This document shows, piece after piece, positions 1 to 64,000 of a stretch of 64,000 bases of DNA. A program made the position numbers and the translations under genes. This DNA comes from Polaromonas sp. (GTDB taxonomy: Bacteria; Pseudomonadota; Gammaproteobacteria; Burkholderiales; Burkholderiaceae_C), in NCBI GenBank assembly GCA_013298815.1, contig JAAFJF010000003.1, forward strand, positions 62,001 through 126,000, in the 5' to 3' direction. The notes beneath the pieces were generated by a model. The model saw only the letters and a list, made by a program, of their open reading frames with translations, was not told the DNA's origin and did not search any database. Each line of letters opens with the position of its first letter. Position 1 is the first letter of the stretch.

Positions 1-587
1 AAACCGTGCTGTTGCAATACTGGAGCAGACTCTTCTTCACTCAAAGGACAGAAAAGCTTTTCCACACCTAACGGAATACTTTTAATCCGAGTATCCGCAA
101 CGCCAAACATATCCATGATTTCATGTTTGATGGCTTGTGAATCAGTGATGATCATCGAAGCACGCTCCATGCTTTTTTGAAAATGTTTGTTCATGTTGCG
201 CACACGGTCTACAGGGTGCATTTCGGGGTAACGAATCCATGACAAGTCATGCACCGTCAACACCAACGGTCCTGAATAATTAAAGGCCAAGAAGTTAGGC
301 TCGTGATAAATGCCTTTTACTTTCTCAAAAGACCGTTCGTTAAAGTATGACTGCTGAATAATGCGGCTGATCTCGTATGTCTTAGGAATGAATTTTTTCA
401 GCAAAAGCTTGATATTTCGAATCTGCTTAATCGGCGTATCACGTACCTCGGTGCTCCAACCGTTGGCATAGAACATGTTCAACTCTAGGTCTTCAAACTT
501 TTGCAAACCTTTGGCCAAGTGGTAGGTATATTGGCCTACACCCGTTAAAGGGGACAACAAAGCTGTCGCGTTTAATCCAACTTTCAT
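1..587 (-). CDS. Glycosyltransferase family 4, C-terminal part cut by window edge
   Basis: The reading frame is open from an ATG at 587 to the left edge, so about 195 N-terminal residues are visible and the C-terminal catalytic half is missing. The start MKVGLNATALLSPLTGVGQY carries the GVGQY glycine loop of GT4/GT-B enzymes, followed by HEPNFLAF, LTVHDLSWIRYPEMHP and the ITDSQAIKHEI segment that links to the second Rossmann lobe. This pattern fits mannosyl- or rhamnosyltransferases of the WbpY/WbpZ kind. It lies 32 bases downstream of rmd in the same direction, so it probably transfers D-rhamnose or mannose from the GDP-sugars made by gmd and rmd. Acceptor and linkage cannot be read from the sequence. 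Confidence 0.8.
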   Translation of the reverse strand, partial: MKVGLNATALLSPLTGVGQYTYHLAKGLQKFEDLELNMFYANGWSTEVRDTPIKQIRNIKLLLKKFIPKTYEISRIIQQSYFNERSFEKVKGIYHEPNFLAFNYSGPLVLTVHDLSWIRYPEMHPVDRVRNMNKHFQKSMERASMIITDSQAIKHEIMDMFGVADTRIKSIPLGVEKLFCPLSEEESAPVLQQHG

Positions 588-619
588 TTCATTTCCTGTT
601 TTTCTGCAGTCTTTGCCGA

Positions 620-1471
620 TTAGGAAGATTCCAGCATCCAACGCAAAGTATTTTGCAAAGCAATCGGATCATGCGTGCCAATTGTTTTATGAAGTTTTGA
701 GACATCACCACATAAGCGATGCAATTCATTGGCTCTGACAAAAGCTGGATTGACAACGACATTCATCTGGTGCCCAGTCAATTCAACCAATGCATCGATA
801 ACCTGATGCAAGGTGTACGTCTTACCTGAACAAATGTTATAAATTTCACCTGCTGCGGCTTTGTCCAACAGTTTCAAGTACGCATCCGTCACCATGCGAA
901 CGTCGTTGTACTCGCGTTCAACCGTCAAATTTCCAAGCTCTATCGTAGAAGCCCGACGTTTGAAATGCGAAACGATTTTCGGAATGACGAAAGATTCAAC
1001 TTGACCAGGACCCGTGTAGTTAAAGGGTCGCACGAAAAACAATGGCAAACGATCTGCGTACGTCATTGCCAAATGCTCCATCGCCAGTTTGCTCATGGCG
1101 TAATGGTTGAGTGGCGCTGGTGCTTGCATTTCTGAAATTGGAGACTGCTCACAATTACCGTACACATTGGCGCTACTCGCCAACAAAACGCGTTTTGGTG
1201 GTTTCGGTAATTTCAACAAGGCGTCTAGCAGATTCAGCGTACCAATCACGTTGACATCATAAAAAGCACTGGGCTTGTCATGCCCAACAAAGCTGATACC
1301 CGCCAAATGCACCACTACATCTGGCTGAGCTTCATTGACTTGATTTTGAACCGCAACAGGATTGGTCAAATCCGCATTGAATTCAAAAACTTCGTACCCA
1401 GCTTCGCGCGCTTGCTTAACGAAATGCACACCTGTAAAGCCGTCTGCACCCGTTACCAACATCCTCAACAT
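620..1471 (-). CDS. rmd: GDP-6-deoxy-D-mannose reductase-like epimerase/reductase
   Basis: This extended-SDR protein (283 residues from the ATG at 1471) starts with the nucleotide-binding GADGFTG glycine motif and has the catalytic YAMSK after NH. It should reduce GDP-4-keto-6-deoxy-D-mannose to GDP-D-rhamnose, since the gene immediately upstream is GDP-mannose 4,6-dehydratase. A TTG at 1477 overlaps the gmd stop codon by 4 bases, and another ATG at 1462 begins MLVTGADG; both remain possible starts. A GDP-fucose synthase or talose-forming reductase cannot be excluded, but fucose synthases are longer and keep other motifs, so the rhamnose assignment is preferred. The gene is translationally coupled to gmd. 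Confidence 0.78.
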   Translation of the reverse strand: MLRMLVTGADGFTGVHFVKQAREAGYEVFEFNADLTNPVAVQNQVNEAQPDVVVHLAGISFVGHDKPSAFYDVNVIGTLNLLDALLKLPKPPKRVLLASSANVYGNCEQSPISEMQAPAPLNHYAMSKLAMEHLAMTYADRLPLFFVRPFNYTGPGQVESFVIPKIVSHFKRRASTIELGNLTVEREYNDVRMVTDAYLKLLDKAAAGEIYNICSGKTYTLHQVIDALVELTGHQMNVVVNPAFVRANELHRLCGDVSKLHKTIGTHDPIALQNTLRWMLESS

Positions 1472-1473
1472 TT

Positions 1474-2562
1474 TCAAAACGAAAAACCTTGTCGATTTCG
1501 TCGAACATCCTCAGTCACCATCATCTGGCACAACTGCTCTAATGTTGTCGTAGGCTCCCAACCTAGAATATTTTTGGCTTTTTGAGGGTTGCCAATCAAC
1601 AATTCCACTTCAGCCGGTCTGTAAAATTTGGGGTTGACCCGCATGACAGTCTGACCAATTTTCAATGCTGCGCCAGAACCAGCAAACTCTTGCTCAAAAT
1701 GTGGTGCAAATGAGGCAATCACCGCTGTTTCGTTGACCTCACTGCCTTTGAATGCAACGTTGATGCCGACACCTTTGAAGGCCATCGCTACAAAGTCGCG
1801 TACGGTTTCAGTACGATTAGTCGCCAACACAAAGGTGTCAGGCTCTTTGGCTTGCAGCATGCGCCACATGCCTTCAACGTATTCTTTGGCAAAGCCCCAA
1901 TCACGTTTAGCATCAATATTGCCAAGTTCTAAGCAATCTAATTTTCCTAAACACATTTTGGCAACTGAATCGGTAATTTTACGAGTCACGAATTCGCGTC
2001 CACGCAACGGACTTTCGTGGTTAAACAAAATACCACTACTGCCGAAAATGTCGTAACTTTCGCGGTAATTGACCGTCATCCAATGGGCATACAGCTTGGC
2101 CACGCCATACGGGCTGCGTGGGTAGAACGGTGTGTCTTCTATTTGCGGAATGGCTTGCACCTTGCCGAACATTTCGGACGTACTGGCCTGATAAAACTTG
2201 ATTTTCGGATTCACCAAACGAATCGCTTCCAACAAATTCAAGGCACCAATACCGGTGATCTGTGCAGTTGTTGTGGGTTGATCAAAACTCACGCCAACAA
2301 AGCTTTGCGCGGCCAAGTTGTAAATTTCTGAAGGCTGCACTTTTTGCACCAAGGCAATGCTGGATCCCAAGTCGGTCAAATCGTATTCAACCAAATGCAA
2401 ATTCGTGTGGTTTTGGATACCCAACTCGTCAATGCGCCAAAAATTGACAGAACTTGTTCTGCGATAAGTTCCATAAACGGCGTAACCCTTGCTTAAGAGC
2501 AATTCGGCCAAATAAGCGCCATCTTGGCCGGTTATACCTGTGATCAGTGCAGTTTTCATCAA
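1474..2562 (-). CDS. gmd: GDP-mannose 4,6-dehydratase
   Basis: The 362-residue protein has the family length and motifs: GITGQDG (residues 9-15) binds [13 protein letters not shown] follows, the active site is STSEMFG near 127-133 with Tyr152 and Lys156 in SPYGVAK, and [14 protein letters not shown] binds the sugar nucleotide. It converts GDP-D-mannose to GDP-4-keto-6-deoxy-D-mannose in the cytosol, the entry to GDP-D-rhamnose or GDP-L-fucose. It heads a leftward group gmd-rmd-glycosyltransferase that continues off the window, so the sugar is probably used in O-antigen or exopolysaccharide. The ATG at 2562 is followed at once by the conserved KTALITG start. Confidence 0.95.
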
Positions 2563-2646
2563 GACAATCTGGGAGTGTTTCAGTGACGCAAATTATAGTC
2601 GTGCACCAACCATGCACTTTGATTACGTATTCAAGCCAAAAAAGCC

Positions 2647-4113
2647 TTAGAACCGCTCTAACTCAGGGTGAGACAGTGCACCGCCACGCACCACCATTTT
2701 TCCGTATTCAGCACAACGTTGCAAAGTTGGAATCACTTTACCCGGATTCAGCAAACTTTGCGGGTCAAAAGCACGTTTCACGCCAAACATTTGCTCATTT
2801 TCAGCAGCATTGAATTGGACACACATGGAATTGAGTTTTTCAATCCCCACACCGTGCTCACCTGTGACACTGCCGCCCATGGCGACGCTGGTTTCCAAGA
2901 TGTCGGCACCAAAGAGCTCGCAGCGGTGCAATTGATCCGCATCGTTTGCATCAAACAAGATTAAAGGGTGTAAATTGCCATCGCCAGCATGAAACACATT
3001 GGCACAACGCAGCTGGTATTTTTTCTCCATCTCAGCAATTGCAATCAAAATATCGGCCAAACGCTTACGTGGAATGGTGGAATCCATGCACATATAGTCT
3101 GGGCTGATGCGGCCAGACGCGGGAAAGGCGTTTTTTCGTCCACTCCAAAAGCGCAAACGTTCAGCTTCGCTTTGGCTGATGGCAATAGCGCTAGCGCCGC
3201 AGCTTTTCAAAACCTGCGTCATGCGGCCAATTTCTTCTTCAACCTCTTCGGGTGTGCCATCGCTCTCACACAGCAATATGGCCTCTGCGGTTAAGTCGTA
3301 GCCAGCATGCACGTAGTCTTCCACAGCAGCCGTCATGGGCTTGTCCATCATTTCCAAACCTGCGGGGATGATGCCTGCTGCAATGACAGCAGCTACAGCA
3401 TCGCCCGCCTTGCGAATGTCGTCAAAACTGGCCATGATGCAACGGGCCAACTGAGGCTTTGGAATCAATTTAACGGTGACTTCCGTCGTCACCGCCAACA
3501 TACCTTCACTGCCGACGATCAAGCTGAGTAAATCGTATCCTGAGGCATCCAATGCGTCGCTGCCAAATTCAACTTCCTCACCTTCGACCGTAAAGCCCTT
3601 GACCTTCAGCACGTTATGTACCGTCAAACCGTACTTCAAACAATGCACGCCACCCGAATTTTCAGCAACATTGCCCCCAATCGTGCAGGCAATTTGACTT
3701 GAGGGATCGGGCGCATAGTACAAACCCAGCGGCGCTGCTGCTTCCGATATCGCTAAATTGCGCACCCCGCCCTGCACCACGGCAGTGCGACTTTTTGCAT
3801 CCAACTTCAATATTTTGTTGAACTTCGCTAAGGAAAGCGTCACACCCTCTGCATGCGGCATCGCACCACCGCTCAAGCCTGTGCCCGCGCCACGCGCCAC
3901 AACAGGCACACCCATTTCATGGCAGGACTTCAAAATACCTTGTACTTGCGCATAGGTTTCTGGCAGCGCTACCACCATCGGTCGTTGTCGATAGGCGGTT
4001 AAACCATCGCATTCAAACGGCGTGGTGTCTTCGTTGTGCCAAAGCAAGGCATGCTTGGGCACAACTTGCAGTAAGGCTGCAACGACTTTAGATTGCAAAG
4101 ATGAGCTATTCAA
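2647..4113 (-). CDS. glcD: FAD-linked oxidase, GlcD / D-2-hydroxyacid dehydrogenase type
   Basis: The protein has a PCMH-type FAD domain (VALPETYAQV, then ARGAGTGLSGGAMP, and DPSSQIACTIGGNVAENSGG for the pyrophosphate) and an FAD-oxidase C domain with HAGDGNLHPLI and GSVTGEHGVGIEK. These fit GlcD or D-lactate dehydrogenases of about 490-500 residues, which oxidise glycolate or D-lactate. No glcE or glcF follows here, so substrate and electron acceptor are uncertain. The chosen TTG at 4113 overlaps the pntB stop and starts LNSSSLQSK; an ATG at 4155 would add 14 residues encoded inside pntB and looks less natural. It is the last gene of the pnt transcript. Confidence 0.8.
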   Translation of the reverse strand: MNSSSLQSKVVAALLQVVPKHALLWHNEDTTPFECDGLTAYRQRPMVVALPETYAQVQGILKSCHEMGVPVVARGAGTGLSGGAMPHAEGVTLSLAKFNKILKLDAKSRTAVVQGGVRNLAISEAAAPLGLYYAPDPSSQIACTIGGNVAENSGGVHCLKYGLTVHNVLKVKGFTVEGEEVEFGSDALDASGYDLLSLIVGSEGMLAVTTEVTVKLIPKPQLARCIMASFDDIRKAGDAVAAVIAAGIIPAGLEMMDKPMTAAVEDYVHAGYDLTAEAILLCESDGTPEEVEEEIGRMTQVLKSCGASAIAISQSEAERLRFWSGRKNAFPASGRISPDYMCMDSTIPRKRLADILIAIAEMEKKYQLRCANVFHAGDGNLHPLILFDANDADQLHRCELFGADILETSVAMGGSVTGEHGVGIEKLNSMCVQFNAAENEQMFGVKRAFDPQSLLNPGKVIPTLQRCAEYGKMVVRGGALSHPELERF

Positions 4114-5530
4114 TCGCTTTACCCATGTCTTCAACGACCTTCTTCGCATCGCCAAACACCATCATGGTTTTGTCCATATAGAAGAGTTCGTTATCCAAAC
4201 CAGCATAGCCAGCAGCCATGCTTCGCTTGTTCACAATAATCGTTTTGGCTTTGTAGGCTTCTAAAATCGGCATGCCGTAAATGGCACTGCCTTTGACGTG
4301 AGCCGCCGGATTGACAACGTCATTTGCTCCCAAAATAATAGCAACATCGACTTGCCCGAACTCACCATTGATGTCTTCCATCTCATGCACTTGGTCGTAA
4401 GGCACTTCCGCCTCAGCCAGCAACACATTCATGTGACCCGGCATACGACCCGCCACGGGGTGAATTGCATATTTGACGTTGATGCCTTTTTCGGTCAATT
4501 TAGCAGCGAGTTCTTTAACTGCGTGCTGAGCGCGAGCCACAGCCAAACCGTACCCAGGAACGATCACCACAGTTTCAGCGTTGGACAACACAAATGCAGC
4601 ATCGTCAGCACTACCCGATTTAACTGAACGCTGTACAGCCCCGCCCGCTGCAGCGGTGACAGCCTCACCGCCAAAGCCGCCCAAAATCACATTGAAGAAA
4701 GACCGGTTCATGGCTTTGCACATGATGTAGCTCAAAATAGCGCCTGATGAGCCGACCAGTGAACCCGCAATGATCAGCATCGCATTGTTCAAACTAAAAC
4801 CGATACCTGCTGCTGCCCAGCCTGAGTAGCTGTTCAGCATAGACACCACCACCGGCATGTCAGCCCCACCGATTGGGATGATGATCAGCACACCCATGAC
4901 AAACGCCAGCGCCAGCATGGCGTAAAACGCGGGCATGCTTTGTGTGAAGGTGAACACCAAACCAAGTCCCAACAAAGTCAAACCCAAAACCAAATTGATC
5001 TTGTGCTGCCCTGCAAATTGAACGGGTGCGCCTTGAAACAAACGGAATTTGTACTTACCGCTGAGCTTGCCAAATGCGATCACTGAGCCACTGAAGGTGA
5101 CCGCACCAATGGCAGCGCCTAAAAATAGCTCAAGTCGGTTACCAACTGGGATTGCGAAGCCTTTTGCCACAATGCCAAAAGCATAAGGTTCAACGACCGC
5201 AGCAATGGCGATAAACACGGCGGCCAAACCAATCATGCTGTGCATAAACGCCACCAACTCTGGCATTTTGGTCATCTCGACCTTGTTAGCCATATAAGCA
5301 CCCAAACCACCTCCTAGCACCAAGGCAATTAGCAAATTGACCAAGCCGCCCGTTGCACCATTGGCCAACTTGTAAATCAGCGCTGCAGTAGTTATAGCTG
5401 CTATCGCCATGCCTACCATACCGAACAAATTGCCACGAATTGACGTGGTTGGATGACTTAGACCTTTAAGTGCCTGGATAAAGCAAATCGAGGCTATCAA
5501 ATACATCAGGGTAACTAAACTCATGCTCAT
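4106..5530 (-). CDS. pntB: NAD(P) transhydrogenase subunit beta
   Basis: PntB, 474 residues, the usual length, combines a membrane domain of about nine helices (residues 1-270) with the cytosolic NADP(H)-binding dIII domain. dIII is recognised by [17 protein letters not shown], the [16 protein letters not shown] loop, and GANDVVNP with YAGLDNELF near the end. With PntAA and PntAB it moves protons inward while reducing NADP with NADH. Its start overlaps the pntAB stop by 4 bases, indicating translational coupling. Confidence 0.96.
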
Positions 5531-5868
5531 TTTGCAGCTCCTTCTGTCACTGCTTTTGTAGCGGCGGGCGCTGCTTTTTTCTCTTTCTTTTTGAACATTT
5601 CCAGCATGCGTCTAGTCACTAAAAAGCCGCCAAACACATTCACAGCAGCCAAAGCCACAGCCAAGAAGCCCATGGTTTGACCGAGCGTTGTCTCAGTCAA
5701 CGCAGCCGCCAACATAGCGCCCACGATAACGATGGCAGAAATGGCATTGGTCACCGCCATCAGCGGCGTGTGCAATGCAGGTGTCACCGTCCACACCACG
5801 TGATAACCCACGTAGATGGCCAAGACGAAAATGATGAGATTGAGAATGGTGGGGGAAACGATATCCAT
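5527..5868 (-). CDS. pntAB: NAD(P) transhydrogenase alpha subunit, membrane part
   Basis: This 113-residue protein is the split-off C-terminal membrane domain of the alpha subunit. It has three to four hydrophobic helices, the conserved [24 protein letters not shown] segment in which the family shows TPLMSVTNAISG, and [15 protein letters not shown] at the end, followed by an Ala/Lys-rich tail. It forms part of the proton channel dII. A three-gene pnt arrangement (AA, AB, B) is standard in alpha- and betaproteobacteria. What is not standard is that the gene is separated from pntAA by an unrelated exported-protein gene. Confidence 0.94.
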
Positions 5869-5883
5869 TTTTGACTCGCAGTT

Positions 5884-6582
5884 TTATTGTTTAAATTCGA
5901 TAGCAGGCATAACCATCTTGCCGCTGAAAGACCGTACGCTACCGCGGCTTGCTTTGGCCATTTCATTCGCCCAAGCAATGACTTCCGGCTTGATATTCTG
6001 AGGAACAACTTCAGCATCTGCAACTGGCAAACCAGTCATATCACTATCAGCCAACATTACTATAGACAGAAATGTCCCTGAAGACATGGTCACCATGTTT
6101 GACATAAAAATGCCAGCTTTGGGATTCGTTAACTTATTCGCTTGTATATACGCAAATTCGTCTTTAAAAGCACGGTTGACAAACTCTGCCGTATTCCCAA
6201 CATAAAAAGCACGCAAACAGTCGATAGCACGTAAATTTCCACCCGTCGCGTCTTTGACGTACACATTCGCATTTTCAGCAGCTTTACAGCCACCATTAAA
6301 ACTCAGCGGTACACCAGCACCACCCGGCGTAGAGCGAATTTTCAAAATCGCCTTTACTTTCTTAGACTCATCTTGCAACACCCACGATTTTTCCTTGATG
6401 TCAAAGCTTCCAGATTCTCGACCTGAGTAACTACCACTTTGATTGGCTTCATTGACTGACGTCCATTTATCACTGTTTAGACTAATAGTTGCACGTCCTA
6501 CTTCGATATCCATCGCAAAAACGGCACCGCTACTCATCAATCCACCAAAAATAATGCCTGAAATAACTTGCTTGATACGCAT
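5884..6582 (-). CDS. Putative exported protein inside the pnt operon
   Basis: I do not recognise this 232-residue protein. It begins with a classical signal peptide (MRIKQVISGIIFGGLMSS, cleavage likely after AVFA near residue 23). The mature part is soluble, with repeated Ser/Gly and Lys-rich stretches and two cysteines (in GGCKAA and IDCLRA) that could form a disulfide. No known motif is visible. It sits in the same direction between pntAA (18 bases upstream) and pntAB (15 bases downstream), so it should be co-transcribed with the transhydrogenase. Its codons look more A/T-rich than pntAA. A periplasmic role is inferred only from the signal peptide. Confidence 0.7.
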   Translation of the reverse strand: MRIKQVISGIIFGGLMSSGAVFAMDIEVGRATISLNSDKWTSVNEANQSGSYSGRESGSFDIKEKSWVLQDESKKVKAILKIRSTPGGAGVPLSFNGGCKAAENANVYVKDATGGNLRAIDCLRAFYVGNTAEFVNRAFKDEFAYIQANKLTNPKAGIFMSNMVTMSSGTFLSIVMLADSDMTGLPVADAEVVPQNIKPEVIAWANEMAKASRGSVRSFSGKMVMPAIEFKQ

Positions 6583-6600
6583 GGTTTTCCTTTTTTCTAA

Positions 6601-7713
6601 TTATTTAGATTTGTTCATCAAACAAGCCGCCACGATGTCGTCTTCCATATCAACATGCAAAGCGCCTTCTTTGTTGATGATGAGCTTCAAGAAATCGAGC
6701 ACGTTACGCGCATACAGTGCGGATGCATCTGCTGCTACCAACGCTGGCAAATTGGTGTCACCCACGATGGTGACGCCGTGTTTGACGACTGTTTTATCGG
6801 CTTCTGAAATAGGGCAATTGCCACCACCGTTCGGGCCTTTGCCAGCTGCAATATCAATAATCACTGAGCCTGGTTTCATGGACTTGATCATGTCTTCTGT
6901 GATGAGCGTCGGTGCGGCGCGCCCTGGAATCAGCGCGGTGGAGATGACGATATCTGCCAACGCAACCCGTTTAGCAACTTCGACCGCTTGACGTGCCAAC
7001 CAGCTTGGCGGCATGGGTTTGGCGTAACCACCCACACCGGCGGCGGCTTCTTTTTCTTCATCGGTGTCATACGACACGTCGATGAACTTGCCACCCAAAG
7101 ACTCAATTTGCTCTTTCACGCTGGGGCGCACGTCTGAGGCTTCAATCACCGCACCCAAGCGCTTGGCCGTCGCAATCGCTTGCAAACCAGCCACGCCCAC
7201 CCCCAAAATCACCACGCGGGCGGCTTTGACAGTGCCGGCAGCGGTCATCAACATCGGGAAAAAGCGCTGGTATTTGTCAGCCGCCATCATCACGGCTTTG
7301 TAACCGGCGATGTTGGCTTGGCTGGAGAGCACGTCCATGCTTTGGGCCCGGGTGGTGCGTGGCGCAGCTTCTAAGGCAAAACCGGTGACGCCAGCAGTGG
7401 CTAAGCGCTGCAAACCATCGGCTTCAAACGGGTTCAGCATGCCGACCAGCGTACTGCCCGATTTGAGCATTTTTGCTTCAGATTCTGTGGTGTTGCGGAC
7501 TTTCAAGACCAAATCGCAACCAAAAGCGCCTGCAACGTCGGTGATTTCAGCCCCAGCGGCTACATAAGCAGCGTCAGTCACACTAGCTGCGACACCTGCA
7601 CCTGATTGGATGCGCAATGTATGACCCTGCGCGGCGAGTTTTTTGACGGTCTCTGGCGTGACAGCGACGCGGGTCTCGCCTGCCAAGGTTTCAGCGGGAA
7701 TGCCTATCAGCAT
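6601..7713 (-). CDS. pntAA: NAD(P) transhydrogenase alpha subunit, NAD-binding part
   Basis: The 370-residue dI domain starts MLIGIPAETLAGETRVAVTP, the alanine dehydrogenase/PNT N-terminal signature. It contains the NAD-binding VVILGVGVAGLQAIATAKRLGA Rossmann motif with VIEASDVRP after it, and the mobile GGYAKPMP loop. It binds NAD(H) and hands hydride to NADP on PntB. It is the first gene of the leftward pnt operon. The upstream 228 bases to the next gene contain one copy of the 43-bp repeat and otherwise nothing I can identify. Confidence 0.96.
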   Translation of the reverse strand: MLIGIPAETLAGETRVAVTPETVKKLAAQGHTLRIQSGAGVAASVTDAAYVAAGAEITDVAGAFGCDLVLKVRNTTESEAKMLKSGSTLVGMLNPFEADGLQRLATAGVTGFALEAAPRTTRAQSMDVLSSQANIAGYKAVMMAADKYQRFFPMLMTAAGTVKAARVVILGVGVAGLQAIATAKRLGAVIEASDVRPSVKEQIESLGGKFIDVSYDTDEEKEAAAGVGGYAKPMPPSWLARQAVEVAKRVALADIVISTALIPGRAAPTLITEDMIKSMKPGSVIIDIAAGKGPNGGGNCPISEADKTVVKHGVTIVGDTNLPALVAADASALYARNVLDFLKLIINKEGALHVDMEDDIVAACLMNKSK

Positions 7714-7829
7714 GAAGGGTCTCCTAGATAAGGTAACAGCTTTGAAAATTACCCTTAGCTTACAACAGTTTCAGAGCCAAACCGCCTAGGTCTAATACCA
7801 ATGGGACAAGCCCTTCAATATTGAAAATT

Positions 7830-7872
7830 ACTATGAATTTAATAGCTATTAAGGCAATAAATACGCCGGCTA
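7830..7872 (+). repeat. 43-bp palindromic repeat, copy 1 (intergenic)
   Basis: The copy begins ACTATGAATTTAATAGC, has AGGCAATAAATACGC in the middle and ends CGGCTA. It lies between the pntAA start and the Bug gene stop. The AT-rich flank TTGAAAATT before it and AAATTACC after it resemble the flanks of other copies. Confidence 0.88.
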
Positions 7873-7941
7873 CATGCACAAATTACCACTAAAGCCCTCA
7901 TGCAAGCAGCAAATCAACTTAAGTGACTTAATCCGCCCAGA

Positions 7942-8946
7942 TCAATCCGCTTTGATTTGCGCCCGTTTCACGATGTCTTTCCAAATCTTCTGCTCCCCAG
8001 CGATAAATTTGGCGTACTCAGTACTTGGATAGCCGCCAGCAACTGCGTTGTCTGTCGCAAAACGTGCCGTCACGCCGCTAGACGCCAGTGCTTTTTGCGA
8101 CTCTTCTTGCAACCGTTTGATGATCTCTGGCGGCGTGCCTGCGGGCACATGGATGCCGTACCACTGCGAGGTTTCAAAATTTGGGAAACCCATTTCAGCC
8201 ACCGTGGGCACATCGGGCATAGACGGAATGCGTTTTTGCGTGCCTACCGCAATAGCGCGCAGCTTGCCAGCCCGAATGTGCGCCCCCAGTGCAGGCATAC
8301 CGGCTGACGACGCTTGGGTGCGGCCCGCCAATAAATCGGTCAACTGCGGGCCCGTGCCACGGTAGGGGATGTGCGTCATAAACATGCCCGTGACAAGTTT
8401 CAGATACTCCATCGCCAAGTGCCCCGCGCTGGCGTTGCCGGCCGAGCCATAGTTCAGCTTACCCGGATTGGCCTTGGCATAAGCAACAAATTCTTTGAAG
8501 TTCTTAGCCGGCACATCGGGGTGAATGACGAACACATTGGGCACTTTGGCCAGCAGCGTCACCGGTGCAAAGTCTTTGTTCACATCGTAGGGCTGGTTTT
8601 CTAGCATGTACGGATTCACCGCCAACGTACCGACGTGCGTCAAAATCAGAGTATGGCCATCCGGCGCAGATTTGGCCACGTCCTGCATCGCCACCACACC
8701 CGCGCCACCGGGCTTGTTTTCGACGTAGACGCTGACGCCGAGTTGCTTGGTCAACTCCACCGCCACCGAACGCGCCACCACCTCAGAGGTGCCGCCCGGT
8801 GCAAAAGGCACGACAAAGCGGATAGGTTTTGACGGCCAAGCCTCAGCTGCAAATGCCACAGACGAGGCGATGCTGGCGGTCGCAACTGCGGCAGCTTGCA
8901 ATACTTGCCTCCGATTAACTATGCTTTTGTTTGTATTTATAGTCAT
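7942..8946 (-). CDS. Bug/TctC-family periplasmic solute-binding protein
   Basis: The 334-residue protein has an export signal with twin arginines (NRRQVLQAAA) and cleavage probably after AFA near residue 33, then the family hallmark WPSKPIRFVVPFAPGGTSE. Later motifs GSAGNASAGHLAMEYLK, HIPYRGTGPQLTDLLAGR and PDVPTVAEMGFPNFE are typical of tripartite tricarboxylate transporter binding proteins. Such proteins bind carboxylates in the periplasm and feed TctAB-type carriers. It is downstream of the tcu genes, so tricarballylate, aconitate or citrate is a reasonable guess for the ligand. No tctAB is adjacent; the nearest pair is at 52969-55028. Confidence 0.88.
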   Translation of the reverse strand: MTINTNKSIVNRRQVLQAAAVATASIASSVAFAAEAWPSKPIRFVVPFAPGGTSEVVARSVAVELTKQLGVSVYVENKPGGAGVVAMQDVAKSAPDGHTLILTHVGTLAVNPYMLENQPYDVNKDFAPVTLLAKVPNVFVIHPDVPAKNFKEFVAYAKANPGKLNYGSAGNASAGHLAMEYLKLVTGMFMTHIPYRGTGPQLTDLLAGRTQASSAGMPALGAHIRAGKLRAIAVGTQKRIPSMPDVPTVAEMGFPNFETSQWYGIHVPAGTPPEIIKRLQEESQKALASSGVTARFATDNAVAGGYPSTEYAKFIAGEQKIWKDIVKRAQIKAD

Positions 8947-9012
8947 TTTTTATCCCCTCAATCCTTTTCCATTGTCTATCGCAGGCTGAGAATTCAGCTT
9001 AATCCAAAACCC

Positions 9013-9768
9013 TCAGAACTGGTATCGGCGCAAACCCCCATCAACCGCAATCACCGTGCCGGTGATGTAGCTGGCCAGCGGCGACGACAGGAAGCATACC
9101 AAATTGGCCAACTCCTCAGGCTCGCCGTAGCGACCGACCGGAATTTCATTGTCCGACTGCCATTGGCGGTATTCGGGTGTGTAGTTGCGCAAAATCTGCT
9201 CTGACAAAATGCGCCCCGGCGGCACGCAGTTGACGGTGATGCCGTCTTTACCCACCATGCGCGACAAGCCCTTGGCCCAACTGTGGATGCCCGCTTTGGC
9301 GCAAAACGCACCGTTCACGTGCTCAGGCTCGCTTTTGCCGGTGATGTTGATGATGCGGCCCCATTTGTTGGCAATCATCTGGTCAATCAACGCATCAGCC
9401 AGCTGGCGCGGGCGGTGAAAATTGAGCGTGATCGCCTCTTGCCATTGCGCCTCTGTCACATGCAAATCCTTAAAACTGCGCGAACCGCCGGCGTTGTTGA
9501 TCAAAATATCAACTTGCCCCAAACCCTTGATGGCTGCTTGTGCGAGGTTGGTAGATGCATCTTCAGGGTACAAGTCTGACTCAATCACCACGGGGCGCTT
9601 GCCACCGTTTTTGACGATCTCGTTGGCCACCTCGTTCAGCAGTTCGACGCGGCGTGCTGAAATCGCCAGTTGCACACCCTCTTTGGCCAATGCAAAGGCG
9701 ATGCTTTTGCCAATGCCGGTGCTCGCACCGGTGACCAATGCGGTTTTGTTGTTGAGTTGTAAGTCCAT
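9013..9768 (-). CDS. Atypical short-chain dehydrogenase (BKR-like) in the tcu locus
   Basis: This 251-residue protein has the classical SDR cofactor motif TGASTGIG (residues 14-21), NNAGG after strand 4, and the C-terminal SYITGTVIAVDGG. The active site is altered: where SDRs have Ser and a YxxxK pair, this reads INITGKSEP and GAFCAKAG, keeping the lysine but with alanine in place of the catalytic tyrosine. This matches the BKR-like SDR subgroup that lacks a perfect tetrad. It may act on a carboxylate intermediate of the neighbouring pathway, or use another proton donor. It lies between the tcuB stop (a copy of the 43-bp repeat intervenes) and the Bug gene. Confidence 0.85.
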   Translation of the reverse strand: MDLQLNNKTALVTGASTGIGKSIAFALAKEGVQLAISARRVELLNEVANEIVKNGGKRPVVIESDLYPEDASTNLAQAAIKGLGQVDILINNAGGSRSFKDLHVTEAQWQEAITLNFHRPRQLADALIDQMIANKWGRIINITGKSEPEHVNGAFCAKAGIHSWAKGLSRMVGKDGITVNCVPPGRILSEQILRNYTPEYRQWQSDNEIPVGRYGEPEELANLVCFLSSPLASYITGTVIAVDGGLRRYQF

Positions 9769-9810
9769 GGTTTTCTCCTTTTTAAAATTTATCTTTAAAT
9801 TATTAATTTT

Positions 9811-9853
9811 GCTATATATTTAATAGCTTTTTAGGCAATAAATACGCTGGCTA
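9811..9853 (+). repeat. 43-bp palindromic repeat, copy 2 (intergenic)
   Basis: GCTATATATTTAATAGC forms the first inverted repeat, then TTTTTAGGCAATAAATACGC and TGGCTA. It separates the tcuB stop from the SDR start within an apparent operon. Confidence 0.9.
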
Positions 9854-9898
9854 GAGTCATATTTACCACTTAAAATCACTCAAATCTAGGTTTTTAGC

Positions 9899-11098
9899 TC
9901 AATCCGACCCTAATTGCAGCCGATTGGGTTGCCGCTTCTCAATCGCCCACTTTAATAGTGCTGCGCTACGAAAAATACCGTGGGCAAACTTGCCATACGG
10001 CAGGGTGACAAACAGCGCCATCACCACACCCAGATGGACTGCCAACAGCAGCGCTAAAAATGCCGTGTCGCGCCACAGCATGAGCGCCAAACCCGTCAAA
10101 CTGGTTAAAAACAACAGGGCGATGAAGCCTAAATCCATAGGTTTTTGAGCTATATCCGCCGTCTTCGGGTCGCGCCGTAGGTTCAACCACAGTAAGCCAG
10201 CGGGTCCGATTAACAAACCGATACCACCCAATGTGCCGAGCAATACGGGCAAACTGGTCAACGCGTAAGGCGCTTGCCACTTGAAAACGTAGTGGTAAAA
10301 CGTGGCCACGCTGGTCGAGGCAAAGCACAGCATGAAACCGTAAAACGTAGCGTGGTGCGCGCGTTTGCGCCACAGCGTCCAGGCATCGTCTTCGTTGTTG
10401 CAACCTTCACCGTGACCGCCGCCTAGGTATTTGAGCTTGAGCACATCGGCGGAAGCCTCGGCCGCTGCCGAGCTGGATATTTGCCCCGTTCCTTCATTGG
10501 CAACGCCCTGCGTGGTGACATTTTTCCAGAATTGCCGCACACCCAAAGCCAAAGCCAGCACCACGAAGCTGAAAATCGGCAAAAACATGCTGACCAGCAG
10601 GTTGTGCGGGAAGATGGCGTAGAAGTTTCCTGAAAGTGGTTTGTTGAGTAACGAGCCTTGCATCATCACCGCAAGCACCAAAAACAGCGCCAAACCGCCC
10701 GCAAGCGCCAAGGCTACTGTCAGCCCATTGCGTTTGTACAAAGCGCCAAAAGCACTTGGCCAAGCATAGTCCGCGTAAGTTTGACCGCGCACCTGCGCCA
10801 TGCTTTGCGGCACGTTGACGGCAAACTCGTGCGGCGGCGCGTATTGGCAGGCGTGGTAGCAAGCGCCGCAGTTGTGGCACAAATTGGCAAGGTAATGGAT
10901 ATCTGCCTTGCCGAATTCCAGCCGCCGCGTCATGGCGGGGAACACTGCACAAAAGCCTTCGCAGTAGCGGCAGGCGTTGCAGATTTGCAGTTGGCGGGCG
11001 ACTTCTTGCTCGTTTGCCGTCAACGGGAGTGCTGAAAATGCGAGTTCCCCTCTGGCTAACGCAGCAGCTTCCTGTGCAAGTGCTTCAAGCTGCTGCAT
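9899..11098 (-). CDS. tcuB: Tricarballylate utilisation protein TcuB (Fe-S, membrane)
   Basis: TcuB (CitB in older naming) is a 399-residue membrane flavodehydrogenase partner. It has two ferredoxin-like clusters near the N-terminus, [11 protein letters not shown] and [19 protein letters not shown] (about residues 39-90), then about six to seven membrane helices from residue 125 to the C-terminus. It is thought to reoxidise the FAD of TcuA and pass electrons to the quinone pool. The start overlaps the tcuA 3' end by 14 bases. Together with tcuA, a LysR gene and a Bug protein this forms a tricarballylate/aconitate-type locus. Confidence 0.88.
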
Positions 11099-12545
11099 GT
11101 TGCACCTCTTCCTTAATTTTTAAATTTTTCTCTAAATTCACTATATTTTTTATAGCTGCTGAGGCAGCATTTACACCGGCTAGACGCCCAAATGCCGTCC
11201 CAATTGTCATCCCCACACCGGCTGTGTAGCCTTTACCCAACACATTCCCCGCCATCATCTCGCCAGCGGCAAACAGATTGGTCGATTCAATGCCACCAAA
11301 CCGCACCGCCGTGCTCTCGCCCACTTTCATGCCCAGGTAGGTGAAGGTGATGCCCGGTTTCAAGGTGTAACCGTAGAACGGCGCGGTATCAATCGGGCGC
11401 GCCCAGTGGGTTTTGACTGGGCTGATGCCTTCGGTGTGGCAATCGTCCAGCACGGCATGGTCAAATGTCCCGACTTGGCAGGCAGCGTTGTAGTCGCTGA
11501 TAGTTTTCATGAAAGCATCCACATCCAAACCCAGTTTTTGAGCCAATTCAGGCAAAGAATCGGCCTTTTCACCCGCAAAGACAGGCGGCATGAAGCGCCC
11601 TACCGCTTTGGCATCAATGATGGAGTGTGCAATTTGACCCGGCTGATGCGCCACCAAGCGCCCCCAAATGGCGTAGCGTTTGGGCCAAAAGTCTTCGCCC
11701 TCGTCGTAAAATCGCTGGGCGTTTTTATTCACGACAACACCTAAAGAGACGCAATCAACCCGTGTGCAAATACCCCCGTCGTACAGCGGCGCTCTAGCAT
11801 CAATAGCGACAGAATGGCTCTGGGTTGGGTCGCCAATCGTGTCAGCGCCCTGGGCAATCAGGTCTTTTAGCAGCACGCCCATGTTGAAGCGCGTACCGCG
11901 AATCGCAAAATTGTCTGCCGGCCACTCGCCAGCCTCGTTTTGCCCCCAAACTTCGCGCAACCACTCGCGGTTGGACTCAAACCCACCGCTGGCTACGACG
12001 CAGGCTTTGGCTGTGATGCGTTCTTGTCCGATATGAGCCGCTACAAATTGACCGTTTTCAATTTCCAAACGCTCTACGGGCGACTCGTAGCGGATCTGTA
12101 CCCCCAGCTTCTGAGCACTGCGGTAATACGCGTTCATCAGCGCCTTGCCACCGCCCATGAAGAAGGCATTGGTGCGGGACAAATGCAGCGTACCTGACAG
12201 TGAGGGCTGAAAATGCACACCGTGCTTGCGCATCCAGTCACGGCAGTGGCTTGATTCACGAATCGCCAAACGCGCCATCGCCTCGTTGGTCTGGCCGCCG
12301 GTGACTTTGAGCAGATCCTGCCAAAATTCTTCTTCTGGGTAGGCGTCAGTCAGCACGTCTTGCGGCGCGTCATGCATGCAGCGCAGGTTGCGGGTATGAG
12401 CAGAATTGCCACCGCGCCAAAGTTTGGGCGCTGCCTCCAGCACCAACACGCTGGCACCCGCCTCACGCGCCATCAAAGCCGCACACAGCGCCGCGTTGCC
12501 ACCACCAATGATTAAAACGTCTAACATGGGGGTGACTTTAACCAT
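11085..12545 (-). CDS. tcuA: FAD-dependent tricarballylate dehydrogenase TcuA
   Basis: TcuA, 486 residues, belongs to the fumarate reductase/succinate dehydrogenase flavoprotein family. It starts with the FAD dinucleotide motif [15 protein letters not shown], followed by LVLEAAP and [25 protein letters not shown] and [10 protein letters not shown] are typical family segments, and [21 protein letters not shown] closes the FAD domain. It oxidises tricarballylate to cis-aconitate. An AAGG sequence precedes the ATG at 12545; an ATG at 12527 is a possible alternative. Residues 455-469 are encoded by a copy of the 43-bp repeat, leaving a Lys/Glu-rich tail after it. Confidence 0.9.
11140..11182 (+). 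repeat. 43-bp palindromic repeat, copy 3 (inside tcuA)
   Basis: The copy starts ACTATATTTTTTATAGC and ends CACCGGCTA. It is antisense to tcuA and encodes [15 protein letters not shown] near the C-terminus without a stop. Confidence 0.82.
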
Positions 12546-12613
12546 GTCAGTCGCCTTGCGCTAGGTCAGCCAAGCGATGGGGGTATCACGAATCGTGATG
12601 GCTAGTGTTTTTA

Positions 12614-13546
12614 CTAAATCAGTTTAACGCCAAGCCATTGCTTAGACGTAACCAGCTCCCGAGCACAATCGGCCAACACCACACGGGCAGCCAGCGCTGC
12701 GGGTGACAACTCATCGTCAGACAAACTGCAAATGGCGTTGATGCGGCGCACTTGCGTATCTGCAATCTCAGCCCAGGTGAAGCGCTTGGCAGCATCCGGT
12801 AAGCCCGCCAAAGCAGCCCAAGGTTGCACAGTACTGCCCAAGCCAGCTTCAACAGCGGCCATCGTCATGGCCAAAGAGTCGATTTCGGCGGCCAGTTGAG
12901 GTTTGAACTTCGCCCTTACAAACGCGGCATCCAAGGCGCTGCGTAGACCGTGGGTACCTGTGGGCAGAATCAGCGGAATATCTTTCAAATCCGCCATCCG
13001 AGTACGCATCGTTGCTTTTTCTACTGGCGTATCGTCAGACTTCGCCTGAATCAAAAACAGCTTTTCCTCCACCAGCGGCAGCACGCTCCAGCGCCGTGCG
13101 GCTTGGGTGTCGAACAAAATTGTCAAATCCAGTTGACGCGAATTGAGCATGCTGGTCAGGTGGCCTGACATGCCTTCGACCATGTGCAGCCGCACATCGG
13201 GGTAGCGTTCACGCATGGCGCGCATGAGGGGTAAACCCAGAACTGCAGCCGTGGTCGGCGCTAACCCCACGCTCACGGCACCTGTCAAACGCGACAATTG
13301 CGCTGCCCGCACAGCTTGGTCGGCATGGCGCAAAGTGAGCTGCGCTTCGCGGAAAAATGCCATGCCCGCCTCGGTCGCCACCACGCCTTTGCTGGTGCGC
13401 TGCAGCAGACGGGTGGACAATTCGCTCTCCAAACGGCTGATTTGCTGGCTCAGCGCCGATTGCACCAGCTCCAAATCAAGCGCGGCGCGGCTGATGCTGC
13501 CTAATTCCAGCACCCGGACAAAATAACGAAGTTGACGCAGTTCCAT
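12614..13546 (-). CDS. LysR-type regulator, probable tcu regulator
   Basis: The 310-residue protein starts [20 protein letters not shown] and has the LysR winged helix-turn-helix (residues 1-60, with [19 protein letters not shown] and [15 protein letters not shown]), then a LysR substrate-binding domain. It is upstream of and co-directional with tcuA, so it is probably the tcu activator (TcuR-like); TcuR itself is of LysR type. Its start is only 18 bases from the divergent mnmA start, and a perfect 6-1-6 inverted repeat fits a T-N11-A LysR box there. The effector is not readable. Confidence 0.85.
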
Positions 13547-13548
13547 GC

Positions 13549-13561
13549 TGAGATAATCTCA
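13549..13561. promoter_or_regulatory. Inverted repeat (T-N11-A) between LysR gene and mnmA
   Basis: TGAGATAATCTCA is a perfect 6-1-6 palindrome in the 18-base gap between the divergent start codons. It has the T-N11-A form of a LysR site. It also contains GATAAT, which could be a -10 box for mnmA (hexamer 8-13 bases before its ATG). Confidence 0.45.
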
Positions 13562-13564
13562 TAT

Positions 13565-14776
13565 ATGTCATCAGATTTAACATTTTCAGCATCAGAGAAG
13601 CAAAAAACAGAGAAAACTGGTAATGGCCACCGTGTGGTGGTCGGTTTGAGCGGCGGCGTGGATTCAGCCGTGACCGCGTATTTACTGAAACAGCAAGGCT
13701 ACGACGTGGTCGGCATCTTCATGAAAAACTGGGAAGATGACGACGATTCGGAGTTTTGCTCGTCGAACCAAGACTTTATCGATGCCGCCGCCGTGGCAGA
13801 TGTCATCGGCATCGAAATCGAGCACGTCAACTTTGCCAGCGAGTACAAAGACCGCGTGTTTGCCGAGTTTTTGCGCGAATACCAAGCAGGTCGCACCCCG
13901 AATCCTGATGTGCTGTGCAATGCCGAGATCAAATTCAAAGCCTTTTTAGACCACGCCATGCGGCTGGGTGCCGACAAAATCGCCACCGGCCATTACGCGC
14001 GGGTGCGTTTGAACGAAGCGTCGCAGAAATACGAACTTCTCAAGGGTTTAGATGCAAGCAAAGACCAGAGCTACTTTTTGCATCGCCTGAACCAAGCGCA
14101 GTTGTCTAAAACGCTGTTTCCCGTGGGTGAACTGCAAAAAACTGAAGTGCGCCGTATTGCTGATGAAATCGGTCTTCCGAACGCCAAAAAGAAGGATTCA
14201 ACCGGTATTTGCTTCATTGGTGAACGCCCTTTCCGCGACTTTTTAAACCGCTACATCGCCAAAGAGCCTGGCCCCATCAAAAACGCCGAAGGTCGCGTAC
14301 TTGGTATGCACCAAGGTTTGAGTTTTTACACGCTGGGGCAACGGCAAGGGCTGGGCATTGGCGGCGTAAAAGCCAAAGGGGCAGAGCTCAAAGCGATTCA
14401 AGCCTTGGGGCAGCGCGGCGTGGGCGAGCACACACCGTGGTTTGTGGCGCGCAAAGATATGGAAAAGAACATACTGTGGGTGGTGCAAGGACATGACCAT
14501 CCATGGTTGCAGTCGCATGCGTTGACGGCGGACAACCTGAGCTGGGTGGCGGGGCAAGCACCCATAACAACAGGTGCAGCTGCCTTGCTCAACTCAAAAA
14601 CGCGCTATCGGCAGGCGGATGCGCCTTGCACACTGGCTAACTGTGACGTTGCTTCAAACACGTTTGAGCTGACCTTCCCGCAGCCGCAATGGGCGGTGAC
14701 ACCGGGGCAGTCTGCCGTGTTGTATGACGGTGAGGTGTGTTTGGGTGGCGGGATTATCAGCGCTGCGAGTGCTTAA
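13565..14776 (+). CDS. mnmA: tRNA-specific 2-thiouridylase
   Basis: MnmA thiolates U34 of tRNA-Lys, -Glu and -Gln. The ATP-pyrophosphatase P-loop [11 protein letters not shown] is near residues 26-36, FMKNWEDDD follows, the first catalytic cysteine lies in [14 protein letters not shown] and the second in [17 protein letters not shown], and CLGGGII ends the protein. From the ATG at 13565 it has 403 residues, slightly longer than the E. coli enzyme because of about 20 extra N-terminal residues. No clear Shine-Dalgarno sequence precedes the ATG. It is a single gene, divergent from the LysR gene. Confidence 0.95.
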
Positions 14777-14793
14777 CAATCACGGCTACTGAA

Positions 14794-15246
14794 TCACGGT
14801 GCTTTAATTTGCGGGGCAAAATCTGGAATATTGGCTAAACCTATTTTTTGCAAGCCAACGCGTTGCGCCATCGCCATGACCCCAGCTACCACCTCGTATT
14901 TCGCTGCTCTGTCAGGCATGAAGTGTATTTCTGGCTGATCACTGCCTTTAGCAACTTCTGCCTGCATTTTGATTTCCAAGTAAGCACGATCGGATATAAC
15001 CATGTCATCCCAACGGACTTGGCTATTTGCATCAACGGCGATGGTTATGGCTTTAGGTGGTTCAGTTTGGTTTGCTGTGCTCGCCGCTGGCATGTCAACA
15101 TTTACGGAGTGCAGCTGAATCGGAATGGTGATGATGAGCATGACCAAGAGCACCAACATCACGTCGATCAGTGGCGTGGTGTTCATTTCCATCATCACTT
15201 CCGGGTCGCCGTGAAGAGATTCTGATGAGCCGATATTTATTGCCAT
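14794..15246 (-). CDS. exbD: ExbD-type biopolymer transport protein (second copy)
   Basis: The 150-residue protein has the ExbD layout: short cytosolic start, one N-terminal helix with the essential Asp in MEMNTTPLIDVMLVLLVM, and a periplasmic C-terminal domain. It shares the motor role with ExbB, using the proton gradient to energise the TonB partner. Here it is the last gene of the leftward group tonB-exbB-exbD-exbD. Two different ExbDs in a row are also known from Xanthomonas-like systems, where one has a substrate-specific role. Its periplasmic part (VDMPAASTANQTEPPKAI) differs clearly from the neighbouring ExbD. Confidence 0.9.
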   Translation of the reverse strand: MAINIGSSESLHGDPEVMMEMNTTPLIDVMLVLLVMLIITIPIQLHSVNVDMPAASTANQTEPPKAITIAVDANSQVRWDDMVISDRAYLEIKMQAEVAKGSDQPEIHFMPDRAAKYEVVAGVMAMAQRVGLQKIGLANIPDFAPQIKAP

Positions 15247-15270
15247 AAAAGTGCTTTCAACCGATTTCGT

Positions 15271-15699
15271 TCAATTCTTGGCAGGTGGCTGCGTGATGAA
15301 ACCAATGCGCGTCACACCCGCGTCTTGTAAGGCGTAAACCACTTGACCAATCGTTTCGTAGTTCGCGTTCGCATCGCCACGAATATGCACTTCTAGGTCA
15401 GCCATGGGTTTATTCAGCGCAACGAGCTTGCCCTTTAAGTCTTGGAAAGAACTCAACTTGCTGTCAAACCAAAAAGCGTTGCCAGCTTCGTTGACAGAAA
15501 TGATGACGTTTTCTGTTTGCGTTTCTCTAATTTGATTCGTTTCTTTTGGCAGTTTCACCTGAATTGACGTTGTGACCGCTGGAATCGTGATTAAGAAAAT
15601 AATCAGCAGTACCAGCATCACATCCACCAAGGGCGTGGTGTTGATTTCTGCCATCAACGCATCATCGTCGTTGCGGCTTTTGTTGAAGGTGATTGCCAT
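15271..15699 (-). CDS. exbD: ExbD-type biopolymer transport protein (first copy)
   Basis: This is a 142-residue ExbD. The membrane helix carries the proton-relay Asp in MAEINTTPLVDVMLVLLIIF, and the periplasmic part includes VHIRGDANANYETIGQVVYALQ, a conserved ExbD/TolR C-terminal pattern. It follows exbB by 15 bases and precedes the second exbD by 24 bases. It should form the motor complex with the ExbB upstream. Confidence 0.93.
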   Translation of the reverse strand: MAITFNKSRNDDDALMAEINTTPLVDVMLVLLIIFLITIPAVTTSIQVKLPKETNQIRETQTENVIISVNEAGNAFWFDSKLSSFQDLKGKLVALNKPMADLEVHIRGDANANYETIGQVVYALQDAGVTRIGFITQPPAKN

Positions 15700-15714
15700 A
15701 GAACTACCTGCCGT

Positions 15715-16512
15715 TTATTTAGCTCGGGATTTATCTGCTTGCACCAACAAATTGGTATGCAAATTCGAGCCAAAGGCACGCACACCATCCATGCCAACTT
15801 TGTTGCGACGCACCAACCAGTTGTAACCCAGCACGGCTGGCACGGCGACGGCCAAGCCAATCGCCGTCATGATCAAAGCCTCGCCGACAGGACCGGCAAC
15901 TTTATCAATCGATGCTTGTCCTGATGCACCAATTTTCACCAGTGCGTTGTAAATTCCCCAAACCGTGCCGAACAAACCAACGAACGGCGCGGTAGAACCA
16001 ACTGTTGCCAACACAGCCAGCCCTTGCTGAGAATTACTTTGTACGGTGGCCACGGAGCGCTCAATGCTTTGCGCTGCCCAAGTGTTTAAATCAACCTGAC
16101 CCGCCACGCTGGGGTGCTGTTGTACTGCGTCTAAAGAAGCGTCGACGATGAAGCGATATGGGCTGTCCTTGGCCATGGCATCAGCGCCTTGTTGCAAATT
16201 AGCGGCTTTCGAAAATGCGACTTCGGCATCTTTCGCCATAGTCTGTAGACGCTTTTGCGCTAGCAATTTGCTGATCAATACATACCAACTGGCCAGCGAC
16301 ATGATGATAAGCAGCAACAGGGTCGTTTTAGCAACCCAGTCGCCCTGCCCCCAAACGGCGGCGAGTCCGTACGGGTTTTCTGCTGCAGGTGCGATGGCAG
16401 TGGATGGCGTTAATGTCACAGTTGGTGTTGCCGCAGGCGCGGCCGTTTGCGCATACGCGACATTGACTAAAAAAATGAATGCTGCAGCAAAAAGTGGCTT
16501 GATGTTTTTCAT
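15715..16512 (-). CDS. exbB: ExbB/TolQ/MotA-family proton channel protein
   Basis: The 265-residue protein has a cleavable signal peptide (cleavage after AYA near residue 21) and an Ala/Pro/Thr-rich linker, then the three-helix MotA/TolQ/ExbB core. GLFGTVWGIYNAL and GPVGEALIMTAIGLAVAVPAV are the conserved channel helices. The signal-peptide form is usual for ExbB of the beta/gamma type with an extended periplasmic N-terminus. It forms the pentameric proton channel around the ExbD dimer. It lies 26 bases after the TonB-like gene. Confidence 0.94.
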   Translation of the reverse strand: MKNIKPLFAAAFIFLVNVAYAQTAAPAATPTVTLTPSTAIAPAAENPYGLAAVWGQGDWVAKTTLLLLIIMSLASWYVLISKLLAQKRLQTMAKDAEVAFSKAANLQQGADAMAKDSPYRFIVDASLDAVQQHPSVAGQVDLNTWAAQSIERSVATVQSNSQQGLAVLATVGSTAPFVGLFGTVWGIYNALVKIGASGQASIDKVAGPVGEALIMTAIGLAVAVPAVLGYNWLVRRNKVGMDGVRAFGSNLHTNLLVQADKSRAK

Positions 16513-16538
16513 CTGATTTCCTCGTTTATCTTTTCAAT

Positions 16539-17573
16539 TTATTTAGGGCAGTCGCCGTTTAACATTCGCACCCCATTACGCAGGCTCGGATTCGTTGGAT
16601 GCAAGCAATCATCTTTTTTCGCTTTTTCAAATTCGATTTCGTAATTTTCTGGACGTTTATTGGGGTTCAATTGAGCACTTGCTGCACGTTGAAGCTCACC
16701 ATCTGCCCAGCCACCACGTCGACCTCGTTGGTACGTGGAACCTGAACCACCAGATGAACCGCCAAGCCCTGAACCCAGAGGACTCGCTATTGCACTACCT
16801 AAGGACGGAGCGCCTGCAGAAGCAGATGGTGTGCCTGAAGCGCCCGCACTAGGAGCGGTGCTTGTGGTTGAAATCGCACGATTTGATGCGCCCGTAGAAG
16901 GCGCAGCTGCTAGGGTCGCCGCAGGTGCTGCGGTCGCGGAAGCCATAGAAGCAGGTGCAGCCGCCTTCGCAGGTTCTGCTGCTGGCGCTGCAGTAACTTG
17001 CGCAGCAGGAGCAGGCGTTGCAGCGACTGCAGCTGGAGCAACTGGCGCTGGGGCGGGTGTAGGCGCCGGCGGTAATTCAACTGGTATTTCAGCAACCGCA
17101 GGTTTAGGGACTTCTTTTGGAACAACTTTAGGTGCTTCTTGAACGATCTCTTTCGGCACTTGCACCTCAACCGGCTTCACTTCAACCACTTTTTCAGGTG
17201 GCTTAGGCAAAACTACTGGTTTTTCAACCGGTTTGGGTGGCTCAACAGGCTTAGGTGGTTCAACCAGCTTGGGTGGAACAGGCAAAGGCTCAACCGATTT
17301 GGTGATGGTTTTTTTCACCACGACCGGCTTCTCAATCGGTTTGATTGGTTCTGGCGGTTTCGGCAGGGTAATTACTTTTTTAGGCGGCGGCTTAGGCAGA
17401 GGTTGCGTGATGGGTAGATTCAACATCACTACGGTCTCACGCACCACACGCTGCACAGGCGCGGTTTGCAGCAATAGCCAAAAAAAAGCAATGTGCACAA
17501 CCGATACGACCAGCAGGGCTGGACGCGATAAGCGCGCGCTAGGCAAATGCGGTGCAGTGGTCGTAAAAATCAT
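16539..17573 (-). CDS. TonB-like energy transducer with atypical C-terminus
   Basis: The 344-residue protein has one N-terminal signal anchor (ALLVVSVVHIAFFWLLLQ, about residues 19-36). A long Pro/Lys/Glu/Val region with PPKPVEPPKPVEKPV repeats spans about residues 56-165, then Ala/Pro-rich and Gly/Ser-rich linkers. This is TonB architecture and the gene heads an exbB-exbD-exbD group, so a role as periplasm-spanning transducer is inferred. The last 60 residues (WADGELQRAASAQLNPNKRP, then two cysteines in DDCLHP and GDCPK) do not show the usual TonB C-terminal domain pattern. The receptor-binding function is therefore uncertain. Confidence 0.75.
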   Translation of the reverse strand: MIFTTTAPHLPSARLSRPALLVVSVVHIAFFWLLLQTAPVQRVVRETVVMLNLPITQPLPKPPPKKVITLPKPPEPIKPIEKPVVVKKTITKSVEPLPVPPKLVEPPKPVEPPKPVEKPVVLPKPPEKVVEVKPVEVQVPKEIVQEAPKVVPKEVPKPAVAEIPVELPPAPTPAPAPVAPAAVAATPAPAAQVTAAPAAEPAKAAAPASMASATAAPAATLAAAPSTGASNRAISTTSTAPSAGASGTPSASAGAPSLGSAIASPLGSGLGGSSGGSGSTYQRGRRGGWADGELQRAASAQLNPNKRPENYEIEFEKAKKDDCLHPTNPSLRNGVRMLNGDCPK

Positions 17574-17594
17574 TACTGTGATGATAAAGGCTAT

Positions 17595-18863
17595 TTATAA
17601 GGGTTTTCGGCGCCAAGCCAGCAACGCACCCAACCACAAGGCGAATGCAGAAATCAGCAAACCGCGCTCAAGGCCACCTGCGCCGTCAGCAATCCAGCCC
17701 ACCATGGTGGGCCCAACAATTTGCCCTGCGGCAAACACCACCGTAAAAGCGCTGATGCCCGCTGCCCAAGCCGTCGGAGGTAAGTTATGCCTTACCAAAG
17801 CGGTGGTAGACGCAACCACAGACAAAAACACGCCACCAAAGAGTACGCCTGAAAACACAAGCGCTGGTAACCATGTGGTCAATGCGGGGATAACAATAGC
17901 GCAGCCAAGTAAAACATTTAGAAACGCCAAGGCATGGCCACCCTTGTATTTATCCAACAAACCCGCCCAAATGCGCGAAGATGCCATAACCGCCAGCCCG
18001 AGCAGCGCATAAAAAATGGTGATGGTCGTTGTGGAGGCGGACTGCTCGCGTAGGAGCGCAATCACAAACGTCATATAGCCGATATACCCAACGCCAAACA
18101 TGCCATAACCAGCTAAGGCATAAGTGAAGTCACGCCAGAGAAATATTTTGCCGACTTGTAGTGAAATTGAATCACAATTCGGTGCTTTTGGCGGAATAAC
18201 GATACGTTTAAGAGCCTGTCCTTTTAACGCCAAAATCGAAGTTGCAAAAACACAACCCGCAGCCAATACCCACCAAGCCACAGCCCAAGCTTGTGGCCAA
18301 GTCTGAGATTTTGTTGGTATGAAGTAATCTACAACGGGCACAAGCAAGGTTGAAAAAACAATGCCCAGCCCCACGCCACCGTAGTAGACGCCCAAAATCA
18401 AACCACTGCGACCAGCCTGATGCGCCCCCAGTTGTGCAGCCAATAAACCGCCAGCTACAAACACCCAGGCGCTGGCGATGCCAGCCAATAAGCGCTGCAC
18501 CAGCATGGGCTCGGCTGTGGTGAAAAACCCTGTCAGCGCCATAAACACACTGGCTGACGCAGAACCAAACAGCAAAATTTGCACAGCATCAAAGCGTTTC
18601 AACAACTTTGGCATGCTCAGAGCACCCAGCAAATAGCCCAGCGCGTTGACCGTGTTCATCGCACCCGCCAAGGTGTAGCTCCAGCCTAAATCCGTCCGCA
18701 TAGCAGGCAAGAGTAAGCCGTACGAAAACCGCGTGACGCCCAGAGAAACAGCTGCTCCCAACGCCAAAACCATGGCCAAAGCGATGCTTTGTTGCAAAGT
18801 GGGAGGTTTTAGGGATGGCAAAGCGCCTTGAATCATCGACATAGTCCTATTGTGCGGCATCAA
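17595..18863 (-). CDS. MFS transporter, YbfB/YjiJ family
   Basis: A 422-residue protein with about twelve hydrophobic helices. The first-helix motif GVTRFSYGLLLPAMRTDLGWSY is the signature of the YbfB/YjiJ branch of the major facilitator superfamily (RF.Y..L.P.M...L). Substrate unknown; members are often annotated as sugar or aromatic efflux carriers without proof. The first methionine is at 18863; another ATG at 18842 (MSMIQGALPS) is equally plausible because the first helix only begins about 20 residues later. It stands alone, its promoter region backing on to the Spy-like gene at 18992. Confidence 0.85.
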   Translation of the reverse strand: MMPHNRTMSMIQGALPSLKPPTLQQSIALAMVLALGAAVSLGVTRFSYGLLLPAMRTDLGWSYTLAGAMNTVNALGYLLGALSMPKLLKRFDAVQILLFGSASASVFMALTGFFTTAEPMLVQRLLAGIASAWVFVAGGLLAAQLGAHQAGRSGLILGVYYGGVGLGIVFSTLLVPVVDYFIPTKSQTWPQAWAVAWWVLAAGCVFATSILALKGQALKRIVIPPKAPNCDSISLQVGKIFLWRDFTYALAGYGMFGVGYIGYMTFVIALLREQSASTTTITIFYALLGLAVMASSRIWAGLLDKYKGGHALAFLNVLLGCAIVIPALTTWLPALVFSGVLFGGVFLSVVASTTALVRHNLPPTAWAAGISAFTVVFAAGQIVGPTMVGWIADGAGGLERGLLISAFALWLGALLAWRRKPL

Positions 18864-18991
18864 TGCGTAACTTTACACAGCATTACATAGCCGATATGTG
18901 GCGTTTGCACTGCCCGCGCATACTTCATCTCAACCCAGCGCCCAACCAACTAGGTTACCGACACTGGAGTTTTTAAACTCTTTAAGGATTT

Positions 18992-19627
18992 ATGATGAAA
19001 CTCTCTAGCAAACGACTCTTCCTCGCCACTATCGTGATGGCATCTTGCGGCTACGCTGCTGTGGCATCTGCACAAACGGCTACACCAGCCCCAGCTGGCG
19101 CGCAGCCCCAAATGCAAGACAAAATGCACCGTGGCGACCATTCCAGCATGCGCGAGCGTATGTTTGGCAATCACCAAGAACGCATGGCCAAGCGCCAAGC
19201 CGAATTGAAAGCCAAGCTCAAAATCACCCCAGCACAAGAAGGTGCTTGGACGACATTTACAGCCGCCATGCAACCGCCAGCAAACATGGCTGGCGGCATG
19301 GGCATGCACCATGACCCCAAAGTCAAAGCCGAAATGGACAAGCTGACCACGCCAGAACGCATTGACAAAATGCAAGCCATGCGTGCAGAGCGCATGAAAA
19401 CGATGAGCGCTGAGATGGACAAACGCGGCGCAGCGACCAAAGCCTTCTACGCGGTACTGTCATCCGAGCAAAAAGCAGTGTTTGATGCGATCACACCATT
19501 TGCTGGCAGACACGGTGGTGGACACGGTGGTGGACACGGCATGGGCATGGGTGGTGAACATGGTGAACGCGGCGGTGAGCGCAGTGGTAAGGGTGGCGAA
19601 CATCGCGGTATGGGTCAGCGCGGCTAA
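18992..19627 (+). CDS. Spy/CpxP-like periplasmic protein with His/Gly-rich tail
   Basis: The 211-residue protein has a signal peptide (cleavage likely after VASA, about residue 27) and an alpha-helical body with two LTxxQ-type motifs, ITPAQEGAW and LSSEQKAVFDAI, as in Spy and CpxP chaperones. Met- and His-rich helices (MAGGMGMHHD) are conspicuous. The last 40 residues are Gly/His-rich (GRHGGGHGGGHGMGMGGEHG), suggesting metal binding. Spy proteins are induced by envelope stress, metals and tannins. AAGG lies a few bases before the ATG. A hairpin terminator follows. Confidence 0.82.
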   Translation: MMKLSSKRLFLATIVMASCGYAAVASAQTATPAPAGAQPQMQDKMHRGDHSSMRERMFGNHQERMAKRQAELKAKLKITPAQEGAWTTFTAAMQPPANMAGGMGMHHDPKVKAEMDKLTTPERIDKMQAMRAERMKTMSAEMDKRGAATKAFYAVLSSEQKAVFDAITPFAGRHGGGHGGGHGMGMGGEHGERGGERSGKGGEHRGMGQRG

Positions 19628-19655
19628 CCCAGTTATTTGACAGCCCATCAATGCC

Positions 19656-19691
19656 AAAAGCGCAGTCAACTTCGGTTGCTGCGCTTTTTTT
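19656..19691. terminator. Bidirectional rho-independent terminator
   Basis: AAAAGCGCAG pairs with CTGCGCTTTT, with an inner CAAC-TTCG-GTTG stem closed by a UUCG tetraloop, and A/T tracts on both sides. It lies between two convergent genes, so it can serve both. Confidence 0.88.
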
Positions 19692-19709
19692 GCGTCGAAA
19701 TTAGCAGTT

Positions 19710-20075
19710 TTACTTCAGTAATTTCTTCAGCTCGCCACTTTCAATGAGCTTGATGACATCGTCAGCGCCACCTACCAAGGTACCTTTGACAAAAATCATG
19801 GGAAACGTAGGCCATCCGGTCCACATTTTCAGGGCATTGCGTTTGCGCCATTCGCTCATGTAACTGCCGTAATCCATATCGTGGTGGGCGATACCTGCAG
19901 CATCTAAGGCTTTGCGAGCTTTTTTTGGCATCGGGTTGAGGCCCATACCGACCACGACGACAGGGTGAGCAGCTACAGCAGCTTGCACTTCAGCCACTAT
20001 GGCTTGCTGATTTTTAGCAATTTTGTCGCGAATAGCAGGGTGAATGTTCGATTCTGCAAGGGTTGCACGTGGCAT
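19710..20075 (-). CDS. Glutaredoxin-fold protein lacking any cysteine
   Basis: The 121-residue protein keeps the monothiol glutaredoxin (Grx4-like) frame: the TGWPTFPMIFVKGTLVGGADDV segment matches the WPT.PQ.F..G..IGG.DD glutathione-binding half. The CGFS active-site loop is replaced by VVGMGLNPMPKKAR, and the whole protein contains no cysteine, so it cannot do thiol chemistry or ligate a Fe-S cluster through its own thiol. Similar cysteine-free relatives appear, as I recall, in other Comamonadaceae. A structural or regulatory role is inferred. It is a single gene. Confidence 0.82.
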   Translation of the reverse strand: MPRATLAESNIHPAIRDKIAKNQQAIVAEVQAAVAAHPVVVVGMGLNPMPKKARKALDAAGIAHHDMDYGSYMSEWRKRNALKMWTGWPTFPMIFVKGTLVGGADDVIKLIESGELKKLLK

Positions 20076-20155
20076 ATAGTCATCCTAAAAAGATATTGGT
20101 AGGTCAATTTAGAACAAATCTGACCTGACACCTATCTTAGGACACTGTTACCGAA

Positions 20156-21400
20156 TTAAAGAGCAGGTTGTAGCAATTTAACCATCTCAGCCCGTTTTGA
20201 GGTCTGCGCACCCGCTAAAACGAAGCCAGTGACAAGGTTTTGCTCGTTGTTAAACTGCCAAACATTTGGCTCGGCAGACATCCATTGACCTTTTGAACCC
20301 AGTTTTGGCGGTGCAATCATCAGCGGCAAAGCAGGCGTTTTCACAGCGACAGGCATAACAGGAAACGCGACTTCCGTTTTATTTCCAGACAAGGTTTGTG
20401 CCAAAGCTCGCGCCGCGTTCATGATGGGCATGACGTAAGGCAAGGTCGTGTTGCCAGCGCTGGCGTATTGGGCGGAATCACCCAAAGCATAAACGTTGGG
20501 TGCGCTGGTCTGCAAAGCGGCATCGACCTGAATACCACGCTCACATGCCAAACCTGCCGCCGCAGCCAAACGGGTATCTGCCCGCAAGCCGATGGCGCTT
20601 AAAACGACGTCGGCGGATATGGTTTGACCGTTGGCTAGCGTCACTTGCAGTGCAGATTCAGCAGATTCACCTGCTTGATTGACCGCTTGTACCGTTGTCC
20701 CAAAATGCCACTGGACACCTAAATCTTGCAAGGATTTGCGCAATTGTTCACTCGCCGCTTCGGGCAACAAAGCGCCCAAAGGACGGCTGGATGGGTCAAT
20801 AACGCTGACTTGGTAGCCGGCATTGACCAAATCATTGGCAAACTCGCATCCAATGAGTCCAGCGCCCATAATCACGATTTTTGCTGGAAATGATGCCGCA
20901 TTTTCATTGCCTTCAATGCTATTATTTTCATAGCTTCTAAGGCAGCAAATACGCCGGATAGAGATTGATTCTAATGCTTGGAAAAATACCCCAAAATCCC
21001 CCAAAGAATTCACCGACAACACCTGCTGCTCCGCATCGCCGGCCAAAGGAATACGGATTGGCTGCGCACCTGTAGCCAGTACCAAGCTACTAAAATCTAT
21101 GCTGCTGACGACGCCATCCTTGTCGATGGTGACGGTTTTGACGTAGGGGTCAAAACGCAGTACCCGGGTGTGAGCAAGCAAAGTCACATTTTGCGTCTCA
21201 GCCATTTTTGCAGCGGTTGTAACCACCAGCTGATCGGGCGCTTTTTTCTGGGCGAAAGCGTTTGACAACGTCGGCTTGGCGTAAAAGTCGCCACTGTCAG
21301 CGGTGATCATCACCACCGGCGTGGTGGCGTCCAGTTTGCGAAACTCACGCGCTGTCGTCCAGCCCGCCAGACCTGCGCCAATGATGATTATTGGGTTCAT
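20156..21400 (-). CDS. FAD-dependent rubredoxin reductase-like oxidoreductase
   Basis: A 414-residue pyridine-nucleotide-disulfide-type flavoprotein: FAD motif IIIGAGLAGWTTAREFRK at the start, LVLATGAQP, a second Rossmann motif VIMGAGLIGCEFANDLVNAGYQVSVID, and VYALGDSAQY for the FAD. The start is 6 bases after the rubredoxin stop, so it very probably reduces rubredoxin with NADH. Residues 147-161 (around RRICCLRSYENN) come from a copy of the 43-bp repeat placed between the two Rossmann folds, making the protein longer than rubredoxin reductases of about 385 residues. The frame stays open across it. Confidence 0.9.
   Translation of the reverse strand: MNPIIIIGAGLAGWTTAREFRKLDATTPVVMITADSGDFYAKPTLSNAFAQKKAPDQLVVTTAAKMAETQNVTLLAHTRVLRFDPYVKTVTIDKDGVVSSIDFSSLVLATGAQPIRIPLAGDAEQQVLSVNSLGDFGVFFQALESISIRRICCLRSYENNSIEGNENAASFPAKIVIMGAGLIGCEFANDLVNAGYQVSVIDPSSRPLGALLPEAASEQLRKSLQDLGVQWHFGTTVQAVNQAGESAESALQVTLANGQTISADVVLSAIGLRADTRLAAAAGLACERGIQVDAALQTSAPNVYALGDSAQYASAGNTTLPYVMPIMNAARALAQTLSGNKTEVAFPVMPVAVKTPALPLMIAPPKLGSKGQWMSAEPNVWQFNNEQNLVTGFVLAGAQTSKRAEMVKLLQPAL
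20918..20960 (+). repeat. 43-bp palindromic repeat, copy 4 (inside reductase gene)
   Basis: GCTATTATTTTCATAGC, then AAGGCAGCAAATACGC and CGGATA. It is antisense to the host gene and encodes the RRICCLRSYENN segment just before the second nucleotide-binding motif. Confidence 0.88.
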
Positions 21401-21406
21401 GAACGC

Positions 21407-21571
21407 TTAAATCTCCACAGGCTCAAAATCAGCTTTAGCCACTCCACAGTCTGGGCACTCCCAGCTGGCAGGCACGTCTTTCCACAAAGTACCGGCTGCA
21501 ATGCCGTCTTCTGGGCGACCGGCCGCTTCGTCGTACACAAAGCCGCAAACGATGCAAATATATGTTTTCAT
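21407..21571 (-). CDS. Rubredoxin
   Basis: This small gene encodes 54 residues from ATG at 21571. The two iron-binding knuckles are complete: CIVCGFVYD near residues 6-14 and [11 protein letters not shown] near 39-49, with the conserved [13 protein letters not shown] between. It is a one-electron carrier with a Fe(Cys)4 centre. The stop is 6 bases from the reductase start, and rubrerythrin lies upstream in the same direction, so electrons plausibly flow NADH to reductase to rubredoxin to rubrerythrin. Alkane-hydroxylase service is an alternative, but no alkB is seen. Confidence 0.95.
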
Positions 21572-21647
21572 GGTGATTTCCTAATTATTTGATTGGGTAA
21601 AAGTATGTCGTTGAGTCGATTTCTGGTGCGATTGTCTTACAGTTCAA

Positions 21648-22142
21648 TCAAGCAGCAGCATTCACGGCATCCAGGCGCGCTTGATAGTGCGCTGCATGGC
21701 GTTTTTCAACATTGGCGAGCGCTGCAAAACGCTTTTGCGCTTTGTCCAACATCACTTTGAACTGCGCGGCGTGGACTTTGCTTTCCTCAATCTGCTCATC
21801 CATTTCAGCCACAGCGGCAGCGTTGCCTTCTAATTCAGCGGTTTTGCGGAAACCAGGGTACATCTCGGTGTACTCGTAAGTTTCGCCGTCGATCGCGATT
21901 TGCAGGGCTTTAGCGGGTGTCATCGTTGTTTTGGGGTAGAGCAAGTCTAAGTGGCCAAAGGCGTGCATCACTTCTTGGTCTGCCGTGGCCTCAAAAGCTT
22001 CTGCCGTTTCAATATCGCCAGCTTCGCGGGCTAATTTGGCGAAATAGCGGTATTTAATATGCGCCATGGACTCGCCAGCAAAGGCGGATTCCAAATTGGC
22101 AATGGTTTTGATCTCGGGTACGGTTTTGATAGCGGTTGTCAT
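21648..22142 (-). CDS. Rubrerythrin (diiron domain only)
   Basis: The 164-residue ferritin-like protein carries the rubrerythrin signature: first helix LESAFAGESMAHIKYRYFAKLAREAG with the Glu ligand and second ligand set EATADQEVMHAFGHLD (ExxxxH), then the FRKTAELEGN and EESKVHAAQF helices giving the remaining ligands. It lacks the C-terminal rubredoxin domain of clostridial rubrerythrin; that domain is supplied by the separate rubredoxin gene downstream. It reduces hydrogen peroxide to water in the cytosol, mostly under low oxygen. Confidence 0.88.
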   Translation of the reverse strand: MTTAIKTVPEIKTIANLESAFAGESMAHIKYRYFAKLAREAGDIETAEAFEATADQEVMHAFGHLDLLYPKTTMTPAKALQIAIDGETYEYTEMYPGFRKTAELEGNAAAVAEMDEQIEESKVHAAQFKVMLDKAQKRFAALANVEKRHAAHYQARLDAVNAAA

Positions 22143-22394
22143 GCTGAGCTCCTGTTTAATAGGGGTTATTAATCGATGCAGAAGTAATGATAGGTTTATT
22201 TAATAGTTAATGCCAATTGATTTTGACTAACTAATTGATAGTTTCTATCCGATTCTTTTTTTAACTTTTTAAGGCTTTTATTTATGTCAGTCTCACGCCA
22301 GTATCTGTAGAGAGATTGACCTAAAATAAGATTGCTTTTTCAAGCACCAAACCAGCATTTCATATTGTGATAACAAGACAGTAAGGTGAGTAAC
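22143..22394. other. Divergent promoter region, rubrerythrin / icd
   Basis: This 250-base AT-rich stretch separates two divergent genes. I see no confident operator; AAGGTGAG at 22384-22391 is the ribosome-binding site that decides the ATG at 22395 as the icd start. Confidence 0.5.
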
Positions 22395-24629
22395 ATGGCA
22401 AACAAGACATCAAAAATTATTTACACATTGACAGACGAAGCGCCTATGTTGGCAACGCACTCTTTTTTGCCAGTGGTGAGAGCCTTTGCAGCGCCTGCAA
22501 ATATCGACGTGACGCTGAGCGATATCTCTGTCGCAGCCCGCGTGTTGGCTGAGTTTCCAGAAAACCTGACCGAAGCGCAAAAAGTTCCCAACACGCTCTC
22601 AGAGCTGGGCAAGCTAACGCTGCTGCCAGACACCAACATCATCAAGCTGCCTAACATCAGCGCGTCTGTGGGCCAGTTGATTGCTTGCATCGAAGAACTG
22701 CAAGCCAAAGGCTATAACATTCCTGATTATCCTGCTGATGCAAAAACTGCCGAAGACAAAGCCCTGCGCGCGCGCTACAACAAATGCACGGGCAGCGCAG
22801 TAAACCCAGTTTTGCGCGAAGGTAACTCTGACCGCCGCGCACCAAAAGCTGTCAAAGAATACGCTCGTAAAAATCCACACTCGATGGCGGAGTGGAGCCA
22901 AGCTTCGCGCTCGCACGTGTCACACATGCACGCTGGTGATTTCTACCACGGCGAAAAGTCAATGACCTTGGACAAAGCCCGCGACGTGCGCATGGAGCTG
23001 ATCACCAGCACTGGCAAAACCATTGTGCTGAAAGAGAAAGTGTCTTTGCTAGACCGTGAAATCATAGACAGCATGTACATGAGCAAAAAAGCGCTGTGCG
23101 AGTTTTATGAAAAGGAAATCGACGACGCGTACAAAACTGGCGTGATGTTCTCCCTGCACGTCAAAGCGACGATGATGAAGGTGTCACACCCGATTGTTTT
23201 CGGCCACTGCGTGAAGATCTTCTACAAAGACGCTTTTGCCAAGCACGGCAAATTATTTGACGAACTCGGCGTGAACGTGAACAACGGCATGGCAGATTTG
23301 TACGCCAAAATCGCCACGCTTCCACAGTCCAAACAAGACGAAATCAAGCGCGACATCCACGCTTGCCACGAAGGTCGTCCTGCACTGGCCATGGTCGATT
23401 CCGCCAAAGGCATCACCAACTTCCACTCACCTAACGACATCATTGTGGACGCTTCCATGCCAGCCATGATCCGCAATGGCGGCATGATGTGGGACGCCAA
23501 TGGCCGGTTGAAAGAAGTCAAGGCTGTGATGCCAGAGTCCACCTTTGCACGTATTTATCAAGAGATCATCAACTTCTGCAAATGGCATGGCGCGTTTGAC
23601 CCGAAAACCATGGGCACGGTGCCAAACGTCGGTTTGATGGCGCAGCAAGCTGAGGAATACGGTTCGCACGACAAAACCTTTGAAATTTCAGAAGCTGGTG
23701 TTGCAAATATCGTCGACATCGCTACCGGCGAAGTGTTGCTGTCTGAAAACGTAGAAGAAGGCGACATCTGGCGCATGTGCCAAGTGAAAGACGCCCCAGT
23801 GCGTGACTGGGTGAAACTCGCCGTCAACCGCGCGCGCAACTCTGGCATGCCCGTGGTGTTCTGGCTGGACCAATACCGCCCGCATGAAGCGCAATTGATC
23901 ACCAAAGTCAAAATGTATTTGCATGAGCACAACACCGCTGGCCTGGACATCCAGATCATGAGCCAAGTGCGTGCGATGCGCTACACCCTAGAGCGTGTGC
24001 AGCGCGGTTTGGACACCATCAGCGCTACGGGCAACATCTTGCGCGATTATTTGACCGATTTGTTCCCTATTTTGGAACTCGGCACCAGCGCCAAAATGCT
24101 ATCCATCGTGCCGTTGATGGCAGGTGGCGGCATGTATGAAACAGGTGCTGGCGGCTCTGCGCCTAAACATGTGCAGCAATTGGTGGAAGAAAACCACCTG
24201 CGCTGGGATTCACTGGGCGAATTCTTAGCTTTGGCTGTGTCTTTAGAAGATTTAGGTCTGAAAACCGGCAACAAAAAAGCCAAAGTTTTGGCCGATGCCT
24301 TGGACAAAGCCACTGGCGAGTTGCTGGACACCAACAAAGGGCCAAAAACCAAAACAGGCGAATTGGACAACCGTGGCAGCCACTTTTACCTTGCGATGTA
24401 CTGGGCGCAAGCCTTGTCAGAGCAAACGGAAGATGCTGACTTGGCAGCGCACTTTGCACCCTTGGCCAAAGTTTTGACAGAAAACGAAGCCAAAATTGTC
24501 GAAGAGCTTAAAGTCGTGCAAGGCAAAGCTGTGGATATTGGCGGCTATTTCATGCCGGATACCGCAAAGCTAAACGCCATCATGCGCCCAAGTGCGACGT
24601 TTAATGCCGCACTGGCTTCTGCAGCTTAA
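22395..24629 (+). CDS. icd: Isocitrate dehydrogenase, NADP-dependent, monomeric
   Basis: At 744 residues this is the monomeric IDH-II type (about 740 in Azotobacter), unrelated in length to the dimeric enzyme. Family segments include [11 protein letters not shown], the phosphate/substrate loop [32 protein letters not shown], and [15 protein letters not shown]. It decarboxylates isocitrate to 2-oxoglutarate making NADPH in the TCA cycle. A GTG at 22386 would add three residues but overlaps the Shine-Dalgarno sequence. Its stop codon overlaps that of the convergent DUF3455 gene by 4 bases. Confidence 0.97.
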
Positions 24630-25198
24630 ACAGCCTTGTAAAAAATGTAATCAGCCTGGTAGCGAACGATTTGTTTGCTTCCAGAGCTGCCTGCATCACA
24701 TACCGTAGCTGGCGCAACGCCGCCTGATGTCGCTACGCGCTGAATGTAAGTTACCCCCGTCATCGCGCCCGCGCCCATGGCTGGGTTAGCTTTGACCAAT
24801 TGCAACGGAATATTGCCCGCACTGCTAGGCGCTACTGCCACTTGCATGCCCGTGATTTTTGAGCCGTCCATACTTTCCCAAGTCGCTGGTGGGCCGTAGT
24901 ATTTGCCCACTTGCTTGCCGCTGCGGTCGTTCAACTTAGCATCTGGCCCAACAAACACCCATTCAAACTGTCCAGCCATGTCTTTTTTCGGATTGCATTG
25001 GTAAGTGATGTCGCCAGCACCCACGGTTTCTAGGGCGACTTTGTGGCCTGCTGGCACTTGCACGGCTACAGGCAGGCTGGCTTGTGAGTACATAGGCGCA
25101 CTCATAGGCTTCATGGGCGACATGCTGCCGCAAGCGGTGAGTACGGAAACAGCCAAAACGGAAGATGTTGCGATGAGTGTGCGAGATGTGATTTTCAT
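24626..25198 (-). CDS. DUF3455 lipoprotein
   Basis: From the ATG at 25198 (MKITSRTLIATSS) this is a 190-residue lipoprotein: the lipobox SVLTAC places the lipidated cysteine near residue 23. An upstream ATG at 25255 would put 19 charged residues before the signal and is unlikely. The body matches DUF3455 with VPAGHKVALETVGAGDITYQC, FEWVFVGPDAKL, and GKYYGPPATWESMDGSKITG, ending in QADYIFYKA. The function of the family is unknown; members are envelope proteins of proteobacteria and fungi. Confidence 0.87.
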   Translation of the reverse strand: MKITSRTLIATSSVLAVSVLTACGSMSPMKPMSAPMYSQASLPVAVQVPAGHKVALETVGAGDITYQCNPKKDMAGQFEWVFVGPDAKLNDRSGKQVGKYYGPPATWESMDGSKITGMQVAVAPSSAGNIPLQLVKANPAMGAGAMTGVTYIQRVATSGGVAPATVCDAGSSGSKQIVRYQADYIFYKAV

Positions 25199-25261
25199 AA
25201 GAACTCCAAAGTTGTTGAACAACTTATACGCAGGGTGTTGCTGCGTTGGATTCAAAGAAAT

Positions 25262-25939
25262 TCAAAAAATGGGGAAAAAACTGTATTTAGCTGAATTCAC
25301 AATGACCGCTTCAGCCCCAGCTTGCCACGGTGCATAGGTTTGCATGATGGTTGTGAACGCTTTCGAGGCTTCGAAAGTTGCCAATTGCGCCTGCAAATCT
25401 GGCCACGGTTGCGCTGCAAACCATACTTTGTCAGTATTCGAAAATTGCCTCAAAAAAGGCATATAGCCGGCGTAATATATGCCTAAGCAGCTATTAAATG
25501 TATAGTAATTTTGAGGCGTATTTTGCAACTTAACATTCACTACATCGGCAAAAACAGCGGCTTTAGCGCGGTGCTCAACCACATTTGCACCGTCGTAGCG
25601 ATTCGGGTATTTGTAACGATCTAAGTGAAACTTGAAGTCACCATCGCATTGGACGATCATGTTCAAGGCATCTTCTTCATTCTCTAGCCAGCCATTAGGA
25701 TTGTTTCGCCGCAACGCCCAGAGCATGATGTCCAGACTTTGGTCAATCACCTGCCCGTTTGGCAAAACCAGCACGGGAACGGTGCCTTTGGGTGACGCTA
25801 CCAGCATATCGGCTGGTTTGTCGCGCAAAACAACTTCGCGGTGTTCGTACTCGATACCACTCGCCAGCAAAGCCAGCCGCGCCCGCATGGCGTAGGGGCA
25901 GCGGCGGAAGGAGTAGAGAATGGGCAGCGTCAAACCCAA
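25262..25939 (-). CDS. Glutathione S-transferase-like protein
   Basis: The 225-residue protein has the thioredoxin-fold GST N-domain: LPILYSFRRCPYAMRARLAL with a CPYA motif (Cys15 region), SPKGTVPVLVLPNGQVIDQS for glutathione binding, then an all-helical C-domain. Residues 145-159 (YYTFNSCLGIYYAGY) are encoded by the 43-bp repeat. Because the C-domain is variable this may be tolerated. Substrate unknown. The gene follows trhO with the end of one almost touching the start of the other (25939/25940), so they are probably co-transcribed. Confidence 0.83.
   Translation of the reverse strand: MGLTLPILYSFRRCPYAMRARLALLASGIEYEHREVVLRDKPADMLVASPKGTVPVLVLPNGQVIDQSLDIMLWALRRNNPNGWLENEEDALNMIVQCDGDFKFHLDRYKYPNRYDGANVVEHRAKAAVFADVVNVKLQNTPQNYYTFNSCLGIYYAGYMPFLRQFSNTDKVWFAAQPWPDLQAQLATFEASKAFTTIMQTYAPWQAGAEAVIVNSAKYSFFPIF
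25464..25506 (-). repeat. 43-bp palindromic repeat, copy 5 (inside GST gene)
   Basis: On the minus strand it reads ACTATACATTTAATAGC, then TGCTTAGGCATATATTACGC and CGGCTA. It is in the sense direction of the GST gene, in a phase different from the ileS and SDR copies. Confidence 0.85.
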
Positions 25940-26947
25940 TCACTCCTCAGCGGTTTTTTCAACCTTTTCTTTCCGTGCCATTTTGACGCCAAGGTACGGT
26001 TCTTCCCGCAACTTTGCTAAGTTAATCTGCCGCTGGCGCTCCTTAAATCTAGCCAACTCTTCTTCCGTTTTGCTGCCATGGCAGTGTGGGCAACTCAAGC
26101 CCAGCACAAACAATGGCGATTCTTTGTCGGCTTGGCTGATGGGCTCGCGACAAGCGCGGCACAAGCCGTAGTCGCCTGGCTTCAAACCCTGCCCTACAGT
26201 CACACGCTCGTCAAACACAAAGCATTCGCCCTGCCAAAGACTTTCTTCCTCCGGCACGGTTTCCAAATACTTCAAAATACCGCCCTCAAGGTGGTAAACC
26301 TCGTCAAAACCTTGGGCTTTCAAAAAAGCTGTCGATTTCTCACATCGAATACCACCCGTGCAAAACATGGCGACTTTGGTTTTTTTGTCGATCCCATCAA
26401 CTCTTTCGGCTTTTTTGGCTTCAGATTCGGCAATTTTGGGTTGAGCCATCAACCACTCAGGAAACAGCGAAAAGCTCTTCAAACGTGGGTCAACCGCGCC
26501 TTTGAAGGTGCCAATATCCACTTCGTAGGTGTTGCGGGTGTCGATGACCAACACGTCTGGATCTGAAATCAGCGCATTCCAGTCTTGCGGTTTGACGTAT
26601 TTGCCTACCGTCTCGTTGGGGTTCACTGTCGGCACGCCCATAGTGACGATCTCTTTTTTCAGCTTCACCTTCATTCGGTAAAACGGCGGCTTGGTGGACC
26701 AAGACTCTTTGTGTTCCAGGGTCGCCAAGCGCGGATCGTTCCTCAAATACGCCAACACTGCGCGAACGCCCGCCTCTGGCCCCGCGATGGTGCTGTTGAT
26801 GCCCTCATTCGCCAACAAAATCGTGCCTTTCACATCTTGCGACTCACAAAACGCGAACAACGGCTCTTTCATCTCTTGAAAATTCGAGAGTTCAACAAAT
26901 TTATAAAAAGCAGCGGTTAAATAGTTAGGTGTATCTTGGGAACTCAT
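25940..26947 (-). CDS. trhO: tRNA uridine(34) hydroxylase, rhodanese-like
   Basis: TrhO (YceA) hydroxylates U34 of certain tRNAs on the way to cmo5U. The 335-residue protein has the acylphosphatase-like N-domain (KGTILLANEGINSTIAG), the rhodanese domain (VLVIDTRNTYEVDIGTFKGA) with the loop MFCTGGIRCEKS that bears the catalytic cysteine, and a zinc-type cysteine pair set CRACREP and CPHCHG at the C-end. It transcribes leftwards, divergent from rpoH. Confidence 0.95.
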   Translation of the reverse strand: MSSQDTPNYLTAAFYKFVELSNFQEMKEPLFAFCESQDVKGTILLANEGINSTIAGPEAGVRAVLAYLRNDPRLATLEHKESWSTKPPFYRMKVKLKKEIVTMGVPTVNPNETVGKYVKPQDWNALISDPDVLVIDTRNTYEVDIGTFKGAVDPRLKSFSLFPEWLMAQPKIAESEAKKAERVDGIDKKTKVAMFCTGGIRCEKSTAFLKAQGFDEVYHLEGGILKYLETVPEEESLWQGECFVFDERVTVGQGLKPGDYGLCRACREPISQADKESPLFVLGLSCPHCHGSKTEEELARFKERQRQINLAKLREEPYLGVKMARKEKVEKTAEE

Positions 26948-27097
26948 AGTCGCTATTTTATCGGTTGGCTACATTCTTTACACAGCCTTTGCACAGCAGC
27001 GTACACCGAGACGAGTGGAGGCTCTACAATTCGATGAATGCTAGTTACTAACCAATGGGTTATTAACCTATTTTTTGTAGGATATTGAACTCCAGCC

Positions 27098-27124
27098 TTA
27101 GCACTCCCTCAAAGCGAGTGCTAA
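27098..27124. promoter_or_regulatory. CIRCE operator (HrcA site) upstream of rpoH
   Basis: TTAGCACTC, nine bases, GAGTGCTAA: this is a perfect 9-9-9 CIRCE inverted repeat. A TATAAT hexamer follows directly at 27125-27130, so HrcA bound here would block the -35/-10 region. It places the heat-shock sigma factor under the HrcA repressor. Confidence 0.95.
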
Positions 27125-27130
27125 TATAAT
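27125..27130 (+). promoter_or_regulatory. Likely -10 box of rpoH promoter
   Basis: TATAAT matches the consensus exactly and lies 36 bases before the rpoH ATG. The -35 region would fall inside the CIRCE operator; no good TTGACA is visible there. Confidence 0.6.
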
Positions 27131-27166
27131 GAACCAATACATTGTTTTATCCAAGGAGTTTTAACG

Positions 27167-28114
27167 ATGTCACTGACTATGAACGCTTTGCAACCAGTTA
27201 ACACAACACTCGCCGCCGCTACATGGGGTGTGGTGCCTTCACTCGGCAATTTAGACGCCTACATCTCCAGCGCGAACCGCATGCCCATGCTGACGCTGGA
27301 AGAAGAGCAGCGCTTTGCCAAAAACCTGCGTGATAACAATGACTTAGACGCCGCTGAAAAGCTCGTCTTGTCGCACCTGCGCTTGGTTGTCTCTGTCTCC
27401 CGCAAGTATTTGGGCTATGGCCTGCCGCATGGCGACTTGATTCAAGAAGGCAATATTGGCCTGATGAAAGCCGTGAAACGCTTTGACCCTGACCAGGGCG
27501 TGCGCTTGGTGAGTTATGCCATGCATTGGATCAAGGCTGAAATTCACGAATATGTGCTTAAAAACTGGCGCATGGTCAAAATGGCGACTACCAAAGCGCA
27601 ACGCAAGTTGTTTTTCAACCTGCGCTCCATGAAGCAGGGCTACAAAGCTGACGCTGCCGCCTTGGGCGATGAAACCCACAGCGCGACGATGAGCGAGTCC
27701 GAAGTCAATTTGATGGCCAAGACCTTGAACGTGAAGCCCGAGGAAGTGCAAGAGATGGAAATGCGCCTCTCAGGCGGAGACGTGCTGCTGGACCCAACGC
27801 CGAGCGACGACGGCGAAGAAGCCTTCGGCCCGATTTCGTACCTGTCCGACACCCACCACGAACCGACCAACATGATAGAAGCGCACCAGCGTGACATCTT
27901 GGCCAGTGACGGCATCACCGCAGCCCTGAACAGCTTAGACGAACGCAGCCGCAAAATCGTGGAAGAGCGCTGGTTGAAAGTGAATGACGACAGCTCAGGC
28001 GGCATGACCCTGCACGACCTAGCAGCCGTCTACGGCGTCAGCGCCGAGCGGATTCGCCAAATTGAGGTGGCGGCGATGAAGAAAATGAAGAAGACGCTGG
28101 CTGAATTTGCCTGA
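27167..28114 (+). CDS. rpoH: RNA polymerase heat-shock sigma factor sigma-32
   Basis: RpoH directs transcription of chaperone and protease genes on heat stress. The 315-residue protein has region 2 (LSHLRLVVSVSRKYLGYGLPHGDLIQEGNIGLMKAVKRFD), the RpoH box QRKLFFNLR that separates sigma-32 from other sigma-70 members, and region 4 helix-turn-helix (LHDLAAVYGVSAERIRQIE). AAGGAG lies 8 bases before the ATG. It is preceded by a CIRCE operator, which suggests transcriptional control by HrcA. A terminator follows at 28145. Confidence 0.97.
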   Translation: MSLTMNALQPVNTTLAAATWGVVPSLGNLDAYISSANRMPMLTLEEEQRFAKNLRDNNDLDAAEKLVLSHLRLVVSVSRKYLGYGLPHGDLIQEGNIGLMKAVKRFDPDQGVRLVSYAMHWIKAEIHEYVLKNWRMVKMATTKAQRKLFFNLRSMKQGYKADAAALGDETHSATMSESEVNLMAKTLNVKPEEVQEMEMRLSGGDVLLDPTPSDDGEEAFGPISYLSDTHHEPTNMIEAHQRDILASDGITAALNSLDERSRKIVEERWLKVNDDSSGGMTLHDLAAVYGVSAERIRQIEVAAMKKMKKTLAEFA

Positions 28115-28144
28115 AATAGTAAATCAGACTCGTTAAACCCAACT

Positions 28145-28179
28145 AAAAAGGCTCTCACGTGATGTGAAGAGCCTTTTTT
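28145..28179 (+). terminator. Rho-independent terminator after rpoH
   Basis: AAAAGGCTCT pairs with AGAGCCTTTT around a 12-base loop (which can itself pair TCAC/GTGA), followed by a T tract. It starts 31 bases after the rpoH stop. Confidence 0.9.
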
Positions 28180-28197
28180 AATGCCTATTTTTGGCTT

Positions 28198-28240
28198 AAT
28201 CCGGCGTATTTACTGCCTGAGCAGCTATGTTATTTATAGC
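28198..28240 (-). repeat. 43-bp palindromic repeat, copy 6 (intergenic)
   Basis: The minus strand reads GCTATAAATAACATAGC, then TGCTCAGGCAGTAAATACGC and CGGATT. It lies just after the rpoH terminator. Confidence 0.9.
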
Positions 28241-28265
28241 AAATAATGTTTAAAAACCATGTCCT

Positions 28266-28370
28266 GAATTCCCCTTCGCGGCGAAGGGGTGCCCAACGAC
28301 GGGGTAGTCCCTTTCCCTCGTAGCAACTACCCCGTCGCTTCGCGCCACCCCTTCAAATGAAGGGGAATTT
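28266..28370. repeat. Large composite inverted repeat (about 105 bp)
   Basis: The left arm (28266-28308) holds a hairpin CCCCTTCGCGGCGAAGGGG, then CGACGGGGTAGT; the right arm (28326-28370) holds ACTACCCCGTCG, CTTCGCGCCA, and a second hairpin CCCCTTCAAATGAAGGGG. The arms are imperfect reverse complements of each other, so the DNA can fold as a long stem or a cloverleaf. I recall very similar elements in other bacterial phyla; no coding potential is seen. Confidence 0.85.
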
Positions 28371-28441
28371 TGACTGCCTCTTTTTTGTTACGGTCAGTTA
28401 AACTCATCCATATTTGAAAAGCATCTTTCCGAAGGAACCCA

Positions 28442-28921
28442 AATGACCGATCTAAACCCCGATACCGTCGAATACGCTGGCTTTTGGATACGCTTTTGGC
28501 TTCGGTCATTGACTCGGTTTTAGTGATGGTGATTACCTACCCAATTCTTTACGCCATATACGGCTGGGTGGGGTTGGATTACATAAGCGGTCAGCCTTCG
28601 GTTGGTTTTGTGGATATTTTGCTAACTTGGATATTGCCAGTGGTCGCAGTTATTTGGTTTTGGGTCGCCAAACAAGCCACGCCGGGCAAAATGTTGCTGT
28701 CTCTGCGGGTGGTGGATGCTAAAACGGGGGGGAGTTTGAGCGTTGCGCAGAGCTTGGTGCGATATGTGGGGTATTTTGTGTCGGCCATTCCGTTTTGCCT
28801 AGGCTTGATTTGGGTGGGTTTTGACAGCAAAAAGCAGGGGTGGCACGACAAGATTGCCGGCACGGTGGTGGTGCGCAGTAAAAATGCGGGTACGGAGGCT
28901 GTGCGGTTTCCACAGGGTTAA
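28442..28921 (+). pseudogene. RDD-family membrane protein gene with a 1-base frameshift
   Basis: The natural start ATG at 28442 gives MTDLNPDTVEYAGFWIRF, a typical RDD opening, but the frame then stops after 26 codons. From the next frame the protein continues LASVIDSVLVMVITYPI... through the RDD domain (ATPGKMLLSLRVVDAKTG, SVAQSLVRYVGYFVS, KKQGWHDKIAGTVVV) to 28921. Restoring one T in the T4 run at 28493-28496 would join both halves as IRFLASVIDSV. Either this strain has a broken gene or the base is a sequencing error. RDD proteins have two to three helices and mostly unknown transport roles. A TTG at 28484 could start a shortened product. Confidence 0.85.
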
Positions 28922-28936
28922 AGTCAGAAATATTGT

Positions 28937-29368
28937 ATGACAACACAAATTAACTTCTTCCTGACCTTGGGCGCACTTCTTAGCGCTCTTGCTGCAGCGG
29001 CACATATCGGCATCATTATCGGTGGCGCTGCTTGGTATCGATTTTTTGGGGCGGGGGAGCAGTTTGCGGTGGCATCTGAGCAGGGCAAGATTTACCCTGC
29101 GGTGGTGACTTTTGGTATTGCGGCGGTGCTGGCTGCGTGGTCGGCCTATGCGCTGTCGGGCGCGGGGTGGTTGGTGAGCTTGCCTTTTCTTAAAACCGTG
29201 CTTTGCTTGATAACGGGTGTTTACCTGCTGCGTGGCGTGGGCGGGTTTGCGATGCTGGCCGTGAAGTCGCCTTACTCCAAACGGTTTATTGTGGTCAGTT
29301 CGTCAATTTGCCTAGGGTTTGGCATGGTGCACTTGCTGGGGCTCACCCAAGCTTGGGGTAAGCTATGA
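28937..29368 (+). CDS. Small four-helix membrane protein, function unknown
   Basis: The 143-residue protein is almost entirely hydrophobic, with four helices at about residues 7-31, 55-75, 80-100 and 118-137. The first helix contains ALAAAAHIGIIIGGAAWYRFFGAGE, and AVKSPYSKRF forms a basic loop. I do not recognise a named family, though the His in helix 1 and the layout resemble small uncharacterised inner-membrane proteins of Burkholderiales. It follows the RDD gene by 15 bases and probably shares its transcript. Confidence 0.7.
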   Translation: MTTQINFFLTLGALLSALAAAAHIGIIIGGAAWYRFFGAGEQFAVASEQGKIYPAVVTFGIAAVLAAWSAYALSGAGWLVSLPFLKTVLCLITGVYLLRGVGGFAMLAVKSPYSKRFIVVSSSICLGFGMVHLLGLTQAWGKL

Positions 29369-29403
29369 GCTGTATTTGCTTAAATTCAAGCAATTTATTA
29401 CTC

Positions 29404-29446
29404 TAGCCATTATATTTACTGCCTAAACAGCTATTAAATATATAGC
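29404..29446 (-). repeat. 43-bp palindromic repeat, copy 7 (intergenic)
   Basis: On the minus strand GCTATATATTTAATAGC, then TGTTTAGGCAGTAAATA and ATGGCTA. It fills the gap between two convergent genes, where no ordinary terminator is visible. Confidence 0.9.
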
Positions 29447-29450
29447 AAAA

Positions 29451-30437
29451 TCATAACATTTCAACTCGATATTCCACCGCCAAGGTGTGTGATTTGCCAG
29501 CTGGGACGGTAACGGCGTTACCTAAAGCATTGGCGCTTTCAACGCAAACGAAGCGTTTCCAACCATCGTTGTTGTCACCTTGGCCTAAATCGCCCATTTG
29601 CGCCGCTCGAACGGCCCAAGGGTTCCAGACGACAGTGCTTTGGCTGCCGAGTTTGGCAATATGGATGTTGCGTTTGAAGCCTGTGTCGACGATGGTGCAG
29701 CGGTCGGGGGTGTTGATGTAGACGCGGTCGACTTCTTGGCCGAACAGGATCGCGCCAGCTTGATCACCCTCGGTCCAGCCAGCGGCTTTGTCGTGAAAGT
29801 GGCTGCCATGCAGGCCATTGACCTCGATTTGCTCAACACTACTGACAGCGAAGTAAGTGTGCAACGCTTCGGTGATAACAAAATCTGTGGCACCCAAGTT
29901 GCGTGTAATTAAGGCGATTTTGAGAGTTTTACCTACGTTGATTAGCATGTCCAGCTGGGTCTGATGCGGCCACATAGCCTGCAGGGTCTGCGTCAGAGGC
30001 ATGGTTAGGCTGATTTCAGTGGAGCCATCGCTCAAACTGCGACTGCCTTTGACTTGCCACGGCTGGGTACGGGCAAAGCCATGAGCAGGCAACGCGTTTT
30101 CTGGTGATTTACCGTCCGAGGCATGTGCACCAAACCAAGGCCAGCAAACAGGTATGCCGCCGCGGATAGATTTACCCACGGCAAACTGAGCGTCTGTGGA
30201 CATCCAAATCACAGGTTCTGAGCTTGAGGCAGGTTGCCAATTCAGCACGTGACCGCCCTGCAAACAAATGCTAGCAGTGGCGTGGGGGTTGGTAATATCT
30301 GCGCTGATAAGGCTAGCATCTTGACTAGCGTCTAGGGCAACAAACCGCAGTTTGAAAGGGATGGCGTAGCGGTCGTTGAGATCTTTTAGCGTGACTTGCG
30401 TGTTGTCACGTATTTTGTTTATGTCATCCATGTGCAA
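29451..30437 (-). CDS. D-hexose-6-phosphate mutarotase (YeaD-like)
   Basis: The 328-residue protein belongs to the aldose 1-epimerase superfamily, YeaD branch. HATASICLQGGHVLNWQPA, the RGGIPVCWPWFGAH motif and ALHTYFAVSSVEQIEVNGL (with catalytic His) are conserved, and VVWNPWAVRAAQMGDLG follows. It interconverts alpha and beta anomers of glucose-6-phosphate. An ATG two codons inside (30431, MDDINK) may be the true start. It is 13 bases downstream of the SCO gene and may be read from the same transcript. Confidence 0.9.
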   Translation of the reverse strand: MHMDDINKIRDNTQVTLKDLNDRYAIPFKLRFVALDASQDASLISADITNPHATASICLQGGHVLNWQPASSSEPVIWMSTDAQFAVGKSIRGGIPVCWPWFGAHASDGKSPENALPAHGFARTQPWQVKGSRSLSDGSTEISLTMPLTQTLQAMWPHQTQLDMLINVGKTLKIALITRNLGATDFVITEALHTYFAVSSVEQIEVNGLHGSHFHDKAAGWTEGDQAGAILFGQEVDRVYINTPDRCTIVDTGFKRNIHIAKLGSQSTVVWNPWAVRAAQMGDLGQGDNNDGWKRFVCVESANALGNAVTVPAGKSHTLAVEYRVEML

Positions 30438-30450
30438 TGGATTGTGCCAC

Positions 30451-31089
30451 TTATTTCAAGAGTAATTTCAAGTCTGACGCCAATGCGTCAGCGCCGCTGC
30501 CGTAGCGGGTGTACAAGCGTACATTGCCTTTGGTGTCGTACACAAAGCTGCCAGCGGAGTGGTCCATGCTGTAGCTGGTATCGGTCTTGCCAGGGATTTT
30601 TTTGTAATAGGTTTTGAAGTCTTTGGCGACGGCGACCAGCTTGTCTGGCGCGGTGCGCATAGCTAGAAACGTGGGGTCAAAATTGCCCATGTAAGCTTTC
30701 AGCACCGGCAGGGTGTCGCGTTCAGGGTCTATGGTGATGAAAAGGCCTTGTATTTTGTCGCCATCGCCCTTGTTATTTTTTTCAAGGATCTTTTTGGCTT
30801 CTGCCAGCTCCGCCATCGAGGTGGGGCAGACGTCTGGGCATTGGGTGAAGCCGAAGAACAACACGACGACTTTACCAGCAAAATCTTTGACGCTGCGGGC
30901 TTGTCCGTTGTGGTCCACCATGGTGCCACTAGCGGTGAAGTCTTTGGCATAGTCTGCACCAGTGATATCAACTGATTTGAATGCTATTTTTTGCTCTGTA
31001 CAAGCTGCAAATAAGGCTGTGACCGATGTAATTACTGCCAATATAGCTATTGATTTGATAGCATTTTGCAAAAAAGAACGTTTGTTCAT
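30451..31089 (-). CDS. SCO family copper chaperone for cytochrome oxidase
   Basis: The 212-residue lipoprotein has a signal with lipobox LFAAC (Cys about residue 30) and a thioredoxin fold with the copper-binding CPDVCP motif in GFTQCPDVCPTSMAEL, plus the third ligand His in DHSAGSFVYD. SCO proteins deliver copper to the CuA centre of subunit II. It ends the leftward cytochrome-oxidase cluster. The signal region (31028-31062) looks like a decayed copy of the 43-bp repeat, encoding part of the hydrophobic stretch. Confidence 0.92.
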   Translation of the reverse strand: MNKRSFLQNAIKSIAILAVITSVTALFAACTEQKIAFKSVDITGADYAKDFTASGTMVDHNGQARSVKDFAGKVVVLFFGFTQCPDVCPTSMAELAEAKKILEKNNKGDGDKIQGLFITIDPERDTLPVLKAYMGNFDPTFLAMRTAPDKLVAVAKDFKTYYKKIPGKTDTSYSMDHSAGSFVYDTKGNVRLYTRYGSGADALASDLKLLLK

Positions 31090-31114
31090 GATGATTTTTA
31101 AGGTTCTTTTGAAT

Positions 31115-31996
31115 TTAAAAAATGTAGTGATCGATCAGCAACGCGGCAAACAGTGCGCTGAGATGAACCAAAGAAAAGCGGAAGGTTTTACGCGCCAATT
31201 CGTCAGAGTAATTGCGCCACAAAGCGAAGGCATAACCGATGAAACCCAAGCTTAAAACAGTTGCAACGACCAAATACGGCCATGAGCTCATGCCGAACAC
31301 AAAAGGCATCAAGCATGCCGGAAGCAGCACCAAGGTGTACAAAAACACTTGTAAACGGGTGAACTCGTTGCCGTGGGTAACGGGCAACATAGGCAGGCCC
31401 GACTTACGGTAGTCTTCAACACGGTACAGTGCCAGCGCCCAGAAGTGCGGTGGTGTCCATAAAAAGATGATCAAAAACAGGATCAAAGCCTCAGGTCCGA
31501 CGCTGTTGGTCATGGCCGCCCAGCCCAGCACAGGCGGCATCGCTCCCGAAGCACCGCCAATCACAATATTTTGCGGGGTGAGTGGCTTCAAAATCACGGT
31601 GTAGATGACGGCATAGCCAATGAAGGTGGCGAAGGTGAGCCACATGGTGAGCGGATTGACCCAAACATACAAAATCGCAGAACCAATGGCGCACAACACG
31701 GCGGAGAAGATGAGGGTTTGGGTATCGCTCAGCTCACCTTTGGCTGTAGGTCGCCAAGAAGTGCGTTTCATTTTGGCATCAATGCCTTTCTCAACAATGC
31801 AGTTGAAAGCGGCGGCGGCGCCTGCGACCAGCCAAATACCAAAGCAGGCGAGCAAGCCAACTTTAAATTCGTCTGCTGACGGCATGCCCGGTACAGCTAA
31901 AACCATACCAATCAAAGCGCAAAAAACAATGAGCTGCACCACACGCGGTTTGGTGAGGGCGTAAAACTGCTGAAAAACTGTCGAGGAAGAAGTCAT
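31115..31996 (-). CDS. ctaB: Protohaem IX farnesyltransferase (haem O synthase)
   Basis: CtaB/CyoE farnesylates haem B to haem O in the membrane. The 293-residue protein has about nine helices and the two Asp-rich prenyltransferase regions: [26 protein letters not shown] near residue 65 and the second loop [24 protein letters not shown]. The next step, haem A formation, is done by the CtaA gene immediately upstream, in keeping with an aa3-type oxidase. Confidence 0.96.
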
Positions 31997-32023
31997 GGAT
32001 GGATTGTAGGCTTAGGACTGTAG

Positions 32024-33289
32024 CTATTGACGATGCTGCAGCTTGAAGCTTAGCGGTGCTTTGCGGGCTGCCTGTGTACCGCTTGAGCTACCCATGTTGC
32101 CTGCATCGCTTTTGCTCAACATCCACGTCAGCGCCATCACTAAGCCGGCTGCGCCTGCCGTGTGCGCGAGTGCGGCAAAGAGCGGCCAACCCATCACCGC
32201 GTTGGTCACCCCACTGAAAAACTGCCACAGAGCCAATGCAATGAGCCAATTTGAATAGCGTTTAAAGCTGGTTGTCGGACGGCTTAGGGCGGCTTTAGAC
32301 AACAGCCAAGCGCTATAACCCAATGCCACAAACACCACGTAAGCCGATAAGCGATGCGTGTAATGGATGGCGGTGAGTGCTGAAAACGGTATGCTTTCAC
32401 CTAACGAAGTAAGTCCCAACTCTCGCCACAGGCTAAAGCCGTTCGTAAAATCCATCTGTGGCCACCAGCTTTTTTGGCAAGCGGGAAAAGTATCGCAAGC
32501 CAGCACAGCATAGTTGGTGCTGACCCAACCACCCAGTGCGATTTGCAGCCAGACCAACGCAAACGTAGCGATGAGTGCGGTGCGTAAACGCTTGGGAACT
32601 GTCACGGCAGTGGTTTCAGAAGTCACTAAATCGTAATGCTTAGCTTGGCGAGTCAACAATGCCAACAACAACAAGGCACCCAACAAATGCAAGGTGACGA
32701 TGGCCGGAAATAGCTTCAATGTAACCGTAAGCGCACCGAACGTGCCCACCACACAAACCCATGCCAAACTAGCTGTTGGCCACCAAGGACTGATCTGCTG
32801 GCTGGTATTCAACTGGTATTGCGCTAGTTGATGCACTTTTGTCTGCGCCTGCTTGCGTGCGGTGAAGCGTGTCCACCAGCTGTGTAAAGTCAAGGTCAAA
32901 ATCAGCACGCCGACGCTCGTGGCGAGGTAGCGATGCAGCATTTCAATCCATGCTTTCGTTGTCGTCACAGCACCAGTCGGTATCGCAGCTTGCGCGGCAT
33001 CCACGTGCGCTTTGGCACCAAACGGCGTGGCGCTGCCATAGCAGCCCGGCCAATCTGGGCAGCCTAAGCCAGAGTCAGTCAACCGTGTGAAAGCGCCAAA
33101 AATGACCAAATCGAAGGTTAAAAACAGGGTAAAAGCGGTTAGAGCCTTCAGCCGTTTGATGCGTTGCCCTTGATTATTGGCACTTTTATGCTGCAGCCAC
33201 CACCAAGCTAACGGACCGCAGGCGACGGTTAGTCCGAGCAGCATTACTTTTAAAATGGGCGTGAGGTTGATCAAAGAGGTCGTTTCCAT
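32024..33289 (-). CDS. ctaA: Haem A synthase (CtaA/COX15)
   Basis: The 421-residue protein oxidises haem O to haem A. It has about eight helices and four conserved His in helix ends: AWIEMLHRYLAT, VTLHLLGALLLL, AIHYTHRLSAYVVF, and ALAHTAGAAGLV. The cysteine pair in GLGCPDWPGCYG and the second in LACDTFPACQKSW are those of the type with disulfide-bearing loops. It sits between ctaB and the thioredoxin-like assembly gene. Confidence 0.95.
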   Translation of the reverse strand: METTSLINLTPILKVMLLGLTVACGPLAWWWLQHKSANNQGQRIKRLKALTAFTLFLTFDLVIFGAFTRLTDSGLGCPDWPGCYGSATPFGAKAHVDAAQAAIPTGAVTTTKAWIEMLHRYLATSVGVLILTLTLHSWWTRFTARKQAQTKVHQLAQYQLNTSQQISPWWPTASLAWVCVVGTFGALTVTLKLFPAIVTLHLLGALLLLALLTRQAKHYDLVTSETTAVTVPKRLRTALIATFALVWLQIALGGWVSTNYAVLACDTFPACQKSWWPQMDFTNGFSLWRELGLTSLGESIPFSALTAIHYTHRLSAYVVFVALGYSAWLLSKAALSRPTTSFKRYSNWLIALALWQFFSGVTNAVMGWPLFAALAHTAGAAGLVMALTWMLSKSDAGNMGSSSGTQAARKAPLSFKLQHRQ

Positions 33290-33319
33290 GCGTGTCTATG
33301 CTTTAACTGTCAGGTTTGT

Positions 33320-34015
33320 TTAACGGCCAGCTTTGTCCCAGGATGCCGACGCACGCATAACTCGGTCGATATCGCTTTTGGCTTTCTTCGCAGCGGCGGC
33401 GTCGAAACCGGGCGGGAAACGCATCATCCAATTACCCATGGGGTCGATCAGGTACAAGTGGTCAGACAGTTGTTGACCCTGCGCCGGCTGCATCCAAGTG
33501 GTAATCTGCTCAGCTGGCAAGCGTAAGACGGTTGCGTCTTTCAGCGCAGGCATAAGTACATCCGGCACGGCTACTGTGTCTGACACTAGCCAAACCCAGT
33601 CAAGCCGGTCTTTCTCTTTACCTAATGATTCACGCAATTGGCGCTGCAAGTACAAATGCTTTTGACAACTGGCATCGCACGCGCCACTTGCCACGCTGAC
33701 TAGCATCCATTGCCCAGTAAGAGTTTGCAAGTTGATATTTTTGCCATCCAAACTAGCTGCATTCAAATTTGGAACGATTCTCTGAGGGTTAATCAGTTCA
33801 CCAAAATTACGTCTGCCCTCAGGCCGAATAAAGTAGTAGGTGATGTATGAGGCGATGACTGGCGACGCACACAGGATCAGCACTATAAACATTTTCCAGC
33901 GACCAGTTTTAGTGCGCTGCACCATAGCGTCGTTGCTCGTCGATGAGTTGCTTTGCGGCATGCTGTGCACGGTCATCTCTAGCGGGTGTGGTGACGGTTT
34001 GTTATCGTTATTCAT
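33320..34015 (-). CDS. Membrane-anchored thioredoxin/SCO-like protein of the cox locus
   Basis: The 231-residue protein has one helix (FIVLILCASPVIASYITYYF, about residues 43-62) and a periplasmic domain reminiscent of SCO: SLDGKNINLQTLTGQWMLVSV, GACDASCQKHLYLQRQLRESL with a CxxxC pair, and DHLYLIDPMGNWMMRFPPG. Such genes sit between surf1 and ctaA in many Burkholderiales and are usually annotated as hypothetical. A copper or redox role in oxidase assembly is inferred from fold and position. The start ATG at 34015 overlaps the surf1 end; another ATG is at 34024. Confidence 0.72.
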   Translation of the reverse strand: MNNDNKPSPHPLEMTVHSMPQSNSSTSNDAMVQRTKTGRWKMFIVLILCASPVIASYITYYFIRPEGRRNFGELINPQRIVPNLNAASLDGKNINLQTLTGQWMLVSVASGACDASCQKHLYLQRQLRESLGKEKDRLDWVWLVSDTVAVPDVLMPALKDATVLRLPAEQITTWMQPAQGQQLSDHLYLIDPMGNWMMRFPPGFDAAAAKKAKSDIDRVMRASASWDKAGR

Positions 34016-34814
34016 GCTGATCATTACTGCTTCTATTCTTTGATTTTATGTTGGGACGAATAAATTGAAACCATACATACAGTATCGTTATCAACGTGCT
34101 CAGTGCCCACCATTGCACCATGTACCCGTAATTTTTTTCAGGGCCGTAATTGGGCTGCGCCCAATGTCGTACTAGTTTGTCCGGCATGCTATCAGGCTTT
34201 GTATTTGCGGCATCTAGCTGGAGCAATGAAAAGGGCAACAATTCCAATTTGAACTCTTTTGCCAACGCTTCTATTTCAATATTTTGCCGCAAAGAGCCGG
34301 TATCTGCACCCTTGAACTCAAATAGCTTTGAAGGTGACAGGGCAATGCGGCCAACAATCATCGTCTCGGCTAAATCTGTCGGGACTTCAGGTAGAGAACT
34401 GCGATCTAAGAAATTCCTCGGAAGCCAGCCTCGTTGAACCAAGATTGTTTTTTTAGTAGCGCTAAGATGGTCAGAGAACTCGAATGGCGTCAAAACAAAC
34501 AAACCAGGTTTGCTATCCATTTGCCGATTGTCTAAAAACAAGGTGTATTGCGGTAGCCAGTGCCCAGTTAGCTTTGTTGCTCGATGCAAGATGCTTGGGT
34601 TATTCGCACCCTGCGGTGCTGTTGCTATGAACCGTATCAGCGCTGCGGCATCTAAGCTGGGAAGCGCCGCTTGTGTCTGAATTGATGCTTGTAGCGCTAG
34701 CTTTTCTTGGGCACGACTCAACTGCCAAAAACCAAGCTTAACCGTGACAGCTATCGACACAAAGGCAGCCGCCGTGATGAGAAAAAAACGGCTGTTCAAG
34801 GTCTTTAAACTCAC
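34008..34814 (-). CDS. SURF1 family cytochrome oxidase assembly protein
   Basis: SURF1, 268 residues, has the family's two end helices: LITAAAFVSIAVTVKLGFWQLSRAQEK at the start and WWALSTLITILYVWFQF at the end, with LTGHWLPQYTLFLDNRQMDSKPGLFVLTPF and VQRGWLPRN between. It helps insert haem A into subunit I. The start used is GTG at 34814, only 15 bases from the divergent start of the small twin-helix gene. Confidence 0.92.
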   Translation of the reverse strand: MSLKTLNSRFFLITAAAFVSIAVTVKLGFWQLSRAQEKLALQASIQTQAALPSLDAAALIRFIATAPQGANNPSILHRATKLTGHWLPQYTLFLDNRQMDSKPGLFVLTPFEFSDHLSATKKTILVQRGWLPRNFLDRSSLPEVPTDLAETMIVGRIALSPSKLFEFKGADTGSLRQNIEIEALAKEFKLELLPFSLLQLDAANTKPDSMPDKLVRHWAQPNYGPEKNYGYMVQWWALSTLITILYVWFQFIRPNIKSKNRSSNDQHE

Positions 34815-34829
34815 GCGATAATCTCATTC

Positions 34830-35063
34830 ATGACATATATTGCAATTATTGGATTTATCGCGATTTTGGGTAGCCTTGGTGCGGCTATGTTTTTCATGCT
34901 CAAAAGTACTGAAAAAGACAAGCAAGACCGCAAATCAAAATCAAACAATATGGCGCGTGCTTTGGCTTTTCGAGTGGGGTTTTCGATTCTACTTTTCATT
35001 TGCGTTTTGATCGCTTGGCGCTTTGGCTATATTCATCCTACTGGGATACCAGCTGGGCATTAA
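34830..35063 (+). CDS. Twin transmembrane protein (DUF2909-like)
   Basis: A 77-residue protein with two helices (about 3-23 and 48-66) joined by a very basic loop STEKDKQDRKSKSNN. Small proteins of this type (DUF2909) lie next to cytochrome oxidase genes in betaproteobacteria; the function is unknown. It is read against the cox cluster. No Shine-Dalgarno sequence is seen; GATAAT lies 8-13 bases before the ATG, suggesting a leaderless message. A strong terminator follows. Confidence 0.8.
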   Translation: MTYIAIIGFIAILGSLGAAMFFMLKSTEKDKQDRKSKSNNMARALAFRVGFSILLFICVLIAWRFGYIHPTGIPAGH

Positions 35064-35091
35064 TCGTTCCTATGTATGACACATGAAACAC

Positions 35092-35119
35092 AAAAAAGGC
35101 GCTTCAAAGCGCCTTTTTT
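35092..35119. terminator. Bidirectional rho-independent terminator
   Basis: AAAAAAGGCGCTT pairs with AAGCGCCTTTTTT around a 2-3 base loop, with A and T tracts on both sides. It serves the twin-helix gene and could also end the leftward coxC transcript only if that stopped beyond coxC. Confidence 0.9.
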
Positions 35120-35151
35120 CCACCCAAACTTAGCTAATTTGTGACTGCAAT

Positions 35152-36045
35152 TTATAACCAGTAAATAAGAATGTATAAGCCTAGCCAAACCACGTCTACA
35201 AAGTGCCAGTACCAAGCAGCACCTTCAAATCCAAAATGCCGTACTGGCGTGAAGTGCCCTTTTTGCAAACGCAAAGTGATGAACAACAACATCAACATAC
35301 CGATAAACACATGAAATCCATGAAATCCAGTCAACATAAAGAATGTTGAACCGTAGACACCGGAAGCCAAAGTCAAATTCATTTCATGGTAAGCGTGGTA
35401 GTACTCATAGCCTTGAACAAATAAGAAGACAACCCCGAGCAACACTGTCATCCACATGAAAAGTATTGTTTTGCTACGCTGACCAGCCACCAAAGCGTGG
35501 TGAGCAATGGTCAGAGTCACACCAGATGACAACAACAACGCAGTGTTGATGGTTGGCAGCCAGAAAGGTGTCATGGTTGTGAAGGGTTCAACAATACCCG
35601 CAGGAGATGCAGTAGCACCAGCGACTGCACTTGGCCAGACTGCTTTAAAGTCAGGCCATAACAGTTGCTGGTCTAAGCTGCCTAGCTCTGGTACGGAGTG
35701 AGCACGAGCCCACCATAATGCTGTGAAAAAAGCACCAAAAAACATAACTTCAGAGAAAATAAACCAGCTCATGCTCCAGCGGAAAGACAGATCGATTTTG
35801 TGACCGTACTGTCCACCTTCGCTTTCGGAAACGGCTTCGCTAAACCATTGAAATAGCACAGTCAGCCATATCACCATGCCAGCTAGTAGTGAATACTTAC
35901 CCCAATCGGCACCATTAATCCATTGGCCAGCACCCAAAATGACAAATAACAACCCAAACGCAGCAAGCACTGGGTGTCGCGAAGGATTTGGAATGAAATA
36001 GTGCGGTGCTAAACCGTGTGAATTTCCGTTTGCGTGTGAACTCAT
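35152..36045 (-). CDS. coxC: Cytochrome c oxidase subunit III
   Basis: The 297-residue protein has seven helices and the family segments FSEVMFFGAFFTALWWARAH, YYHAYHEMNLTLASGVYGS, MLTGFHGFHVFIGMLML and WYWHFVDVVWLGLYILIYW at the C-end. It belongs to the aa3-type terminal oxidase core with CoxA and CoxB. The start HANGNSHGLAPHYFIPNPSRHP is the usual betaproteobacterial opening. It follows the DUF2970 gene by 65 bases. Confidence 0.96.
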   Translation of the reverse strand: MSSHANGNSHGLAPHYFIPNPSRHPVLAAFGLLFVILGAGQWINGADWGKYSLLAGMVIWLTVLFQWFSEAVSESEGGQYGHKIDLSFRWSMSWFIFSEVMFFGAFFTALWWARAHSVPELGSLDQQLLWPDFKAVWPSAVAGATASPAGIVEPFTTMTPFWLPTINTALLLSSGVTLTIAHHALVAGQRSKTILFMWMTVLLGVVFLFVQGYEYYHAYHEMNLTLASGVYGSTFFMLTGFHGFHVFIGMLMLLFITLRLQKGHFTPVRHFGFEGAAWYWHFVDVVWLGLYILIYWL

Positions 36046-36110
36046 CTGAACTCCTAACTCTCTCTACATTTATATAAAACCGAAACTTATATCCAAATCT
36101 AAATCTAAAT

Positions 36111-36296
36111 CTATTTAGAAACAACAAAATTTACAAGACCAATTAAGCCACCAATCATGAATATCACCAGAACAATAGCTGTGATAACTATGTGAACCGG
36201 ATTCAGTTTTTGTAAATCTTTTTGATACTCACTATTTTTCCGAATACCCAGAAACGACCAAGAAACCGCCTTCAAAGAATCAAGAAAAGCATTCAT
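36111..36296 (-). CDS. DUF2970 small membrane protein
   Basis: A 61-residue protein: an amphipathic start (SLKAVSWSFLGIRKNSEYQKD) and one helix (VHIVITAIVLVIFMIGGLIG). This matches DUF2970, which sits between cox11 and coxC in Burkholderiales and is probably a minor oxidase subunit or assembly factor. Its start overlaps the cox11 stop by 4 bases. Confidence 0.88.
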   Translation of the reverse strand: MNAFLDSLKAVSWSFLGIRKNSEYQKDLQKLNPVHIVITAIVLVIFMIGGLIGLVNFVVSK

Positions 36297-36898
36297 GCGC
36301 CTTCCTTGACTGCTTCTTTAGATGTAGATTTCATTGAAGCCACTGGAGCTGCTGGTGTTTTACCACCAACTTCAAAAAACGTATACGAAAGAGTGATCGT
36401 CGTCACATCTTTGGACAACTTTGGATCAATCACAAAAGCCACTGGCCACTGCTTTTTCTCGCCAGCATCTAACGTATATTGCTGAAAACAAAAACACTCT
36501 AATTTATTGAAATGAGCAGCTGCTTGTGATGGCGCATAACTGGGAATAGCCTGAGCAGCCATTTTACGGTTTTGCACATTTTGAAACTCATACATCACTG
36601 TAGCCAATTCACCTGGATGTACCTGAAGAGATCGCATCGCTGGTTTGAAATCCCATGGACCCCTGGCATTTGCATCAAATTCAACAGTAATTAAACGTGT
36701 TTTATCAACCTGTGTATTTGCTGGTGCTTGAGAAGTCGCACCAGCAATATTTTTTTCACCAAGCGCCAGAATATTGATTCCAGTCATTTCGCAAATGGCT
36801 TTATACAAAGGTACCAACGCATAACCGAACGCAAACATAGCCAGCACAATGATGGCTAATTTACCCACCATATTGATATTTTCTTGTTTGCGAATCAT
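36293..36898 (-). CDS. ctaG: Cytochrome c oxidase assembly protein Cox11/CtaG
   Basis: The 201-residue protein has one N-terminal helix (LAIIVLAMFAFGYALVPLYKAICEMTGIN) and a periplasmic immunoglobulin-like domain with the copper-binding CFCFQQYTLDAGE motif and LSYTFFEV near the C-end. It delivers copper to the CuB site of subunit I. It lies 18 bases after the 37-residue peptide gene and overlaps DUF2970 at its stop. Confidence 0.95.
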   Translation of the reverse strand: MIRKQENINMVGKLAIIVLAMFAFGYALVPLYKAICEMTGINILALGEKNIAGATSQAPANTQVDKTRLITVEFDANARGPWDFKPAMRSLQVHPGELATVMYEFQNVQNRKMAAQAIPSYAPSQAAAHFNKLECFCFQQYTLDAGEKKQWPVAFVIDPKLSKDVTTITLSYTFFEVGGKTPAAPVASMKSTSKEAVKEGA

Positions 36899-36916
36899 AA
36901 AAAGTCTTGTGAAAGA

Positions 36917-37030
36917 CTAGTGGCTCAAAATATACATTTTTGCCATGAATCCAAGAAAAAAAACTACGGCAATTGATGCCAATACCAATGCCATTTTGCG
37001 GTTATTTTTCTTTTGCTCGGATGTAGCCAT
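36917..37030 (-). CDS. Cytochrome oxidase small assembly protein, 37 residues
   Basis: A short gene from ATG at 37030: MATSEQKKNNRKMALVLAS followed by one helix (IAVVFFLGFMAKMYILSH). Burkholderiales carry such a single-helix peptide between coxA and cox11, annotated as small assembly protein. It is co-directional with both neighbours (42 bases from coxA, 18 from cox11). Confidence 0.85.
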   Translation of the reverse strand: MATSEQKKNNRKMALVLASIAVVFFLGFMAKMYILSH

Positions 37031-37072
37031 TTTTAATTTCAAACCTTAACAAGTATTACTTTGACATTGCAA

Positions 37073-38731
37073 TTAAGCAATAATCTTTGTCGCAGCTGCG
37101 TTCAACTTGGGCGGTGTCTCAAAAGTGTGAAATGGTGCCGGCGAGTCAACTTCCCACTCCAAGCCTTCTGCGCCTTTAACAATATTGTCTGAGTTTTTGT
37201 CTTCCCATGGATTGCTGGAAGCCTTAACGCCCTTGCCCATCATAGCTGGCAGCACAACAAAGAAGAAGAAATACACCTGTGTCAAGCCAAAGGCAAAAGC
37301 GCCGACCGATGCTATCCAATTAAAGTCAGCAAACTGCATCGGATAGTCAGCATAACGACGCGGCATACCAGCCAAGCCTAAGAAGTGCATTGGGAAAAAG
37401 GTGATATTAAATGTGATCAATGACAACCAAAAATGAATTTTTCCGCGTGTTTCGTTGTACATCACACCTGTCCACTTAGGGCACCAGTAGTAGAAGCCAG
37501 CAAACATGGCATACAAAGAGCCAGCAACCAACACATAGTGGAAGTGGGCAACGACATAGTAAGTGTCATGCAACTGAATATCTATAGGTGCCATCGCCAA
37601 AATCAGACCCGAAAAACCGCCGATGGTAAACACAAAGATGAAACCAACCGCAAACAACATAGGCGTTTCAAAAGTCATAGATCCACGCCACATGGTTGCA
37701 ATCCAGTTGAAAATTTTCACCGCAGTTGGAACCGCAATCAGCATCGTCGCATACATAAAAAACAACTGCCCCGTTACTGGCATACCAACCGTAAACATGT
37801 GATGCGCCCAAACAATGAAGCTCAAAATAGCAATGCTTGATGTCGCATAAACCATAGAGGCGTAACCAAACAACTTTTTACGAGAGAAGGCAGGAACAAT
37901 GTGACTGATAATGCCAAAAGCTGGCAAGATCATGATGTAAACCTCTGGGTGCCCGAAGAACCAGAAGATGTGCTGATACATCACAGGGTCGCCGCCGCCA
38001 GCTGGGTTAAAGAAGCTGGTACCAAAGTGACGATCAGTCAACGTCATGGTGATTGCGCCAGCCAAAACAGGCATTACGGCAATCAGCAGATAAGCGGTAA
38101 TTAACCATGTCCAGCAGAACATTGGCATTTTCATCAAAGTCATGCCAGGAGCACGCATGTTCAGCACAGTGACAATAATGTTGATAGAACCCATGATCGA
38201 GCTGGCACCCAACAAATGCAAAGCAAAAATGCTTGTATCCATGGATGGCCCCATTTGTAGCGTCAACGGCGCATACAAAGTCCAACCCGTTGCAGGCGCA
38301 CCACCGGGTACAAAAAAGGAACTTACGACCATCAATGCGGCAGGAATCATCAACCAAAAGCTGAAGTTATTCATGCGTGCAAAAGCCATGTCACCTGCAC
38401 CGATTTGTAAAGGAATCATCCAGTTTGCAAAGCCCACAAAACCAGGCATGATGGCACCAAAGACCATGATAATGCCGTGCATGGTGGTGAGCTGGTTGAA
38501 CAACTCAGGATTAATCATTTGCAAACCTGGCTGAAACAGCTCAGCGCGAATGAGCAACGCCAAGATGCCGCCAACCATGAACATGGTGAAGCTGAATAAC
38601 AAATACAAAGTACCGATGTCTTTGTGGTTAGTCGCGAAGACCCAGCGCCTCCAGCCAGCCGGCGCACCGTGGTCGTGATGATCATCATGCGAAACATGCG
38701 CATGAGAAGTATGGTCTAGTACTGCACTCAT
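37073..38731 (-). CDS. coxA: Cytochrome c oxidase subunit I
   Basis: CoxA, 552 residues, has twelve helices and all redox ligands: [13 protein letters not shown] with a haem a His, [17 protein letters not shown] with the CuB His and crosslinked Tyr, the two CuB His in AHHMFTVG, the K- and D-channel residues, and [11 protein letters not shown] with the haem a3/a His pair. This is the A-type aa3 family. His-rich N-terminus ([17 protein letters not shown]) may bind metals and is common in relatives. Confidence 0.97.
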
Positions 38732-38779
38732 TTTGATACCTTCTCGAAACTAATTTGATTCAAAATTTCTAAACTAATG

Positions 38780-39979
38780 TTATTTGCGGGCTGCTAAAAC
38801 TTCAGCTGGCTGCACTAGCTGACCTGTTTTATTTGACCAAGTATTTTTTGTGTAAGTGATCACAGCAGCCAAATCAGTATCGCTTAACTGCTTCCATGCA
38901 GGCATAGCACCATTGTTTTGACCGTTTAACAGAACCATGATTTGTTTTGTTTTGTCAGCATCCAAGACAACCGCAGCACCGTCAAGTGGCTTGATAGCGC
39001 CAGCGCCCTTGCCGCTCGCTTGATGACAAGCTGCACAATTTGCTGCGTAAACCTTTTCGCCGCGCTTCAAAATATCGTCCATAGTCCAAACTTTGCTTGG
39101 ATCATCAGCTTTGGCAGCCAGCTTCTTTTGCTCACCAGCCACCCATTTTGTGTAATCCTCTGCTGAAACGACTTTGACGTGAATCGGCATGTAAGAGTGC
39201 TCTTTGCCGCACAGCTTTGCACACTGACCATAGTAATCACCTATCTTTTCGGCACGAAACCAAGTGTCTCGAACAAAACCTGGAATAGCGTCTTGCATGA
39301 TACCGAACGCAGGCACAGCAAAAGCATGAATCACATCATTCGCTGTAGTGATAACACGAATCTTTTTATCAACAGGTACCACCAATGGATTGTCAACTTT
39401 GAGTAGGTAGTTATCTACAGTTTGACCGGCTTTGGGGCCGCCGTTTTCGGACATTTCGCGGTGTGTGGCATCTAAAGTTGATACAAAACCAATACCCTCA
39501 CCCTCGCCCTTGATGTAGTTGTAACCCCATTTCCACTGCATACCAGTTGCCTTAACTGTCAAGTCGGCATTGGTTGTATCTTTCATAGCGACAACAACTT
39601 TGGTTGCAGGCAATGCCATCAATATAACGATGATAAATGGAATGACGGTCCAAACAACCTCAACGGTCACGGATTCATGAAAGTTAGCCGGCTTATGACC
39701 TACGGATTTGCGGTGCTTCAAGATTGAATAGAACATCACACCGAAAACCAAAATAAAAACGACAGTACATATGATCAGCATGTACCAATGCAACCAGCTT
39801 TGCTCTTGCGAAATTTTAGTCACGCCAGTAGTCAAGTTAAGCTGATTGACCCCCGGTCCACCAGGCAAATCGGTCAAAGCAGATGCAGCAGTTGCCACAA
39901 AAGATCCCGCGATAACGCCAGCTTTTTGCAAAAGATTAGTCAATTTATTAGAAATTAATGTGTTTAACATGTTCGCCAC
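38780..39979 (-). CDS. coxB: Cytochrome c oxidase subunit II with fused cytochrome c domain
   Basis: The 399-residue protein has a signal peptide, two helices (about residues 65-90 and 110-130), the CuA domain with GQCAKLCGKEHSYMPIHVKV carrying the copper ligands, and a C-terminal cytochrome c domain with CAACHQ haem site and Met ligand in GAMPAW. This caa3-like fusion lets it accept electrons directly from membrane-bound cytochrome c. It is the first gene of the leftward oxidase operon; the 186-base gap to ribF holds the divergent promoters. Confidence 0.96.
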   Translation of the reverse strand: MANMLNTLISNKLTNLLQKAGVIAGSFVATAASALTDLPGGPGVNQLNLTTGVTKISQEQSWLHWYMLIICTVVFILVFGVMFYSILKHRKSVGHKPANFHESVTVEVVWTVIPFIIVILMALPATKVVVAMKDTTNADLTVKATGMQWKWGYNYIKGEGEGIGFVSTLDATHREMSENGGPKAGQTVDNYLLKVDNPLVVPVDKKIRVITTANDVIHAFAVPAFGIMQDAIPGFVRDTWFRAEKIGDYYGQCAKLCGKEHSYMPIHVKVVSAEDYTKWVAGEQKKLAAKADDPSKVWTMDDILKRGEKVYAANCAACHQASGKGAGAIKPLDGAAVVLDADKTKQIMVLLNGQNNGAMPAWKQLSDTDLAAVITYTKNTWSNKTGQLVQPAEVLAARK

Positions 39980-40165
39980 TTTTCACGTCTCTTCGCCCCA
40001 CAGAAATACGTATGTCAATGAATTTACATACCCAAAAGTTGCAAACCACACGCACAGATGCGTTTGCACTAAACTCCTTATTGTATTCGTCTTGGCCTTA
40101 CCAATCTTTACACTCGAGTAATTTCCGACTTTTTACCAAAAAACGATTTTTTAAGCATTCATACT

Positions 40166-41173
40166 GTGAAAATTCTGCATCGCCAATATCAGATCAATAA
40201 ATTATATGCTAATTCTAAATTAGATATATCAAATTTTCATGCAGGCTGTGCTTTGACAATTGGCAACTTCGATGGCGTGCACAGAGGCCATCAAGCTATG
40301 CTGGCTTTACTAAAAAATGAAGCATCGCACAGAAACATCCCTAGCTGTGTGATGACTTTTGAACCGCACCCTCGTGATTATTTCGCAAAGATGGCTCAAA
40401 AACCATCACTCGCTCCAGCCAGAATCGCCACCTTGCGTGACAAACTTACAGAGTTAGCCCGCTGCGGCATAGACCAATGCGTTGTTTTACCCTTTAACGC
40501 CGCGTTTGCTGCTCAATCGCCTAAGAGCTTCATAGACGATGTTCTAGTTGGCAGTCTTGGTGCCAAGTACATATTGGTGGGAGATGATTTTCGTTTTGGC
40601 AATAAGCGCGCTGGTGATTACGCCATGCTTGATGCTGCTGGAACGGCTAAAGGCTTTGAAGTTGCTCGTATGAACAGCTATGAGGTACATGGACTGCGGG
40701 TTTCAAGCTCGGAGGTACGTGAAGCTTTGAGCCAAGGCCAAATGAACGATGTTGCCAAACTGCTGGGACGACCGTACAGCATCAGTGGTCACGTTGTGCA
40801 CGGGCGCAAGTTGGGGCGTGAACTAGACTGTCCAACGCTCAATTTGCGTTTTTCACACTGGAAGCCTGCAGCTAGTGGCATTTTTGCGGTGCGAGTGTTT
40901 GGGTTGACTGACAATGCTTTGGAGGGTGTTGCTAACTTAGGTATTCGACCTTCTTTAGACCCTAATGATGTCAATGGTGGACGAGTTTTGCTTGAAACCC
41001 ACTGCTTGGACTGGCCAAATTCTTTGGGTGATGAAGGTGGCTACGGTAAAATTATTCGCGTAGAGTTGCTGCACAAACTGCACGATGAGCTTAAATACGA
41101 CAGCTTAGAAGCATTAAAAACTGGCATCGCCAAAGACTGTGTTGATGCACGCACTTTTTTCAAATCTATCTAA
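40166..41173 (+). CDS. ribF: Riboflavin kinase / FAD synthetase
   Basis: RibF makes FMN then FAD. Its 335 residues hold the nucleotidyltransferase domain (IGNFDGVHRGHQAML with the HxGH-type motif, FEPHPRDYF, VGDDFRFGNKRAG, then SSSEVREAL) and the flavokinase domain (GRPYSISGHVVHGRKLGRELDCPTLNL). The start is a GTG at 40166. It leads a rightward group ribF-ileS-lspA, a common order in proteobacteria. Confidence 0.96.
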   Translation: MKILHRQYQINKLYANSKLDISNFHAGCALTIGNFDGVHRGHQAMLALLKNEASHRNIPSCVMTFEPHPRDYFAKMAQKPSLAPARIATLRDKLTELARCGIDQCVVLPFNAAFAAQSPKSFIDDVLVGSLGAKYILVGDDFRFGNKRAGDYAMLDAAGTAKGFEVARMNSYEVHGLRVSSSEVREALSQGQMNDVAKLLGRPYSISGHVVHGRKLGRELDCPTLNLRFSHWKPAASGIFAVRVFGLTDNALEGVANLGIRPSLDPNDVNGGRVLLETHCLDWPNSLGDEGGYGKIIRVELLHKLHDELKYDSLEALKTGIAKDCVDARTFFKSI

Positions 41174-41240
41174 TTATTTTTCCGTACTTTTAGACGTACC
41201 TACTCTTTCGACGTAACAACTCTTCTGCCCTGAAATTCAA

Positions 41241-44084
41241 ATGACAGACACCGCCAGCACCGCTAATACTGATTACCGCAGCACACTCAACCTGCCTGAC
41301 ACGCCCTTCCCCATGCGCGGCGATCTGCCCAAGCGCGAGTCCGGTTGGGTCAAAGATTGGGAAGACAAGGGCATTTACAAAAAGCTGCGTGATGTACGCG
41401 TGGGCAAGCCTAAGTTTGTTTTGCACGACGGACCTCCTTTTGCCAATGGACCTATCCATATTGGGCATGCTGCCAACAAAATTTTGAAGGACATGATTGT
41501 CAAATCGCGTCAATTAGAAGGTTTTGATGCCACGTATGTACCAGGCTGGGACTGTCACGGCCTGCCGATTGAAAACGCCATCGAAAAACTGTACGGCCGC
41601 AACTTGCCACGCGACGAAGTGCAGGCCAAAAGCCGCGCTTTCGCATCCGAGCAAATCGTGGGTCAAATGCTGGATTTCAAACGCTTGGGCGTTTTGGGCG
41701 AGTGGGACAACCCCTACAAGACCATGAATTTCGCCAATGAGGGTAATGAAATTCGGGCTTTGAAAAAGATCATTGAACGCGGATTCGTCTATCGCGGCTT
41801 AAAGCCTGTGAACTGGTGTTTTGACTGCGGCAGCTCGTTGGCTGAAGCCGAAGTGGAATACGCCGAGAAAAAATCTCAAACCTTGGATGTTGCGTTTCAA
41901 TGCGCTGAGCCTGAAAAGCTGGCAGCAGCATTCGGCTTAGACAAGCTCAACAAAGACGCTTTTGCCGTGATTTGGACAACCACTGCTTGGACGATTCCTG
42001 CCAACCAAGCGTTGAATCTGAACCCTGAACTGGAATACGCTTTGGTCCACACTGAGCGCGGATTGCTGGTTTTGGCGGCTGTGCTGGTTGAAAAGTGTCT
42101 AGCACGCTACAAGCTTGAAGGCTCAGTGTTAGCGACAACACTGGGTAAAAACCTCGCTTTGCTGAATTTCAAGCACCCACTTTATGACGTAGATGCAGGT
42201 TACCAACGCTTAAGCCCCGTATTTTTGGCTGATTACGCCACCGCAGAGGATGGCACGGGTATTGTTCATTCAGCCCCAGCTTATGGGGTGGAAGACTTTA
42301 ACAGCTGCATGGCCAACGGTATCACCAAAGACGATATCTTGAACCCTGTGCAAGGCAACGGCAGATATGTCGATGATTTGCCCTTGTTTGGTGGCTTGAA
42401 CATCTGGAAAGCCTGCACGCGAGTGATTGAGGTGCTGGCTGAGTCAAATCGTTTGATGGCATCCGAGAACATCAACCACAGCTACCCGCATTGCTGGCGA
42501 CATAAAACGCCTGTTATTTATCGCGCGTCTGCACAATGGTTTATTCGCATGGATGAGGCAAATAAGGCCACAACCGGCGTATTTACTACTAACGCTGCTA
42601 CGAAATCTTTACGTCAATTGGCTCTTGAAGCCATTGAAGCAACCGATTTTTACCCCAAAAATGGCAAGTCACGCTTGTATACCATGATTGCGGGCCGACC
42701 TGACTGGTGCATCAGCCGCCAGCGCAACTGGGGCGTGCCGCTGCCGTTTTTCATCCACACTGCCACGGGTGAATTACACCCACGCACCATGGAACTGATG
42801 GACACTGCTGCCAGCATGGTGGAAGCAGGCGGCGTAGAAGCTTGGAGCAAAGCCACTGCAGCAGAATTAATAGGTGCAGACGCGGCAAATTACATCAAAG
42901 TCAACGACACACTCGATGTCTGGTTTGACTCAGGCACCACCCATTTTCACGTGTTGCAAAACAGTCACGCTGCACAATCAACACCTCAGGCTGATTTGTA
43001 TTTAGAGGGGCATGACCAGCACCGTGGATGGTTTCACACGTCTCTGCTCACAGCCTGCGCGATGTACGACCACGCGCCGTACAAAGGCTTGCTGACGCAC
43101 GGCTTCACCGTGGACGGCAAAGGCCGCAAGATGAGCAAGAGCGAAGGCAATGTGGTCGCACCGCAAGCCGTGAGCGACAAAATGGGTGCGGAAATCATCC
43201 GCCTGTGGTGCGCCGCGACCGATTATTCGGGCGACCTGAGCATTGACGACAAAATTTTGGCCCGCGTGGTGGACATCTACCGCCGTATTCGCAACACCTT
43301 GAAGTTTTTACTGGCCAACACCAGCGACTTTGACCCTGCGGTGGACGCTGTGCCGCTGGCTGAGATGCTAGAAATCGACCGTTACGCCATAAGCCGCTTT
43401 GCGCAGCTGCAAGCTGAGGTTTTGGCGCACTACCAAATGTATGAATTCCACCCCGTGGTAGCCAAATTACAGGTCTACTGCAGCGATGACTTAGGCTCGT
43501 TCTACCTCGATATTTTGAAAGACCGACTCTACACAACCGCGTCAAAATCTAAAGCGCGGCGCAGTGCGCAAACGGCTTTGCACCAGATTAGCCAAGCTTT
43601 GCTGCGATTGATAGCACCGTTTTTGAGCTTTACGGCGGAAGAAGCCTGGCAAGTGGTGGGCAACTCGGAATCCATCTTCATGGAAACCTATGCCATGTTT
43701 GACGCACCAGACGAGGCGTTGCTGGCCAAGTGGAGTCGGATCCGTGAAATTCGTGACATAGCCAACAAAGAGATTGAAACCTTGCGCGCTGCAGGTACCG
43801 TCGGCTCATCACTGCAAACCAACTTAACCTTGGAAGTAAACACTGAAGACCACGCCTTGCTGAGCAGTCTAGGTGCTGATTTGAAGTTTGTATTCATCAC
43901 TTCCGTTATAAATTTAGTAGCTGCTCAGGCAACAAATACGCTGGCTACAGCCTCAAATGATGTTAAATGTGAGCGATGCTGGCATTACAGCGCCGACGTA
44001 GGTAGTGACGCGACACATCCGACCATTTGCGGCCGCTGCAGCAGCAATTTGTACGGGTCGGGCGAAGTCAGGACGGTGGCATAA
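41241..44084 (+). CDS. ileS: Isoleucyl-tRNA synthetase
   Basis: IleRS, 947 residues, has HIGH motif in GPIHIGHA, the editing domain ([34 protein letters not shown]), DQHRGWFH, the [10 protein letters not shown] motif, and the C-terminal zinc knuckle CERCWHYS...CGRC. It charges tRNA-Ile and hydrolyses Val-tRNA. Residues 889-903 ([14 protein letters not shown]) just before the zinc site are encoded by a copy of the 43-bp repeat, in a part that is variable in the family. lspA begins directly at the base after the stop. Confidence 0.96.
43905..43947 (+). repeat. 43-bp palindromic repeat, copy 8 (inside ileS)
   Basis: GTTATAAATTTAGTAGC, then TGCTCAGGCAACAAATACGC and TGGCTA. Sense to ileS and in codon phase with it; the encoded [12 protein letters not shown] nearly equals the NLIAAQAVNTLA encoded by the copy at 47915. 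Confidence 0.85.
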
Positions 44085-44600
44085 ATGGCAAAATCATCGC
44101 TAAAAAAAGTTTACGCAAACAGCAATAGCCATGCCCGTTGGTGGACATGGCTGGGCTTGGCGCTCATTATTTTATTGGCTGACCAGTTCACAAAAACATT
44201 GGTTGTTGGCTACTACCAATTGGGAGACAGCACGCCCTTAACTAGCTTTTTCAACTTGGTACGAGCACACAACACGGGTGCGGCCTTTTCTTTTTTAGCT
44301 AAAGCCGGCGGCTGGCAGCGCTGGTTTTTCACGGGAATTGGCGTGGCGGCGGCGCTATTTATCACTTGGTTGCTTCGTCAACATGCGGGTCAAAAGCTTT
44401 TTGCATTCGCTATGGCATGCATCTTGGGTGGCGCGATTGGCAATGTGATTGACCGTGTGATGTACGGCTATGTCGTGGATTTTTTAGATTTTTACTACGG
44501 TGGTTGGCATTTCCCAGCGTTCAACGTGGCGGACAGCGCAATCAGCATAGGTGCGGTATGTTTGATTTGGGATGAACTGCGCCGCGTCAATAAAAAATAA
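44085..44600 (+). CDS. lspA: Lipoprotein signal peptidase (type II)
   Basis: LspA, 171 residues, cleaves the signal of prolipoproteins at the lipidated cysteine. It has four helices and the two catalytic aspartates in [21 protein letters not shown] and [12 protein letters not shown], and starts with [18 protein letters not shown]. It is directly adjacent to ileS and is surely translated from the same message. Confidence 0.96.
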
Positions 44601-44642
44601 AAAATTGACGTCTCGATTTATTTTCGTCATAATTTATACAAG

Positions 44643-44944
44643 AAGGGGAGTAACTCCCTAATTTTGAAGGATAAACTAGCATCTAGATTTACCCTTCAAA
44701 ACGCTACAACAAGTCGTCATTTCGAAGTTTTATGTCACAGTAGAACTTCCGGTTTGTTGGTCATGCAGCCTTTGCATGATGAGCCAGACCTTCGATTGAA
44801 ACCTAACGGGTTTGGTCGAAGCGTATCCTAACATCGCAACTCCAAATTCGTTTAGTTTCATAAGCCGGACGTCTGCTTGCCTGTTTCACAGATAGCCAGA
44901 CTCCCAATTCGTTATTGAGATTGAATGGAAATTTGGAGTTTTAC
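44643..44944 (+). ncRNA. yybP-ykoY manganese riboswitch and leader of terC
   Basis: The leader begins with AAGGGGAGTAACTCCC at 44643, the yybP-ykoY start, and contains GTCGTCATTTC and GAGCCAGACCTTCG followed by GGTTTGGTCGAAGC at about 44780-44823, as in the E. coli alx leader. The class senses Mn2+. AACTCCAAATT (44838-44848) is a perfect 11-base complement of AATTTGGAGTT (44930-44940), which contains the ribosome-binding site. This suggests translational control of terC. A near repeat at 44900-44915 (GACTCCCAATTCG) offers a competing partner. Confidence 0.88.
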
Positions 44945-45637
44945 ATGGAATTATTTTCAACACCTTGGTGGTCTGCACTGCTAGCTATTATTTTGATTGA
45001 CCTGGTTTTAGCGGGTGACAATGCCATCGTCATTGCTTTAGCAGCGCGCAATTTACCCGCACATTTGCAGAAAAAAGCCATAGCTTGGGGTACTTTTGGC
45101 GCTATTGCGGTACGTTCTGTGATGACGGTAGGTGTTGTTTGGTTGCTAAAAATCCCTGGTTTGATGCTGGTTGGCGGACTTGGTTTGCTATGGATTGCTT
45201 ACAAACTGCTCGCAGACCAAGGCAACAAGGAACACGACGGCCCCGTAGCCAGCACGTTCTGGGGTGCTATGAAAACCATCGTGGTTGCAGATGCTTTGAT
45301 GGGCGTTGACAACGTCTTAGGCGTCGCCGGAGCAGCACATGGTTCTTTCGATTTGGTGATTATTGGCTTGCTAATTAGCGTACCCATTGTGGTTTTTGGA
45401 AGCACGATGGTGCTCAAGCTTGTCGAGCGCTTCCCCATCATCATTAATGTTGGTGCTGCAGTATTGGCATTTACTGCGGCAAGCATGATTGTAAAAGAAC
45501 CGTTTTTGGGTAGCTTCTTCAGCCAAGAAGTTGTGAAGTACCTCACTTATGCAGTCTCAATAGCCGGCGTTCTAGGCGCGGGCTGGTGGGCTACACATCG
45601 ATCCTCAGCAACCAAACAGGAGATAACTTCCCACTGA
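44945..45637 (+). CDS. TerC/Alx family membrane protein, likely manganese exporter
   Basis: From ATG at 44945 (GGAG 6 bases before) the protein has 230 residues and seven helices. ILIDLVLAGDNAIVIALAARNLP and DALMGVDNVLGVAGAAHG are the two conserved acidic helices of the TerC family. With a yybP-ykoY leader, manganese export (as E. coli Alx, MntP-linked) is the best inference; tellurite resistance is the historical name only. An upstream frame extension to 44915 lies in the leader and is rejected. Confidence 0.88.
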   Translation: MELFSTPWWSALLAIILIDLVLAGDNAIVIALAARNLPAHLQKKAIAWGTFGAIAVRSVMTVGVVWLLKIPGLMLVGGLGLLWIAYKLLADQGNKEHDGPVASTFWGAMKTIVVADALMGVDNVLGVAGAAHGSFDLVIIGLLISVPIVVFGSTMVLKLVERFPIIINVGAAVLAFTAASMIVKEPFLGSFFSQEVVKYLTYAVSIAGVLGAGWWATHRSSATKQEITSH

Positions 45638-45683
45638 ACAAAGTTTCGCTTTTTACTGTAATAACTACCTCAAGGAGATTTTT

Positions 45684-46148
45684 ATGGAAACAATGATTGT
45701 TTATGTAGATGACGCAGACTATGCACGAAAAACATTGACGCCACTCTTAGCTACGCACCCTGGTCAAAACACCAAAGAAGCAAGCCATTGGATTGTTGTG
45801 GCGTGCGCACCAAGCGTAACGAACGATGTAGCCAAATGGGTTAGCCCAGAGGCTAAAGATCTGTGGCGCGACGATTGGGCACTTGCCTTGTTTGAACAGA
45901 TCAGACCCTTGATAAGTGCAACAGGCAATACAGTGTCGACACAGCTTGCTAATGCGAAGACCAGCTTGATCGACCAAACCAGCGAACTGCTGAGGTTGCA
46001 TATAGGCGCTAAAGTGATTGATGCTCGCAGACCCAAATTTGGTCACGATTTGCAGCCAGTTACTAGTGAGCAACCGGCTGGCAACAAAAAATTAGCAGGC
46101 TTGGCTGCTGCCGTGACCGTTGCGACAGTTTTGGCAGCAGACTTTTAA
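45684..46148 (+). CDS. Hypothetical protein downstream of terC
   Basis: A 154-residue protein I do not recognise. It begins METMIVYVDDADYARKTLTP, reminiscent of the first strand of universal-stress-type folds, has a Trp-rich middle (SHWIVVAC, DLWRDDWALALFEQI) and ends with a hydrophobic stretch KLAGLAAAVTVATVLAADF, which could be a membrane anchor or tail. AAGGAG precedes the ATG by 8 bases. It lies 46 bases after terC and may be in the manganese-controlled transcript. Confidence 0.68.
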   Translation: METMIVYVDDADYARKTLTPLLATHPGQNTKEASHWIVVACAPSVTNDVAKWVSPEAKDLWRDDWALALFEQIRPLISATGNTVSTQLANAKTSLIDQTSELLRLHIGAKVIDARRPKFGHDLQPVTSEQPAGNKKLAGLAAAVTVATVLAADF

Positions 46149-46163
46149 AAATTAAACCGCTTT

Positions 46164-47183
46164 TTACAGCGTAATGATCGTACAGCCTGTCGTTTTTCGG
46201 GCTTCTAGATCAATATGCGCTTGTTGCACATCGGCCAGCGGGTAGCGCTGGTCGATGAGGATTTTGACAGCGCCACTTTCAACCACGGCAAACAATTCAT
46301 CTGCCATCGCCTGAGTCGCCTCACGGCTGCTCATGTGGCTGAACAAGGTTTGACGCGTCACGTAAATCGAGCCTTTCGCTCCCAATGAACCTGGCGCAAA
46401 AGGCGGAACGACGCCTGAAGCGTTGCCGAAACTGGCCATCAAACCGAATGGAAGCAGGCAATCCAGTGATTGGTCCCACGTGTCTTTACCCACAGAGTCA
46501 TAAACCACTTTCACGCCGGGCTTCAAGCCTTTGGCGGCGTTGGGAGCTGTGGTGATTTCTTTGACCCGCGCGGCAAAGTCTTCGGTGTTGTAGTTGATAA
46601 CATACGCCGCACCGTGCTCTTTGGCTAACGCGCATTTGGCGTCCGACCCTGCCGTACCAATCAACTGCAGCCCCAGCGCCTTCGCCCACTGGCAAGCAAT
46701 CAACCCCACACCGCCCGCTGCGGCGTGGAACAACACAAAATCACCCGCTTGCAAACCGCCTTGGGGCAATGTGCGGCGCAGCAAATACTGCGCGGTCAAG
46801 CCTTTGAGCATCATCGCGGCACCGGTTTCAAAACTGATGGCATCGGGCAATTTGCAGACTGTCATCGCCGGCATGACGCGGCGCTCGCAGTAGCTGCCCG
46901 GTGGGTTGCCCGCATAGGCAGCGCGGTCGCCGACCTTGAGGTGGGTCACGCCCTCGCCCACGGCTTCCACGACGCCAGCGCCTTCCATTCCCATGGTCAA
47001 TGGCATAGGCAATGCATAAGTGCCACTGCGCTGGTAAACGTCAATAAAGTTCAAACCAATCGCGTGGTGTTTGATGCGAATTTGACCCGGGCCAGGTTCG
47101 CCGACTTCAAGTTCGACGAGTTTGAGCTCTTCAGGGCCGCCGTTTTTGTCGATGCGGATGGTTTTGGAAAGGATGGTGCTCAT
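46164..47183 (-). CDS. NADPH:quinone oxidoreductase, zinc-free MDR type
   Basis: The 339-residue protein is a quinone-oxidoreductase (QorA-like) member of the medium-chain dehydrogenases. HHAIGLNFIDVYQRSGTYALPMP and MGMEGAGVVEAVG are family patterns, and FHAAAGGVGLIACQWAKALG is the NADPH-binding motif. No structural zinc cysteines are present. It reduces quinones by one electron. It is followed upstream by the SDR gene at 47238, 54 bases away. Confidence 0.92.
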   Translation of the reverse strand: MSTILSKTIRIDKNGGPEELKLVELEVGEPGPGQIRIKHHAIGLNFIDVYQRSGTYALPMPLTMGMEGAGVVEAVGEGVTHLKVGDRAAYAGNPPGSYCERRVMPAMTVCKLPDAISFETGAAMMLKGLTAQYLLRRTLPQGGLQAGDFVLFHAAAGGVGLIACQWAKALGLQLIGTAGSDAKCALAKEHGAAYVINYNTEDFAARVKEITTAPNAAKGLKPGVKVVYDSVGKDTWDQSLDCLLPFGLMASFGNASGVVPPFAPGSLGAKGSIYVTRQTLFSHMSSREATQAMADELFAVVESGAVKILIDQRYPLADVQQAHIDLEARKTTGCTIITL

Positions 47184-47237
47184 GGTTTTGTCTCCTGAAA
47201 TAAGTCGAAATAGGTATAAAAATCAATAAGTTCCGGC

Positions 47238-48098
47238 TCAATACGTACCAGAATACGCGCCGCCATCCGTCAAAATATTTTGTCCGGTGATGTAGCTGGC
47301 CTGCTGGCTGCACAAAAAAGCACACGTTGCACCGAATTCCGCAGGATTGCCAAAACGCTTGGCTGGAATGGTTTTGCGGCGTGTTTCACGGATCTCTTCT
47401 AAGCTTTGCCCCGTTTTTGTGGCCTGGCCTTGCAAGGTGGTTTTGATGCGGTCGGTGTCAAATGTCCCTGGCAGCAGGTTATTGATCGTGACGTTATTGG
47501 CAACCAAATTACTGTTGCGCGCTATGCCGGCGACAAAGCCCGTCAAACCGCTGCGCGCACCGTTACTCAGCCCCAAAATCTCTATAGGCGCTTTGACGGA
47601 GCTGGATGTGATGTTCACCACCCGGCCAAAGCCACGCGCCGCCATGCCGTCGATGGTGGCTTTGATCAGTTCGATCGGCGTCAACATATTCGCATCAACC
47701 GCTTTGAGCCAGTCTTCGCGTTCCCAGTTGCGAAAGTCGCCTGGCGGCGGCCCGCCTGCATTGGTGACGACAATGTCGAAGTCCTTGCCAGGCCCACCAG
47801 CGACCGAGAAAGCCGCTTGGCGACCTGCTTCGGTAGTGATATCTGCCGCTACAAACAACACTTTTGAGTGCATTTTGGGCTGATTTTGAGGGTTTACACC
47901 TTCATTTTGGCCAATAGCCAAGGTATTTACTGCCTGAGCAGCTATTAAATTAGTAGCAGATTGTTGTAACACATCTAAACCACGTGCGACCAACACAACG
48001 TTGACCCCCTCGGCGTGCAGCGCTTGCGCACAACCCAAACCCAGCCCTTTGCTAGCGCCACACACCAGCGCCCATTTGCCTGCAATGCCTAAATCCAT
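47238..48098 (-). CDS. Atypical SDR (BKR-like) with inserted repeat
   Basis: The 286-residue protein has an SDR fold with an altered cofactor motif (VCGASKGLGLGCAQAL) and NAGGP, and it lacks the catalytic Tyr-Lys pair: the helix reads LGLSNGARSGLTGFVAG. This is the BKR-like SDR subgroup that is known to lack a perfect tetrad. Residues 48-62 (NLIAAQAVNTLA) and the following loop GQNEGVNPQNQPKMHSK come from a copy of the 43-bp repeat and flank, placed between strands 2 and 3, so the protein is longer than its relatives of about 260. Confidence 0.85.
   Translation of the reverse strand: MDLGIAGKWALVCGASKGLGLGCAQALHAEGVNVVLVARGLDVLQQSATNLIAAQAVNTLAIGQNEGVNPQNQPKMHSKVLFVAADITTEAGRQAAFSVAGGPGKDFDIVVTNAGGPPPGDFRNWEREDWLKAVDANMLTPIELIKATIDGMAARGFGRVVNITSSSVKAPIEILGLSNGARSGLTGFVAGIARNSNLVANNVTINNLLPGTFDTDRIKTTLQGQATKTGQSLEEIRETRRKTIPAKRFGNPAEFGATCAFLCSQQASYITGQNILTDGGAYSGTY
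47915..47957 (-). repeat. 43-bp palindromic repeat, copy 9 (inside SDR gene)
   Basis: The minus strand reads GCTACTAATTTAATAGC, then TGCTCAGGCAGTAAATACC and TTGGCTA, sense to the gene and in the same phase as the ileS copy. Confidence 0.88.
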
Positions 48099-48122
48099 GA
48101 CTTATCCCCTAATTTTAAATTT

Positions 48123-49046
48123 TTAATTTTTTCTAGACACCCAATAAACCCCGCCAAGTACCAACACTGTACCTGCAATGATCCAAGTGTTGAGCGGCTC
48201 TCCCAAGATGAATACCCCCATCAAAATGGTGGACATCGGACCAATCATGCCAGTTTGCGCTGCCAGCGGTGCGCCTATGCGCTCAATAGCCATCATGACA
48301 GCAAGGACGGGCAGGGCGGTGCACAGTGCGGCGTTCAACAGTGACAGCCAAATTACCTGGGGTGCGACGGCCATGGCGCTTAAGGGGCGCAGCACCGCAA
48401 ATTGACCAATGCACAACAAGCACGCCACCGTGGTCGCCAAACCCACCAAGCGCAGCGAACCCAGCCGTTTGACCATTTCACCGCTGTAGCTGAGGTAAAT
48501 CGCGTAGCTCACCGCGCTGCCAAAAACCAGCAGCGCGCCCCAAACCGTGTTGCTGTTAGCGATTGTGCTGACGCTTTGGACGCTGAGTTCATGCCCAAAC
48601 ACCAGCAAAATACCCGCATAACTGAGCGCCATCGCGCCAATTTGCTTGGACGACATCTTCTTTTTGTACAGTAACCAGCCCAAAATCAACACCAGCGTCG
48701 GGTTGAGGTACAAAATCAGCCGCTCCAAAGCTGCGCTGATGTAGGCCAAACCTGCAAAATCCAGATAGCTGGCCAAGTAGTAGCCCGTAAAACCCAGACC
48801 CAGAATGCCCAGCCAGTCGTTGCGGGTCAACGCGGCTTTGCCTTGGCTAGCCCACCACGCCATGACCGCAAAAATGGGCAACGCAAACAGCATGCGGTAC
48901 ATGATGAGGGTGACGGCATCGACCCCATAACGGTAAGCCAGTTTGACGATGATGGCTTTGCCGCTAAAGGCGATGGAGCCGACGATGGCGAGTAAAAGAC
49001 CCGTTGCGAAGCGCTGTTGCGCTGATTTTTTGAACTGTTCAGTCAT
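48123..49046 (-). CDS. DMT-superfamily (EamA) transporter
   Basis: The 307-residue protein has ten hydrophobic helices in two EamA repeats. GSIAFSGKAIIVKLAYRYGVDAVTLIMYRM opens repeat one and VFGSAVSYAIYLSYSGEMVKRLG opens repeat two. RLILYLNPTLVLILGWLLYKK is the usual half-way helix. Such proteins export amino acids, nucleosides or other metabolites; the substrate cannot be read here. It follows the copy of the 43-bp repeat at 49067. Confidence 0.9.
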   Translation of the reverse strand: MTEQFKKSAQQRFATGLLLAIVGSIAFSGKAIIVKLAYRYGVDAVTLIMYRMLFALPIFAVMAWWASQGKAALTRNDWLGILGLGFTGYYLASYLDFAGLAYISAALERLILYLNPTLVLILGWLLYKKKMSSKQIGAMALSYAGILLVFGHELSVQSVSTIANSNTVWGALLVFGSAVSYAIYLSYSGEMVKRLGSLRLVGLATTVACLLCIGQFAVLRPLSAMAVAPQVIWLSLLNAALCTALPVLAVMMAIERIGAPLAAQTGMIGPMSTILMGVFILGEPLNTWIIAGTVLVLGGVYWVSRKN

Positions 49047-49066
49047 CTCACTTAATACAATTTATT

Positions 49067-49109
49067 ACTATAATTTTGATAGCTACTTAGGCAGTAAATA
49101 CGCTGGCTA
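49067..49109 (+). repeat. 43-bp palindromic repeat, copy 10 (intergenic)
   Basis: ACTATAATTTTGATAGC, then TACTTAGGCAGTAAATACGC and TGGCTA. It fills the gap between the hydrolase stop and the EamA start. Confidence 0.92.
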
Positions 49110-49134
49110 AATGCCAATTTAGACGTTATTTTGC

Positions 49135-49932
49135 CTATTTTTTAAGCAGGTAGCTGGCAACCACATCTTGCAGCAGCTTTGTGCCCAGTATGCCTGCATC
49201 GTGCGTGGCTTTGGGCACTCCTAAGTAGCGTGCGCTCGCACCGCGTGCTTTCAGGTTGGCGATATAGCCCGTTACTTGTGCGGGTGTGGTGTTGATGTCT
49301 GCATCGCCGGTGATAGCCGTGACTTGGACTGTTTTGAACACCTTGTCAGCCACCTCATGCGGGGAAATGCTACGCCTGACGATGTTGTTTGCCCAGCCTT
49401 GGCGGCGAATATCTAGGTCGCATGGGCAGGCGATGAGCACGGCGTTGTCTATCAACTCAGGGTGTCGGCCCAAAATCACGCCCGCTGTGGCTGCGCCGCC
49501 CGAATAACCCACCACCACCAAACGCCGAGCGCTGTATTTGGTTTTCAGCGCTTGCAGCGCGTTGGCCACGGCGTCGATATTGTGCGCGGTGTAGTTATCG
49601 CCACCACCCATTGTGTCGCCAGATGAGGCATTTTTCTTAGCATCGGCGTAGCCTGGGCGAATCATGCCGACGAACACGGTGTCTTGATTCGCAAACGGTT
49701 TGAAATGCTTGAAATGGCGATCAAACAAGCCGCCACGGCTGCTGTCACCGTGCAGATAAACCAGTAAATTGCGGACTTTTTGAATATTTGCGGGCTTTGT
49801 TGTCTGAATCACCAAGCATTCAAGCTGCCCATCAACGCGGCTAACGCCATCGGCTTGCGGGCAACCTTTCGCCCAAACTGCGCTACTGCTTAAAAACAAG
49901 CCAAAGCATACCCAAAGAGCTGCTGTCCGCAC
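49135..49932 (-). CDS. Exported alpha/beta hydrolase
   Basis: From GTG at 49932 the 265-residue protein starts with a signal peptide (VRTAALWVCFGLFLSSSAVWA). The nucleophile elbow is GYSGG in VVVGYSGGAATAGVIL, an Asp lies in TGDADINTTPAQV, and the His in ATHDAGILG, giving a full triad. LLVYLHGDSSRGG supplies the oxyanion hole. Substrate unknown; polyester or ester hydrolysis is possible. A longer frame starting inside ggt is rejected, because the GTG sits just after the ggt stop. Confidence 0.8.
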   Translation of the reverse strand: MRTAALWVCFGLFLSSSAVWAKGCPQADGVSRVDGQLECLVIQTTKPANIQKVRNLLVYLHGDSSRGGLFDRHFKHFKPFANQDTVFVGMIRPGYADAKKNASSGDTMGGGDNYTAHNIDAVANALQALKTKYSARRLVVVGYSGGAATAGVILGRHPELIDNAVLIACPCDLDIRRQGWANNIVRRSISPHEVADKVFKTVQVTAITGDADINTTPAQVTGYIANLKARGASARYLGVPKATHDAGILGTKLLQDVVASYLLKK

Positions 49933-49934
49933 TG

Positions 49935-51551
49935 TCAATACCCAGCAGCTTGCCCATCCCGCCGTGGGTCGCTGGCGGCCATGTAGCCTTCCACCGCAGG
50001 GTCGCCCATGCGCCAAATGAACTGGCCCGCGCCAAAGTCTTGGTACGAGTCTTGAATCACGCTGACCTGGTGGCCTCTGTCCAGCAAGCCCTGCACGGTG
50101 GCGGGGTGCATGTGTGCTTCAACGTTGATATCCAGCCCAGCGTTGTAGCGCCAGCGTGGTGCGTCACAGGCGGCCTGCGGGTTTTGACCAAAATCCAGCA
50201 TCCGCACCAGCGTTTGCATGTGGCCTTGGGGTTGCATGTTCGCGCCCATCACGCCGAAACTCATCACCGGCTGGCCGTCTTTGGTCAAAAATGCAGGAAT
50301 GATGGTATGAAACGGGCGCTTGCCTGGTGCGACTTGGTTGGGGCCGGGTTGTAGGCTGAAACCGTGCCCCCGGTTTTGCAGGCTGATGCCAAAAGTAGGC
50401 TCCACACAACCTGAGCCAAAGCCCATGTAGTTGCTTTGAATCATGCTGACCATCATGCCTGACTCGTCAGCCGCCGTCAGGTAAATCGTGCCACCTTTGA
50501 CGGGGTTGCCCGCTTTGAAGTCTTGCGCTTTATTGGGGTCGATCAGCTTGGCGCGCGCGGTCAAATACGCATCATCCAGCATTTGTTCCACGGTCACTTT
50601 CATCGCACTGGGCTCAGCCACGAAGCGGTACACATCAGCAAAGGCGAGCTTCATGGCTTCGATTTGCAGGTGCTGCGTAGATGCGGCGTCCACGTCCATC
50701 TTGGACAAATCAAATTTTGCCAAAATGCCCAAAGCAATCAAAGCCGCGATGCCTTGACCGTTGGGCGGGATTTCATGCAGGCTGTAGCCACGGTAGTCTT
50801 GGGCGATGGGTTTGACCCACTCAGACTGGTAGGACGCCAAATCTTGCGCCGTGATAGCGCCACCCTGCGCAGCAGAGAACTTCACCAACGCCTCTGCAAT
50901 CTCGCCCTCGTAAAAAGCTTTGCCTTTGGTTTGCCCAATCAGGCGCAGCGCTTTCGCAGCAGCTTTGAATTGGAACAACTCGCCCACCTCTGGTGCGCGG
51001 CCTTTGGGTAAAAAGTTGTCGGCAAAACCGGGTTGTCCACGCAATTCTTCCACAGGCGCTGCCCATTTGCCTTGCACGACAAAAGGTACGAGATAGCCGC
51101 GCTCGGCGATGTCAGCCGCGGGTTGCATCAAGTCGGCAAAGGGTAATTTACCAAAACGCTCGCTCATGGCCACCCAGCTGGCCACCGCGCCTGGGATGGT
51201 GACGGAATCCATGCCGCGCTTGGGCGGATTTACCGTGTCTGCGCCGTATTTTTGCTTGAAATATGCTGGCGTCCAAGCTTGTGGCGCACGGCCTGAGGCA
51301 TTGAGGCCGTGAAGCTCTTTGCCATCCCAAATGATACAAAACGAATCGCTGCCCAAGCCGTTGCTGACGGGCTCAACGATGGTCATCACCGCAGCGGTGG
51401 CGATGGCGGCGTCCACAGCATTGCCCCCGTTTTGCAGCATACGCAGGCCGGCTTGCGCGGCAAGCGGATGCGAGGTGGAGACGACATTGCGCGCGTAGAC
51501 AGGCAAGCGGTTTGAAGCGTAGGGGTTGGTGGGAGCGTGTTTGTGATTCAT
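49935..51551 (-). CDS. ggt: Gamma-glutamyltransferase family protein
   Basis: The 538-residue protein is a GGT-type Ntn-hydrolase. NVVSTSHPLAAQAGLRMLQNGGNAVDAAIAT opens it and GGTIYLTAADESG holds the likely catalytic Thr at the cleavage site, with QSNYMGFGSG and SLQNRGHGFSLQPG after it. It would split gamma-glutamyl bonds of glutathione or related compounds. No signal peptide is seen at the ATG 51551, unlike periplasmic E. coli GGT, so it resembles the cytosolic YwrD-like branch. The start avoids 43 residues that overlap the DUF3422 gene. Confidence 0.9.
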   Translation of the reverse strand: MNHKHAPTNPYASNRLPVYARNVVSTSHPLAAQAGLRMLQNGGNAVDAAIATAAVMTIVEPVSNGLGSDSFCIIWDGKELHGLNASGRAPQAWTPAYFKQKYGADTVNPPKRGMDSVTIPGAVASWVAMSERFGKLPFADLMQPAADIAERGYLVPFVVQGKWAAPVEELRGQPGFADNFLPKGRAPEVGELFQFKAAAKALRLIGQTKGKAFYEGEIAEALVKFSAAQGGAITAQDLASYQSEWVKPIAQDYRGYSLHEIPPNGQGIAALIALGILAKFDLSKMDVDAASTQHLQIEAMKLAFADVYRFVAEPSAMKVTVEQMLDDAYLTARAKLIDPNKAQDFKAGNPVKGGTIYLTAADESGMMVSMIQSNYMGFGSGCVEPTFGISLQNRGHGFSLQPGPNQVAPGKRPFHTIIPAFLTKDGQPVMSFGVMGANMQPQGHMQTLVRMLDFGQNPQAACDAPRWRYNAGLDINVEAHMHPATVQGLLDRGHQVSVIQDSYQDFGAGQFIWRMGDPAVEGYMAASDPRRDGQAAGY

Positions 51552-51582
51552 AGGATTCAATAGTCTTATAGTCTTAGCCAGT

Positions 51583-52878
51583 TTAATGGTGTCCTGCGAT
51601 TTTTTGATGCAACCTGCGTAGCGACCACCAAACGGCAAAAGCGACAAACGGAATGGCGATGGCAGCGGTGACTTCACCACTCAGCGGCCAACCCAGCTTT
51701 TGTGCGCCTTTGGCCATGTAGCTGATCAAACCGACGGTGTAGTAGGTGATGGCGGCGACGGATAAGCCCTCGACGGTAGATTGCAATTTAAGCTGCAAGT
51801 CTTGCCTATCGTTCATCGTTACCAACAGTGCTTGGCTGCTTTGCTGTTGTTCAATCTCCACCCGAGTGCGCAGCAAATTACTGATGCGAGAGACACGTTG
51901 CGACAGCGCATCTTGCCGACGCGTTGCCCATTCGCAGGTGCTGCGGGCGGGTGTCAAACGGCGATCCATGAACTCGCGAATGGTTTGCAGCCCAGCCAAA
52001 CGCGACTCGTTGATGTCTTCAATCCGGTCATCAACCAGCTCAAAATAAGCCGAACTGGCGGAAAACCGCGAATGCGTCGCTGCATATTGGCTTTCAACCT
52101 GACCGGCCAGTTTGGTCAAACGATCCAGCAGCAAAGGCTCGTCATTCCGGCTGGCACTGCGGATGGCTTCCGCCAACTCGGCCAACTCTCGCTCGGCATA
52201 GGCCAAGGCGCTGCCAGCGTCCCGCGCAGCTGGCAGCCCCAGCAAAGCAGCCATGCGGTAGGTTTCAATTTCCAGCAAACGCTGCACCAAACGCCCCAGA
52301 CGGCGCTGCGTCATGTTGCCAACCAGCAATACCATGCGCGAAAAACCATCGGCATGGATAGCAAAATCAGTTTGAACTTCTGCAGCACCGTCAGCCACAG
52401 CAGAACCGACCAAGGTTTCTTCGTTGAGAACATGCTTGATGATGGTGGTACTGCCAAACACATTGGCGGGTAAGCCCCACACGTGCAAACTGGTGAGCGC
52501 TTCACCAGGCAGCTTTTCCAACCAATCTTGTGGCACAACATCAATGGCGGTTTGCGGCTCACGCTCGTTCAAGGCATCGCCCTCTAGTGACCTTGTGAAG
52601 GTGTAGGTGACAAATTCGGTGTGTAGCTCCCAGCGCAATCTAAACCCACCTAAATCAACACGGATATGGGTAGACGTACCGTCAGGCGGCGGCAAATGGT
52701 GGTCGCGTAGCAAAGTGGCTACATGTTCACGGCTGGCTTGGCGCTGGGCAGCATCGCATACCATTACCACATGTGAGATGGCAACAGGCGCTGTCATCGC
52801 CTCGGGCGGGCGGGCATGAATTTCGTTGTGCAGGGCAACGCGCGAGACGTGCTGTGGAATATGAAGATGTGTTCGCAT
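51583..52878 (-). CDS. DUF3422 membrane protein
   Basis: The 431-residue protein begins HNEIHARPPEAMTAPVAISHVVM, the DUF3422 opening, and contains WELHTEFVTYTF. Two helices near the C-terminus (VAAITYYTVGLISYMAKG and AAIAIPFVAFAVWWSLR) anchor it. A central region of about 200 residues is coiled-coil-like (RQDALSQRVSRISNLLRTRVEI). Function unknown. It follows a terminator at 52914, so it has its own promoter. Confidence 0.88.
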   Translation of the reverse strand: MRTHLHIPQHVSRVALHNEIHARPPEAMTAPVAISHVVMVCDAAQRQASREHVATLLRDHHLPPPDGTSTHIRVDLGGFRLRWELHTEFVTYTFTRSLEGDALNEREPQTAIDVVPQDWLEKLPGEALTSLHVWGLPANVFGSTTIIKHVLNEETLVGSAVADGAAEVQTDFAIHADGFSRMVLLVGNMTQRRLGRLVQRLLEIETYRMAALLGLPAARDAGSALAYAERELAELAEAIRSASRNDEPLLLDRLTKLAGQVESQYAATHSRFSASSAYFELVDDRIEDINESRLAGLQTIREFMDRRLTPARSTCEWATRRQDALSQRVSRISNLLRTRVEIEQQQSSQALLVTMNDRQDLQLKLQSTVEGLSVAAITYYTVGLISYMAKGAQKLGWPLSGEVTAAIAIPFVAFAVWWSLRRLHQKIAGHH

Positions 52879-52913
52879 AAATGTTGTTTAGCAACTATTG
52901 TGCCGCAATAAAC

Positions 52914-52941
52914 AAAAATGGCACCCGAAGGCGCCATTTTT
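52914..52941 (-). terminator. Rho-independent terminator after tctA
   Basis: On the minus strand AAAAATGGCGCC-TTCG-GGTGCCATTTTT folds with a UUCG tetraloop and a T tract. It ends the leftward tctB-tctA transcript 28 bases after the tctA stop. Confidence 0.88.
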
Positions 52942-52968
52942 AAAAATCAAAACAAGAAATGAGTCTGT

Positions 52969-54480
52969 TTAATCTTCGACGAATGCCTCTTCACGCTTTT
53001 TACTGACCGAGGGCAGCAACACGACGATGAGCAACAGTGCCGCGACGGCCAATAAACTAGCAGACAATCCACGCGTCACAAACACACTCCAATCACCGCG
53101 TGACAGGAGCAAAGCGCGTCGTAAGTTTTCCTCCATCATAGGCCCCAGAATAAAACCGAGCAGCAATGGCGCAGGCTCCATACCTAGCTTGATGAACAAA
53201 TAACCAATCACGCCGAATGCGCCAACCATCCAAATGTCAAACGTGTTGTTGTTAGTCGAATAAACACCAATCGCGCAAAACAGCACAATCGCAGGGAACA
53301 ACCAACGGTATGGCACACTGAGCAATTTAATCCAGATGCCAATCAAAGGCAAGTTCAACACAATCAACATCGCATTGCCGATCCACATCGACGCAATCAA
53401 ACCCCAAAACAGCTCTGGGTTGCTGGTCATCACCTGTGGACCAGGTTGGATGTTGTGAATCGTCATCGCGCCGACCATCAAAGCCATCACGGCGTTAGGC
53501 GGAATACCCAGGGTCAATAATGGGATAAAAGATGTTTGCGAGGCTGCATTGTTAGCTGCTTCGGGTGCGGCTACGCCGCGAATGTTACCTTTACCGAAAG
53601 CAGCCTCGCCAGGTTGCAGCTTGGTTTTTTTCTCTAAAGTATAAGCTGCGAAAGCCGCCATCACGGCACCACCACCGGGCAGAATACCCAAAACAGCTCC
53701 CAAAGCTGTACCGCGGAGCACAGCCGGCGTCATGCGCTTGAAATCCTCTTTGGTTGGCATCAAGCCTTTAACGTCAGCGGTAAATACCTCACGTTCACTT
53801 TCATGCTTGCCCAAATTGGTGATGATCTCGCCGTAGCCAAACACACCCATCGCAATCACGATGAAGCCGATGCCATCGGTCAGCTCAGGAATGTCAAAGC
53901 TGAAACGCGCCACGCCAGAGTTCACGTCGGTACCGACCAAACCCAGCAACAAGCCCAGCAAAATCATGCCAACCGCTTTGAGCAACGAGCCAGATGCCAA
54001 CACCACCGCACCAACCAAGCCCAAAATCATGAGTGAAAAGTATTCCGCAGGGCCGAATTTGAAGGCAACTTCAGTCAAAGGCACTGCAAACGCAGCCAAT
54101 ACCAATGTTCCCACACAGCCGGCAAAGAACGAACCCAAACCTGCAGCCGCCAGCGCAGGACCCGCTCGCCCCTGTCGTGCCATTTGGTAACCGTCAATCA
54201 CGGTGACCACCGAGGACGACTCCCCTGGCAAGTTCACCAAAATAGCCGTTGTAGAGCCGCCATATTGCGCACCATAGTAAATACCAGCCAGCATGATCAA
54301 GGCTGAAACAGGTGGCAAAGCATAAGTCGCTGGCAGCAACATGGCAATGGTTGCCAAAGGGCCGATGCCTGGCAAAACACCTATCAATGTTCCCAATAGG
54401 CAACCAATGAAGGCGTACATCAAATTGATGGGTGTAAAAGCAACACCAAAACCAAGTGCTAAGTTATTAATTAAATCCAT
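52969..54480 (-). CDS. tctA: Tripartite tricarboxylate transporter, large permease TctA
   Basis: TctA, 503 residues, has about twelve helices; GIYYGAQYGGSTTAILVNLPGE is the family signature, and ILPGGGAVMAAF and TLGIPPNAVMALMVGA are conserved repeats. It carries tricarboxylates with Na+ or H+ together with TctB and a periplasmic TctC/Bug protein. TctB lies upstream, but no TctC gene is adjacent here. Confidence 0.95.
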   Translation of the reverse strand: MDLINNLALGFGVAFTPINLMYAFIGCLLGTLIGVLPGIGPLATIAMLLPATYALPPVSALIMLAGIYYGAQYGGSTTAILVNLPGESSSVVTVIDGYQMARQGRAGPALAAAGLGSFFAGCVGTLVLAAFAVPLTEVAFKFGPAEYFSLMILGLVGAVVLASGSLLKAVGMILLGLLLGLVGTDVNSGVARFSFDIPELTDGIGFIVIAMGVFGYGEIITNLGKHESEREVFTADVKGLMPTKEDFKRMTPAVLRGTALGAVLGILPGGGAVMAAFAAYTLEKKTKLQPGEAAFGKGNIRGVAAPEAANNAASQTSFIPLLTLGIPPNAVMALMVGAMTIHNIQPGPQVMTSNPELFWGLIASMWIGNAMLIVLNLPLIGIWIKLLSVPYRWLFPAIVLFCAIGVYSTNNNTFDIWMVGAFGVIGYLFIKLGMEPAPLLLGFILGPMMEENLRRALLLSRGDWSVFVTRGLSASLLAVAALLLIVVLLPSVSKKREEAFVED

Positions 54481-54533
54481 TTTTTATTCCCAATATATTG
54501 TCAATATTTTTAGTTATCGTTCTTGGTGTGGAT

Positions 54534-55028
54534 TTAGTTGGTCAAAAACGTAGGCCAAACTGGGAACTGCAGCTTCAACAGCAAAATAAACGCTGCATAG
54601 CTCATGATGCTGAGCACAATTGCCAAGATCGTCACCTCTTTGAAATTGAACTCTTCGCCCGCCAAACTGGCAACAAAAGTCAACGCAAAAATAGCCGCAA
54701 TCAAACCAAAAGCTGGGAACTTGATACTTGGCAACCCACCAAGCAGCAAACCAAAAATCAAGTTAGCGGCAATGATAAAAAACAGAGGTTTCCAAGCCCA
54801 TGAGCCTATCTTGTCACCTTCACCGTCTGCGGGTTCAACGACTAACGCCTTAAATGTAATGATGGCACCCAAAACTGCCATGCAAATGCCCAAAATGAGC
54901 GGAAAGTAGCCTGGGCCCATCCGAGCACCTGTACCCACGCTGTAATTGGTAGCCCCCCAAGCGAAGGCAACGCCTACCGCGGTGAACAACAACCCTGAAA
55001 AAAAGTCTTTTTGGCTCTTGATTGCCAT
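54534..55028 (-). CDS. tctB: Tripartite tricarboxylate transporter, small permease TctB
   Basis: TctB from ATG at 55028 (MAIKSQKDFFSGLLF) has 164 residues and four helices; VGTGARMGPGYFPLILGICMAVLGA is the DUF1468/TctB signature. It pairs with TctA 53 bases downstream. An upstream ATG at 55055 is unlikely because the family opening is at 55028. Confidence 0.92.
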   Translation of the reverse strand: MAIKSQKDFFSGLLFTAVGVAFAWGATNYSVGTGARMGPGYFPLILGICMAVLGAIITFKALVVEPADGEGDKIGSWAWKPLFFIIAANLIFGLLLGGLPSIKFPAFGLIAAIFALTFVASLAGEEFNFKEVTILAIVLSIMSYAAFILLLKLQFPVWPTFLTN

Positions 55029-55186
55029 GTTTATGCCTCGGATTAGTTTCGACACTCTAATTATCCCCTAGTAAGTTTGGTGTCATCCTACAAAAAACCT
55101 AGGGTTTCCCCGAATTTTTTGTTCTTTTATCTTTTAAAGCACAAAAAAACGTTTTGTAATATGAAAAATTGCACCTTCTTGCTTAT

Positions 55187-55942
55187 TCAAATTTGTTTAA
55201 ACACCCGTAACCACTTTGTTGCTGGTAGACCCCATTTGGTTTGAATCGCTTCAGCCCGTGCCATCAAAGCCTCACGCTTGGGCGCACTTGCTGTGCGTTG
55301 CGCTAAAACGATGGTGTTTCCTTCGCGAGTGGGCTTAAAAGCCCAAACTGCGTGAGCCCCAAAAACCCCCAATATTTTGTCCAAGCTGTCTTGATAACTA
55401 GAGGAGCGACCAAACAAATTCACCGTCATGATGCCGTCATCCGTCAGCAAGCGCCTGCAATTAGCGTAAAACTCGGCGCTGTCCAGCACAGGAGCTGCCG
55501 CTTCGTGATCGTACAAATCGACTTGCAAAGCATCAATTTGACCATGCCAGTGCGGCTTTTCAATCTCCAGCGCTGCATCGGCTAAAACCACCTCCAGCTT
55601 GGCGTCGTCAGGCGGCAGCTTGAACCACAACCGACATGCGGTGATGACTTGCGGGTTGATTTCAATAGCCGTCGTTTGCATGCGCAGCTTTTTGAAGCAA
55701 AATTTGGTGCAGGTGGCAGCACCCAGCCCCAGTTGCATGGCGCGACGCTTGGGTACACTGGCGGCGTCAACAAATAGCAGCCAAGCCATCATGCGCTGCA
55801 CATATTCCAGCTCAATCTCAAACGGCGAGTCAATCAACATGCTGCCCTGTATCCACTCGGTACCTAAATGCAAGCAGCGCACATCGCCATAGTCGCTAAA
55901 GTTAACCTCGGGTAATTCTGTTGTTTTGGTGTTTTTTTTCAT
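55187..55942 (-). CDS. Spermidine synthase-like methyltransferase-fold protein
   Basis: The 251-residue protein matches the spermidine-synthase-like group: SPFEIELEYVQRMMAWLLF, then AMQLGLGAATCTKFCFKKL as the Rossmann loop, TTAIEINPQVI with the acidic residue binding the nucleoside, and IDALQVDLYDHEAAAPVL. Many such proteins in Burkholderiales are annotated spermidine synthase-like; without the aminopropyltransferase gate residues the amine substrate is uncertain. Promoter region lies in the 140 bases towards TatD, which hold a repeat. Confidence 0.82.
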   Translation of the reverse strand: MKKNTKTTELPEVNFSDYGDVRCLHLGTEWIQGSMLIDSPFEIELEYVQRMMAWLLFVDAASVPKRRAMQLGLGAATCTKFCFKKLRMQTTAIEINPQVITACRLWFKLPPDDAKLEVVLADAALEIEKPHWHGQIDALQVDLYDHEAAAPVLDSAEFYANCRRLLTDDGIMTVNLFGRSSSYQDSLDKILGVFGAHAVWAFKPTREGNTIVLAQRTASAPKREALMARAEAIQTKWGLPATKWLRVFKQI

Positions 55943-55984
55943 ATCGATTTGATTTAACTGGCCGTTGACGCAACACTTTATTTT

Positions 55985-56027
55985 GCTATTTTTTTAATAG
56001 CAGTTTAGGCAGCAAATACGCTGGATA
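55985..56027 (+). repeat. 43-bp palindromic repeat, copy 11 (intergenic)
   Basis: GCTATTTTTTTAATAGC, then AGTTTAGGCAGCAAATACGC and TGGATA, between the methyltransferase start and the TatD stop. Confidence 0.92.
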
Positions 56028-56083
56028 AAGTCACTTTTAGCTTATAAATTGCAGCAAATTAGTAATAAACAGGTTTTATACAT

Positions 56084-56959
56084 CTAAAGCAATGGCTTTA
56101 TTTTAGGTAAGGCTGCTAGTGAATTGGCCCAAACAGCCTGCGACAAAGCCTCTGTGCTGATGCCGCGCAAGTCGGCAAGCACCTGTGCGATACGCGGCAA
56201 TTGTGCGGGCTCGTTACGGCCTTGGGGCTCGCCAGCCTCGCGTTGTGCTGCAGTTTTATACAGCCAATGAGGCGGCATATCGGGGGCATCGGTTTCTAAA
56301 ACGATTGCATCCAACGGCAAAGTCACTGCCAAATGGCGCAGCTGCAGTGCCCGCTCAAACGTCATAGCGCCACCAAATCCAAGTTTAAAACCCAGCTTGA
56401 TAAAAGCTGCCGCTTGGGCTTCGCTGCCATTGAACGCATGAATGATGCCGCGCCAACTGTAATTTTGAGCAGCAATATCTCGCAAGCCCTTCAACAGCAA
56501 GTCAGCCGATTGCCGCACATGGACAACGACAGGCAAATCGTACTTTTTCGCTAATTTGAGCTGCTCGCGGTAGAAGTGCGTCTGCTTCGCACGCAAGGGG
56601 CCGATTTTGAGTTCGGGCACGAAGAAATCCAGACCGATTTCCCCGACTGCGACGAGTCTGGCGTCAGCAACGCGCAGCGCCAGTTCGGCATCTAACAGCG
56701 CCAAATCAGCCTCAGACGCGTCTTTCACATACAGCGGATGAATACCCAAAGCGTAACCGTCACCGTACGCCTGAGCCAGCTCGCGCACCGCATGGAAGTT
56801 TAACGGGTGGACAGCTGGATATATGCACTTTGCTACATTTTGAGTAGCTGCGAAATCGCGTAATGAGGTGCGTAATCCGCTTACTACTGAAAAACTTTGC
56901 TCTGCAGAATGGCTAAATTCTGCTGCATCGAGATGGCAATGTGTATCAATCCAAAGCAT
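56084..56959 (-). CDS. TatD family metal-dependent hydrolase
   Basis: The 291-residue protein has the TatD metal ligands: IDTHCHLDAAEF at the start, AVGEIGLDFF, VVHVRQSADLLLKGL, IIHAFNGSEAQ, and VLETDAPDMPPHW. These are 3'-5' DNases or related phosphoesterases. The N-terminus between DAAEF and CIYPAV is about 15 residues longer than usual and its DNA (about 56832-56860) resembles a decayed half of the 43-bp repeat. Confidence 0.93.
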   Translation of the reverse strand: MLWIDTHCHLDAAEFSHSAEQSFSVVSGLRTSLRDFAATQNVAKCIYPAVHPLNFHAVRELAQAYGDGYALGIHPLYVKDASEADLALLDAELALRVADARLVAVGEIGLDFFVPELKIGPLRAKQTHFYREQLKLAKKYDLPVVVHVRQSADLLLKGLRDIAAQNYSWRGIIHAFNGSEAQAAAFIKLGFKLGFGGAMTFERALQLRHLAVTLPLDAIVLETDAPDMPPHWLYKTAAQREAGEPQGRNEPAQLPRIAQVLADLRGISTEALSQAVWANSLAALPKIKPLL

Positions 56960-57006
56960 CTTAATGTGCGTGAGAAGTAATCTTAAATTTCAGAAGGCAA
57001 GAAATG

Positions 57007-57094
57007 TGGAGGAGAAGGTGGGATTCGAACCCACGGTACCTTGCGGTACGCCTGATTTCGAGTCAGGTACATTCGGCCACTCTGCCACTTCTCC
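57007..57094 (-). tRNA. tRNA-Ser (anticodon CGA)
   Basis: The minus strand gives a complete class II tRNA: acceptor GGAGAAG/CTTCTCC, D arm with GGC, anticodon stem CCTGA-CTCGAAA-TCAGG (anticodon CGA reading UCG), long variable arm GTACC-GCAA-GGTAC and T arm GTGGG-TTCGAAT-CCCAC. CCA is encoded. The discriminator base is U rather than the usual G. Confidence 0.96.
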
Positions 57095-57128
57095 TGTGTT
57101 TGCTTTATTTGTATGTAGCTTGGACCAG

Positions 57129-58109
57129 TTAAATTGTAACAGCCCCAGTCAAACGAGCTTGCGAAGCTGGCGTTGCGGCGATGGTTGCAGGTTTGCCTTT
57201 TCTAAGATCCCAAACCAGTCCCAAGCGCTCACAAAACACAATCATGTGGCCAAAAGCATCAAATTTGGATGGTTGGTTCACGGCTACAGTGGCGTTTTGA
57301 TGGTGGTAACTGTGTAAACCCTCGCCCAACAGGACAAACGTTATCACCATATTGTTACGGCTTTCGTCTTGGCTGCCTTCAACTTTTGAGCCGAACAAAT
57401 GCGTCAGCGAATTAGCAATGCCTTCAAACTGCTGCAATACTATAGCGCGGAAGCAGCCCGCCCACAATAAGCAAGTTGCACACTCTTGCCAGCCGCCATA
57501 CATCCAACCCAATGCTCCTGGTAGCAAGTAACCAGAAATGGCGACTAGCCAGTAGTAGCGGGTCAAAAACATAGCAACGGGGTCTTTCAACAAATCGGGG
57601 ACATAGCGCTTTTCATCAGACACCGCGCCTTTGAATTTCCATCCTACATGCGCATGCCACCAGCCAGCTAAACGGCTGGTGATGGGGCCATTGTCGTCAG
57701 CCCATGGTGAATGTGGATCAAACTGCTGATCGGCAAAACGATGGTGGCGTCTATGGTCTGCCACCCAACTGGTGATGGAGCCTTGCATAGTCCATGTGCC
57801 CATGATACCGAGCACCATTTTGCCGGCTTGGGATGTTTTGAAAGCGTGGTGTGTGTAATGGCGGTGAAAGCCAATCCCCAACCCTATGGAACTGAGCGTG
57901 ACAAAGAGCATCTCTAGATTCCAAGCAAACCAAGTGGGAATGATTTCGGCGGGTGTAAACGCAATCAGCAAAAGCCCCGTTAGCCAGGGGAAGGCTAAGC
58001 CGACAGCGTTAGAAATATGTTTATTGCGATTTTCTGAAGCAGACTGTGAGATGTGAGGGTTGATTTGAATCGATGAAGAACTGGGGTTTAAGTGGCTCAC
58101 GGTTGACAT
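57129..58109 (-). CDS. Acyl-CoA/fatty acid delta-9 desaturase
   Basis: The 326-residue membrane desaturase has four helices and the three histidine boxes HRHYTHH, HRRHHRFAD and HSYHH (in GLHSYHHQNA). Diiron-bound it inserts a cis double bond into saturated acyl chains. Start ATG 58109 gives MSTVSHLNPSSS. It is divergent from the six-helix histidine kinase, sharing 296 bases of upstream DNA, so regulation by that kinase is plausible. Confidence 0.9.
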   Translation of the reverse strand: MSTVSHLNPSSSSIQINPHISQSASENRNKHISNAVGLAFPWLTGLLLIAFTPAEIIPTWFAWNLEMLFVTLSSIGLGIGFHRHYTHHAFKTSQAGKMVLGIMGTWTMQGSITSWVADHRRHHRFADQQFDPHSPWADDNGPITSRLAGWWHAHVGWKFKGAVSDEKRYVPDLLKDPVAMFLTRYYWLVAISGYLLPGALGWMYGGWQECATCLLWAGCFRAIVLQQFEGIANSLTHLFGSKVEGSQDESRNNMVITFVLLGEGLHSYHHQNATVAVNQPSKFDAFGHMIVFCERLGLVWDLRKGKPATIAATPASQARLTGAVTI

Positions 58110-58405
58110 GGTTAAGTCCAAGTAGTTGATGAATGTAAATAAATAATCACATCAATCAAGTCCTTTTGCAAGGCAAGCCACTTAGCCAAATGCCAGTTAG
58201 TGCACGAGTTAAAAGCATTTTCAGGCTTTATAAACAATTGTTTACAAATTCAAACATGCTGGCATTCAATTCTTGTTCAGTCAGGCCATAGTCGCTGATA
58301 CTAAAGTTTCAACTAAAGCAAAAGATGCAACATTATTTATCCATAAGCGTCGCTTTATACACAATCGCATCGTTGGAAAGGGTAGTAACTTGGTAGACTG
58401 TAAAG

Positions 58406-59815
58406 ATGCAACCAGAAATTACTGCCACGCAACAACACGGTACGGATCATTCCCAAGACGCGGGCTCGCCAGCACTTGCAGCTGTTGCAACGGCGGATAC
58501 ATTGTGGTTTGAAGCCGAGAGCATACGCACGTTTATGCCCATGCAACGGCAGACACAAATCATCACGCTCTTTGTTATTCCTCTGATTTTTTTCTTACTT
58601 CGAGACAGCGTTTACTTGCCCGGGCTATTTGCCTGGACAATTGTTTCAGTTGTATTCATTTTTTACAGATGGTGGCTTTCTTCGCAGTACATGCAACATG
58701 TGTTCAAGGCTGGTGATGCGGCGCAGCTTAAGTTCAGAGATAAGCACTCATGGACGTGGTCTATGTCTGCTTTGTTGTGGAGCTTGCTTGATTGGCTGTT
58801 CTTTAGCCAAGCTTCCATGGGTGACCAAGTAATTTGCTGGCTCATTTTGGCGGGCATCGGCTTGCACAGTACAACAAGCTATTCTCCGCATTTAAAAACA
58901 ATGAGGCTGTTTATTAACACCATGATTCTTACCCTCCTATTGGGTATGTTGGTGCGCTATGTAATCAACACTCAAGCGGCATTGGCGTCAATGGTCTATG
59001 TTGCCATACCGCTTTTGTTGCTTTTTTGGCGTTTGATTACGACAGCAGGCACAAAGATGCATAACGCCCACATGCATGGTTTGAAGCTGCTCAAAGGTAA
59101 TGAAAAGCTGATAGTCTCACTCAAAGCACAAACGGCACGCGCCAACCAAGCTGTTGCGACCAAAAACCGGCTACTTGCTAGTGCGGCTCATGACATTCGT
59201 CAGCCTGTGCTGGCGCTTGAAATGTATGCCAGCATGCTTAAATCTGAACCTGACAATGTGGCTCAGCTCTCTGATAAAGTTTGTTTAGCAACAAAGTCTG
59301 TGCTGAATATGTTTGACAGTTTGTTTGATTTGGCACGTATTGAGTCAAGTCAAATTGTTGTCAACAAGACCAATGTTCACATACCCGAGCTTTTTCGTGA
59401 ACTTGATTTGCAATATCGCCCTGCCGCGCAAGCAAGAAGTCTAAGCTTGCGCCTACGCAGCAAGAGATTAGATATTTACACAGACCATCAGTTGCTGAAA
59501 CGGATTTTGGGCAACTTGGTGATGAATGCCATCAAGTTTACAGATAAGGGCGGCGTTCTTGTGGCATGCCGTCAAACAAAGCAAGGCCTTCGCTTTGAGA
59601 TATGGGACACCGGCGTTGGCATAGCAGATGACCAACAGGAAGCGGTTTTTAGAGAGTTTTACAAGTCACCCAGCCACTCAGGCACGAGCGATGGCTTTGG
59701 CTTGGGTTTGTCTATAGTCGCTCGTTTGTGTGAACCTCTGGAATTCAAATTTTCAATGCGATCAGTTGTTGGTCGTGGCAGCGTATTTTGTATTGAAATC
59801 CCTACGCTGCCATGA
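58406..59815 (+). CDS. Membrane sensor histidine kinase, six-helix
   Basis: The 469-residue kinase has a polar N-tail, six hydrophobic helices (about residues 48-220), a coiled linker, the HisKA box ASAAHDIRQPVLALEMYASML (phosphoacceptor His) and an HATPase domain (NLVMNAIKFTDKGGV, WDTGVGIADDQQEAVF, DGFGLGLSIVARL). No PAS, CACHE or periplasmic domain is present, so it probably senses membrane state or quinones through its helices. The cognate regulator is the convergent gene at 59830. It diverges from the desaturase gene. Confidence 0.9.
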   Translation: MQPEITATQQHGTDHSQDAGSPALAAVATADTLWFEAESIRTFMPMQRQTQIITLFVIPLIFFLLRDSVYLPGLFAWTIVSVVFIFYRWWLSSQYMQHVFKAGDAAQLKFRDKHSWTWSMSALLWSLLDWLFFSQASMGDQVICWLILAGIGLHSTTSYSPHLKTMRLFINTMILTLLLGMLVRYVINTQAALASMVYVAIPLLLLFWRLITTAGTKMHNAHMHGLKLLKGNEKLIVSLKAQTARANQAVATKNRLLASAAHDIRQPVLALEMYASMLKSEPDNVAQLSDKVCLATKSVLNMFDSLFDLARIESSQIVVNKTNVHIPELFRELDLQYRPAAQARSLSLRLRSKRLDIYTDHQLLKRILGNLVMNAIKFTDKGGVLVACRQTKQGLRFEIWDTGVGIADDQQEAVFREFYKSPSHSGTSDGFGLGLSIVARLCEPLEFKFSMRSVVGRGSVFCIEIPTLP

Positions 59816-59829
59816 AGCTGTTGCCATAA

Positions 59830-60423
59830 TTACGGCGGCAACAAACCCTGCTGGCGCGCATAGAAGATTGCCTGAGTACGGCTTTTAACATCAATGCGAC
59901 GGAACAAACGCCACAAATGCACCTTAACTGTGTGCTCATTGATACCCAAGTCTTCGGCAATATCTTTGTTACTCAAACCCTTGTTGAGCAATAGCAACAA
60001 TTGGTTTTGGCGTTTCGATAGCTTTTGTCCAGGCACTTGCGTTTCTTCAAAGCTGTCGTCCGCCATCAGCAAGCCCTTGAGGGCAGCGCCAATTTCTGTT
60101 GCGCCAGCAGATTTTTCAATGTAAATGTCCGCCCCAGCCTCAAGGCAGTGCGCCTCCCAATCACCGGATGGAGATGCTGATAGCACGGCCAGCGGAATCA
60201 AAGGGTACATGTTTTTCAACTGGCGTACACCAGACACACCCGTGGTATCTGGCAGCTTCAAGTCTAGTGAAAACATGACAGGCTCACCGTGCTCCAAGAT
60301 AGCAGCATTCAGCAAACCCAATCGCTCCAACTCAATCACTTCCATGGTTGGGCGCAAGCGGCGCAACAGCATTCCAACTGCTTCGCGCATCAAGGGGTGA
60401 TCGTCAATTACGTAGATGCTCAC
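59830..60423 (-). CDS. NarL/LuxR-type response regulator
   Basis: The 197-residue protein has a receiver domain with DDHPLMREAV and the phospho-Asp in VMFSLDLKLPDTTGVSG, the Ser/Lys switch (LSASPSG, YIEKSAG), and a LuxR helix-turn-helix (LSKRQNQLLLLLNKGLSNKDIAEDLGINEHTVKVHLWRL). It ends 15 bases from the convergent kinase stop. Kinase and regulator thus form a two-component pair. Confidence 0.92.
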   Translation of the reverse strand: MSIYVIDDHPLMREAVGMLLRRLRPTMEVIELERLGLLNAAILEHGEPVMFSLDLKLPDTTGVSGVRQLKNMYPLIPLAVLSASPSGDWEAHCLEAGADIYIEKSAGATEIGAALKGLLMADDSFEETQVPGQKLSKRQNQLLLLLNKGLSNKDIAEDLGINEHTVKVHLWRLFRRIDVKSRTQAIFYARQQGLLPP

Positions 60424-60579
60424 GTTTTACCTCTTTGTGTAAAGTTGTTATATAAAGTCAGTGATTAATCTCACATACCGTTCTGATTAGTTTATCTAGT
60501 TAACTAAATAATTAAATCAACTAGGTATCATTATTGTCACAAATTCATACATATCAACAATTTTTTTGTCAAAAAAATA

Positions 60580-61908
60580 TCAATTTTCTACAAATTGTTG
60601 CAAAGCGGTATTAATCACATTTAACTCATTCACATTAAGAGTACCAAGGTATACAGGCGCTTGGTCATCTTGCTGGATTCCGTGATTTTTGATTTTTGCA
60701 ATCGCCGCGCCAGCTTCTTTGGGTGTTACAAATCCGCGGCTTTGAAGCAAAATATTAGAGCTTGAATCTACCAACTTAAAATAAAACAAACCATCTTTTT
60801 CGCGGTATTGCTTGAAGCTTGCAAGGGTTGATTTAACAGACTTATCTTTCACCTTAACAACACTTTGCAGACCACCTAAGCCCCGCAACCCAACAGCTTG
60901 CCGCAAAGATTGCATAAACGGTACCCCAACTTGACGCGCCTTGTCTGCTCCGTTCAACAAAATTGCTTCGATTTGGGTTGAATCGTTCATCAAATATTCA
61001 TACTTCTCGCGCATAGGCGCAATCTCTTGATCGACACGTTCGAACAACATCTGCTTCGCATCACCCCATGCGATACCTTTTTCATAAGCTTCTTGCATCG
61101 CTTTAGTCTCCTCAACGCTAGCGAAGGCCTGGTAAATTTGATAGAGAGCAGAGCCTTGTATATCCTTGGGCTCGCCAGGCAGGCGTGAATCTGTAACGAT
61201 GCCAGCTATCAGTCTCTTTAACTCAACACGGGGTGCGAACAAGGGGATGGTGTTGTCGTAGCTTTTACTCATTTTGCGACCGTCCAAGCCAGGCAACGTG
61301 GCAACTGATGCCTCGATTTCAGCCTCTGGTAGCGTGAAATGATCTTTGTCACCCGTTTTGTAGCGGTGGTTGAAACTTTGCGCTATGTCTCGCGCCATTT
61401 CAATGTGTTGAATTTGATCGCGACCTACTGGCACTTTGTGGGCATTGAACATCAAAATGTCAGCGGCCATCAACACAGGGTACATGAACAAACCAGCTGT
61501 CACATCTGCATCTGGGTCAGCCCCCGCAGCATTGTTTTTATCAACTGCGGCTTTGTAAGCATGGGCACGGTTGAGCATACCTTTGCCAGTCACGCAAGTG
61601 AGCAACCACGTCAACTCTGGAATTTCCGGAATATCCGATTGGCGATAAAACGTCACCCGCTCAGGGTCGACCCCTGCTGCCAACCAGGATGCGGCAATTT
61701 CTAAGGTAGAGCGTTGCACCCGAGCGGGGTCACCAATTTTGATCAACGCGTGATAGTCCGCTAAAAAGTAAAAACTCTGCACATCATCCGCCAGCGACGC
61801 ACGCACAGACGGGCGAATCGAGCCAACATAGTTACCCAAATGCGGCGTACCTGATGTGGTGATACCAGTCAACACACGGGTTACAGGTTTAAAAGCTTGC
61901 TTATTCAT
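60580..61908 (-). CDS. trpS: Tryptophanyl-tRNA synthetase with C-terminal extension
   Basis: TrpRS, 442 residues from ATG at 61908, has HLGNYVGSIRP (HIGH motif) and GRKMSKSYDN (KMSKS). E. coli TrpRS has about 330. The extra 105 C-terminal residues include LFYFKLVDSSSNILLQSRGF and AGAAIAKIKNHG near residues 374-410, a pattern like the DUF1508/YegP domain. It precedes the site-2 protease gene in the same direction. Confidence 0.95.
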   Translation of the reverse strand: MNKQAFKPVTRVLTGITTSGTPHLGNYVGSIRPSVRASLADDVQSFYFLADYHALIKIGDPARVQRSTLEIAASWLAAGVDPERVTFYRQSDIPEIPELTWLLTCVTGKGMLNRAHAYKAAVDKNNAAGADPDADVTAGLFMYPVLMAADILMFNAHKVPVGRDQIQHIEMARDIAQSFNHRYKTGDKDHFTLPEAEIEASVATLPGLDGRKMSKSYDNTIPLFAPRVELKRLIAGIVTDSRLPGEPKDIQGSALYQIYQAFASVEETKAMQEAYEKGIAWGDAKQMLFERVDQEIAPMREKYEYLMNDSTQIEAILLNGADKARQVGVPFMQSLRQAVGLRGLGGLQSVVKVKDKSVKSTLASFKQYREKDGLFYFKLVDSSSNILLQSRGFVTPKEAGAAIAKIKNHGIQQDDQAPVYLGTLNVNELNVINTALQQFVEN

Positions 61909-61927
61909 CAACTTTTCACTTCAACTA

Positions 61928-62593
61928 TCAATTGACCAACATCGCCAGCGGCGACAGCACTAGCTTTAGCAAACCAAATGTCACACTCATCATGGGAGCC
62001 ATCCAGATAGTGTTGATGATGCCAGCAATCACCAAACCCAACACAATAAAGAAGCCCCAAGGCTCCACGCGCGACACCAATTCTGCGTACTTGTATGGCA
62101 ACAGCCCGACCAGGATACGACCGCCGTCCAACGGAGGCAGCGGAAACAGATTGAAGGCAAACATCACAGCATTCACCACAATACCGCCTTGCGCCATTTT
62201 GTTGAAAAACGGCTCATCCACACCCGCCCCTTTCAATATATAAGCAGCGACACCCCAAATCAGAGCCATGATCAAGTTAGACGCTGGACCCGCCAATGCG
62301 ACCCACACCATGTCGCGCTTAGGGTTGTTCAAATTGCCAAAGCGCACGGGCACAGGCTTGGCATAACCGAAAAGAAACGGACTTCCTGAAAAAATCAACA
62401 CCAGCGGCATCAAAATCGTGCCAATGGGATCGATGTGCTTGAGCGGATTTAAAGTAATGCGTCCCAACGCGTAGGCCGTATTGTCGCCAAAATGGCGCGC
62501 TGCGTAGCCATGCGCTGCTTCGTGCACGGTGATAGCCAACAGCACTGGCAAGGCATAAATAAGGACGTTTTGAATGAGGTTTGTGTAATCCAT
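61928..62593 (-). CDS. Site-2 protease family (M50) membrane metalloprotease
   Basis: The 221-residue protein has six hydrophobic stretches, the zinc-binding HEAAHGYAA in the second and NLFPLPPLDGGRILVGLLP with the third zinc ligand. It is a short group-III site-2 protease without PDZ domains, common upstream of trpS in Burkholderiales. Substrate unknown. Confidence 0.93.
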   Translation of the reverse strand: MDYTNLIQNVLIYALPVLLAITVHEAAHGYAARHFGDNTAYALGRITLNPLKHIDPIGTILMPLVLIFSGSPFLFGYAKPVPVRFGNLNNPKRDMVWVALAGPASNLIMALIWGVAAYILKGAGVDEPFFNKMAQGGIVVNAVMFAFNLFPLPPLDGGRILVGLLPYKYAELVSRVEPWGFFIVLGLVIAGIINTIWMAPMMSVTFGLLKLVLSPLAMLVN

Positions 62594-62626
62594 ACCTGCA
62601 TTGTCTCAGGAAATACGCTCTGAACT

Positions 62627-63262
62627 TTACAACCCCAACTTCGCCAAACTGCCCAAACCCTGGCGCACTACGATAGGCTCATCGCCCGCATCCATAGGCG
62701 TCAAATCAATCACTGTGGTCGGCTCTGACGCGCACGCGCCAGCATCGATGATGGCGGCGAGTTGGTGTTCAAAGCGGTTACGAATCTCATGCGCATCGTT
62801 GATTGAGTCGGTTTCACCAGGCGCAATCAGCGTTGTTGCCAACAAAGCCGAACCATGCAGTGCCAGTAACTCGCTCAGGACAGCATGCTCAGGCACCCGC
62901 AAACCGATGGTTTTGCGTGACGGATGACTCAAGCGGCGTGGCACTTCTTTGCTGGCTTCTAATATAAAAGTATAGGGGCCTGGGGTCGCCGCTTTGAGTA
63001 GGCGAAACTGTTTGTTGTCCACCCGCGCAAAGCTGGCTAGTTCAGACAAATCACGGCACAACAAAGTTAAGTGATGTTTATCGTCCACTTGGCGAATTTG
63101 GCGCAACTTATCTGCCGCGGCTTTGTCGTCCAAATGGCAAACCAAGGCATAGCTGGAATCGGTAGGGACAGCTAAGATGCCGCCTTTGGCGAGCAGTGCA
63201 ACTGCTTGCTTGAGCAAACGTGGCTGCGGGTTATCGGGGTGTACTTCAAAAAACTGTGCCAT
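62627..63262 (-). CDS. yciO: YciO-type Sua5/YrdC family protein
   Basis: The 211-residue protein matches E. coli YciO along its length: MAQFFEVHPDNPQ, GGILAVPTDSSYALVC, LTLLCRDLSEL and PRRLSHPSRKTIGLRVPEH. It has the YrdC dsRNA-like pocket but no C-terminal Sua5 domain. YciO is a paralog of TsaC; whether it makes threonylcarbamoyl-AMP is unclear, so the annotation of t6A synthase should be held with care. Confidence 0.88.
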   Translation of the reverse strand: MAQFFEVHPDNPQPRLLKQAVALLAKGGILAVPTDSSYALVCHLDDKAAADKLRQIRQVDDKHHLTLLCRDLSELASFARVDNKQFRLLKAATPGPYTFILEASKEVPRRLSHPSRKTIGLRVPEHAVLSELLALHGSALLATTLIAPGETDSINDAHEIRNRFEHQLAAIIDAGACASEPTTVIDLTPMDAGDEPIVVRQGLGSLAKLGL

Positions 63263-63295
63263 GGCGCTGTGTGTTTATTCTTATATTCTTTTTAT

Positions 63296-64000
63296 TTATT
63301 CGATGGGTTCGATAATGACTTGGTTTTTTTGTCCCGTTTTGCGGTCTTCCTGAACGGTTAACCAACCACCTGCTACGCCGCAAATACCAATCAATACCAT
63401 GCCTGAAATCACCCAAATGTCTGGCACATGCGCAAAAACAACCCAGCCACCCAGCATCGCAAAACAAATTTGCAAGTAAAAATACGGCGTTAACGTGGTT
63501 GCTGGCGCGCGCTGGTATGCCAGCGTCAACATGAAATGCCCCGCCGTCACCAAACAAGCCATCACCACCAGCAAAACAAGCAGTTTCAAAGACGGCAGCG
63601 TTGTCCAAACAAAGGGCAGCGCCACTGTGGCGACTATCGCACCCGTCCAGCCGCTGTACAGCTGCATGGTCATGGGGTCTTCGGTTCTGGCCAATTTGCT
63701 GGTCAACACCTGAAACCAAGCATTGGTACCGACTAAGGCCAAGGGCAACAACGCCGTCCAATGGAAGGCTTCGTCGCCAGGCCGGATGATGACCATCGCC
63801 CCCACAAAACCGCCAACCACCAACACCCAGCGCAATGGCGACACTACTTCTCCCAACAAGCGCCCCGCCAACAGCGTGATGACCAAAGGCGTGATCAGCA
63901 CAATGGCTGTGAACTCGCCCACAGGCATGAATTGCAAGCTAGAAAACGCCAACAGCGTCGTTGCCACCAACAGCAAACCACGCAAAATTTGAAATTTAGG
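63296..64000 (-). CDS. DMT-superfamily (EamA) transporter, N-terminus cut off
   Basis: The frame stays open to the right edge, so the first helices are missing and about 235 residues are visible. The C-terminal EamA repeat is complete, with VGEFTAIVLITPLVITLLAGRLLGEVVSPLRWVLVVGG and AGHFMLTLAYQRAPATTLTPYFYLQICFAMLGGW. It is probably a metabolite exporter of about 300 residues. It is separate in sequence from the EamA protein at 48123. Confidence 0.85.
   Translation of the reverse strand, partial: PKFQILRGLLLVATTLLAFSSLQFMPVGEFTAIVLITPLVITLLAGRLLGEVVSPLRWVLVVGGFVGAMVIIRPGDEAFHWTALLPLALVGTNAWFQVLTSKLARTEDPMTMQLYSGWTGAIVATVALPFVWTTLPSLKLLVLLVVMACLVTAGHFMLTLAYQRAPATTLTPYFYLQICFAMLGGWVVFAHVPDIWVISGMVLIGICGVAGGWLTVQEDRKTGQKNQVIIEPIE

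Follow-up and report, generated by a model that had tools for sequence, protein, structure and literature searches.

Mn2+ riboswitches, with their L1/L3 core and the switch helix P1.1, are already known (PMC6754395, PMC11087558). In Xanthomonas oryzae and Lactococcus lactis, a sarcin-ricin-like L1 makes an A-minor contact to a C-G pair of P3, and P1.1 acts on transcription by competing with a terminator (PMC6754395, PMC11087558). As numbered for Xanthomonas by Suddala et al. 2019, A10 makes the A-minor contact, and non-canonical pairing joins G8 to A94 and G9 to G93 (PMC6754395). The alx and mntP leaders of Escherichia coli have both been reported as Mn-sensing riboswitches (PMC9603457), the latter being turned ON by Mn2+ through release of its ribosome-binding site (RBS) (PMC11647493). 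The riboswitch 5' of BP3410 in Bordetella pertussis is a Mn-responsive yybP-ykoY element in front of a Mn exporter gene (PMC8546581).

Here, we compare these systems with the leader of a terC gene in a window (the whole stretch of 64,000 nucleotides analysed) from Polaromonas sp. We carried the Xanthomonas numbering onto our sequences by inference, setting A10 at 44649, with position 14 as the first P1.2 base and position 90 as its partner. The window leader shares with the E. coli alx leader the aptamer plan, a place 5' of a TerC-family gene and an A at position 14, a likeness drawn at the level of the aptamer; it differs in that alx has a Watson-Crick A14-U90 pair and, in the alignment to our covariance model R1, no P2 hairpin of the window's size. 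The mntP leader likewise carries an R1-detected aptamer and hides its RBS without Mn2+, freeing it with Mn2+ (PMC11647493), but it keeps G14-C90 and regulates mntP rather than terC. The B. pertussis riboswitch, likened here by description, differs in being detected by Rfam (E = 8.5e-15), in acting on transcription and in the gene it serves (PMC8546581). The window shares its L1, A-minor contact and P1.1 switch helix with X. oryzae and L. lactis; unlike there, the 3' strand of P1.1 is common to a further hairpin, HP-A, and in our model would act on the RBS via additional hairpins. Among the literature matches listed, mostly judged by title and the start of the abstract, none described a Mn riboswitch from Comamonadaceae or Polaromonas, or an L1 variant. 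As far as our searches go, the new elements are members missed by Rfam, an A.C closing pair that occurs together with C91 throughout the clade, and a relay of the hairpins HP-A, HP-B and HP-C. We propose that positions 44641-44940 are probably a yybP-ykoY Mn2+ riboswitch that raises terC translation at high Mn2+.

Class and architecture of the aptamer

The regulated gene, of the metal transporter/TerC type (terC/YjbE), lies directly 3' of the aptamer leader (Table 1). It is followed by an ORF of 154 aa (45684-46148) that matched nothing in Pfam or NCBIfam at E <= 0.001, and ORFs with a similar start (VYxDDAxYA) stand 3' of terC in the loci L052, L067 and L112. Upstream, shuffled regions contain on average 0.7 promoter sites per region of the quality of the sigma-70-like promoter. 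The best-scoring -10 element ends 7-9 nt 5' of the aptamer in 62 of 78 distinct leaders, the window included (a count made without a shuffle control), and the window transcript is expected to start at about 44640-44642, predicted to be the first base of P1.1. Positions 44641-44960 (320 nt) form a much more stable fold than their shuffles do (z = -8.5).

Table 1 Features of the terC leader and its neighbours, in window positions.
Feature	Position	Strand	Remarks
lspA	44085-44600		5' neighbour of the terC leader
Sigma-70-like promoter, TTGACG-17-CATAAT	44605-44633	+	10/12 consensus matches
yybP-ykoY aptamer	44641-44795	+	Four-way junction P1.1/P1.2, P2, P3, P4 with loops L1 and L3; R1, covariation
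P1.1 switch helix, 5' strand GAAGG	44642-44646	+	Pairs with 44789-44793; 6-pair helix, 96.6% of cells paired
L1 5' strand GGAGTA	44647-44652	+	Identical in 150/150 distinct aptamers
Position 14, A where G is usual	44653	+	Opposite C44784, an A.C mismatch; 40/150 distinct aptamers
P2 hairpin, variable insert	44662-44701	+	14-nt arms 93% complementary; length varies among relatives
P3 with L3	44707-44759	+	P3 44707-44715 with 44751-44759, changes on both sides in 7/9 pairs; L3 44716-44723; upper stem 44724-44727 with 44746-44749
P4 hairpin	44760-44780	+	Changes on both sides in 3/4 scored pairs
C90 and L1 3' strand CAGA	44784-44788	+	C91 at 44785 replaces the usual A or G
HP-A hairpin	44790-44821	+	5' arm CTTC overlaps the P1.1 3' strand; -13.2 kcal/mol
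HP-B anti-anti-SD helix, 17 pairs	44797-44860	+	44797-44815 with 44842-44860; masks the anti-SD strand; -22.2 kcal/mol
Anti-SD strand AACTCCAAATT	44838-44848	+	Exact complement of 44930-44940
Switch strand CGTTTAGTTTCA	44849-44860	+	Partner 44797-44808 (HP-B) or 44916-44927 (OFF helix)
HP-C hairpin	44867-44904	+	3' arm CAGACTCC, 44897-44904
OFF helix, 3' strand	44916-44940	+	Spans the Shine-Dalgarno (SD) GGAG; P = 1.0 with the anti-SD in the full leader
terC, YjbE subfamily, regulated gene	44945-45637	+	TIGR03717 216.9 bits; PF03741 156.1 bits; start codon ATG at 44945, SD GGAG at 44935-44938

The earlier note had placed a yybP-ykoY leader 5' of terC, and this assignment is borne out by R1, by covariation and by the alx and mntP matches taken together. 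The Rfam model RF00080 (Manganese) found nothing in the window, nor in the leader at E <= 10, nor in the window's whole genome at E <= 0.001, and no match in the window or in 18 relatives attained its gathering score (45 bits), which counts against our reading. In a permissive search, however, 2 of 15 relatives matched RF00080 below threshold (L082, 36.3 bits, E = 2.5e-6; L020, 23.9 bits). We rejected the silence of Rfam as proof of absence because of these sub-threshold matches and because R1 finds alx and mntP.

Upstream of the best 80 of 318 related terC genes, GGGGAGTA followed by a.AGACC strand was present in 77 of the 80 loci. The other three are L065, L092 and L108, which hold terC genes of one Rhodoferax-like clade and show no aptamer in the sequence fetched. 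We built R1 from 29 diverse Burkholderiales aptamers (28 relatives plus the window, which, as one of the training rows, scores 72.4 bits). R1 also matched 77 of these 80 loci, 24 of the 77 being training rows; among the 56 non-training loci, 53 were matched. Its hits in the 80 loci number 79, two of them second aptamers on the opposite strand. At the genome level, R1 matched 64 of 399 Burkholderiales genomes, the total taking in the genome of the window and some of those used in training. A draw of 369 genomes from the class gave 8 with a match, three of them shared with the 64. Bordetella pertussis is a member of the same order.

In 9502 bases of E. coli searched with filters off, the best R1 matches were the alx leader (E = 4.4e-11, 44.5 bits) and the mntP leader (E = 3.8e-6, 26.6 bits), the third-best standing at E = 1.7. 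Since R1 had no E. coli sequence in its training set and yet returned these two leaders first, we regard the class of the window leader as settled at the level of sequence and structure, and Mn2+ would be the ligand of its aptamer.

We noticed that several loci carry more than one aptamer. Two Mn riboswitch aptamers stand back to back on opposite strands at L052:916-1345, L067:981-1387 and L112:1291-1651, one 5' of terC/YjbE and the other 5' of an ORF that by eye resembles the Alx-type TerC; L123, L126, L130 and L137 likewise hold two aptamers on opposite strands. A single Burkholderiales genome (G237; contigs C72, C73 and C77) has five aptamer matches.

The secondary structure is upheld by the alignment underlying R1. 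Over 27 pairs, 93.8% of cells were paired, compared with 82.6% in shuffles and 26-47% in slid controls, and both sides had changed in 100 cells, where shuffles gave 28.9; covariation over the 29 sequences supports the four-way junction with its P3 and P4 helices. The L1 pattern, GGGGAGUA with a 3' strand.AGACC, is present in the window, and the AGA of that 3' strand is found in 150 of 150 aptamers. The GTCA motif of L3, A44719 included, is equally invariant (150/150); judged by the motif rather than from a structure, A44719 may be the invariant L3 adenosine that contacts Mn2+ through its N7. The window departs from the usual L1 at positions 14 and 91. A CTCCC that follows L1 in the window and is frequent in relatives could pair with the GGGAG of L1, giving a rival hairpin GGGAG-TAA-CTCCC (44646-44658) that may be an apo form.

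The A.C pair closing L1

Position 14 was compared across 150 distinct aptamers from 154 rows, taken from the 80 terC loci (the best 80 of 318) and from 70 of 80 R1 genome matches, the 10 weakest being omitted. It is G in 110 aptamers and A in 40, with C90 invariant, so the pair closing L1 is G-C in 110 of 150 and A.C in 40 of 150, and the window has no Watson-Crick 14-90 pair. By analogy with the Xanthomonas structure numbering, we would take this pair to be a defining feature of the class. A change of C90 to U, which would repair the mismatch, occurs in 0 of the 40 A14 aptamers. At position 91 the aptamers divide into those with A (69), G (37) and C (44); all 40 A14 aptamers carry C91, and 4 of the 44 C91 aptamers have G14.

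The free terC tree implies 3 changes of the A14 state among 87 labelled rows. A tree grouping all 41 A14 rows fits better (p-AU 0.9), indicating that one origin suffices and that positions 14 and 91 do not covary independently. Repeated co-evolution of A14 and C91 was therefore dropped as unsupported, a single origin being enough and C91 also occurring with G14.

The mismatch raises the question of whether the aptamer has decayed. The A.C at P1.2 and C91 could weaken or redirect metal sensing, leaving a constitutive attenuator or a sensor of another cation or of pH, and the presence of A.C in all 40 distinct A14 aptamers would suit such a loss; the same sequences, however, keep GGAGTA in L1, GTCA in L3 and the helices, and we consider decay very unlikely. 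A different possibility is that a protonated A+.C wobble ties Mn2+ binding to pH, with Mn2+ and pH read jointly via a purely co-transcriptional three-hairpin relay, which we hold to be improbable. If A+.C is protonated, Mn2+ binding would become weaker, not tighter, at alkaline pH, the sign being opposite to that of the E. coli mntP report.

The anti-RBS helix and three hairpins

The exact complementarity reported in the earlier note is real: AACTCCAAATT is the reverse complement of the terC RBS AATTTGGAGTT (44930-44940), and the spacing, put at about 80 bases, is 81 nt. The 11-base helix said to mask the SD is present and does cover it, but was drawn too short, as 44838-44860 pairs with 44916-44940 over 23 bp with a 2-nt bulge (the OFF helix). 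A perfect 11-nt inverted repeat of any kind arose in 13 of 1000 dinucleotide shuffles of 44643-44944; when the upstream sequence was shuffled, an equally long complement that included the GGAG core arose in 0 of 200 trials (p = 0.005).

Among relatives, a long SD complement reached p <= 0.05 in only 4 of 64 scored leaders, about the number expected by chance: the window (11 nt), L034 (9 nt), L068 (7 nt) and L059 (7 nt). The scored set derives from 78 distinct leaders after removal of 13 without a GGAG-type SD and of L095, which was too short. An anti-SD duplex test was positive in 4 of 40 A14 and 2 of 36 G14 leaders. In the alignment, the anti-SD pairs did not covary: the inner strand was 72.0% paired (shuffles, 72.1%) and the SD strand 62.7% (shuffles, 61.6%). 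The anti-SD helix was therefore rejected as a conserved platform element, given its lack of covariation and its rarity in relatives, and is largely lineage-specific. That it does not covary and has no clear counterpart in most relatives weighs against our preferred explanation.

The hairpins upstream of the RBS behave differently. They were scored on an alignment (A4) of 40 A14 leaders, 38 of them distinct, with pairs placed via rows L097 and L049; kinship alone can push such rows above shuffles, and slid controls gave lower covariation scores for HP-A, HP-B and HP-C. For HP-A, 95.7% of cells were paired against 94.0% in shuffles, with 7 double changes against 1.6, and its covariation score was reached in 0 of 500 shuffles. 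Because its 5' arm overlaps the 3' strand of P1.1, HP-A and P1.1 are mutually exclusive, and without the P1.1 strand HP-A falls from -13.2 to -4.3 kcal/mol. After two of the 78 leaders were dropped from HP-A/HP-B scoring as too short, HP-A had z below -1.64 in 31 of 40 A14 and 23 of 36 G14 leaders. Downstream pairing of its 3' arm at <= 10/200 shuffles was found in 6 of 40 A14 and 11 of 37 G14 leaders, raising the possibility that the G14 clade relies on this arm instead.

HP-B was 82.6% paired (78.7% in shuffles) with 22 double changes against 9.3 and a covariation score reached in 0 of 500 shuffles. By contrast, both partners had changed in 7 pairs of HP-B, where shuffles gave 5.8, and this count was reached in 146 of 500 of them. 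The HP-B duplex reached <= 10/200 shuffles in 22 of 40 A14 leaders (2 expected) and in only 4 of 36 G14 leaders, so its enrichment is limited to the A14 clade. Both this restriction and the both-side changes, which unlike the changed cells do not exceed shuffles, count against our preferred explanation. The strongest covariation of the three belongs to HP-C, with 32 double changes against 10.9, a score reached in 0 of 500 shuffles and changes on both sides in 7 of 8 pairs.

The 3' arm of HP-C is the near-identical second segment that the earlier note had seen. It exists as described, reading GACTCCCAATTCG from 44899, and the 14 nt at 44900-44913 match 44839-44852 at 93%; a 14-nt direct repeat with <= 1 mismatch appeared in 0 of 150 shuffles. 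Its suggested role as a competitor for the RBS is weak, since the forced structure has -39.3 kcal/mol against -51.4 with P1.1 open and -39.3 against -46.9 with P1.1 closed. We thus discarded the idea that the copy at 44899 locks the RBS in another way: it is a weak partner and belongs to the HP-C 3' arm. The conserved platform is a relay, in which P1.1 is set against HP-A and HP-A against HP-B.

A conserved HP-C beside a variable anti-SD strand also fits a platform whose focus is not the SD. Transcription of the long untranslated leader could end early when Mn2+ is absent, through Rho for example; the three hairpins would then set access, and the anti-SD helix would be secondary. In E. coli, termination by Rho occurs in the riboswitch region of mntP (PMC11647493), and early transcript ends appear without Mn at the B. 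pertussis riboswitch (PMC8546581); both speak against a purely translational output. However, no intrinsic terminator-like site was found on the + strand between 44560 and 45000, and the anti-SD helix of the window exceeds chance and overlaps the SD exactly, so that a mainly transcriptional output seems unlikely to us.

Proposed direction and kinetics of switching

We return to the preferred reading, that the leader raises terC translation at high Mn2+. Equilibrium folding of the full-length leader, in which P1.1 closure was mimicked by deletion of its 3' strand, left the RBS closed with or without P1.1. At 37 °C the OFF state was more stable than HP-B by 9.5 kcal/mol (P1.1 open) or 6.6 kcal/mol (P1.1 closed), and at 15 °C by 12.7 or 8.5 kcal/mol. 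A plain thermodynamic switch was thus rejected for the window, and switching must be co-transcriptional or ribosome-assisted. In growing segments, HP-B had P > 0.99 for starts at 44789-44795 and ends at 44862-44926, and the OFF helix replaced it in segments ending from 44938 onward. With P1.1 open, HP-B dominated as well (0.998-0.999; ends at 44862-44914), so the decision would rest on kinetics.

We envisage that Mn2+ docks L1 onto L3 and so holds P1.1 (GAAGG/CCUUC), which would leave HP-A with its weak upper part. The nascent strand 44842-44860 could then capture UGAAACCUAACGGGUUUGG to form HP-B, which would mask the anti-SD strand and leave the RBS unpaired on its emergence about 80 nt further on. 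When Mn2+ is absent, a full HP-A would take up the P1.1 3' strand, HP-B would form poorly and the 23-bp anti-SD helix would close the RBS. Such a scheme needs kinetics, in that a complete HP-A would have to slow HP-B and a complete HP-B to slow the OFF helix. The aptamer, the strand overlaps and the conservation of HP-A, HP-B and HP-C come directly from the computation; Mn2+ as the ligand, the ON direction and kinetic control are what we infer.

Deleting the P1.1 3' strand raised predicted SD access by > 0.1 in 17 of 74 leaders, lowered it in 2 and changed it little (<= 0.1) in 55; the 74 are what remained of 78 leaders after 4 without a recognised SD were dropped, and they are related rather than independent. 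The leader L095 offers a minimal platform (L095:1349-1503), with only 53 nt between AGACC and the start codon. There, the P1.1 3' strand CUUCGAUUC pairs with the SD GAAUCGGAG over 9 pairs, one of them G.U. The ON direction is supported by the L095 geometry, by the 17 leaders up against 2 down and by the E. coli mntP case, and in the window P1.1 closure weakens HP-A, a push toward HP-B and an open RBS that is insufficient at equilibrium. Against our explanation stand the closed RBS of the window at equilibrium, the dominance of HP-B in short segments with P1.1 open too, and the small change in 55 of the 74 leaders.

The reverse arrangement, in which the Mn2+-bound form favours RBS closure, could draw on the OFF helix being the equilibrium state with P1.1 closed too. 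It sits badly, however, with P1.1 closure taking the HP-A strand and shrinking the OFF-state lead, and with the L095 geometry, which gives ON. Other yybP-ykoY riboswitches are also known to be ON switches, which counts against it, as does E. coli mntP, ON with Mn2+ (PMC11647493); we judge an OFF switch highly improbable. As for the translational expression platform that the earlier note had read into this leader, the helix masking the RBS stands in the window, whereas the link from aptamer to RBS through HP-A and HP-B remains provisional: strand overlaps among P1.1, HP-A, HP-B and the OFF helix are seen, while equilibrium folding gives no switch.

The terC Mn2+ riboswitches of the window and of the 18 relatives tested escape the standard library, and 64 of 399 Burkholderiales genomes, some training genomes included, give a match to R1. 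At least one Burkholderiales riboswitch, that of B. pertussis, has been detected by Rfam (PMC8546581). Since equilibrium folding predicts no switch here, the platform can serve to test co-transcriptional control of translation. The A.C variant is in effect a natural mutant beside the metal-sensing loop, which makes the role of the closing pair testable.
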